DNA from: Acidobacterium sp.
Lineage (GTDB): Bacteria > Acidobacteriota > Vicinamibacteria > Vicinamibacterales > UBA2999
DNA: 36,345 nucleotides
Assembly: GCA_002737365.1 (NCBI GenBank)
Contig: NSIL01000026.1
Span: 1-36,345, forward strand
Direction: 5' to 3'
Shown: one piece after another, positions 1-36,345 of the stretch
Layout of the letters: the number at the start of each line of letters is the position of its first letter
Numbering within the stretch: position 1 is the first letter of the stretch
Made by a program: the position numbers and the translations under genes
The notes under the pieces: model-generated
What the model was told of the DNA's origin: nothing
Database searches by the model: none
What the model saw: the letters and a program-made list of their open reading frames with translations, nothing else

Positions 1-510
1 GGGACGCCACATCGTTGGCAACTCAACCACTCCCGCCAGTAATCGATCGAGCGCGATCGTCCCGGTGAAGGCGTAGCCGCGCCGGCTGCCGTCTTCGATC
101 GGTGTGAACCGGAGCGGCCCGATCAAGAGCGCCCGCAGCACCGCGCGGCCCTCGGCCACGTTGCGCGTGAGCCGTCCGCGCCAGTCGGCCAGCTTGGCCC
201 TTAATCGTGTTTCCAGCGCGTCCAGGTTCGCGAGTGGACTCTGGTCGCGCATCTGGCCGAGTTCCTGCTCGATCGCCGTGGCGCGCGCCTGGCGCTCTGT
301 CAGCCGTCCCAAGAGCGCGTCGAGCGGCCCGCCGCGGCCGATGGCTTCGGCGAGTCGTTCGGTTTCCTGCCGCACCGTGGCGAGTTCGGTGGCCAGGTGC
401 TCGCGGTGGCGGTCCTGGCGAGCCGGCGCCAAGTCTTCCAGCGCGAGCCGGATGGCCTCTTCGATCACGGCCGGCCGGCAGACGTCATCCTGCAACGTCG
501 CCAACCCGAA
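1..510 (-). pseudogene. C-terminal fragment of a large serine recombinase
   Basis: Read on the minus strand, the segment from about 510 down to 1 is one open frame that looks like the coiled-coil and C-terminal part of a site-specific serine recombinase. It has the linker DDVCRPAVIEEAI, a long charged helix rich in E, R and L, and the C-terminal block VLRALLIGPLRFTPIEDG followed by a GYAF and LLAG ending. These are usual for this family just before the stop. The catalytic resolvase domain with its serine, the recombinase domain and the zinc ribbon are all missing. The frame runs upstream without similarity to a TGA near 670, so the homology break is around 500-510. The C-terminal end lies outside the window. 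I infer a remnant of a former mobile element. It cannot be active as it stands. Confidence 0.7.
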
Positions 511-684
511 GCCCGTGGTGGTGAAGTTCGCGGCGGCTGATATTGCGGCCTTCAAGAAAGAAGGGAGCCTGCCGTAGCGGGAAGCGGCTCGAATCGCTTG
601 ACAGGCTGGAAGCAGTGCCCTATACAAGACGGCAACGGTAGGCGACGTTCCGTCGACACTACTCACACGTCAAAGGGGAATTTC

Positions 685-1836
685 ATGCGCTGGATCCTGA
701 TCGCTCTATTTAGTATCGCCCTCGCGCCGGCGCTGGCCTCCGCCCAGGCCACGAAGAGTGCCGAGCCCTTTGCGGTGGGCACGTTCACGTTCGACGGGCA
801 GGAGGGGCTGGGCCTTGTCCTCCGGCAACAACTGGTCGTCGAGCTCGACGCCGCCAATCGCAACCTGCAGATCGAGCCGGGCGTGCCGAGGATGGCGATG
901 CCCGAAGACATGCTGCAGCTCATCGGTCTCTACGAGTACGGCCTCAAGAGCCGGCTCTATGAGATCGTGAACCACCTCGTCAACACCAGGCAGCTCGAGG
1001 GCCAGCGGCCGAGCTTCATCCACGACGTGAAAACCGTCCGCACGCTGGCGCCCATCCGTTATCCCGGAAAGATCCTGAATGCCGCGGGGAACTTCTACAC
1101 GCATACCTGCGAGGGCTGCAGCCCCCAGCAGCAGGCGGAGAACGACAAGAAGATCCGCGCGAACCGGGGCGTCCCGTATCTCTTCCTGAAACCGGCCCAA
1201 GGCGCAGTCATCGGCAACAACCACGACATCGTCCTTCCCGCTGGCCGCGACCGCATCGACTGGGAGATCGAGTTCGGCACGGTGATCGGCCGCGCGGCCC
1301 GGTACGTCTCGGCCGCCAACGCCCAGGACTACGTCTTCGGCTACACGGTGACGATCGACGTCTCCGATCGCGGCGGACGGCCCGGCGACCGCTCGTCCGA
1401 CTGGTTCGTCGGGAAAGGCCACGAGACCTTCGCACCAATGGGCCCTTGGATTTTGCCGAAAGAGTTTTACGGCGATCCCATGAAACGCCTTCACCAGCAA
1501 CTCTCGATCGACGGCGTGAAGGTGCAGGAAGCGAGGGCGGGCGACATGATCCACAACATGTGGGAGCTGATCGAGTACGGTTCGTCGATCATCACGCTCT
1601 TCCCGGGTGACGTGATCAACAGCGGCACCACGGGCGGCACCTCCTCAGGCGCCTTCAAGCAGGGCACTCGTACGGGGTATCTCAAGCCTGGCGAGACGAT
1701 CGAGGCCACGATCGAAGGCATCGGCACGCTCCGTCATCGTGTCGTCGCCGGAAAGCCGCTGCCGACCGACCTGACGGGCTCGCAGCTTCCGGCGGTCGGC
1801 ACATACAAGCCGGCAGGAGCTCGCCCGCCACAGTAA
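685..1836 (+). CDS. Secreted fumarylacetoacetate hydrolase family protein
   Basis: A 383-residue protein of the fumarylacetoacetase (FAH) fold, whose members cleave C-C bonds or hydrate or decarboxylate 2-oxo acids at a divalent metal. Residues 1-20 (MRWILIALFSIALAPALASA) form a signal peptide, so the product is probably periplasmic, which is unusual for FAH enzymes. The catalytic half holds the expected acidic metal ligands in DWEIEFGTVIG and in the DVSDR segment, then SSDWFVGKG, and near the C-terminus PGDVINSGTTGGTSSG. A CEGC pair lies in the middle. The start is ATG 685, chosen because AAAGGGGAA (672-680) is a good ribosome site and because the signal peptide starts there. A longer frame opens at TTG 598 but has no such support. 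A strong terminator follows at 1866, so it is likely monocistronic. The substrate is not predictable. Confidence 0.85.
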   Translation: MRWILIALFSIALAPALASAQATKSAEPFAVGTFTFDGQEGLGLVLRQQLVVELDAANRNLQIEPGVPRMAMPEDMLQLIGLYEYGLKSRLYEIVNHLVNTRQLEGQRPSFIHDVKTVRTLAPIRYPGKILNAAGNFYTHTCEGCSPQQQAENDKKIRANRGVPYLFLKPAQGAVIGNNHDIVLPAGRDRIDWEIEFGTVIGRAARYVSAANAQDYVFGYTVTIDVSDRGGRPGDRSSDWFVGKGHETFAPMGPWILPKEFYGDPMKRLHQQLSIDGVKVQEARAGDMIHNMWELIEYGSSIITLFPGDVINSGTTGGTSSGAFKQGTRTGYLKPGETIEATIEGIGTLRHRVVAGKPLPTDLTGSQLPAVGTYKPAGARPPQ

Positions 1837-1865
1837 GCGGCCCGCCGCCGTACCTTTAAACAAAG

Positions 1866-1896
1866 CCCGCCTCGGATCAAATCCGAGGCGGGTTTC
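1866..1896 (+). terminator. Rho-independent terminator after the FAH gene
   Basis: A perfect 12-bp stem, CCCGCCTCGGAT paired with ATCCGAGGCGGG, closes a CAA loop and is followed by TTT. It begins 30 bases after the stop codon at 1836. The flanking AAA on the left makes it weakly bidirectional. Confidence 0.85.
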
Positions 1897-1914
1897 GCGC
1901 GCCTCTCGCCACTT

Positions 1915-2277
1915 ACCCAGGGTCCATGGCCGGTCTCGTCGCTCGCCTTTCCTCCCGAGTCAACCTACGGACCGTTCTCAGACGCGGGTCCCACGATCGC
2001 TGAATTTGAAACAGATTTTTCAGCCGCATTGGATACCGATCTTCAAGGCGTTGCTGTCTCCAGTGCCACTGCGGCGCTGCATCTTTCGTTGCTGGCTTTG
2101 GGAGTAGGGCCCGGCGATGAGGTAATTGTCCCTTCGCTGACCTTTGTGGCATGCGCCAGAAACTACCTGCCGGAGGCCTCCAGGTTGGAGGCTGCGCTAG
2201 AGCGGGAACTGGGGATTGCGGCCGATCTCATCAAGGGCGATCGGGGCATTTTTGAGGTGCTGGCGGTCAACGGGTAA
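1915..2277 (+). pseudogene. Chimeric remnant: DegT-type aminotransferase head joined to SelW-like (Rdx) tail
   Basis: One open frame with no ATG or GTG start carries two unrelated protein pieces. Codons from about 1960 to 2150 read like the N-terminal part of a DegT/DnrJ/EryC1/StrS PLP aminotransferase: [15 protein letters not shown], then [19 protein letters not shown] and [14 protein letters not shown]. Directly after TFVA the frame becomes [19 protein letters not shown] and [16 protein letters not shown]. This resembles the Rdx/SelW family, thioredoxin-like small redox proteins whose CxxC/CxxU motif precedes a Y-x-P-x-A helix. The second Cys of that motif is absent and the tail stops before the usual ending. 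The PLP lysine region and most of the aminotransferase are gone. The aminotransferase part is clear; the SelW part is short and less certain. The frame is the same as that of the FAH gene upstream, with no stop codon in between except the FAH stop itself. Confidence 0.6.
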
Positions 2278-2280
2278 TCC

Positions 2281-2615
2281 GACTAGAGATTTGGTCGTCC
2301 CCGGCGGCTGGCGGCGCTTTGTTACCCTCATCCAGCCGAATTAGGCCACTTTCCCTCATGTGTCCTCTTTTAGGAACCGTCATCCCGTCGCCTACAGTTG
2401 GACATTAAATAAATACGCAGAATCGCGTAATTGCCACGAGGGTGAATGCGTCGACTGCGTATCCAGATCGCGTCTGGCCTTCGCGCGTATCACCGGCCCG
2501 TCGGTGGACGGTGATACGCGAGCGCCTCGAGCAAATGCACAAAGGAATAGCGGCGCATGGCGGATGGCTGATTGTTGGAGTTTATGGGCAAAAATTCTGA
2601 GCAGGATTTGTCTTC
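2281..2615. other. Gene-free stretch with one perfect 12-bp inverted repeat
   Basis: No convincing gene is seen. It contains the inverted repeat CGCGTATCACCG (2484-2495) and CGGTGATACGCG (2509-2520) around a 13-base loop. No T run follows on either strand, so it is not a typical terminator. It lies downstream of the minus-strand channel gene and could stabilise the 3' end of its transcript, or be a protein-binding site. Confidence 0.5.
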
Positions 2616-3653
2616 TCACCAGAAAATGCACGTCGCCCCTAACAGCACAAACGTCAGCGGGAACGCCCACCGCGCATAACGATCCACGGCACGAGCGGTT
2701 TCGATGCGGTTGTTCATGGAGAGTGCGGTTGTCGTGATGACTTCCACGAGGGAAAGGAAGACCAAGATGGTGGCCAGAAGAATGAGCGAGTCCAGAAGGG
2801 TGAGGTAGGGCAGCTTGGGGACTTCATTCCCAATGGCGAAGCGGTAGGCGATGAGCGTGAGAACGGAAGTCACGGCCACGCTAATCTGTGAGGCTCCCAT
2901 GGTGGGGTCGATCCAGAAGACCGCCCACGACATGAAGACGATGAGCAGCAGAGGCAGGATAACCTTGAGAAGGTAATGCTGCGGCCTCCGCGAGGCGGCA
3001 AACTCAATGCCGTAGCCGACGAGTTCGTTGCCCGGCGTGAGGGTGTAGGGATTCGGCCCTGCGCCGACGGAGGTGACGACCCAATCCTGGATCGTGAGCG
3101 GCTGGGCATGCCCGACGCCTTGCGGAAGTCCCGCGGCGACTGCGGATGCGGCGGGCCCCAGTTCGATCTCGCCCGGACGGGCGTTGGTCACGACAAGTTC
3201 CACGCGGAAGACCGCTTGGTCGAACGGGAAGCGCCGCAGGTTCAGTGGTTGCTGGAATGAGCCGATGAGCCGCTGGCGGTAAATGACGTCGCCGTTCGGC
3301 GTGACATTTACGGTCTCCTGGAAGGTGCGCTTCATTGCGGCCCCCTCGTTGATAATGAGCCACTGTGGATGCCAAACCTGCCCGATGGGATAGGTTCTCA
3401 CCCCAGGACCGGCATGAGCAAGGGCGGGGTCGTACCAGCGGATCACGAGTACGAGACTTGCGGAAAAGCTCTGCGTCGCGCTGTCGATCTGCCAGATATC
3501 CGCGAACCATGCGGCGATTTCCACCCTGGTCGGTCCCGAGTCCGCTCCCGGACGGGTTGGGCCGAGTGGAAGCGGCACGGCCTCGGCCACCGCGCCACCC
3601 AGCGACACGGCCAGGCTGATAAGGAGAAGGCGGGTGCGCATCGAACGAATCAT
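2616..3653 (-). CDS. Prokaryotic pentameric ligand-gated ion channel (Cys-loop/Pro-loop receptor family)
   Basis: A 345-residue homologue of bacterial pLGICs such as GLIC and ELIC, which assemble as pentamers in the inner membrane and open a pore on ligand or proton binding. Residues 7-25 form a signal peptide. The extracellular beta-sandwich holds IRWYDPAL (71-78), VWHPQWLIIN (93-102) and the Pro-loop RRFPFDQAVFRVEL (140-153), the bacterial form of the Cys-loop without cysteines. Four membrane helices follow: M1 about 226-247, M2 about 253-275 (ISVAVTSVLTLIAYRF), M3 about 284-306, and M4 about 327-345, ending at IFW with no tail. Length and order match the family. The start is ATG 3653; ATG 3641 is also possible, and neither has a strong ribosome site. 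An in-frame ATG at 3875 would put 74 hydrophilic residues in front of the signal peptide and is less likely. It lies 260 bases after the SAM-synthetase-like gene on the same strand. The ligand is unknown. Confidence 0.88.
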   Translation of the reverse strand: MIRSMRTRLLLISLAVSLGGAVAEAVPLPLGPTRPGADSGPTRVEIAAWFADIWQIDSATQSFSASLVLVIRWYDPALAHAGPGVRTYPIGQVWHPQWLIINEGAAMKRTFQETVNVTPNGDVIYRQRLIGSFQQPLNLRRFPFDQAVFRVELVVTNARPGEIELGPAASAVAAGLPQGVGHAQPLTIQDWVVTSVGAGPNPYTLTPGNELVGYGIEFAASRRPQHYLLKVILPLLLIVFMSWAVFWIDPTMGASQISVAVTSVLTLIAYRFAIGNEVPKLPYLTLLDSLILLATILVFLSLVEVITTTALSMNNRIETARAVDRYARWAFPLTFVLLGATCIFW

Positions 3654-3913
3654 GAAAAAAGATTCTGCATTGCCTCTAAGAATACCACTCCACGTTTTCC
3701 TTTGGCAGCAGTTCCAATCCCTGTTGGGAGTTCGATCAGAGCGAAGCGGGTGCCATCCCCGACGTGGTGCATATGAAGCGCGCGGACCTCGGACAATCCG
3801 GCGATACTTCTGCCGCACGCGCAGGTATTCCTGATCGTCAGGGTGGTCGGGTTCCGACCACACAGGGGGAGTCATTCGTGTTCGACCCTCAGCTCCATCA
3901 GTTTCCGCGCGGA
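3654..3913. other. Intergenic stretch between the channel gene and the four-gene operon
   Basis: The minus strand is open through this stretch in the channel frame, with an ATG at 3875 preceded by GAGGG, but the encoded peptide is hydrophilic and resembles no family I know. A weak 6-bp hairpin, GGTCGG/CCGACC, lies at 3845-3859 and could end transcription of the upstream operon, though no T run follows. No clear promoter for the channel is seen. Confidence 0.4.
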
Positions 3914-4984
3914 CTAGTTCCATGGCAATGACGCATCGATGAAGTGCGCGCCGGCGCCGAGCGCGGCGACGTAGGCGCCACCGCAATAGCGCTCGCGCAC
4001 CGCTGAGTGAGCGAACCAGCTGGGGGGCAACTGCTCCGCGCGGCGATCCATCTCATACACCACGTCCAGCGGCGCGTCGCGATTGGGCGCATACGCCACC
4101 ACCACCCGGCACTCGCGCGCGCCGGTCCGCACGGCCCGCAGCGCCGCGTGTCTCGCAGCATACGCGCCCACGCGGTCGATGTGGCTCAGGTCCTTGCCCG
4201 ACAACGCCCCGCCACCGATGGCCACCCGCGGTCCGTAGTAGTCCGCCACCAGCTTGCGGCCGGTCTGCCCGTTGTCGCCATCGCTGCCACCGTTCAGCAG
4301 AGGCCCGTTGGGGTTGATGAGCAGCTCGAGGTCGTCGAACCGCGCCGCCCATCGCGGGTCGCACGTTTGGAGGTGCGCGTAGGCGTCCCGCACATCGTCC
4401 ACGATGCGCGCCGTCAGTTCCAGGAGGGACACCTCCGGCAACTGCTGCAGCGTAACGAGAATCTGTTCCACCTGCCACTGGTCCGTGCCCTCGCGCACGC
4501 GCACCAACAGCTTGCCGTCCGGCCCCTGGCCCGCGAGCCGGCCGTCCCGGCAACTCTGCGCGAGTGCCGCGCCGAGCGTGTGCGCGAGGAAATGCTCGGG
4601 CGGCAGCCACGCCACCTTCGCGTCATAGCCGGCCCAGCCAATCGAGATGCACTGGTCGTTCACGTGATCCGTCCACGTGCGCGGGTCCTCGCGCCGCTGG
4701 CACACGGTGTCGCGCACTTGGTAGCGGTCGGCCTCGATGGCGTTGGGGGTCACATAGCCGATGCCGCGTCCGGTGGCGCGGACAATCTCGGCCAGGTCGC
4801 GCGCCAGGGGCTGTCGCGTGACGATGCCGCCGGTGAGAAAGACCTGGTCACACCAGGTGCTCATCTCTACCTGGCAGTAGGCGCGCGCGTCGGCCTGGTA
4901 GCACTCGGCCACGATGGCGTCGGCCACCTGGTCGCAAAACTTGTCCGGGTGTCCCGGCAGAACCACTTCGCTCATGCGGATCAT
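3914..4984 (-). CDS. Divergent S-adenosylmethionine synthetase (MetK-like)
   Basis: A 356-residue member of the SAM synthetase family, which joins ATP and methionine into SAM and releases phosphate and diphosphate. Canonical MetK proteins are about 380-400 residues. Key motifs are kept: GHPDK at 11-15, DGK at 156-158, GGSDGDNGQTGRK at 232-244 (canonical GDxGLTGRK), and the phosphate-binding GGGALSGKD at 257-265 followed by HIDR at 269-271. The region around 109-116 (NDQCISIG) replaces the usual GAGDQG loop, and the N-terminal part differs from housekeeping enzymes. Catalysis looks possible, but the sequence is clearly that of a side branch. Its ATG (4984) overlaps the TGA of the VWA gene in an ATGA, so it is the last gene of the operon with the MoxR ATPase. 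A preceding CGAGG may help initiation. The housekeeping MetK is presumably elsewhere. The product could be SAM or a related adenosyl compound. Confidence 0.85.
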   Translation of the reverse strand: MIRMSEVVLPGHPDKFCDQVADAIVAECYQADARAYCQVEMSTWCDQVFLTGGIVTRQPLARDLAEIVRATGRGIGYVTPNAIEADRYQVRDTVCQRREDPRTWTDHVNDQCISIGWAGYDAKVAWLPPEHFLAHTLGAALAQSCRDGRLAGQGPDGKLLVRVREGTDQWQVEQILVTLQQLPEVSLLELTARIVDDVRDAYAHLQTCDPRWAARFDDLELLINPNGPLLNGGSDGDNGQTGRKLVADYYGPRVAIGGGALSGKDLSHIDRVGAYAARHAALRAVRTGARECRVVVAYAPNRDAPLDVVYEMDRRAEQLPPSWFAHSAVRERYCGGAYVAALGAGAHFIDASLPWN

Positions 4985-6327
4985 GATGGCAACCTCGACA
5001 GCTGGGTATAGGGAAGCCCGGCGCGCTGCAGCAACGCCGCGTTGCCATCCCTGGTGACAATCGCGTGCAGACGGATGCCGCCTGCGGCCGCCATTTGCGA
5101 CGCCTTGATGTGCTCGATGTAACCGTCGGTGACGATGATGGCGGCGCGCGGCCGGGTGCGCGCCACGTGGTCGAGCACGCAGCCGAGGCTGGTGCCGCCC
5201 GTGGTGTCGGCAACCAGGCGCCCCTGCTCGATGCGGGCCGGCGCCACGACGTTGCTGAACGCCCAGAACGGCCGCCGGATGTACGGCGTGAGCCGCCCGA
5301 GCAGCGCGACGATCAGCGGCATCTCCGCGTCCATCGAGCCGCTGACGTCCAGGTAGACGTGGGCCGAACCGGCGCGGACGGGCTGCGTCGTGTCCCAGTG
5401 CGCCTCCGGCAGAAACGCGCTCCATAGCGACCGCAACACCGCACGTCGATCGCCGGGCGACAGCACCGGCAGCACACAACTGGTGGCCGCACGTTCAGTA
5501 GCCACCGACGCCCGGTCTGGCAGCAGGTGACGCCGCAGCACCGCATACGCCTCACGGCACCACTGCTCGACAGCCCGGTCTGCCGCCCGCACCTCGTTGC
5601 GATAGGCATTCGCCCCGACGCCGTGACCGCGAGGGCTGCGGAAGACGCCCGACCCGTTCATGGCCTTGAGCGCGGAGTCGAGCGCATCGGCCAGCGCGGC
5701 AGCCCCTTCGCCTTGGTCGCGACCTGCGGCATCAAGGGCGTCATGGTTGCCCAGCAGGACGACCGTCTGGGCAGTGCGCCTGAGGTGGTCGCGGGCGAAG
5801 TCGCGGATGTCGTCGGCGACCAGACGGCCGTCGTAGAGAGCGCCCCATGCCGAAAACAGCCGGCGCTCGGCCGCGCGCCCCCGGCCGCTCCAGTCGTATT
5901 GCGCGATCAACAGCCGCTCCTCTGCGGTCGGCGGTCGCAGCAACCGGTCCACGCCCGTCGCCTTCGCGTAGTAGCCGCTCATCATCGCGCTGTACTCGGG
6001 GCCGAGACTGCGATGAATGATCGCGTTGATCACCGCATCCAGCGCCAGGTGCTCCGGGGGCGTGAGCTGGGTGGTGCGCTCGGTGTGCCGCAGCAGCACA
6101 TGCAGGAACTCGTGGCAGATCACCGCCTTCACCTCCGACTCGGTGCGGCAGTGCTCGCCGATGAACGCCAGGTTCACGAGCAGCCGCGGCCGTTGGTCGC
6201 AGGTCACGGCCAGCGTCGGCACCGTGTCGGTGAACTCGGTCTCCAGGATCTTGAGCACCGCGCGGATCGCCAGCGGGTTGTCGTCGATCAGCTCCCGGCA
6301 AATAGCGTGAAATTCACTGGCTGTCAT
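4981..6327 (-). CDS. Metallopeptidase-like and VWA-domain protein (DUF2201 type)
   Basis: A 448-residue protein with two parts. The N-terminal half has an HExxH zinc motif, HEFLH at 72-76, followed by a helix with D97 and N101, as in the putative metallopeptidase domain found with VWA-like DUF2201 proteins. The C-terminal part is a von Willebrand A fold with a full metal-ion-dependent adhesion site: DVSGS at 327-331, TTGGTS at 375-380 and VTDGY at 399-403. There is no signal peptide, so it is cytoplasmic. Such VWA proteins work with MoxR AAA+ ATPases, which is the gene two places upstream here. ATG 6327 overlaps the stop of the small upstream gene and the TGA at 4981-4983 overlaps the MetK-like start. 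I infer a VWA adaptor or protease whose activity is gated by the ATPase. The peptidase role itself is unproven for this family. Confidence 0.82.
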   Translation of the reverse strand: MTASEFHAICRELIDDNPLAIRAVLKILETEFTDTVPTLAVTCDQRPRLLVNLAFIGEHCRTESEVKAVICHEFLHVLLRHTERTTQLTPPEHLALDAVINAIIHRSLGPEYSAMMSGYYAKATGVDRLLRPPTAEERLLIAQYDWSGRGRAAERRLFSAWGALYDGRLVADDIRDFARDHLRRTAQTVVLLGNHDALDAAGRDQGEGAAALADALDSALKAMNGSGVFRSPRGHGVGANAYRNEVRAADRAVEQWCREAYAVLRRHLLPDRASVATERAATSCVLPVLSPGDRRAVLRSLWSAFLPEAHWDTTQPVRAGSAHVYLDVSGSMDAEMPLIVALLGRLTPYIRRPFWAFSNVVAPARIEQGRLVADTTGGTSLGCVLDHVARTRPRAAIIVTDGYIEHIKASQMAAAGGIRLHAIVTRDGNAALLQRAGLPYTQLSRLPS

Positions 6328-6815
6328 GCGTAGAACTCCCGTCCGTCGAACAACTCCAGTTGACGCGTCAGGCTTGCACGGGTCCACAGCACGGGCCGGA
6401 CCGGGTCGTACAGCCACGGCGTGCTGAGGCCCAATATCAGCGTTTGGTAGAGCGCATCAGCGGGCGATAGCGTCTCGATGGGCACCCGTTGCGGTACCAG
6501 ATCAATCCGGCACAGGCACGCCTCGATTGGCAGCGCGATGGCGGCGCGGGCCTCGCGCTCGTCGGCGAAACCGCACTGCTTCAGCAGCTCGAGCACGACG
6601 CTGAGCGGATTGCGCCTTCCGAAGTCCAGGCCCACGCGCAGCACGCGCGGACATCTCACCGCCCCTTGGTCGTGTCCCAGCACGGTGGTGAAAAGACGGC
6701 TGGTTCGCTGGCGGCTCATCGGGCCGCCGCTGTTGGCCAACCGCTCGAGGTCGTTGGCCCGCCATCCAGCCCTCCAGCCAGTCTCGCTCGACGAGGCGAT
6801 GGTGACCATGTTCAT
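6324..6815 (-). CDS. Small unknown protein of the MoxR/VWA operon
   Basis: A 163-residue protein I do not recognise. It has a basic N-terminal third (residues 15-45, several R, including GGPMSRQRTSRLF), a central piece LRVGLDFGRRNPLSVVLELL, and a C-terminal part with ALYQTLILGLSTPWLYDP and LTRQLELFDGREFYA. There is no signal peptide, membrane segment or obvious catalytic motif. It starts at ATG 6815, overlapping the ATPase stop in an ATGA, and ends in another ATGA with the VWA gene. Four genes joined this way will be translated in fixed proportion, so I infer that this protein is a structural partner linking ATPase and VWA protein. A minus-strand frame continues upstream inside the ATPase gene, but that is a shadow. 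Confidence 0.75.
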   Translation of the reverse strand: MNMVTIASSSETGWRAGWRANDLERLANSGGPMSRQRTSRLFTTVLGHDQGAVRCPRVLRVGLDFGRRNPLSVVLELLKQCGFADEREARAAIALPIEACLCRIDLVPQRVPIETLSPADALYQTLILGLSTPWLYDPVRPVLWTRASLTRQLELFDGREFYA

Positions 6816-8239
6816 GCCGCCCCCGTGGCGAACACCTGGACGCAGCGGTGAAACTCCTGCTCGAACTCGCGCGGCCGCGCGACGACGATCTTGTTGACGA
6901 TGCAGAAGTAGAACAGCAGCTGAGCGCGCTCGCGCCGCGCGGCCCCGAGGCGGCCGAGTACCGGCGCGTAGGTCGCCAACTCCGGGTGCGTGCTGGCCGG
7001 CGTCCCAAGCCGCTCGTGCCAGCTGACCTCGCCGTCCACGGTTAGCAGCGGCTGCGCGAAGCGCCCAAGATCGTTCACGCCCTCGGCACCGATGGGGAGG
7101 CGGCCCGACACGGCGGCGGCATAAGCGGCCAGGGCAAACGCCGCGGCGCGCTCTGTTGGTTCGTTGGCCAGCAGTTGCTCCACGGCCAGCGTGCCGGTAT
7201 CGGGATCGGGGCAGTGCTCGAGTAAAAAGCTGGCCTTGCCGTCGAGCGTGGGTTCGAGATGAAACAAGTGGACCCAGCGATCGGCGCCCCGCAGCATGGC
7301 GGCGTCCCAGGCCAGCCGATGCGCGGCGGCCACCTTGTCGGCGTCCGCCGCTGCGCCCCAGGCGCGCTGTGGGAGGCTGGCGTCGACCGCGGCGCGGAAG
7401 AGCGCGTCGGTCCTGCGAACGCCGAGCGTATCGGCCGTCAGGCCCTCGACGATGGACGTGGCCAAGAGCGTGCGCGTGACCAGCCGCGCGCGACGCGGCG
7501 ATAGGCGGATGCCGCCGGATCGAAGCGCGGTCACGAGGGCGCACACATAATCGACAATCGGCGCGGGACAGTGGTCTACCCGCTCCTCGAACGACTGCCG
7601 CCACACCGCCAGGTCCGCCTTCAGCCGTCCGCGATCGTCGGCCACCCGGCCTTCGCCGGCGGGGTTCGCCACGAACTGTTGATCGGCGGCGCTGAGGGTG
7701 TCCCAGTCGCCGATGTCGAGGACGACTGCAAAACGATCGGCCAGTGCCGGGTCGAGCGGTTCGGCGCCGAGATATTCCTCGGCCACCGACTGGTCGGTCG
7801 TGCATGGGTTCATCGCCGCCCAGCGATAGCGCAGGCTCGCGAGGGCGATGCCCTGGATCTTGCGCTCGTGCACCAGCGAGAACAGGCGGTTCTGGTGCTC
7901 CGGCTTGCAGCGGTTGATCTCGTCAATCAGCACTGACTGAGCGCCCCACACGGTGGCCGGCGTTTCGAGGAAGCGGACAGAGGCTTTGGCCTCGTCCGGA
8001 TAGGGAAAGCCGACCAGGTCGTCGAAGGAGATGAGGCTCGCGTTGTAATGGCGGTGTTCGAGCGCGAGCGCTTCGCTGATGGTATTGAGCAGGAAGGTCT
8101 TGCCCGTGCCGCTGCGGCCGATCAGCAGGATGGGGTCGCCGCTCACGAGTGCGGCGAGGATGACAGGTTCCTGCCGCTCGAAGCCGTAGGCGCCGAGGGC
8201 AGACAGGTAGGACCGTGACGAAAGAGAAATGTCGGACAT
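6812..8239 (-). CDS. MoxR-type AAA+ ATPase
   Basis: A 475-residue AAA+ ATPase of the MoxR group, whose members act as chaperones or remodelling motors for VWA-domain partners. The N-terminal module shows Walker A GRSGTGKT at 41-48, Walker B VLIDE at 103-107, the HERKIQG loop at 124-130, sensor 1 in AAMNP at 141-145, and the arginine-finger segment DPALADRF at 163-170. The remaining 300 residues form a lid and a C-terminal extension with no domain I can name, longer than a minimal MoxR protein of about 330 residues. The start ATG 8239 has GAGG six bases upstream. It is the first gene of the four-gene operon and its stop overlaps the next start. A promoter-like element lies about 120 bases upstream. 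Confidence 0.88.
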   Translation of the reverse strand: MSDISLSSRSYLSALGAYGFERQEPVILAALVSGDPILLIGRSGTGKTFLLNTISEALALEHRHYNASLISFDDLVGFPYPDEAKASVRFLETPATVWGAQSVLIDEINRCKPEHQNRLFSLVHERKIQGIALASLRYRWAAMNPCTTDQSVAEEYLGAEPLDPALADRFAVVLDIGDWDTLSAADQQFVANPAGEGRVADDRGRLKADLAVWRQSFEERVDHCPAPIVDYVCALVTALRSGGIRLSPRRARLVTRTLLATSIVEGLTADTLGVRRTDALFRAAVDASLPQRAWGAAADADKVAAAHRLAWDAAMLRGADRWVHLFHLEPTLDGKASFLLEHCPDPDTGTLAVEQLLANEPTERAAAFALAAYAAAVSGRLPIGAEGVNDLGRFAQPLLTVDGEVSWHERLGTPASTHPELATYAPVLGRLGAARRERAQLLFYFCIVNKIVVARPREFEQEFHRCVQVFATGAA

Positions 8240-8359
8240 GCGGGCCTCATCGTTCGCGGCATTACCACCGACTCGGAGCCGGTTGGTGATCGTCGTAGGG
8301 CCACGTCCCTCGGATCGTCTGGATGACTAGCGGCTGTGTCGAATGACAACAGCAAAATC

Positions 8360-8389
8360 AATATATAGCGATGTGATGATTGATGTCAA
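8360..8389 (-). promoter_or_regulatory. Likely sigma-70-type promoter of the MoxR/VWA/MetK-like operon
   Basis: On the minus strand, TTGACA (8389-8384) is a perfect -35 box. The -10 box is TATATT (8365-8360) with an 18-base spacer, or TATATA two bases nearer. The site is strikingly AT-rich in GC-rich surroundings. A transcript would start near 8353 and have a leader of about 113 bases before ATG 8239. Confidence 0.6.
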
Positions 8390-8485
8390 CTCGTCGACCT
8401 CGGCCCAGCCCGTGTTCCGCGCGTGAAAGCTGAGGCAGTAGTCGACAAAGCCGCGGAACGGCCGCCAGGGCTAGTCGACCACGGC

Positions 8486-8546
8486 GGACGACAGGCTCCG
8501 TATTAGCGGCCTCTCCTGTTAACGGCCCGCCCGTTCTCAGGCCCAG
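8486..8546. repeat. Copy A of a 60-bp repeat shared with the end of the IS701-like element
   Basis: This segment matches 28121-28180 in the same orientation. Shared blocks are GGACGACAG, then GTATTAGCGGCCTCT, CTGTTAACGG, CGTTCTCAG and CCCAGC, with few mismatches and a small gap near the left. At the second locus it adjoins the 5' side of a decayed transposase gene. I infer a solo remnant of a related mobile element here, just upstream of the MoxR operon promoter. Confidence 0.65.
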
Positions 8547-8660
8547 CAGTGTTGAGCTTCCCAATCACGAGCGCCTTAACTTCGTCACTCACTCCGTAGC
8601 ACTTCGAGAAAGCAACACCAATGGTGCCCTTCGCAAGTGGGACTGAACTTCACCCAATCA
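8547..8660 (-). other. Possible gene remnant, minus strand
   Basis: A short open frame with protein-like composition (AKGTIGVAFSKCYGVSDE and VKALVIGKL) runs into the repeat at 8546 and ends at a TAA inside it. It has no ATG. No family is recognised. It may be the clipped tail of a host gene cut by the mobile element, or chance. Confidence 0.25.
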
Positions 8661-8713
8661 GCTCGGTCGAGTGGAGTGTCGACGCGAACCGCCAGTGAAC
8701 CGCCGGGTAACGG

Positions 8714-8742
8714 TTGACATCGGTGTAAACGGGCAGGATACT
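8714..8742 (+). promoter_or_regulatory. Likely promoter of the first TonB receptor
   Basis: TTGACA (8714-8719), a 17-base spacer and GATACT (8737-8742) give a near-consensus sigma-70-type promoter. It lies 35 bases before ATG 8777, whose ribosome site is GGGAG at 8767-8771. Confidence 0.55.
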
Positions 8743-8776
8743 GCCGGGACTTGAACCTCGTATCCCGGGAGCGCTA

Positions 8777-11700
8777 ATGACGTCACGCCGCATGTGGGCC
8801 AGTTCGGCGGCCCTGCTCGTTCTGCTGGTCTTTGCCACCGACGCCTTCGCCCAGATCGATACCGGCGTGATCGTCGGACGGGTCGTCGACGATAGCGGGG
8901 CGGTGCTGCCCGGCGTCACCGTGGTGGCGACGCAAGACGGCACGGGTTTGGCGGCCACCTCGGTCACCAACGATCGCGGCGAGTTCATCTTTCCCGGCCT
9001 GCGCGTCGGTGTCTACGTGGTCACCGCCGAGCTTCAGGGCTTCCGCCGCGCGGTCAGCCGCGAGGTTCGGGTCAGCGTGCAGACGCGGGCGCAAGTGGAC
9101 CTGCAGCTCAGTGTCGGCGCGCTGACGGAAGAGGTCATCGTCACCGGCCGGGCGCAACTGCTGCAAACCCAGTCAGCCGACATCGGCAGCGTCATCGACG
9201 CCCGCCAGGTTCGCGACCTGCCGCTGCTCGGCCGGCGCTACTCGGAGCTGGCATTTCTGTCGCCCGGCGTCGTCGCCGCTCCCGCCGGCATCACCAGTCG
9301 CGGTGAAGACACCTTCTTCAACGCCAATGGCAACTACGCCACCTGGAACAATTACACGCTTGACGGAGCCGATAACAACTCGTTCTCCACCAACCTGCAG
9401 GAGCGCAGTCCTCAAGTAGTGCAGCCGCCGGTAGAGGCGCTGTCGGAGTTCAAGGTGCAGACCCGCACCTACTCGGCCGAGTTCGGCAAGGCGGCCGGCG
9501 CGGTGATCAACGCCTCGATAAAACAGGGCACCAACAAGTACAGCGGCTCGCTGTTCGCGTTTCTCCGCGACGAGGCGCTGAACGCCAACACCTGGGATAA
9601 CAACCGCGCCGGCCGCGCCAAGGGGCCCTTCAACCAGTTGATTGCCGGCGGCACTTTCGGCGGGCCGCTCGTGCGCGGCAAGACGTTCTTCTTTGGCGAC
9701 TACCAGTCGTCGCGCACCGAGCGGGCGTTGTCGCAAACGGCGACGGTGCCGACCGCGCGCATGCGCGCCGGTGACCTGAGCGAGCTCACGGGCAACATGG
9801 TCGCGACCAACGCCTTCGTGCGGCCGGGGTGCGTAGACGCGGTCAACAAGGTCATCAGTGCCGGCTGCTTCGATCCGGTGGCCGCCAAGTTGATCAACCT
9901 CTACCCGATGCCCAATGTTCCCGGCGCGGGCTTCTTCAACAGCAACTTCATCTCGAACGGCATCCTCAACAACAACGTCGACCAGTTCGACGTTCGCGTC
10001 GATCACAGCCTGGCGGCGGGACGCGATCACCTGTTCGCGCGCTACAGCTTCCAGAACACCAACCGGAACGAGCCGCCGCTGCTGGACGACCCGGTGGCGT
10101 CTGGTGACTTTGCCAGCGACATCCTCAACCGCGGACAGAGCGCGGTCGGCGGCTGGTCGCGGGTGTTTGGCGGCACGGTCTTCAACGAAGTGCGCGTGTC
10201 GTATAACAAGGTGCGTTCCGACGTGGTGCACCCGGCGTTCGGCATCGATGCCAACAGCCAGTACGGCATCAAGGGTGTGCCGAAAGACGATCGTTTCTTC
10301 GGTGGCCTGCCGCACATGCCGATCGCCCGCTTCACGCGCCTCGGCGGCCCGTTCTTCCGGCCGCAGTTCCAGGATTCGCAGGTCTTCCAGTTCGCGGAGA
10401 ACCTGACCTGGCAACGCGGCACCCACGCCATGAAGTTCGGCGTCGAGTTCCGGCGCGACAACCTGAACTACATCGACCTGCGGTCGCTGAACGGCGAGCT
10501 CGGGTTCAACGACGGACGCTACACGGGTTTCGGCCTCGGTGACTTCCTGCTCGGCCTGTCGAGTACGCAGCGCCTGACGCTGTTCCACGAGCCCGACCTC
10601 TACGCCAACGGCTGGCAGTTCTATGCGCAAGACAACTGGCGCGTGCGCTCAAACCTGACCGTCACCGCCGGCGTGCGCTACGAGATGTTCACGCCGCTGC
10701 TGGACCAGAACAACCTGCTGACCAACATCGATCCGGCGACCGGCCGCGCCTTTACCGCCAAGGCCGGCAGCCTGTTCGACCGCGCGCTGATCCATCCCGA
10801 TCGCAACGACATCGCGCCGCGCGTCGGCGTCTCGTGGAGCGTGTCGCCGCGCATGGTGGTGCGCGGCGGGTTTGGCATCTTCTATCAACAGACCGATCGC
10901 TACGGCAGCGAAAGCCAGTTGGGCCTCAATCTGCCGCAACTGGTGGACGCCTCGATCACCGCCAACTCCGGCGCCGAGGCGCCCGCCTTCACGTTCGCGC
11001 AGGGCTTCACGCCGTTGACCCCGCAAACCGTCAACCCCGCCATCGTGCAGTGGCGCATCCAGGACCCGAACCAGGACACGCCGGTCGTGCGGCAGTTCAG
11101 TTTCGGTCCGGAGGTCCAGTTCGCCACCAACATGGTGGCGGCGGTCGAGTACGTCGGCAACCGCACCCGTAACGGACGCCGCCTGCGTAACCTGAACGAA
11201 GGCCAGATCGTCAACGGCGCCGTGGTGTTCCCATACGCGCAGTACGGCTACGGCAGCGCGTATCTCGAACAGATTGTCACCAACGGCCGCGCCGACTACG
11301 ACGCGCTCCAGGCCCGCATGCAGAAGCGCATGGGCGGCGGGTTGGCGTACACGGTGGCCTACACCTGGAGCAAGGCGCTCGGCGATTTTCTCGATCACCT
11401 GAGCGCCGGCGGCGGCGCCGTCGGCAACGCCCCTGGCTCAACCTACGCGATGGAGAAAGACTATGGCCTGCTGGCGTTCGATATTCCTCAACGCCTGGTC
11501 ACCAGCTTCATCTACGAGCTGCCGTTTGGTCCCGGCCGTCGCTTCGAACCGAGCGGCGCAGCGGGCGCCATTCTTGGCGGCTGGTCGGTGAACGGCATCC
11601 TCACGCTCAGCGACGGCCGTCCGCTCACCGTCACGACCACCGATCAGGCGGGAACCGGTCCCGGCCGGATTGCCCGCGCCAACTGCCTTGGCGCCGCGGT

Positions 11701-12022
11701 GCCAGACGGGTTCACCCAGGGGCTGGACTCGTGGATGGATCCGGCGGGGTTTGCGGCGACCACCTCGCGGACCTATGGCAACTGCGCCAACAACACCGTG
11801 CGCGGACCCGGCTCGAAGTCGATGAACCTGTCGGTCTTCCGGTCGATCCGCATGGGCGCCGACCGGCGCGCCGAGTTGCGCGTCGAGACCTTCAACCTCT
11901 TCAACTGGGTGAACTACGGTTTCCCGGCAGCCAACATTTCGAACCTGGGTACCTTCGGTCGGATCACCAGCTCGATCGGCGACCAGCGGGAAATTCAACT
12001 CGCTCTGAAGTTTTATTTCTAA
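8777..12022 (+). CDS. Oar-type TonB-dependent receptor with carboxypeptidase-regulatory-like domain
   Basis: A 1081-residue outer-membrane protein. Residues 1-25 are a signal peptide ending ATDAFA. Residues about 28-115 form a carboxypeptidase-regulatory-like beta-sandwich (GVIVGRVVDDSGAVLPGVTV, FPGLRVGVYVVTAELQGF). A TonB-plug region follows from about 120 to 260 (EEVIVTGRAQLL, RQVRDLPLLGRRYSELAFLS, NYTLDGADNN). The rest is the 22-strand barrel, with typical pieces TFGGPLVRGKTFFFGDYQ and a final strand ending REIQLALKFYF, whose C-terminal aromatic is needed for barrel insertion. This Oar/SusC-like class is abundant in Acidobacteriota and is thought to import glycans or peptides with TonB energy. 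It lies 55 bases before the PIG-L deacetylase on the same strand, so the two are probably co-transcribed. Confidence 0.92.
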   Translation: MTSRRMWASSAALLVLLVFATDAFAQIDTGVIVGRVVDDSGAVLPGVTVVATQDGTGLAATSVTNDRGEFIFPGLRVGVYVVTAELQGFRRAVSREVRVSVQTRAQVDLQLSVGALTEEVIVTGRAQLLQTQSADIGSVIDARQVRDLPLLGRRYSELAFLSPGVVAAPAGITSRGEDTFFNANGNYATWNNYTLDGADNNSFSTNLQERSPQVVQPPVEALSEFKVQTRTYSAEFGKAAGAVINASIKQGTNKYSGSLFAFLRDEALNANTWDNNRAGRAKGPFNQLIAGGTFGGPLVRGKTFFFGDYQSSRTERALSQTATVPTARMRAGDLSELTGNMVATNAFVRPGCVDAVNKVISAGCFDPVAAKLINLYPMPNVPGAGFFNSNFISNGILNNNVDQFDVRVDHSLAAGRDHLFARYSFQNTNRNEPPLLDDPVASGDFASDILNRGQSAVGGWSRVFGGTVFNEVRVSYNKVRSDVVHPAFGIDANSQYGIKGVPKDDRFFGGLPHMPIARFTRLGGPFFRPQFQDSQVFQFAENLTWQRGTHAMKFGVEFRRDNLNYIDLRSLNGELGFNDGRYTGFGLGDFLLGLSSTQRLTLFHEPDLYANGWQFYAQDNWRVRSNLTVTAGVRYEMFTPLLDQNNLLTNIDPATGRAFTAKAGSLFDRALIHPDRNDIAPRVGVSWSVSPRMVVRGGFGIFYQQTDRYGSESQLGLNLPQLVDASITANSGAEAPAFTFAQGFTPLTPQTVNPAIVQWRIQDPNQDTPVVRQFSFGPEVQFATNMVAAVEYVGNRTRNGRRLRNLNEGQIVNGAVVFPYAQYGYGSAYLEQIVTNGRADYDALQARMQKRMGGGLAYTVAYTWSKALGDFLDHLSAGGGAVGNAPGSTYAMEKDYGLLAFDIPQRLVTSFIYELPFGPGRRFEPSGAAGAILGGWSVNGILTLSDGRPLTVTTTDQAGTGPGRIARANCLGAAVPDGFTQGLDSWMDPAGFAATTSRTYGNCANNTVRGPGSKSMNLSVFRSIRMGADRRAELRVETFNLFNWVNYGFPAANISNLGTFGRITSSIGDQREIQLALKFYF

Positions 12023-12077
12023 AACGTGAACCCGAAGGCGACGAAGTGCTGTTCGTGTTGCCTGTTCTGAAATCATC

Positions 12078-14705
12078 ATGCGAAAACTCCTATTACTTGC
12101 CAGCATCTGCGTCATGGCGGCGGCCGTCGCTCAAACGCAGTCAGTCCCTCGCCAGGACGGCGCGTCCGAAGTCTGGCAGAAGCTGCTGAAGCTGCGGACC
12201 ACCGCCAGCGTGCTGCATGTGACCGCCCACCCAGACGATGAGCACGGTGGCGTGCTGGCGAAGTTGAGCAGGAGCGATGGTGCGCGGATGGCACTGCTCA
12301 CCCTGAATCGCGGTGAGTCTGGCGACAACGCCATTGGCCCGCAGCTGTTCGACGGCTTGGGCCTGATCAGGACCGAAGAGCTGCTGACCGCCGACCGCCA
12401 CTACGGCGTTGACGAGCAGTACTTCACCACCGTCGTCGACTACGGATTCTCGAAGCGACTCGAGGAAGCGCTCGATAAATGGGGGCGCGAAACGGTGCTT
12501 CGCGACGTCGTGCGCGTGATTCGCATGACCCGGCCCACCATCGTGCTGTCGCGGTTCCAAGGCAACCAACGCGACGGCCACGGGAATCACCAGACCGCCG
12601 GACTGATGGCGGTGGAAGGCTTCCGTGCGGCCGGCGATCCCACGCGCTATCCCGAGCAGATTGCCGAGGGCCTGCGCCCATGGCAGCCGAAGAAGGTCTA
12701 CATCGGCGGCGTTCGCGAGAACGAAGACTGGACGGTGCGCATCGATAGCGGCGAGTACAGCGCGCGGCTCGGTGATTCGTACGACAACGTCGCCCGTTAC
12801 GGGTTGAGTTTTCAACGGTCGCAAACCAGCGGGCGATTTTCGCCTGGCACCGGAGCCAATTGGGGATATTACCAACTGGTCGGTGCATCAGGTGCCAGGG
12901 AAACCAGCGTGTTCGATGGCATTGCGAGCTCACTCGAGTCGGCGATCAGCGCGTCGTGCAAGCCCATTGATGAGATTATCGCCAAGGCGATGGCCGATTT
13001 CCGGATGAACGATCCGTCGGCCATCGTGCCCGCGCTCGCGCGCGGATTGCAGCTCACGCGCGATGCGGCGGCCGCCAGCAAAGATCTCGAAGCACGGTTC
13101 CTGCTCGGCATCAAGGAGCGCCAGTTCCAGGATGCGATCAACTCGGCGCTCGGCATGGAGCTGACCGCGATGGCGCAGCCGGCCGGCCTGCCGGAGCCGG
13201 CCGGTCCCGGAGCCGCGTTCGCGCCGCCGGCAGTGATGGCGGCACCAGTGCCGGGACAGACGTTCGAAGTGCGTGCCCGGCTGGCGAATCGTGGCGGGAT
13301 CACGGTCTCCATTCCACCGGCCGCGAGCGCGGCGATTACGATCGAGGGCGACCGCGGCTGGCAAATAGCAGTGGGACCCGCTGCGGGTGGGCCGAGGCTC
13401 GAGCGGCATCAGCAGGCGACGGCTCGAATGACGGTGACGCTGGCCGAGACCGTCGCGCCCAGCACCAAGCCATACTTTGCCCGTAGCGGGCTGCAGGAGA
13501 GCCGCTACACGCTGAGCGACGCCAGTCAGTTCGGCCGGCCCGCATCCTTGCCGCCGCTGCGTGCGGTCGGCCGCTATTTCGTCGCCGGCGTGCCGATCGA
13601 GATCCGCGAAACCGTCAGGCGGCGTGAAGCCAAGCTGCCGTACGGCGATGTGCTGCGCGAGGTGCGGAGCGTGCCGCGCCTTGCCGTGATGCTGTCACCG
13701 ACCCACGCGGTGGTCCCCTCGTCAGCCACCATTAGGCGCGTCGACGTCGAGGTGTCGCTCCTGCACAATGCCGAAGCGGCCTCCACCGGACAGGTCACGT
13801 TGCGGCTGCCAGCCGGCTGGACCTCGGAACCGGCGGCGCGCCCGTTCTCGTTCGGTCGCGGCGGCGAGCGCGCCTCGTACCGCTTCACCGTCAATGCGGG
13901 GAGGGTGGGCGCGGCTACCGAGAACTTCACCATCGAGGCGGTGGCTACGGCAGCGGGCAAAGAGTACCGAGAGGGCTACGAGACTATCGACCAACGCGAT
14001 CTCGAAGTGCGCTACCTGTATCGACCGGCCACCGCTGAGGTGCGAGCTGTCAACGTGACCACGGTCGCCGGCTTGATAGTTGGCTACGTGATGGGTGTCG
14101 GCGACCAGGTACCGCTCGGGCTGCAACAGCTCGGCGCCCAGGTCACCTTGCTAGGCGAGCAGGAGCTGGCCACCGGCAACCTGTCCGCTTATGACGCGAT
14201 TGTGACTGGGACTCGCGCCTATGCGGTGCGCGACGACCTCAAGACTTACAACCAGCGGCTGCTCGACTACGCCCGGGCCGGCGGCAACGTGATCGTGCTT
14301 TACAACACCCAGGAACTGGTGCCTAACACGTTCGCGCCGTTCCCCGGGGAACTGCCGCGCGGCTCGGAGGAAGTGTCCGAGGAAGACTCGCCGGTGACGA
14401 TCCTGGCGCCCACGCAGCAGTCGTTCACATGGCCCAATCGCATTACCGCCGCCGACTTCGACGGCTGGGTCGAGCAGCGCGGCTCGAAGTTCTTCACCAA
14501 GTGGGATGCCGCCTACACGCCGATGATCTCGACCTTCGATAAAGGGCAGCCGCCGCAGAGTGGCGGGTGGCTCACCGCGAAGGTGGGGAAGGGTAACTGG
14601 ACCTACTTCGCCTATGCCTTGCACCGGCAGCTGCCGTATGGCGTCGCGGGCGCCTATCGAATTACCGCGAATCTATTAGCTCTGAGCAAGACGCCAGTAC
14701 GCTAG
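12078..14705 (+). CDS. Secreted PIG-L family deacetylase with C-terminal accessory domains
   Basis: An 875-residue zinc hydrolase of the PIG-L/LmbE family, which removes acetyl groups from N-acetylglucosamine derivatives. A signal peptide covers 1-19. The catalytic domain (about 40-290) has the AHPDDE motif at 50-55, NRGESGDN at 77-84 and HGNHQ at 168-172, matching the zinc ligands and the catalytic Asp. A NEW3-like beta-sandwich follows at about 555-645 (TIRRVDVEVSLLHNAE, TLRLPAGW). The C-terminal part (about 670-870) resembles a glutamine-amidotransferase-like or ThuA-like fold (YDAIVTGTRAYAVRDD, GGNVIVLYNTQE). The layout matches long PIG-L proteins of soil bacteria. Next to the TonB receptor it may deacetylate imported amino-sugar material in the periplasm, which is an inference from position. 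Confidence 0.88.
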   Translation: MRKLLLLASICVMAAAVAQTQSVPRQDGASEVWQKLLKLRTTASVLHVTAHPDDEHGGVLAKLSRSDGARMALLTLNRGESGDNAIGPQLFDGLGLIRTEELLTADRHYGVDEQYFTTVVDYGFSKRLEEALDKWGRETVLRDVVRVIRMTRPTIVLSRFQGNQRDGHGNHQTAGLMAVEGFRAAGDPTRYPEQIAEGLRPWQPKKVYIGGVRENEDWTVRIDSGEYSARLGDSYDNVARYGLSFQRSQTSGRFSPGTGANWGYYQLVGASGARETSVFDGIASSLESAISASCKPIDEIIAKAMADFRMNDPSAIVPALARGLQLTRDAAAASKDLEARFLLGIKERQFQDAINSALGMELTAMAQPAGLPEPAGPGAAFAPPAVMAAPVPGQTFEVRARLANRGGITVSIPPAASAAITIEGDRGWQIAVGPAAGGPRLERHQQATARMTVTLAETVAPSTKPYFARSGLQESRYTLSDASQFGRPASLPPLRAVGRYFVAGVPIEIRETVRRREAKLPYGDVLREVRSVPRLAVMLSPTHAVVPSSATIRRVDVEVSLLHNAEAASTGQVTLRLPAGWTSEPAARPFSFGRGGERASYRFTVNAGRVGAATENFTIEAVATAAGKEYREGYETIDQRDLEVRYLYRPATAEVRAVNVTTVAGLIVGYVMGVGDQVPLGLQQLGAQVTLLGEQELATGNLSAYDAIVTGTRAYAVRDDLKTYNQRLLDYARAGGNVIVLYNTQELVPNTFAPFPGELPRGSEEVSEEDSPVTILAPTQQSFTWPNRITAADFDGWVEQRGSKFFTKWDAAYTPMISTFDKGQPPQSGGWLTAKVGKGNWTYFAYALHRQLPYGVAGAYRITANLLALSKTPVR

Positions 14706-14994
14706 CCCCAGAGGACACAGATGACTCAGAGAAACAATAACAAAGAAGCTGAAAACGATTCGATTCTATCTGGCTGACGCGGCGGCGGGCCCACACCCTG
14801 ACGGATTTGATGTCCGACGGCCGCGGGCACCTCGAGCAAACCCAGAAGCTCGTGGACACTCTCAACCTCTTGTTTCGCAGTGTCATTCAGAGTTTCTTCG
14901 AAATACGCGCGCTCTCCTCGACGGCCTTGCTGACGGGCACCTGATAGCGCGGCGATCGAGGCGTGGAGTTTTCAGTCCGGAGGCCGGGAAATAA
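14706..14994. other. Intergenic stretch with a possible short gene remnant
   Basis: Between the convergent deacetylase and permease genes, the plus strand has an open frame of about 58 codons ending at TGA 14942. It has protein-like composition (HLEQTQKLVDTLNLLFRS, IQSFFEIRALSS). It lacks a good start and a recognised family, and may be a fragment. No clear terminator was seen. Confidence 0.3.
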
Positions 14995-16374
14995 TTAAGT
15001 GGTCTCGGTGTTCTCTGTGGCTAACGTTCGTGATCGGAAGACACCGTATGCCAGCACACCGGCGGCCAGGAAGCTGAAGGAAAAAACAATGCCTTCAAGG
15101 GGCCCCGTGAAAAAAATGAACAACCACAGGGCGCCTGACAGGATGGCTGGCCACGGGTAGAGCCACATCGTGAACGGCTGCGGAATATCTTGCCGGTAGC
15201 GCCTAAGCAGGATCACCGCCGCGCATTGCCAGATGAAGCGCAGCAGCACCTGCACCTGAATCAGCCAGCTTACCAACTGCCCAAGCGAGAAGAAACAGAA
15301 CGGGATCGAGACGATCGCAATCGTAACCAGCGACACGTCTGGAAACCGCTTGGTCGGATGCACGTGCGCGAAGGCCTTGAAGAAGTCGCCGTCGCGGGCG
15401 GCGGCGTAAGGCACACGCGAGTAGCCGAGGATGGTGGCGTAGAGCGAGGCGGCCGCGACGAACAGGATCAGCCCGGTCATCACGATGCCGGCCGTGCGGC
15501 CCGTCTCCGGATTCGAGAAAGTGCGCTCAACGAACACCGACGCGACCGTGCGCGACTCCTTGACTTCCTGCCACGGGATCATGCCGAGGATCACGATGGT
15601 CATCAGCATGTAGAGCGCCGCGACCAGGAAGGTGCTGAGGAAAATCGAGCGCGGAATAGTGCGCGACGGATCCTTGATCTCGTCGCCGATGTTGCACACC
15701 TGGTTGTAGCCGCCGTAGCTGTACATCGCCAGCACCGAGGCGGCGCCCACGCTCATCAGCAGGTTACGATCGAAGGTAAACGCCTCCGGCGGGAACGCGA
15801 ACGCCTGCGTCGGCGAGAACGTGAACAGGCCGGCGACGATCACCCAGCCCACGGTCACCAGTACCACGATCAGCATCACCACGGCCAGGCGGCCGATGTC
15901 TTCGATCTTGCGCCACAGCAGGGCGGTGGAGACGATGCACACGGCGGCGGCGATCAGGTTGTGTTCGAGCGCCGACATGCCGACCCAGACAAACTGCAGG
16001 TAGTCGGCAAAGCCTACCGCTCCGCCGGCCACCGAGAGGGGAGCGATCAGAATGGTCTGGAAAATGAAGAGGAACGCCATCGGCTTGCCGAGGCCAAACG
16101 GCTGGAACGCCTCGCGCAGATAGAGATAGCCGCCGCCGCTGCCCGGCAGTGCGGCGCCCAGTTGCGCGTAGACCAGGCCGTCGGCCAGCGCCAGCACTAG
16201 CCCGGCGATCCACGCGTAGATGACGTGTGGCCCGTTCATGGCCGCCACCATGAACGGAATAGTCAGGAAGGGGCCGACCCCCACCATGGAGATGACGTTG
16301 GTGGCAGTGGCCTGAAGCAGGCCCATGGACCGGATGAGGGCCTGGGGCTTGGGACTTGGGGCTTGATTGCTCAT
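14995..16374 (-). CDS. APC-superfamily amino acid/amine permease
   Basis: A 459-residue inner-membrane permease with about 12 hydrophobic helices, from TNVISMVGVGPFLTIPFMVAA (TM1, unwound G-x-G region) to FSFLAAGVLAYGVFRS (TM12). The GSGGGYLYLREAF segment in the TM2-3 region and YSYGGYNQVCNIGDEIKDPS after TM6 are typical of the APC family. It would take up amino acids, amines or related compounds with a proton or by exchange. Its ATG (16374) shares one base with the glycosidase stop (TGATG), so it is the last gene of the DinB/PfkB/GH4 operon. An APC carrier beside a glycosidase and sugar kinase is unusual, since sugar carriers of other families would be expected; the substrate may be an amino-sugar or glycosylamine. 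Confidence 0.88.
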   Translation of the reverse strand: MSNQAPSPKPQALIRSMGLLQATATNVISMVGVGPFLTIPFMVAAMNGPHVIYAWIAGLVLALADGLVYAQLGAALPGSGGGYLYLREAFQPFGLGKPMAFLFIFQTILIAPLSVAGGAVGFADYLQFVWVGMSALEHNLIAAAVCIVSTALLWRKIEDIGRLAVVMLIVVLVTVGWVIVAGLFTFSPTQAFAFPPEAFTFDRNLLMSVGAASVLAMYSYGGYNQVCNIGDEIKDPSRTIPRSIFLSTFLVAALYMLMTIVILGMIPWQEVKESRTVASVFVERTFSNPETGRTAGIVMTGLILFVAAASLYATILGYSRVPYAAARDGDFFKAFAHVHPTKRFPDVSLVTIAIVSIPFCFFSLGQLVSWLIQVQVLLRFIWQCAAVILLRRYRQDIPQPFTMWLYPWPAILSGALWLFIFFTGPLEGIVFSFSFLAAGVLAYGVFRSRTLATENTETT

Positions 16375-17681
16375 CAGTGCAACAACGCCTCAACCAGTTG
16401 CGCAGACTGGTCACGAGCGGTCACCAGCGGGTTGAGAGCGAGAGCGTCGATCAATTCTTCGCGGTCGCCGGTCAGCGCCGCTTTCACCGTGGCGCGCTCG
16501 TAGACCTTCACGCGCTCGATCAGCTCGCGCGGGTGATCGGGAATGGGCGCCACCGCCTGCGGCGTGGGCCCTTCCTTATCCACACGACACGGCACCTCGA
16601 CGATGTCCTCATCGTCCAGGAAGGGCAGTGTGCCACGATTGGCGACGTCGAGCGGGATGATGGCGCCCTGGTTGTGGACGATGGCCCGCATGGTCATCAG
16701 CGCGATGCGATCGTAACCGGACAGTTCCGCCCAGTCGGGCTTGATGCGGAGCGTGGCGGTATTAGTTTCGATTTGCATGTAGCTGCCGTCGCGAGCGGCC
16801 AGGTAGTCGCGGTACGCAGTCACGGGGTCAGAACCATCGGAGCCATTACCACTCGGGGTCAGACCCCTGAAGAACTCCTCGGTCAGCTTTGCCACGGCGG
16901 CGCCGCGGCCCGAGCCAGCGCGCTTCATGTTCGCCAGCGCGACCTCGGGACGGTAGTAGTAGTAGAGATATTCGGTCGGCAGCAGCTTCAGCCGCTGCAG
17001 CCGCTCGGTCTCGAACAGCGGCGAGCGGTAAGCGGACTTGAGACGTGCTTCATCGTTCCAGATCCGGTGCAGCTCGCCCTTGCCTTCGAACAGCACATCG
17101 CGTAGCCAGCCGAGGTGATTGAGGCCGAAGTAGTCGTACGAGCACACCGAGGCGGGCAGGCCCAGTGCGTGCGCGGCGTCCTCGAACATCTCCATCGGCG
17201 TGTCGCAAATGCCGATTAGCCGCGCGTCGGTTTCCTGGTGCACGGCCTGCGTGATCAGGCTCACCGGGTTGGAGAAGTTGATCATCCACGCCCGCGGCGC
17301 GAGCCGGGCCACGAGGCGGCCGTACTCGACCATCGCCGGGATGGTGCGGACCGCCATGGCAAAGCCGGCCGGTCCAACGGTTTCCTGCCCGATGCTATCG
17401 AGCGCGATGCAGGCGGCTTCGTCCTTCGCGCGTTGGGCGGCGCCGCCGACGCGGATGCTGGTAATCACGAAATCCGCGCCCTCGATGGCCGCATCAGCCG
17501 TGGCCGCGCAGGTCACGCGCACGCCGCCGGCCATGCGCTGCGCCAGGTCGGCGATGATGACCAGGCGGGCCCGATCGAGATCGTACAGCGCGATCTCGGA
17601 GATTCGCAGGTCGGAGCGCGACAGCCCGCCGACCAGCAGGGGCACGCGGACGCCGGCGCCGCCGATGATGGCAATCTTCAT
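16374..17681 (-). CDS. GH4 family glycosidase (6-phospho-beta-glucosidase-like)
   Basis: A 435-residue member of glycoside hydrolase family 4, NAD- and metal-dependent enzymes that cleave alpha or beta glycosides, often 6-phosphorylated, by an oxidation-elimination mechanism. It shows the Rossmann start MKIAIIGGAG, the RVGGAAQRAKDE and GQETVGPAGF motifs near 80-110, NFSNPVSL, the metal-binding Cys in GICDTPMEM and the metal-binding His in FGLNHLGWL. The start is ATG 17681, with GGGAGG five bases upstream and an ATGA overlap with the kinase stop. A GLTPSGNGSDGSDP stretch is encoded by a REP-like insertion (see 16824-16867); it lies outside the catalytic motifs, so the enzyme may still work. 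Substrate specificity within GH4 cannot be fixed from motifs. Confidence 0.87.
   Translation of the reverse strand: MKIAIIGGAGVRVPLLVGGLSRSDLRISEIALYDLDRARLVIIADLAQRMAGGVRVTCAATADAAIEGADFVITSIRVGGAAQRAKDEAACIALDSIGQETVGPAGFAMAVRTIPAMVEYGRLVARLAPRAWMINFSNPVSLITQAVHQETDARLIGICDTPMEMFEDAAHALGLPASVCSYDYFGLNHLGWLRDVLFEGKGELHRIWNDEARLKSAYRSPLFETERLQRLKLLPTEYLYYYYRPEVALANMKRAGSGRGAAVAKLTEEFFRGLTPSGNGSDGSDPVTAYRDYLAARDGSYMQIETNTATLRIKPDWAELSGYDRIALMTMRAIVHNQGAIIPLDVANRGTLPFLDDEDIVEVPCRVDKEGPTPQAVAPIPDHPRELIERVKVYERATVKAALTGDREELIDALALNPLVTARDQSAQLVEALLH
16824..16867. repeat. REP-like palindromic element inside the GH4 gene
   Basis: GGGGTCAGACCCC at 16855-16867 is a perfect palindrome around a central A. 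An imperfect second copy (GGGGTCAGAACC, 16824-16835) lies 19 bases before it. Together they encode an in-frame low-complexity insert in the glycosidase. Palindromes of this form are known as scattered repeats in many bacterial genomes, some mobilised by REP-associated transposases. Confidence 0.6.
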
Positions 17682-18571
17682 ATGCCTCCCGCCGTCAAGG
17701 TTGACTGCGCGCCAATCTTGTTTCCCGCCGCCAGGCACCGCGCCGGGGGTTGCCCAGCGAGCCAGGCCACCAGGAAGCCGGCGTTGAACGCATCGCCGGC
17801 GCCGGTGGTGTCCACCACCTTCACCCGCGGTGCCGGGAAGTGAATCTCGCGGTCGGGCGCGATCCAGGTCGCCCCGTTGTCACCCTGTTTGACGATGGTG
17901 ATGGCGCGGCGCTGACGCCAATGCAAGATGGCGGCTTCGAGCGTGGGCTCGCCGGTATAAAGCCTGGCTTCCAGTTCGTTGACGAACACGAAGTCGAGCG
18001 CGTCGATCAGATCAGTGAGGCCGCGGTCACCGGTGAGCAGCTCGTTCCAGCCGAAGTCCCACGACGTGGTGACGCCGCGCTTGCGCAGGCGTGTAACGAT
18101 GCGGGTCCACTGGGCGCAATCGTGGGGATAAAGGCAAAGGTGAACGTGCTGCGGGGCTTGGCGCGCCGACTGGCCCGCCGAAGCCTTGCCGGAGGTGGGA
18201 GCCTTGGCGAAGGCGGCAAGCGCCGTGGCGAGTCGTGATTCGAGCTTGGCGTTGACGCCATTGAAGGTGACAAACGCGCGATCCTCGTCAGTCGAGAGCG
18301 CCGCCGTAATGGCGTGCGGCTCGTTCGGCTTGCGGAGGTTGGTGACGCTGACGCGCTCGCGCTTGAGGCGAGCCACCGCGGTGTCGCCAAGCGCACTGAC
18401 AATGCCGGTGCGTATGCCGAGCCGGGCGGCATGGACCGCGGTAATCACGGCGCCGCCGCCGACGGTGGCGAGGAAATGGTCGGTCTTGATCTCTTCACCG
18501 AGGTCGGGGAGGTGGTCGAGGGCGAAGAAGACGAGGTCTTCGAACGCCTCCCCGGCACATAGCAGCTTCAT
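17678..18571 (-). CDS. PfkB-family carbohydrate kinase
   Basis: A 297-residue ribokinase-like (PfkB) kinase that transfers the ATP gamma-phosphate to a sugar or nucleoside. The first signature is seen as VGGGAVITAVHAARLG (about 38-53) and the second as DTTGAGDAFNAGFL near residue 255, including the catalytic Asp and the anion hole GAGD. KQGDNGA is the usual ATP-site strand. The start is ATG 18571; a GTG at 18577, one base after the DinB stop, is the alternative. Its stop overlaps the GH4 start in an ATGA. In the operon it could phosphorylate the sugar released by, or destined for, the GH4 enzyme. The central part holds a stretch rich in A, K and Q (about 120-140) that is longer than usual. 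Confidence 0.87.
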   Translation of the reverse strand: MKLLCAGEAFEDLVFFALDHLPDLGEEIKTDHFLATVGGGAVITAVHAARLGIRTGIVSALGDTAVARLKRERVSVTNLRKPNEPHAITAALSTDEDRAFVTFNGVNAKLESRLATALAAFAKAPTSGKASAGQSARQAPQHVHLCLYPHDCAQWTRIVTRLRKRGVTTSWDFGWNELLTGDRGLTDLIDALDFVFVNELEARLYTGEPTLEAAILHWRQRRAITIVKQGDNGATWIAPDREIHFPAPRVKVVDTTGAGDAFNAGFLVAWLAGQPPARCLAAGNKIGAQSTLTAGGI

Positions 18572-18578
18572 GCGCACA

Positions 18579-19100
18579 CTAGCTGCGCGCGGCCTGCGCG
18601 GCCTCGCGGGCGCGCGTGAGGTGCGGCACGATGCCGACCATGCGCTCGATCAAAAACAGCTGCGCGCGGTGGTGCATCTCGTGTTCCTTGAGGCCGAGCA
18701 GCATTTCGAAACGGCTCTTGGCGCCCATCGGCAAGCTCACCTGTTCGCCCAGTTGCGGTTCGGTCATCGTCTCGAGGCCGGTGGCAACCGCTTCGCCGTT
18801 CGCCTTCAGCGCCTCGATGATCGCGGCCTTGGTGGTGAGCGTCTTCGAAGTCGCGCCGATTTCGCCCATCCACTTGCCGAAGTCTTCCATTGCCACCGAC
18901 GTCTTCTTCTCGACGAAGTGGCACTGGATCGCCCAGTGCGGCGTGGCGGCCAGGTGCGCGAGAATCTCGGCGACGCTCATGGTGTCGGGCGCCGCGCGGA
19001 ATGTGTATTTCTCTTCCGGTATGTCTTCAGCGACTTGAAGGGTGTTCTTGCGAACGGTGCGCCAGCTATCTGCCAAGTCTTGCGGGCCGTAATAAGTCAT
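18579..19100 (-). CDS. DinB-family putative metal-dependent protein
   Basis: A 173-residue four-helix DinB-like protein. Family members bind a divalent metal through three histidines and include thiol transferases and many uncharacterised enzymes. The three sites appear as LAHLAATPHW (about 48-57) and HEMHHRAQLFL (about 141-151). The start ATG 19100 has GGAGA eight bases upstream. It is the first gene of the operon with the sugar kinase, whose start lies next to its stop. A role in the sugar pathway is not obvious. A second DinB gene of a different subgroup is at 35075. Confidence 0.83.
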   Translation of the reverse strand: MTYYGPQDLADSWRTVRKNTLQVAEDIPEEKYTFRAAPDTMSVAEILAHLAATPHWAIQCHFVEKKTSVAMEDFGKWMGEIGATSKTLTTKAAIIEALKANGEAVATGLETMTEPQLGEQVSLPMGAKSRFEMLLGLKEHEMHHRAQLFLIERMVGIVPHLTRAREAAQAARS

Positions 19101-19133
19101 GTCTTCTCCAGGAATCGGGGGTTGAACTCTGAA

Positions 19134-19483
19134 TCATAGCGCCATTATCGGGCGGCCCAGCAGCGCGATCCCCGACAGGGCGCCCGTGACGATTAACCAT
19201 GCCATGCCGATCGCGATCACCACGTGGCGCGCCGTGGCAACGAGGGTGCTCGGCTGGTTGCCGCTGATGGCGCGGTCGAGCAGAAAGCCGAGCAGCGGCA
19301 GGGCCTGCACGGCGTGCATCCCGAAAAATGCGCCGCGCGCCGGTCGCCGAATTCGACCGACCAATTAACGAACGGCCGGCCGGCACCGCCGTCGGGTTCG
19401 GCAATCGAGTGCGCGTTGTTGGCCACCACCATCAAGCCGGGCAGCGCGCTGGCGACGGCCTGGCGCGGCCGAGCATCGACTTA
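19134..19483 (-). pseudogene. Frameshifted, truncated membrane protein
   Basis: Two minus-strand frames together give one membrane protein end. The first part (19483 to about 19330) reads ALPGLMMVVANNAHSIAE and FVNWSVEFGDRRAAHF; the second (19330 to 19134) reads FFGMHAVQALPLLGFLLDR, then two hydrophobic helices ending LLGRPIMAL. They join if one base is added to the A run at 19326-19330. The N-terminal part is missing: a TAA precedes the similarity near 19485. It resembles uncharacterised multi-pass bacterial membrane proteins with a conserved HFFGMHA histidine motif. It is broken by both a frameshift and truncation. Confidence 0.6.
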
Positions 19484-19486
19484 GCA

Positions 19487-19700
19487 GGACGTGCTGGCGG
19501 AGTTTGCACCGCCACCCTATCGCGCGTCGGTGCTGCGCGGCCGCGAAGGTGAGGCGGCCGTGCAGTTCCGCGCGGCCATGGCGTTCTACCAGCAGGGGCA
19601 CTTCGCTGACGCCGTGCCCGAGCTGATGCGCGCGTCTGCCGACCGTGAAGATGCCGCCTACTTCTGGGTGACGCGCCGGGCGCGGCCGAGATGGCGCGCC
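19487..19700 (+). pseudogene. TPR-protein fragment
   Basis: The plus strand encodes AEFAPPPYRASVLRG, then AAVQFRAAMAFYQQGHFADA and VPELMRASADREDAAYFW, which read like one tetratricopeptide-type helix pair preceded by a linker. The frame has no start codon at its left edge, which abuts the truncated membrane protein. Past about 19680 it turns into Arg-rich shadow sequence. I infer a fragment of a periplasmic or anti-sigma-like TPR protein. Confidence 0.5.
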
Positions 19701-19832
19701 AGCGAGCCGCCGCGAGTGATTCGAGCGCGGCGTGATCGGACGTCGAAGTGGGTGGTTTGAGCCCTGGATCGAAAGGCTGCGGCGCGGCACGATAGAACGC
19801 CGTACAAATCCAGCGCAACGCCGTTGTAACGG

Positions 19833-19841
19833 TGCTATAGT
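19833..19841 (+). promoter_or_regulatory. Extended -10 promoter element before the second TonB receptor
   Basis: TGCTATAGT has the TGn extension and a TATAGT box. No good -35 is seen at the right distance. It lies 55 bases before ATG 19896, whose ribosome site GGAGG is at 19886-19890. Confidence 0.4.
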
Positions 19842-19895
19842 CGCCGCAGTTCCGGCGGGCGTCTGCCGGATTCCTAACTTTTCCCGGAGGCTTTA

Positions 19896-22805
19896 ATGGT
19901 CAAGTATCTCCGCGCCCGAGGGCTCCTCGCGGCGCTGTTACTCGTCGTGCCACTGACGGCGATGGCGCAACAGAACGCCACCATCGCGGGCGTCGTGACC
20001 GACGAGTCGAAGGGCGTCCTCCCGGGCGTGACCGTGACGGCCACCGACCTTGGCACGGGCCGTGTCGCGTCTGCTGTCACCGGCGCGCAGGGCGAGTATC
20101 AGATTCGCAACGTGCCGCCGGGCCGCTATTCGGTGACCGCCGAGCTCTCGGGCTTCGGCACCGCCACCGTGCCCGTGCTGGAACTCCGCGTCGGCCAGAA
20201 CGCCACGGTGCCGCTCGCACTCAAGGTGGGTGCGCTGGCCGAGACCATTACGGTCACCGGTGAGTCACCGCTCGTCGACATCACGTCGTCGGAAGTGGCC
20301 GGTAACGTCGACCGTCGCCAGATGGAAGAGCTGCCGCTTGCTGGCCGCAACTGGATGGAGCTGTCGCTGCAGGTCAAGGGCATCACCGCCAACAACGTCG
20401 ACAACCGGCCCGGCGTCGGCGACGACAACGCGTTCCAGCTTAATCTCGACGGGCAGCAGATCACCAACAAGGTGGCCAGTTCTGGCTTCGGCCAGCCGAA
20501 GTTCAGCCGCGAGGCGATTGCCGAATTCCAGATCATCACCAACCTCTTCGACATCACGCAGGGCCGCTCGACGGGTGTGCAGGTGCAGGCGATCTCGAAG
20601 TCGGGCACCAACAACCTGCGCGGGTCGCTCTACGGGTACTTCCGTGACGACAAGTGGAACAGTGCTGACTTCGTAGCCAAGCGGGTGCTGCCGTATCAGA
20701 ACCAGCAGACCGGGGCGTCGCTTGGCGGGCCGCTGCGCAAAGACAAGCTGCACTACTTCCTGAGCTACGAATACGAGCGTGAACCGGGCACCGTGTTCTT
20801 CGCGCCGGTGAACCTGTCATCAGCGATTCGCTCGTCGGCCGCCGACAAGCAGGTCAACCACAGCGCGCTCGGCCGCATGGACCAAGACTGGACGGCCAAT
20901 TCGCACCTGTCGTACCGCTACTCGTTCTGGCGGTTCGACCGTCCCAACGATAAGCAGGCCGAACATCCCACGCAGTCGGCGGCGCGCACGCGCAAGGCCG
21001 ACAACTTCCTGGTCAGCTGGTCGCATGTGCGATCGTCGAGCGTGGTCGAAGAAGTGCGCGTCGGCTACAACACGTTTGGCTGGACCAACGGTCTGGCGCT
21101 GGCCGACCTGGCCACCAAGGCGCCTGCCGGCTGGCGCGGCACCGGGACGCCGTCGTACAACTTTATCAATGGCACGATCGGGCCGCCCCAGAACTTCCCG
21201 CAGGAGTTCAATCAGAATCAGATTACGGCGCGCTACGACCTGACCTGGAACAAGGGCACGCACGACATGAAGATCGGCGCCGAGTTCCTGGGATGGAAAG
21301 ACTCGGGCGAGTGGCACCTCGGCGAGCGCGGGGTGTTCAACTTCCGCGCCAACCCCACCGACATGGACCGCCGCTTCCCCGGCAATGACCCGACGCAGTG
21401 GGACATCACCGGGCTTGACAGCTTCGCCACCAACTTCCTGCAGAACACCGGCAACTGGGAAGTCGACATCCCGCGGCCGACCTATGCCCTCTGGTTCGGC
21501 GACAACTGGCGTGTGGCCGACCAGCTCACCCTCAACTACGGTCTGCGCTACGACCTCGACCAGGGCGCCACCGACCCGCCAGACACGAAGAACTCGACGG
21601 TGTTTGCGCCGTTTGGCGGGCCGCTCTTCAAGAGTGGGATCCGCGACAACAACAACATCTCGCCGCGCGCCGGTTTCGCCTGGAACGTCGGCGGCGGCAA
21701 CGACCTGGTCGTCCGCGGCGGCACCGGCCTCTACTACGGGTCGGTCGTGTCGAACGTCACCTTCAGCCAGCAGTCGTTCGGCAATCGCATCATCGTCAAC
21801 AGCTTTCCCAACGACAACCAGCCCGGCTGGTTCCTGAGTCCGACTCGCAACTTCACGGCGGCCCAGATCGCCAGCGGCGCCGTGCCGCAGGCGCCGCGCG
21901 TGATCGCCCACGACTTCGAGTTCCCGGTCACCTGGCAGAGCGCCATCGGCTTCCAGAAGCAGATCACGCCGGTGCTCGGCATCGAAACGGACCTGACCCA
22001 CTGGCGCGAGTACAACCGCACGCGCGGTGTCGACATCAACATGGTGGTGGATCCGGCCACGGCATACCCGGCGCAGGGACGCGTGGCCGACCCCAACTGG
22101 GGGCCGATCGTCTGGATCGAATCGGGCGGCAAGGCTGACTTCCTATCGCTGGCCAACGGCATCACGCGCCGCTATGCCAACAACTTCCAGGCGGGGCTGA
22201 CCTACACCTACACGTTCTTCGCGCGCGACAATCAGCCGGCCAACGGCTTTGGCCCGAACGCCGACAACCCGCTCAACATCGACAGCGACGACGAGTGGGC
22301 CACGTCGCAGGAGTTCCAACGCCACACACTACGTCTGAACGGCATCTGGGCGCCGGGCTGGGGGCTGACCTTCTCGGGTGCCTATCAGTTCGGGTCCGGG
22401 AACTACTTCAGCACTTCGGTAGGCGGGAATCCCTACGGCAAGAACCGCGCGGCGCTCTCGCACACCAACCGCCTGTATGTGGGCACCGCGCCACTCGTCG
22501 TCAACACGGCGCTCGCCGGCGACCGCTACGACGGTCCAACCACGCTCAACTCCGGCGATCGTGTGCCACGTAATGCCCTCCGGGGCGCCGCGATTCACAA
22601 GGTCGATGCGCGCGCGACCAAGGCGTTCAAGATCAACAATCTGAGCATGTCGGTCGTGGCCGAGGTGTTCAACCTGTTCAATTACGAGAACTTCGGCAGT
22701 TACAACGCCGTGGTCACGTCGCCGCTGTTCGGCCAGCCGCAGCAGAACATCGGCAATGCCTATCGCCCACGCACGGGGCAGCTGGCCGTCCGCGTACAGT
22801 TCTAG
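19896..22805 (+). CDS. Oar-type TonB-dependent receptor, second copy
   Basis: A 969-residue outer-membrane receptor of the same architecture as the gene at 8777, but clearly a different subgroup. The signal peptide is residues 1-24 (ending TAMA), the carboxypeptidase-regulatory-like domain about 27-110 (ATIAGVVTDESKGVLPGVTV, NVPPGRYSVTAELSGF), and the plug from about 115 (ETITVTGESPLVDI, RRQMEELPLAGRNWMELS). The barrel ends in GQLAVRVQF, a proper terminal aromatic. The start ATG 19896 has GGAGG five bases upstream. No partner gene follows on the same strand; a terminator separates it from the convergent DUF1624-type gene. The ligand is unknown. Confidence 0.92.
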   Translation: MVKYLRARGLLAALLLVVPLTAMAQQNATIAGVVTDESKGVLPGVTVTATDLGTGRVASAVTGAQGEYQIRNVPPGRYSVTAELSGFGTATVPVLELRVGQNATVPLALKVGALAETITVTGESPLVDITSSEVAGNVDRRQMEELPLAGRNWMELSLQVKGITANNVDNRPGVGDDNAFQLNLDGQQITNKVASSGFGQPKFSREAIAEFQIITNLFDITQGRSTGVQVQAISKSGTNNLRGSLYGYFRDDKWNSADFVAKRVLPYQNQQTGASLGGPLRKDKLHYFLSYEYEREPGTVFFAPVNLSSAIRSSAADKQVNHSALGRMDQDWTANSHLSYRYSFWRFDRPNDKQAEHPTQSAARTRKADNFLVSWSHVRSSSVVEEVRVGYNTFGWTNGLALADLATKAPAGWRGTGTPSYNFINGTIGPPQNFPQEFNQNQITARYDLTWNKGTHDMKIGAEFLGWKDSGEWHLGERGVFNFRANPTDMDRRFPGNDPTQWDITGLDSFATNFLQNTGNWEVDIPRPTYALWFGDNWRVADQLTLNYGLRYDLDQGATDPPDTKNSTVFAPFGGPLFKSGIRDNNNISPRAGFAWNVGGGNDLVVRGGTGLYYGSVVSNVTFSQQSFGNRIIVNSFPNDNQPGWFLSPTRNFTAAQIASGAVPQAPRVIAHDFEFPVTWQSAIGFQKQITPVLGIETDLTHWREYNRTRGVDINMVVDPATAYPAQGRVADPNWGPIVWIESGGKADFLSLANGITRRYANNFQAGLTYTYTFFARDNQPANGFGPNADNPLNIDSDDEWATSQEFQRHTLRLNGIWAPGWGLTFSGAYQFGSGNYFSTSVGGNPYGKNRAALSHTNRLYVGTAPLVVNTALAGDRYDGPTTLNSGDRVPRNALRGAAIHKVDARATKAFKINNLSMSVVAEVFNLFNYENFGSYNAVVTSPLFGQPQQNIGNAYRPRTGQLAVRVQF

Positions 22806-22835
22806 CGGCGCCGCTGGGCACGACATCTTTCACGG

Positions 22836-22859
22836 AGGGCCCGGCATCGCCGGGCTCTT
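22836..22859. terminator. Terminator between convergent genes
   Basis: GCCCGGC and GCCGGGC (22839-22845 and 22849-22855) pair around an ATC loop, with flanking GAG/CTC-like pairing and a short CTCTTC tail. It lies 30 bases after the receptor stop and before the end of the convergent membrane gene. Confidence 0.65.
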
Positions 22860-22890
22860 CGTGCCTACTGGCCGTGGATCAGGCGCGCGA

Positions 22891-24081
22891 TCACAGGTAG
22901 CTCAGCCACCAGTGGCCGCGGCGGGCCTTGACGCGCGAGAGCCAGAGGCAGAACGGGTAGAGCGCGGTCACCAGCGCGATCCACGCGACGTAGACCCAGC
23001 CGAGGGAATAGCCGAGGTCGGGCGGAAACATCTCGCGGGCGCCACCCATCGACGGCAGCGGGTGCCAGAAGAACGTCCACGCACCCGGTCCGTAGCGCAG
23101 GAAGGTCGCCACCGACGCAACGGCGTGTAGCAGCCAGAAGTGGACCACGTAGTAGGCAAATGGCTCGCGGCCGAAGACGACAAACGGATGGTGCTCGCCC
23201 GGCGACCGACGTTCGAGCCAGGCCAGCAGGAGCGCCGCCGGCCCGAGTGTCATCAAGAGGAAGACGAGCGACGGCGGGTATTTCGTCGTGTTCAGGAATG
23301 ACACGATCGACATGGCCGGTGAGCCCTGCTGGGACCACGGCGACGGATCGCCGTAGCCGTTGATGAACCGCAGCACCACGAAGCCGATGATGCCGGCGGT
23401 GCCCGCCAGGCGCAGCACGCGCAGCCGCCGCTCGGCCGTCCAGGTATAGATCTCGGCCGCGCTGAAGCCCGCTGCCATCACGCCCATCCACGGCAGCACC
23501 GGGTAGCCGGCCACCGCGGTGATGCCGCCAAACGACAGTAGCCCCGGCTGATGGACGATGGTCCATAGCCACGCCAGTGGGCCGAACTGCGCCGGCGTCA
23601 CCGCGTCGAGCGTGTTGTGCAGAACGATGACGGCAAGGCCCAGAGCGCCGACGGCGCGCGGTGGCAGGTGGACGAGCGCGGCCAGCGCGATCATCGACCA
23701 GCCGAGCGCCCAGAGAATGATGAGGAACACGGGATAGCGCAGATCGAAGGTGTAGTTCATCGCCAAGCGCATCACGGTCACTTCGATCAGGATGAGCCAC
23801 AGCGCGCGCGTCGCCAGGTACCACGACATCTGTCGGGGCGCGACGCCGCGCTCCATGCGCAGGCGCGCCGCCATGCCGGCAGTGAAGAGGAACACCGGCG
23901 CGCAGATGTGCGTGGCCCAGCGGGTGAAGAAGAGGGCGGGCGTCGTCCGCACCAGCGTTTCGGGCGAGAAGTTCATTGCCTCGTCGCTGAGGAAGTCGCG
24001 CGTGTGGTCGAGAGCCATGACGATCATCACCAGGCCTCGCAGGGCGTCGACGGCCGTGACGCGGAGCCGCGATTCGGTCAT
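22891..24081 (-). CDS. DUF1624/HGSNAT-like multi-pass membrane protein
   Basis: A 396-residue inner-membrane protein with about 10 hydrophobic helices. The N-terminal signature VDALRGLVMIVMALDHTRDF, with an Arg-Gly followed by a His in the first helix, is that of the DUF1624 group, related to heparan-alpha-glucosaminide N-acetyltransferase and acyltransferase-3 proteins, which move acyl groups across membranes. TRWATHICAPVFLFTAGMAA and AYYVVHFWLLHAVAS are further conserved helices. The start is ATG 24081 with GGAGG nine bases upstream; ATG 24108 lacks such a site. It is divergent from the CehA-like gene. The acyl acceptor is not known. Confidence 0.82.
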   Translation of the reverse strand: MTESRLRVTAVDALRGLVMIVMALDHTRDFLSDEAMNFSPETLVRTTPALFFTRWATHICAPVFLFTAGMAARLRMERGVAPRQMSWYLATRALWLILIEVTVMRLAMNYTFDLRYPVFLIILWALGWSMIALAALVHLPPRAVGALGLAVIVLHNTLDAVTPAQFGPLAWLWTIVHQPGLLSFGGITAVAGYPVLPWMGVMAAGFSAAEIYTWTAERRLRVLRLAGTAGIIGFVVLRFINGYGDPSPWSQQGSPAMSIVSFLNTTKYPPSLVFLLMTLGPAALLLAWLERRSPGEHHPFVVFGREPFAYYVVHFWLLHAVASVATFLRYGPGAWTFFWHPLPSMGGAREMFPPDLGYSLGWVYVAWIALVTALYPFCLWLSRVKARRGHWWLSYL

Positions 24082-24198
24082 GCGCGTAATCCTCCGTGAC
24101 GTCCCCATGGCGTTGGTGTCGTACTTCGGGTAGACTCACACCCGCCGCCGCAGCCTTCCCGCCGGTGGTGTAGTTGTGCCGTTCGCATGGAGGCTAGC

Positions 24199-26820
24199 AT
24201 GAAGACGCGATCTTCCCTACCAGGCGTCGCCGCCGCTGCGGTGTTCGCCATCGTTGGCGGCTGGCTCGCCGCGCCGCCCGCCGCACAATCGCAGACCAAG
24301 CTCGTGGCCATTCCCATGCAGGGCGGATCACTCCAGCAGGATACTCGCGGCGTTACTGGATACCCCGCGGCGAGGACCGGCGGGACCTACATGCACAACT
24401 TCTATTTTCCGCCGGCGGTGTCGTCGACGCCGTGGTGGCCAGACTGGTCGCCCGATGGCTCGTGGATCGCGGTGGCGATGCACGGGTCGATCTGGCGGGT
24501 GGACCCTGCCACGGGACGCGCCAATGAGCTGACGGCGGGACCGACCTATCATTCGTCGCCCGACATCTCACCCGACGGGAAGTGGCTGATCTACACGGCC
24601 GACTACGACTCGCGGAAGATTCAGCTCGAGATCCTGAATCTGGCCACCGGCGCCACCACCGCGCTCACGAGCGACGACCAGATCTACACCGACCCGGTGT
24701 TCTCGCCCGACGGCACACGGGTCGCGTACGTGTCCACGGCACCGAACGGCTACTTCAACGTGTACGTGCGACCGATCACGGACGGGCGGTGGGCCGGCGC
24801 CGAGGTTGCGGTGACGGCCGACCATACATATCCGAGCGACCGCCTCTACTTCGGGAACGTCGACGTCCATATCAGCCCCGCATGGATGCCGGACGGCAAG
24901 GAACTCCTGCTCGTTTCCAACCGCAACGTCGCGCTCGGATCGGGCAACATCTACCGCGTGCCGGCCGTCGCGAAGGGCATGGAGAAAGCCGTCGTCGTGC
25001 GGGCGGAACAGACGCTCTACCGGCCACGGCCCGACGTGTCGCTCGACGGCAAGCGCTTCGTCTACGCCTCCACGTCCGGCGCTGCCGATCAGTACAACAA
25101 CCTCTACGTGCAGCCGACCATTGGCGGCGAGCCCTACAAACTCACGTTCTTCGAGCACGACGCCTTCCATCCACGCTGGTCGCCCGACGGCGAGTGGATC
25201 GCGTTCATCTCGAACGAAGGCGGGCTGCCGCAGCTGGCGCTGCTCGAGACCTACGGCGGCGCGCGGCGCACCGTGCACATCACGGACCGTCACTGGAAGC
25301 GTCCGGTCGGCACCCTCTCGGTGCGGGTGGTCGACGACGACACCGGCGCGCCGCTCGCCGTGCGCACGCACCTGACGGCGGCGGACGGCAAGCAGTACGT
25401 GCCGAACGACGCCTTCGCGCGCGTGTCCGGGATCGGCGACCGCCTCTTCCACACGCCGGGGCCCTTCACGGTTCAGATGCCTGCGGGCAAGGTCACCATG
25501 ACGACCGTCGCCGGCTTCGAGCGTCCGTTCGTCACCACGGACGCCGAGGTCCGGGCCGGTGATGTGACGCTCGTCACCGTTCGCATGAAGCGCCTGACCG
25601 ATCTCAACGCGCGCGGCTGGTACAGCGGCTCCACGCATGTCCACATGAACTACGCCGGCAATCTGCACAACACGCTCGAGAACCTGATGATGATGTCGGC
25701 CGCCGAGGATCAGGACGTCGTCAACGAGCAGGTGGCCAACAAGGACAATCGCATCCTCGACTACCAGCACTTCGTCCCGGGTGGCGGCGCGCATCCACTG
25801 TCGACCAAGGACCGCGTACTCGTGGTGGGCCAGGAGTACCGGCCACCCTTCTACGGCCACGTGTTCATGTTCGGTCTGCGGGATCACCTGATCTCGCCCT
25901 TCACCACCGGCTACGAGGGCACGGCCATTGAGAGCTTGTACCCGAGCAACACCGACATGCTCCGCAAGGCCAAGGCGCAAGGCGCCACCGTGGGCTACGT
26001 CCACGCGTTCACCACCGATCAGGATCCGCTGGAACTCGGCCTGGGTGGCGGCAAGGGCTTCATGGTCGATGCCGCCCTCGGCACGACCGATGCCGTCGAA
26101 TGGTCCGACGCCGGTCGCGGGTCGTTCGTGCCGTGGTATGCGGTACTGAATAACGGCTTCCGCGTGACCGCCACCGGCGGCGAGGACTCGATCAGCAGCA
26201 TGCACGCGAGCAAACTCGTAGGTTCGTCGCGCACCTATGTCTATACCGGCGACCGCGGCCTCACGATGGAGGCCTGGTTCGACGGTCTTCGCGCCGGCCG
26301 GGCGTTTGTCACGCTGGGCCCGCTCGTGACGCTGACCGTCAACGGCCGTGGCCCCGGCGATGAGGTCGTGCTGCCGGCCGGTGGCGGCACGGTCGATATC
26401 GCGGGCTGGTCGCGCTCCCTTACGCCGCTCGTCGAAGCGCTGCTCATCTTCAACGGCGAGGTTGTGGAGAAGATCCCGTTCACCGGCGACCGCACGACGC
26501 TCGACTTCACCCGCACGTTGAAGGTGACGAGGAGTGGCTGGTACCACCTGCGCGTCGAGGGCGCGCAACGCGAGCGGTTCCCGCTCGATGCCGGGTTCGC
26601 GCAGGCCTTCACCAACCCGGTCTGGATCAGCGTGGGCGGGGCCCCGGTGCGCAGCGCCAACGCCGCTGCCTATTCCGTGAAGTGGGTCGACATGCTGCGG
26701 CTCATGGCCGAGGCGTGGCCGGGTTGGCGATCGCAGAAGGAACGCGCGCATGTCTTTGCGCAGTTCGACGAGGCGAAGAAGATCTACCAGCAGCGCGGAG
26801 CCGAGGGCGTCGGGCGGTGA
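24199..26820 (+). CDS. Secreted CehA/McbA-type metallohydrolase with TolB-like beta-propeller
   Basis: An 873-residue secreted protein. A signal peptide is followed (about 55-370) by PD40/WD40-like propeller blades, each with the SPDG motif (DWSPDGSWIAVAM, DISPDGKWLIYTAD, VFSPDGTRVAYVS, RWSPDGEWIAFIS). A short beta domain then leads into a PHP-like amidohydrolase domain of the CehA/McbA group, with its first metal motif STHVHMN near residue 477 and further sites in GYVHAFTTDQDP and TATGGEDSIS. CehA members hydrolyse esters, carbamates or similar bonds. The start is ATG 24199, because GGAGG at 24189-24193 sits five bases before it; an in-frame ATG at 24187 overlaps this ribosome site. It appears to be a single gene. 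Confidence 0.85.
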   Translation: MKTRSSLPGVAAAAVFAIVGGWLAAPPAAQSQTKLVAIPMQGGSLQQDTRGVTGYPAARTGGTYMHNFYFPPAVSSTPWWPDWSPDGSWIAVAMHGSIWRVDPATGRANELTAGPTYHSSPDISPDGKWLIYTADYDSRKIQLEILNLATGATTALTSDDQIYTDPVFSPDGTRVAYVSTAPNGYFNVYVRPITDGRWAGAEVAVTADHTYPSDRLYFGNVDVHISPAWMPDGKELLLVSNRNVALGSGNIYRVPAVAKGMEKAVVVRAEQTLYRPRPDVSLDGKRFVYASTSGAADQYNNLYVQPTIGGEPYKLTFFEHDAFHPRWSPDGEWIAFISNEGGLPQLALLETYGGARRTVHITDRHWKRPVGTLSVRVVDDDTGAPLAVRTHLTAADGKQYVPNDAFARVSGIGDRLFHTPGPFTVQMPAGKVTMTTVAGFERPFVTTDAEVRAGDVTLVTVRMKRLTDLNARGWYSGSTHVHMNYAGNLHNTLENLMMMSAAEDQDVVNEQVANKDNRILDYQHFVPGGGAHPLSTKDRVLVVGQEYRPPFYGHVFMFGLRDHLISPFTTGYEGTAIESLYPSNTDMLRKAKAQGATVGYVHAFTTDQDPLELGLGGGKGFMVDAALGTTDAVEWSDAGRGSFVPWYAVLNNGFRVTATGGEDSISSMHASKLVGSSRTYVYTGDRGLTMEAWFDGLRAGRAFVTLGPLVTLTVNGRGPGDEVVLPAGGGTVDIAGWSRSLTPLVEALLIFNGEVVEKIPFTGDRTTLDFTRTLKVTRSGWYHLRVEGAQRERFPLDAGFAQAFTNPVWISVGGAPVRSANAAAYSVKWVDMLRLMAEAWPGWRSQKERAHVFAQFDEAKKIYQQRGAEGVGR

Positions 26821-26929
26821 GCCTCCGGCTGCCGCTCGCCGTTCTGGGGCTGCCATCGGCCCAGCAGCGCCGCCAAGGGGGCGGCCAGATCCGCATCACG
26901 CACCATCGGCAGGGCCGGCCCCTCGGCCT

Positions 26930-28145
26930 CTAGTACGACTTTGTTGAGTTCGTAGCGGTATTTCCTCCAGTTTCAGCAACATGTTCAGGTGCTGTCGATG
27001 TGTCAGGAAATAGTGCGCCGTCAGAATATTCGGTGACCACCGCGCGGGCCTGGGGAAAGGTCAGATCGTGGCGGCATCGCCGCTGGCGTTCGCGTTGGAT
27101 GAAGGCGTAGTCGATTGCGGTCAGCACGACGTGTCGATGCCAGCCGTGAAACGACCGGCCTTCGAAATGGTCGAGCCCCAGTTCGTCTTTCAGCTCGGCG
27201 TACTGTTGCTCGATCGCCCAGCGGTGATGCGCCAGGCGCACCACCGCCTTGAGCGACGCGGCGGGTCCGCCAGTCGTGCGCGGGGGGCACGCGACATGCC
27301 CAGAACCGGGCGCGCCACGGGGCGTGTGTGCCATTGCGCCAACTGACCGTCCGCCAGTGGCGGGCGGCGGTCTGTGCCGCCACCTCGCGGATGCTGATCG
27401 GCGTGACACCCGGCGCGAGCTGGGGCCGCGACGCCGGGCGACCGCGGCCGGTCCGGGAGGGCGGCGGCTGGGTGCGTGGCGTGCCGATAAACACGGTGAG
27501 ATGCGAGGACACGCCCAGGGCGTACGGCACATCGATGGTGTGCAGCATGCGGCGCACGGCCGTACAGTCGCCGAATTTCGCGTCCGCCACGACGGCGGTT
27601 ACCGTGATCCCCGAGGCCCGCACCTGCCGCAACAACGTGAGGGCGTGACGCCATTTTTCTTGGAACACGACCGCGGTAGGAATGCGACCGCGGGCGCGTT
27701 GCGCCGGGGTCAACCACGTCGTCGGCAGATACAGACGGGCGCCGACCAACCACGCCTGCGGGCCCGTCCACCGAGCCGCGGTGACCGCGACTTGGCAATT
27801 GCCGATCTTGCCCAACGTGCCCGAGTACTGGCGACTGACGCCGACCGACGCGCGTCCCTGTTTGGGAAAGCCCGTACCGTCCAGCACGAGAATGCCCTCG
27901 CGCGCCGGAATCGCGGCCCGCAGACGCCGCCACACCGCCTCCGCATTCCAGTCGACTTCGCTGATGAAGTACTGCAGGGCTTGATAACTGCCTGGGTCGC
28001 GCAGTCGTGCCCACATCACCTCCATCGACTTGCGACGGCTGTCGCTCAGCACGCCTTCGACGTAGCGCCGCAAGCCGCCTCGCTGGGCGCGATGATTGAA
28101 GGCCGGCTCGAACGTTTCGAGGACGACAGACGGTATTAGCGGCCT
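26930..28145 (-). pseudogene. IS701-family transposase, deleted and frameshifted
   Basis: The first frame (28145 to about 27290) reads RRYVEGVLSDSRRKSMEVMW, then ILVLDGTGFPKQG with the first catalytic Asp, and AVVADAKFGD with the second. The second frame (about 27280 to 26930) reads AVVRLAHHRWAIEQQY and LKDELGLDHFEGRS with the catalytic Glu, and HRHVVLTAIDYAF. Between RVPPAHDWRT and the second frame, the family normally has about 30 further residues (the WLLCE and YFLSNLP region). So the gene has both a deletion and a frame change near 27280-27300, close to a G6 run. No ATG or GTG start is present at the N-terminus: the open frame begins after a TAA near 28152, and an internal TTG lies at 28073. 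Confidence 0.75.
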
Positions 28146-28180
28146 CTTCTGTTAACGGAACGCTCGTTCTCAGACCCAGC
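28121..28180. repeat. Copy B of the 60-bp repeat
   Basis: Matches 8486-8546, including TATTAGCGGCCTCT and CTGTTAACGG. It overlaps the start of the transposase reading frame. To its right, up to 28286, no gene is seen. Confidence 0.65.
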
Positions 28181-28286
28181 GCTGACCAGGCTGCTTCCCA
28201 GCCTCGCGCCGTGCAGACGCACCACGAAGGGCGTGCCAGGGTCGAGCACGTCGGCACCCGATTCTCGCGGTCACGTGCCGTCAGCC

Positions 28287-29897
28287 TCAGCTCTCCCAGT
28301 CGGCGGCCGACGGCATGTCCGTCGTGTGGGTGGTGAGGTAGGTGCGAATCACCCCGGCCGCCCTGTGTGCCGTCTCAGGACCCAGGCGCGCGCTCAGCGC
28401 GTGTTCTACGAACCGGTCGATGGCCTGGTACGGATCAGCGATGGGCGCCGACACGCACGCCTCCCGTGCAGCCTCGGGGAAGGCGTCCGGCCCCTGCAGC
28501 CGATAGCTCAGGCCGATGTTGGATGAACACACCAGATGGGTCAGCAGCTCTGGGTCGTCGAGGTACGCCTCCAGGCTGGGAAGGCAGCCAACCAGTTCGG
28601 CCAGATCGTCGGCATAGCGCGTGTAGTGGACGAGCGTGCGGGTGTGCTTCGAATTGGCGAAGAAGTCCTCCTCGCGCGCACAATCTTCGTCGATCACACG
28701 CGTCATCTCGCTCTTCGCGGGCAACTCTCGCTCCCCGCTGCACAGCAGCGCGAAGTGCCGGGCCAGCAGTTCCGAGAGCACCGGAAGCCCGCCCTGCCGC
28801 GGGCGCGCCCAACCGAACAGCGCCACGCGCCTGCCGAGATCGGGATGAAACGCATGCTTGTACAGCCGGCGGACATCGGGAATCTCGACGTTCGTGAGCC
28901 AGCCGCTGGGGATGGAACTCTCTTCGTAGCCCGTCGAGAACATGATCGCGTCCACCTCGAGCGACGATTGGTCGTTGAAGATCACCGTATCGCCCTCGAT
29001 GCGTGCGACCGCGGCCGGAGCCCGCACTTGAATGCGTCCATTGACGACATTGGCGACGACGTCGTCGTTCTTCTGCAGGGAACGACGCCCGCCAGATCGC
29101 CGATTCCATTCGTAGACCACCCGATCGTGCTCGCTCAACGTCCGCGTCGCCCTGAACGACCGCTTGAACGTGTAGAACTCGGCCCGCTGTTCGACCGACA
29201 TCCAGTGAAAGAGCCGCGTGGAATCGACGTCGGTGGTGCGCCGGTCGGGACCGCGATAGCGCTTGATGATTTCGGGGAACGTCCGCATGCTCAACGTGCA
29301 CGCGGCCGCCACGTTGGAAATCTGCAGCGTGATGTCGGCCGACGTTTCACCCATGCCCACGCACAGCACGCGCAGGCCCCGGAACGGCTCGGGGTCCTTG
29401 TAGGTGCCACTGTGCGCCACGAGGCCCGGGAACGTGTCCAGCCCTTCGATGCGCGGCAGGCGCGGGGCGCTCGCGCGAAAAGCGCCCCGGCAGATCGCGA
29501 CCGAGTCGAACAGCTGCGTGCCGGCGTCATGGATGTGGACCCGCACCCGGCCATCGAGCGTGGGTGCCACCGCCGTCACTGCGGTGCCGAAGTGGATGCG
29601 GGGCAGCAGGCCGAATCGTTCGGCGAAGGCATGGAGGTACTCGGCATACCGCCCTCGCGTCCAGAGTTCGCGCTTCTCTCGCGGCGGCGGGGGCATCCAC
29701 GTGAAGCACATGAAGTGCTGCGAGACGGTCAGACGCAGGTCGTCGTACGCAACGCCGGTGGAATAGTTGAAAACGCCGCCTTCCCGCTCGGTCTGCTCGT
29801 AGCACGTGACGTCGTGCCCCTTCTCCAGCAGCTCCTTCATCGCGATGAGGCCCGACATCCCCGCGCCGACAACACAGACTCGTTCTGTTCTACCCAT
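28287..29897 (-). CDS. Flavin-containing monooxygenase (FMO-like)
   Basis: A 536-residue NAD(P)H- and FAD-dependent monooxygenase of the FMO/Baeyer-Villiger group, which puts oxygen on N, S or ketone substrates. The FAD site VCVVGAGMSGL is at 7-17, the FMO fingerprint is seen as FPGLVAHSGTYKDPEPF, and the NADPH site is LCVGMGETSAD (canonical GxGxSxxD, here with Glu-Thr). FSTGYEES matches the C-terminal ATGY motif. Length is usual for FMOs. The start is ATG 29897; the ribosome site is weak (GAAGAG). The gene stands alone between a decayed IS and a chimeric pseudogene, which fits a transferred or relocated gene, though no base-composition test was done. Confidence 0.87.
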   Translation of the reverse strand: MGRTERVCVVGAGMSGLIAMKELLEKGHDVTCYEQTEREGGVFNYSTGVAYDDLRLTVSQHFMCFTWMPPPPREKRELWTRGRYAEYLHAFAERFGLLPRIHFGTAVTAVAPTLDGRVRVHIHDAGTQLFDSVAICRGAFRASAPRLPRIEGLDTFPGLVAHSGTYKDPEPFRGLRVLCVGMGETSADITLQISNVAAACTLSMRTFPEIIKRYRGPDRRTTDVDSTRLFHWMSVEQRAEFYTFKRSFRATRTLSEHDRVVYEWNRRSGGRRSLQKNDDVVANVVNGRIQVRAPAAVARIEGDTVIFNDQSSLEVDAIMFSTGYEESSIPSGWLTNVEIPDVRRLYKHAFHPDLGRRVALFGWARPRQGGLPVLSELLARHFALLCSGERELPAKSEMTRVIDEDCAREEDFFANSKHTRTLVHYTRYADDLAELVGCLPSLEAYLDDPELLTHLVCSSNIGLSYRLQGPDAFPEAAREACVSAPIADPYQAIDRFVEHALSARLGPETAHRAAGVIRTYLTTHTTDMPSAADWES

Positions 29898-29934
29898 GCA
29901 TGTTCGCTCTTCAGCTGCTCAAGTCCAGGTCGCG

Positions 29935-32343
<2,409 letters not shown>

Positions 32344-32360
<17 letters not shown>

Positions 32361-33510
32361 GCTCTTCAGCGCTTCGCTGATGGCGTGCCTGCTGGCACCG
32401 GCCGTGATCCGTGTGCCCGCGCAGGCTGCCGGCGAGATCGTGCTCGGCATGTCGGCTGCGTTCAGCGGACCATCGGCGGAACTGGGCCGCGGCGTTCGCA
32501 CCGGCGTCGAGTTGATGGTGAAGCGTGTCAACGAGTCGGGGGGCATTGGCGGCCGCCGCCTGCGACTCGTCGCGCTGGACGATTCGTACCAAGCCGATCC
32601 GGTCAAGGGCAACATGGTGCGGCTGATCGATCGCGAGCAGGCGGTTGCCGTGATCGGCAATGTTGGCACGGCGGGCGCGACAGTGGCGGTGCCGATCGCC
32701 AACGAGAAGAAAGTGCTGCTGTTTGGCACCTATTCGGGTGCCGACCTGCTTCGCAAGACCCCGCCTGATCGCTATGTCATCAACCTGCGCGCCAGCTACG
32801 CCGAAGAGACCAGCGTGATGGTACGCGGGTTGTTCAAGCGCGGCATCAAGCCGCAGGAGGTCGCGTTCTTTACCCAGAACGACGCCTACGGCGACTCTGG
32901 TTTTGCCGGAGCCGTACGCGCACTCAACGAGGCCGGGTTCCAGGACACCAAGAGCCTTGCCCATGGCCGCTACGACCGCGGCACCATCGCGGTGGAGAGC
33001 GGCGTGATGGCGTTGGTGGAGGCGCGGGTCAAGCCCAAGGCCGTGATTCTCGTCGGCACTTACGCCGCCAATGCGCGCTTCATCAAGCTGGCGAAACAGG
33101 TGGTGCCGTCGGCGATGTTCCTGAACGTGTCGTTTGTGGGGTCGGCGGCGCTCAACCAGGCGCTCGGTGCAGATGGTGAAGGCGTGATCGTGACGCAAGT
33201 GGTGCCGCACTACGATTCGCCCCTGCCTGGCGTGCGAGAGTTCCGAACAGCGCTGGCCAGGTTTGCGCCTGAGGTGCCGCCGTCGTTCATCGAGCTCGAA
33301 GGTTACCTGGCTGCCAAGGCGCTGGTCGAAGGCTTGCGTCGGGCCTCGCCGAACATCACCCGCGAACGGCTCGTCGATGCGCTCGAAAGCAGCCCCATCG
33401 ACATCGGCATCGGCCAGCCGTTGCAATTCGGCAAGGCCGAGCACCAGGGCATTCACGAGGTGTGGCTCACCGTGATTCGCAACCAGAAGTTCGTGCCACT
33501 CGACTGGTAG
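32344..33510 (+). CDS. LivK-like periplasmic binding protein coupled to the channel gene
   Basis: A 388-residue type-I periplasmic binding protein of the branched-chain amino acid/amide receptor class (Peripla_BP_6). A signal peptide covers about 1-28. It shows the usual GEIVLGMSAAFSGPSAELGR opening, VNESGGIGGRRLRLVALDD, AVIGNVGTAGATVAVPIA and VAFFTQNDAYGDSGFAGAV, and ends with IRNQKFVPLDW. The frame opens at TTG 32344, inside the channel gene; the ATT at 32356 or ATG 32380 are other possible starts. Either way the genes are translationally coupled. No ABC permease or ATPase is nearby, so I infer that it delivers ligand to the Cache-channel protein rather than to a transporter. Confidence 0.88.
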
Positions 33511-33559
33511 GCGGCGCACCCGCCTCTACGCATCTCTTGACGATGGTCTGAAGGCTTAC

Positions 33560-34380
33560 CCCTACGCATCAACTCAGACGGCGCCAGCTGCTAATCCGTT
33601 AGCTGCCGAGGCCGCGCGGCTGTTAGTGGAGTTGAACCCGCAAGTCGTCACGTAGCGGCGCGACCTCCACAAGAATCCAGAGCTTGGTAACCGCGAGACA
33701 CGCACCGCGAAGGTCATTGCCGACGAGTTGAGGAAACTCGGCTACACCGTCACCACCGGTGTCGCCACGACCGGCGTGGTCGGCGTGCTGGAGGGCGGCC
33801 TGCCCGTCAAGTCCACCGCCAAGGCCCAGTGGGCCGGCCAGGAGGTGGGCGTGATGCATGCCTGTGGCCACGACAACCACATGGCGATCTTGTTAGGAAC
33901 GGCCACTGCGCTGGAGCGGATGAAGGACCGCTCGCCCGGCGCACCGAGCAGATGATCAAGGAGAGCGTGCTCGAGAATCTCAAGGTGGACGCCATCTTCG
34001 GGCTGCACCTGTTTCCCTTTCCTGCCGGCACCATCGTCGATCGCTCCGGACCACTGATGGCGAGCGCCGACAGCTTCCTGATCCGGACCAAGGGCCGCCA
34101 GACGCACGGCGCCGTGCCGTGGGGCGGCATCGCCCCCATCGTGATCAGCTCGCAGGTGGTCATGGCGCTGCAAACCATCATCAGCCGCACGGTGAACATC
34201 ACTGAGGCGCCGGCGGTGGTGACCGTCGGCCGCTTCAGTGGCGGCAATCGCTCGAACATCGTCCTGGAGTTCGTCGAGCTCGAAGGCACCATTCGCGCCT
34301 TCAACGAGGACGTCCGCAAGAGCATTCACGAACGCATGCGTGCCATTGCCACCAACTACGCCGAGGCGGCGCGCGCGTAC
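33560..34380 (+). pseudogene. M20-family amidohydrolase, broken
   Basis: A HipO-like M20 metallohydrolase in pieces. The N-terminal part AAEAARLLVELNPQVVT is followed by TAG (33653-33655) where the family has Trp, then RRDLHKNPELGNRE continues in the same frame. After GVVGVLEGG about 15 residues are missing, including the usual ALRADMDA. EVGVMHACGHDNHMAILL keeps metal ligands. Near 33950 the frame changes and the FQPAEEG metal segment is lost; the other frame resumes with NLKVDAIFGLHLFPFPAGT and KGRQTHGAVPWGG. The similarity ends about 34372-34380, where the tail of the convergent XRE gene begins. It has three or more lesions and is not functional. Confidence 0.8.
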
Positions 34381-34907
34381 GAGTGCGGCTGCGACGCGTC
34401 GAAGTACATCGAATCGCCCTCTTCGAGCTCGTGCGCGTTCGCGCCCAGTTTCAGCAGCAGCGTGCCCTTCAGCACATGAATGAACTCCGCGCCGGCATGC
34501 TCGTGGGCGCGCGGCCGGGCCACCGGGGCGAACTTCACCCAATAGGCGTTCATCTTCCGCTCGGTCGCGGTGAAGTCGAGGCACTCGAACTCCCACGCGG
34601 CCTCACGCCCTCCGAGCTTCTCGCTGAAGCGGGTCCGTTCCGCGCGCCGGACAATGCCGAAGGCCTTGCGCGCGGCCGATGCGGTGAAAAAGTGATCGAG
34701 GCCGACGCCAAAGACCAGGGCGATGCGGAGCAGAGTCGGCAGCGTGGGGTACTGGATGCCACGCTCGAGCTTGGACAGCATGGCGGCCGACAATCCGGCG
34801 TGACGGCCCAGTTCGACGAGCCCCATCTTCTTCCTGAGCCGGAGCGCGCGGAGCTTGGGACCCACGGCATATTCACGCAGGCCACCGCTGATGGTGGGCG
34901 ACAGCAT
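34356..34907 (-). CDS. XRE-family regulator with cupin domain, C-terminus clipped
   Basis: A 183-residue transcription regulator. An HTH_3 domain spans about 15-72 (KLRALRLRKKMGLVELG, then LSAAMLSKLERG). The C-terminal cupin (about 115-178) has HEH at 135-137, E141 and H175 as metal-site candidates (VLKGTLLLKLG, LEEGDSMYFDASQPHSY). This type controls genes in response to a small molecule bound by the cupin. The last 10-15 residues usual after PHSY are replaced by ARAASA, encoded across the junction with the M20 pseudogene, so the final cupin strand is missing and function is doubtful. The start is ATG 34907; ATG 34928 with GGAGG two bases away is an alternative. Confidence 0.75.
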   Translation of the reverse strand: MLSPTISGGLREYAVGPKLRALRLRKKMGLVELGRHAGLSAAMLSKLERGIQYPTLPTLLRIALVFGVGLDHFFTASAARKAFGIVRRAERTRFSEKLGGREAAWEFECLDFTATERKMNAYWVKFAPVARPRAHEHAGAEFIHVLKGTLLLKLGANAHELEEGDSMYFDASQPHSYARAASA

Positions 34908-35074
34908 TTGCCTATTAGTTAAGCACATGGCCTCCAGAGGCACAACCAGGCAATCCGCCTTCGGCCCGCCTGCACCCGCCAATACCAGGGGGCGTCGAAC
35001 CCGACATATCGCGGTAGTGTTGTTGCCGCGGCGACAGTTTAGAAACCGAACTCAGGGAGAGCCAGACCATATCC

Positions 35075-35575
35075 ATGCTCGACGCTATTCTGCAGGAATT
35101 CGACAACGAAGCCGGCACGACGCGACGCGTGCTCGAGCGCGTCCCGACCGACAAGCTCGCTTGGAAGCCTCACGCGAAATCGATGTCGCTTGGCGTGCTG
35201 GCGCTGCACGTCGCGGCAAGTCCCGCGGTGATCGCCGGCTGGGCGGCACAGGACGAAACCGTGTTTGCCGACGACGAGACTCCGCCGCCTTCGTCCACCG
35301 CCGAGATCCTGGCGGCCCACGACGCTGGCGTGAAGACTGTGCGGGAGACGCTCGCCAAGATCGGCGACGAGGGGCTCAAGAAGACGTGGAAGGCCACCGC
35401 CGGCGGCAACACGATGATGACGATGCCGAAGGCGTCGCTGGTGCGGGCAATTGTCCTCAACCACTGGTATCACCACCGCGGCCAGTTGTCGGTCTACCTG
35501 CGCCTGCTCGACGTGCCGGTCCCCTCAATCTACGGACCGAGTGCCGACGAGAACCCGTTCGCGGCGAAGCCTTGA
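35075..35575 (+). CDS. DinB-family putative metal-dependent protein
   Basis: A 166-residue DinB-like four-helix protein with MLDAILQEFDNEAGTTRRVL as helix 1, LHVAAS giving the first His and NHWYHHRGQLSVYLRL the HxxxH pair of the metal site. This ending is the most typical DinB signature. It differs from the DinB protein at 18579 in both length and sequence. The ribosome site is weak (CAGGGAGA about 15 bases upstream of ATG 35075). It is divergent from the XRE gene, with about 165 bases between starts, and is followed by a long hairpin. The substrate is unknown. Confidence 0.85.
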   Translation: MLDAILQEFDNEAGTTRRVLERVPTDKLAWKPHAKSMSLGVLALHVAASPAVIAGWAAQDETVFADDETPPPSSTAEILAAHDAGVKTVRETLAKIGDEGLKKTWKATAGGNTMMTMPKASLVRAIVLNHWYHHRGQLSVYLRLLDVPVPSIYGPSADENPFAAKP

Positions 35576-35576
35576 C

Positions 35577-35619
35577 GCCGTTCTGATGTCGACGCGCTGC
35601 GCGTCGACATCAGAACGGC
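35577..35619. terminator. 20-bp perfect hairpin, probable bidirectional terminator
   Basis: Arms 35577-35596 and 35600-35619 pair perfectly (each contains TTCTGATGTCGACGCG or its complement) around a CTG loop. It sits three bases after the DinB stop codon. The convergent DUF4159 gene ends 207 bases further on. There is no T run on either side, so it might also be a transcript-stabilising or dispersed palindromic element. Confidence 0.65.
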
Positions 35620-35826
35620 CCGCCTGACCTGCCCATGAAGACTCTGCTCGCAATTACGCTCGACGCCAGGACCAGTACCATCACGGTCACCTCGATGACC
35701 GCGGGTTGACCACCGGGTGGCGCTTTCGTCAGGTGGAGTTAACATCCTGTCAGGGTAATCGGCAGGCCACGTCAGACCTTCACGACCAGCCGCCAAAGTC
35801 CCCCCGTGCGCGTCAGCGCTTCATGG
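35620..35826. other. Intergenic stretch, nothing clear
   Basis: Contains a 24-codon plus-strand frame from ATG 35635 (MKTLLAITLDARTSTITVTS) that may be a gene-start remnant but is too short to call. No regulatory site is recognised. Confidence 0.3.
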
Positions 35827-36345
35827 TCAGTGGGTCATCGCGTACAGCAGGATGTCGATGCCCATGGCGTAGGCGTCTGGTGAGAAGCGAAAGAAGTACT
35901 CGCTGTCTTCGCCTTCGCGCTCCCAGGCATCGGGCATGTCAGTGTTGTGCACCATCACCACCAAGAGCCGGCCATGGGCATCGGCGATGCCGCGCGCGCT
36001 CGGCGGAGAGGCATCCTCATTCCACCGCTCGATGGTGCCGCCGTCGCTGCGCCGCCAGGTGTTAATCGATGCCATCTGCGGTAGCTTGGAGACCGGGAAC
36101 ATCGTCCGCCAGATCGCATGGTCGGGCGGCGCCAGGTCGACGATGGGGAATTGCCCTGGCGGCAGGGCGCGGCCGATCTGCTCGTCGAACTGGTCGCGGG
36201 CCCAGCTGCCGTGGTAATCGCTGGCCAGCAGGAACCCGCCCTTCAGCAGGTAGTCGCGCAGGCGCTCCACCTCCGCGTCGCTGAAGCGCGCCGTGCCGGC
36301 ATCCTCCATGAACGTGAACGGGCACTGAAACAGCGCTTGGTCAGT
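35827..36345 (-). CDS. DUF4159 protein, C-terminal part
   Basis: The last 172 residues of a DUF4159-domain protein; the N-terminal part lies beyond the right edge. The frame enters the window as TDQALFQCPFTFMEDAG. It continues with LRDYLLKGGFLLASDYHG, ALPPGQFPIVDLAPPDHAIW and VMVHNTDMPDAWEREGED, ending with YAMGIDILLYAMTH. This is the usual glutamine-amidotransferase-like DUF4159 fold, often secreted and of unknown role, commonly found near MoxR/VWA genes in other genomes. An internal ATG at 36309 is not the real start. Confidence 0.85.
   Translation of the reverse strand, partial: TDQALFQCPFTFMEDAGTARFSDAEVERLRDYLLKGGFLLASDYHGSWARDQFDEQIGRALPPGQFPIVDLAPPDHAIWRTMFPVSKLPQMASINTWRRSDGGTIERWNEDASPPSARGIADAHGRLLVVMVHNTDMPDAWEREGEDSEYFFRFSPDAYAMGIDILLYAMTH

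Follow-up and report, generated by a model that had tools for sequence, protein, structure and literature searches.

Known systems and the cassette

Methionine adenosyltransferases (MATs) work by nucleophilic attack on C5' of ATP followed by triphosphate hydrolysis, in active sites that lie between two subunits. SAM riboswitches are classical metabolic switches, and CbbQ-CbbO (Rubisco) and NorQ-NorD are MoxR-VWA systems which serve a dedicated client. RavA-ViaA is another MoxR-VWA system, and MoxR proteins are described as maturing dedicated complexes (abstract of PMC3893208). The polarity of the S-box is that SAM represses (passages of PMC545781).

The operon analysed here likewise pairs a MoxR-type AAA+ ATPase with a MIDAS-containing VWA protein and encodes both with an enzyme, but differs from the MoxR-VWA client systems in that its enzyme is a paralogue of MATs, its VWA partner carries an invariant HExxH, there is an extra protein (p2), and control is probably by a SAM riboswitch. 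As in the S-box/SAM-I, SAM-I/IV and SAM-II regulons, a SAM aptamer stands in the 5' leader of an operon with a MAT homologue, although here the first genes controlled are those of the MoxR ATPase, p2 and the VWA protein. The MetK-like protein has the same whole-length fold as MetK (TIGR01034, PF00438/PF02772/PF02773; Z 41) and shares the catalytic His14 and the residues for ATP, ribose, triphosphate and metal, but differs by a replaced methionine pocket, a score below the cut-off, a stretch 96-118 that is shorter in the main clade, a clade of its own, and co-encoding with MoxR/VWA genes. The metK genes of Streptococcus phages, which lie beside DNA methyltransferases, are also accessory MAT homologues, on mobile DNA, but the two phage proteins examined are canonical-type with the pocket kept, and no MoxR/VWA gene was annotated in the one region inspected. 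The cassette was not found described in the available passages of open-licence full texts on MoxR, VWA, metK, SAM lyase, defence islands and riboswitches, and the passages on adenosyl, methionine and synthetase in PMC7159879 (conflict systems) contain no SAM synthetase.

A linked four-gene operon

The window, meaning the whole 36,345-nucleotide stretch of DNA that was analysed, contains the following features:

8239-6812, minus strand: moxR, AAA+ ATPase, 475 aa
6815-6324, minus strand: p2, conserved protein of 163 aa without known family
6327-4981, minus strand: vwa, 448 aa, HExxH (HEFLH) N-terminal part and VWA-like domain with MIDAS motif (DVSGS)
4984-3914, minus strand: metK-like, 356 aa, MAT fold with a rebuilt methionine pocket
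8244..8329, minus strand: leader resembling a SAM-I (S-box, RF00162) riboswitch, with its end 4 nt 5' of the moxR start
8360..8389, minus strand: putative promoter-like site TTGACA-N18-TATATT, 11 of 12 consensus matches, assigned by sequence alone

The gene junctions read GGCATGAACATG, CGCATGACAGCC and ATCATGATCCGC, which are three 4-bp ATGA overlaps and bear out the four-gene coupled operon described in the earlier note. That note had also held the MetK-like gene to be locked to the MoxR and VWA genes, and this holds across relatives: vwa lies directly 5' of the metK-like gene in 66/66 full-length loci with enough upstream sequence, and moxR is also present in 54/55. The 4-bp overlap at the vwa/metK-like junction recurs in 45 of 64 other loci. 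In the two pairs compared (the window with L012 and with L004), dN/dS is 0.09-0.35 across all four genes, and on these low values a pseudo-operon was rejected. The pairwise distances of the four proteins are correlated (r 0.81-0.95, 55 loci), with 0/999 permutations as high. The conservation analysis covered the loci with at least 250 matched residues, leaving out 8 of 80 (L037, L075, L084, L086 and L088-L091). The four genes form a real, linked operon. A fifth gene conserved throughout the loci was also considered and rejected.

The cassette occurs in about 14 phyla, judged by record titles, and its occurrence is patchy, with 9 of 396 genomes of the phylum and 5 of 9 genomes of the genus carrying it. 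DNA homology to the cassettes of two relatives (G006, G004) starts at 8389, the first base of the promoter-like TTGACA. At the other end, homology with L004 stops at the metK-like stop codon, and homology with L012 runs to that stop, where the L012 contig itself ends. The cassette is best explained as a horizontally spread four-gene module consisting of promoter, SAM riboswitch and moxR-p2-vwa-metK-like. At 2029-2277 there is a truncated fragment of a DegT aminotransferase, and no tRNA genes were found within the window; the mobile-element scar suggested earlier was not confirmed as such. Carriage of the MetK-like family by phages or plasmids was not supported either. No MetK-like candidates were found in viral contigs, and the plasmid matches (20 of 124 records listed) and phage matches (20 of 81 listed) are 30-34% identical, like canonical metK. 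Two of the phage proteins were examined, and both are canonical-type: they fall with canonical MetK in the tree and retain the residues of the methionine pocket.

The MoxR, p2 and VWA proteins

The MoxR protein matches AAA_5 (1.2e-8) and AAA_3 (2.8e-7) over the Pfam cut-off, and its sequence matches in the PDB are mainly midasin and 2r44. Its Walker A/B regions are conserved among 64 sequences, with D106, E107 and R110 present in 64 and K47 and T48 in 62. In the VWA protein, H72, E73 and H76 of the HExxH motif are present in 69/69 sequences, and the MIDAS DxSxS residues D327, S329 and S331 in 68/69. Its Pfam matches to DUF2201 (0.0011) and DUF2201_N (0.0073) are both under cut-off, as are the matches of the HExxH region to DUF2201_N and M48 and the score of the VWA Pfam domain itself. 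The VWA protein has no significant match among PDB sequences, and nothing relevant on DUF2201 was found in the available passages of open-licence full texts. For p2, the Pfam search gave no family. Its AlphaFold2 model (pLDDT 84) has no Foldseek match in the PDB at E<=0.001, which implies neither a new nor a different fold, and comparison of the model with VIA-align likewise gave nothing useful.

A MAT fold with a rebuilt methionine side

The AlphaFold2 model of the MetK-like protein (pLDDT 94.2) superposes on 5h9u with Z 41.0 and rmsd 2.0 over 345 residues, so that the predicted MAT fold runs across residues 1-356. Its identity to those solved MATs that the structure alignments list is 26-33%. 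It scores 165.6 bits against TIGR01034 (the NCBIfam metK equivalog), under the 309.4 cut-off, and in the tree the MetK-like proteins form their own clade separate from housekeeping MetK, in agreement with the earlier view that this sequence is far from it.

The window protein retains H14, D16, K17, E42, D118, D163, K165, D238, R244, K245, K265 and D271. Across 71 family members the only exceptions at these 12 positions are K17 to R (three), R244 to K (one), and one gap at K265 and D271. We take D16, K17, E42, D118, K165, R244, K245, K265 and D271 to be ATP, triphosphate, metal or catalytic residues; roles of H14, D163 and D238 in MAT catalysis or binding are given in PMC3853416. The same paper assigns E55, Q98, I102 and K269 to the methionine site, as residues contributed by the second monomer, and the equivalents of A40 and I302 line the SAM pocket according to passages of PMC3793261.

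All five of E55, Q98, I102, K269 and I302 are kept in 26/26 comparison MATs, whereas of the 71 MetK-like members 62 have lost all five, 8 retain a single one and 1 retains two. The substitutions in the window protein are E55 to G, Q98 to R, I102 to P, K269 to H, A40 to Q and I302 to P. I302 is proline and A40 is altered in all 71, R229 is likewise changed in the family, and I102 and I302, on the thioether/SAM side, are replaced mostly by proline. Among the 63 main-clade members, 8 retain Q98 and one retains E55; of the 8 members of the other clade, one retains K269. The stretch 96-118 has 16-17 residues in main-clade members and 18 in those of the Gemmatimonadota-type clade, compared with 18-28 in 24 canonical proteins. 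The residue table leaves out L030, L037, L053, L073, L075, L084 and L088-L091, which are too short or lack the GHPD motif, L119, in which no open frame contains the two motifs, and L086, where no ORF was chosen as MetK-like.

As read from these aligned residues, the ATP side of the enzyme is retained and the methionine side is rebuilt. The claim that all catalytic-type motifs were kept thus stands for the ATP, triphosphate and metal side but not for the methionine side, and the label of divergent SAM synthetase is not supported, because the anchors for free methionine are gone. Archaeal MATs hold methionine with another residue set, including for the carboxylate (PMC3853416), so losing the bacterial anchors is no proof of another acceptor.

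Canonical metK in the carriers

Canonical metK is also present in 37 of 40 carrier genomes, and in 6 of the 40 a further canonical copy adjoins the MetK-like gene. The methionine pocket is intact in the five checked of these six adjoining copies. With canonical SAM synthase genes adjoining it, the MetK-like protein is argued to do something else. Second canonical copies also occur in non-carriers (G029, G034 and G038 have two or three) and are therefore not special to carriers; in that same comparison, carriers with canonical metK have one each.

The check for a second, canonical metK proposed earlier is thus answered positively in relatives but not in the window's own assembly, in which the MetK-like gene is the only metK found. 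The metK neighbourhood of a congener maps to the very end of contig C45 (183,512 of 183,633). The congener's metK would fall about 3 kb past that end, so a gap in the assembly probably hides the canonical metK of this genome. The other side of the C45 gap may be marked by a weaker match (69% identity) on contig C1. Given where the congener locus maps, the reading that this is the only metK in the genome, and the linkage accidental, was rejected.

A SAM riboswitch-like leader

The window leader scores 36.9 bits against RF00162 (E 4.6e-7), below the Rfam gathering score of 44.4, and there is no match in the window at gathering level. The alignment shows the SAM-I aptamer core (GAGGGA..GGCCC, CAACC, GGUG and the P1 pairing), and the 3' strand of the P1 helix (GAUGAGG) overlaps a Shine-Dalgarno-like GAGG. 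Close leaders score 40.3 bits (G004) and 35.3 bits (G006), and at the same position RF00162 is above threshold in L016 (78.3), L017 (67.3) and L037. Apart from this leader, the genome that the window comes from has no RF00162 match at E<=0.01. Folding the window leader alone gave z 0.92, and the minimum free energy lends no support. The earlier description of the operon did not mention a SAM riboswitch.

The riboswitch scan took in 69 loci, of which 8 have too little sequence 5' of moxR, leaving 61; L072 and some partial loci were outside it. A SAM riboswitch at Rfam gathering score lies within 700 bp 5' of moxR in 29 of the 61 loci, or in 39 when weaker matches are included, and in 22 none was found near moxR by either method; the 61 include near copies (L029/L077, L060/L066, L063/L068), so these counts are not independent events. 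Three aptamer classes stand before the same cassette in different lineages: SAM-I, as in L016, SAM-I/IV, as in L024, and SAM-II, as in L039. Every one of the 38 SAM-riboswitch matches in 851,106 scanned bases is on the moxR strand and no more than about 1.5 kb 5' of that gene. A model built from 24 of the 38 (R1) gave 14 matches at E<=0.5 on 42 other sources, all at the moxR 5' end, and 13 of the 14 are independent of the model, since L117 duplicates L043, one of the loci from which R1 was built. R1 also places an aptamer before moxR in two Bacteroidota genomes that were reached via p2 alone and have no near copy among the loci. With RF00162 as the sole model, 6 of 48 carrier genomes have a match at the operon, and others have one elsewhere.

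Proposed mechanism

The best explanation, which we put at about one chance in two, is a SAM-repressed accessory module of SAM/methionine homeostasis, in which a MAT-fold enzyme with a rebuilt acceptor site is serviced by its own MoxR-VWA machine. High SAM would close the aptamer, hide the ribosome-binding site and turn the operon off. At falling SAM levels the MoxR AAA+ ring would be made together with its VWA/HExxH partner. With p2 as a possible adaptor, the two would then remodel the MetK-like enzyme or activate it, in the way that MoxR-VWA pairs serve other dedicated enzymes. Gene order is the basis on which, by analogy, the MetK-like enzyme is suggested to be the dedicated client of this machine. 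The enzyme may then apply MAT chemistry to an acceptor other than canonically held free methionine, and candidates would be methionine in a peptide, a derivative of methionine, or some other thioether or nucleophile. Against this explanation stand the 22 loci in which neither method found a SAM riboswitch near moxR, the sub-threshold score of the window leader, the scattered members that retain Q98, E55 or K269, and the second canonical metK copies in genomes without a family member.

Alternative readings

The chief rival sees in the MetK-like protein a true SAM synthase whose methionine site has been re-engineered: an isozyme for emergencies, which needs MoxR-VWA activation and is repressed by its product. 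The SAM riboswitch most simply fits such product feedback and resembles control of the methionine regulon, and so counts toward this rival and against the best explanation. The complete ATP/triphosphate site, the MAT fold along the entire length and the other carboxylate residues of archaeal MATs also agree with it. We nevertheless consider it rather unlikely, as most carriers have a canonical metK, some cassettes adjoin a further canonical copy with an intact pocket, and the replacements go beyond the amino-acid anchors to I102 and I302. Harder still to credit is an action on canonical MetK, with the MetK-like protein as its regulator or as its partner in hetero-oligomers. The lost Glu55, Gln98, Ile102 and Lys269 are indeed second-subunit residues, and a canonical copy does adjoin the gene in some genomes, but these genomes are a minority, and I302, A40 and R229 are changed too.

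A defence module, in which phage SAM hydrolases deplete SAM and the riboswitch opens to release a MoxR/VWA/MetK-like response, seems very improbable. Its patchy distribution, the defence-like helicases near L030, L041 and L049 and a solved SAM-lyase/MetK complex (8bb1) among the structure matches would fit, but PADLOC gave no match for three of the proteins and, for MoxR, only weak matches of a generic P-loop kind (best 2.3e-5), defence-like genes are few among the 119 flanking ORFs examined, and no family member was seen in the viral contigs scanned. The defence or stress role proposed in the earlier note is not supported, because the SAM riboswitches point to SAM/methionine homeostasis. An accidental or decaying neighbourhood without shared function, for which the degenerate-looking copies L084, L086, L089 and L091 might speak, has almost no probability left: the conserved order, low dN/dS and correlated distances already refute it, and three riboswitch classes occupy the same position. 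Taken as a whole, the earlier interpretation is partly supported.

Significance

SAM synthesis is viewed as a one-enzyme step, and the cassette implies that SAM/methionine metabolism has an emergency mode or a branch that has gone unrecognised. Its MetK paralogue is a candidate for a MAT-fold enzyme that uses another acceptor, and three aptamer classes preceding a single gene set are an unusual case. Tentatively, and with somewhat less than even confidence, the cassette may represent a new branch of adenosyl metabolism, in which a MAT-fold enzyme would move the 5'-adenosyl group from ATP onto some acceptor that is not free methionine, would be kept active by its own AAA+/VWA-metallopeptidase machine and, where SAM-riboswitched, would be on at low SAM.

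The cassette and its neighbours

The window holds the following features:

8389-8360, minus strand: promoter-like site upstream of the cassette leader
8244-8329, in the leader between the promoter-like site and moxR: S-box aptamer-like match (RF00162; 36.9 bits, E 4.6e-7; gathering score 44.4)
8239-3914, minus strand: four genes, moxR-p2-vwa-metK-like, joined by three ATGA overlaps
First gene: MoxR-type AAA+ ATPase, 475 aa
Second gene: p2, a family-less protein, 163 aa
Third gene: VWA protein with HEFLH and a VWA/MIDAS motif, 448 aa
Fourth gene: MetK-like protein, 356 aa
2619-3653, minus strand: bacterial pentameric ligand-gated ion channel homologue (Neur_chan_LBD 1.7e-13, Neur_chan_memb 1.4e-12)
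2029-2277, plus strand: short DegT/DnrJ aminotransferase fragment, covering positions 42-79 of 360

One genome per species was scanned for relatives of the MetK-like protein, which gave 81 loci, 80 of them kept, with full-length matches at 35-93% identity. The earlier note had tied the metK-like gene to the MoxR and VWA genes, and the neighbourhood search bears this out: vwa immediately precedes metK-like in all 66 full-length loci with at least 1.5 kb of upstream sequence, and moxR is present in 54 of the 55 loci with at least 4.3 kb. BLAST finds p2 directly in 39/55 loci, ORF clustering adds more distant homologues (61 usable p2 sequences), and in Gemmatimonadota an ORF of ~220-290 aa occupies the p2 position, as a positional counterpart only. 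Pfam searches with 61 p2 members found no family, just scattered weak matches, and in a Foldseek search the PDB yielded no hit at E<=0.001.

In each of two pairwise comparisons, dN/dS lies at 0.09-0.35 for every gene of the cassette, and the pairwise distances of the four proteins correlate (r 0.81-0.95, 55 loci). The HExxH residues H72, E73 and H76 are invariant across 69 VWA sequences, of which 68 also have the MIDAS residues; MoxR D106/E107 are kept in 64/64.

The flanks of the loci show no further widely recurring gene, and the ion-channel homologue, downstream on the same strand, is not a recurrent neighbour. The DegT/DnrJ fragment is perhaps the mobile-element scar named in the earlier note. 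Defence-like helicases (DrmD-like, PLD_Helicase, GajB-like) lie near the cassette at L030 2664-5930, L049 774-3509 and L041 379-3483. Four loci (L084, L086, L089, L091) carry MetK-like fragments without a complete operon, which resemble decayed copies; in L086, moxR abuts the MetK-like tail.

By record titles the loci span ~14 phyla, although metagenome bins can be mistitled. In the window's phylum the MetK-like gene occurs in 9/396 genomes (E<=1e-45) and p2 in 7/396, all seven within those nine. In a second phylum p2 occurs in 4/395 genomes; the MetK-like gene accompanies it in G441 (genome of L058) and G587 (genome of L062, judged by a shared contig end). In G750 and G832 no MetK-like gene was found (best matches 30% and 34%, canonical-like), but the contigs with their cassettes break off within vwa or p2, so the gene may lie beyond the break. 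Five of nine genomes in the window's genus have the operon, and some of the remaining four are incomplete. For the cassettes of two relatives, G006 and G004, homology at the DNA level begins at 8389, and the flanks differ. Judging by these flanks, the patchy carriage and the homology edge at 8389, the cassette is an accessory, mobile unit.

A MAT fold with a rebuilt acceptor site

All three MAT domains were detected in the MetK-like protein by Pfam, and its AlphaFold2 model (pLDDT 94) aligns full length with solved MATs (Z ~40-41). It scores below the metK equivalog cut-off, at 165.6 bits vs 309.4. The earlier view that it is far from housekeeping MetK agrees with a maximum-likelihood tree of 97 proteins, in which 26 canonical and phage MATs (100/100) stand apart from 71 family members, of which 63 fall in a main clade (99/99) and 8 in a Gemmatimonadota-type clade (96/87).

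Active-site residues were read off the alignment in E. coli numbering. The claim that all catalytic-type motifs are kept holds for the ATP side, where H14, D16, K17, E42, D118, D163, K165, D238, R244, K245, K265 and D271 are retained bar a handful of alignment cells in the 71 members. It fails for the methionine/acceptor side. Eight positions invariant in 26/26 canonical and phage MATs are changed as listed below, and of E55, Q98, I102, K269 and I302, 62 members keep none, eight keep one and one keeps two.

Residues of the family at positions invariant in canonical MATs
Position; main clade (n=63); clade of 8
A40; Q 62, H 1; Q 7
E55; G 31, A 16, S 6, N 3, H 2, T 2, C 2, E 1; R 8
Q98; mixed, Q in 8; D 7
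I102; P 60; P 6
G117; N 55; D 8
G120; C 24, S 20, A 18; A 7
K269; H 60; R 7, K 1
I302; P 63; P 8

In MATs the methionine amine is contacted by E55 and D238, the carboxylate by Q98 and K269, and the side chain by I102 (PMC3853416). The equivalents of A40 and I302 sit in the SAM pocket, according to PMC3793261, numbered here through our alignment. With ATP-side residues kept and methionine and SAM-pocket residues replaced, the predicted active site is one whose ATP half is intact and whose acceptor half is rebuilt.

Canonical metK in carrier genomes

The check for a second, canonical metK was positive in 37 of 40 carrier genomes (>150 bits); G427, G430 and G435 gave no canonical-level match at that score. 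None was found in the window's genome, most probably owing to an assembly gap. More than one canonical copy was found in six carriers (G417, G418, G420, G424, G425, G444), each of which has one of them within ~8 kb of a MetK-like gene on the same contig. Extra copies are not special to carriers, however: in another set of genomes, three that lack the family (G029, G034, G038) also have more than one, and the carriers of that set have at most one each.

The methionine pocket is kept in the five cassette-linked canonical MetKs examined, one of which has G for A40. Those of L020, L029 (L143) and G425 share 71-80% identity; the 71-80% identity also holds for L020, L029 (L143) and L140 across bins with titles from different phyla, a likeness that suggests joint transfer. 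In G425 the canonical metK and the end of a MetK-like gene fragment at the contig edge share 8 bp. L064 carries a same-strand six-gene run (1025-8081: canonical metK, a further AAA ATPase, moxR, p2, vwa, metK-like) and an AdoCbl riboswitch at 9596-9723. In L044 a truncated canonical MetK N-terminal domain (4057-4749) is flanked by two SAM-I/IV riboswitches, immediately 5' of moxR. In the Streptococcus phage Javan244, a canonical-type metK (L093 6001-7038) is followed downstream by genes for adenine and cytosine DNA methyltransferases.

SAM riboswitches in the leader

The sub-threshold leader match is the sole hit to RF00162 at E<=0.01 in the genome of the window, and SAM-I is above threshold at the same site in L016, L017 and L037. 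Among the 61 loci whose sequence extends 300 bp or more upstream of moxR, 29 have an above-threshold SAM riboswitch within 700 bp 5' of it on the same strand; 19 loci have SAM-I/IV and 7 have SAM-II (RF00521). All 38 matches in the 851,106 bases scanned fall within ~1.5 kb 5' of moxR. R1, a model made from 24 SAM-I/IV aptamers, adds same-site aptamers in L022, L023, L038, L059, L063, L068, L069 and L085 (E 1e-8 to 0.045). With these and the sub-threshold RF00162 matches in G004 and G006 (L004 and L012), the total is 39/61. G750 and G832, reached through p2 and without a near copy among the collected loci, have strong R1 matches 5' of moxR (60 and 64 bits); G587, the third locus so reached, has none there. 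No SAM riboswitch was found near moxR in 22/61 loci, among them L057, where one lies farther off, 1.45 kb 5' of moxR and separated from it by an ORF. Two or three tandem SAM riboswitches precede moxR in L037, L047, L048, L050 and L070, most with an intervening ORF of no clear family.

S-boxes are described as repressing upon SAM binding (PMC545781). The aptamers of the window, L016 and L037 end no more than ~10 nt from the moxR start or first aligned codon, so a translational off-switch is likely there.

Possible function

We favour a reading in which the MetK-like enzyme would move adenosyl from ATP onto an acceptor other than free methionine, given the loss of the methionine anchors and the presence of true SAM synthases. 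The chief rival is that it is a re-engineered SAM synthase: archaeal MATs also hold the methionine carboxylate with other residues (PMC3853416), so the lost bacterial anchors are no proof of another acceptor. Under the favoured transfer to another acceptor, MoxR-VWA may serve as an activase of the enzyme, by analogy with other MoxR-VWA pairs. The suggestion that the cassette is a defence module found little support, as the SAM control points to SAM/methionine homeostasis instead.

The MoxR/p2/VWA/MetK-like combination had no match in the reference libraries or open-licence literature searched, and with a MetK-like protein that fails two defining MetK tests the cassette appears to be new. Altogether, SAM control, adjoining SAM synthases and the MAT fold lead us to place the module, on sequence evidence, in SAM/methionine homeostasis, where it would be induced by low SAM.
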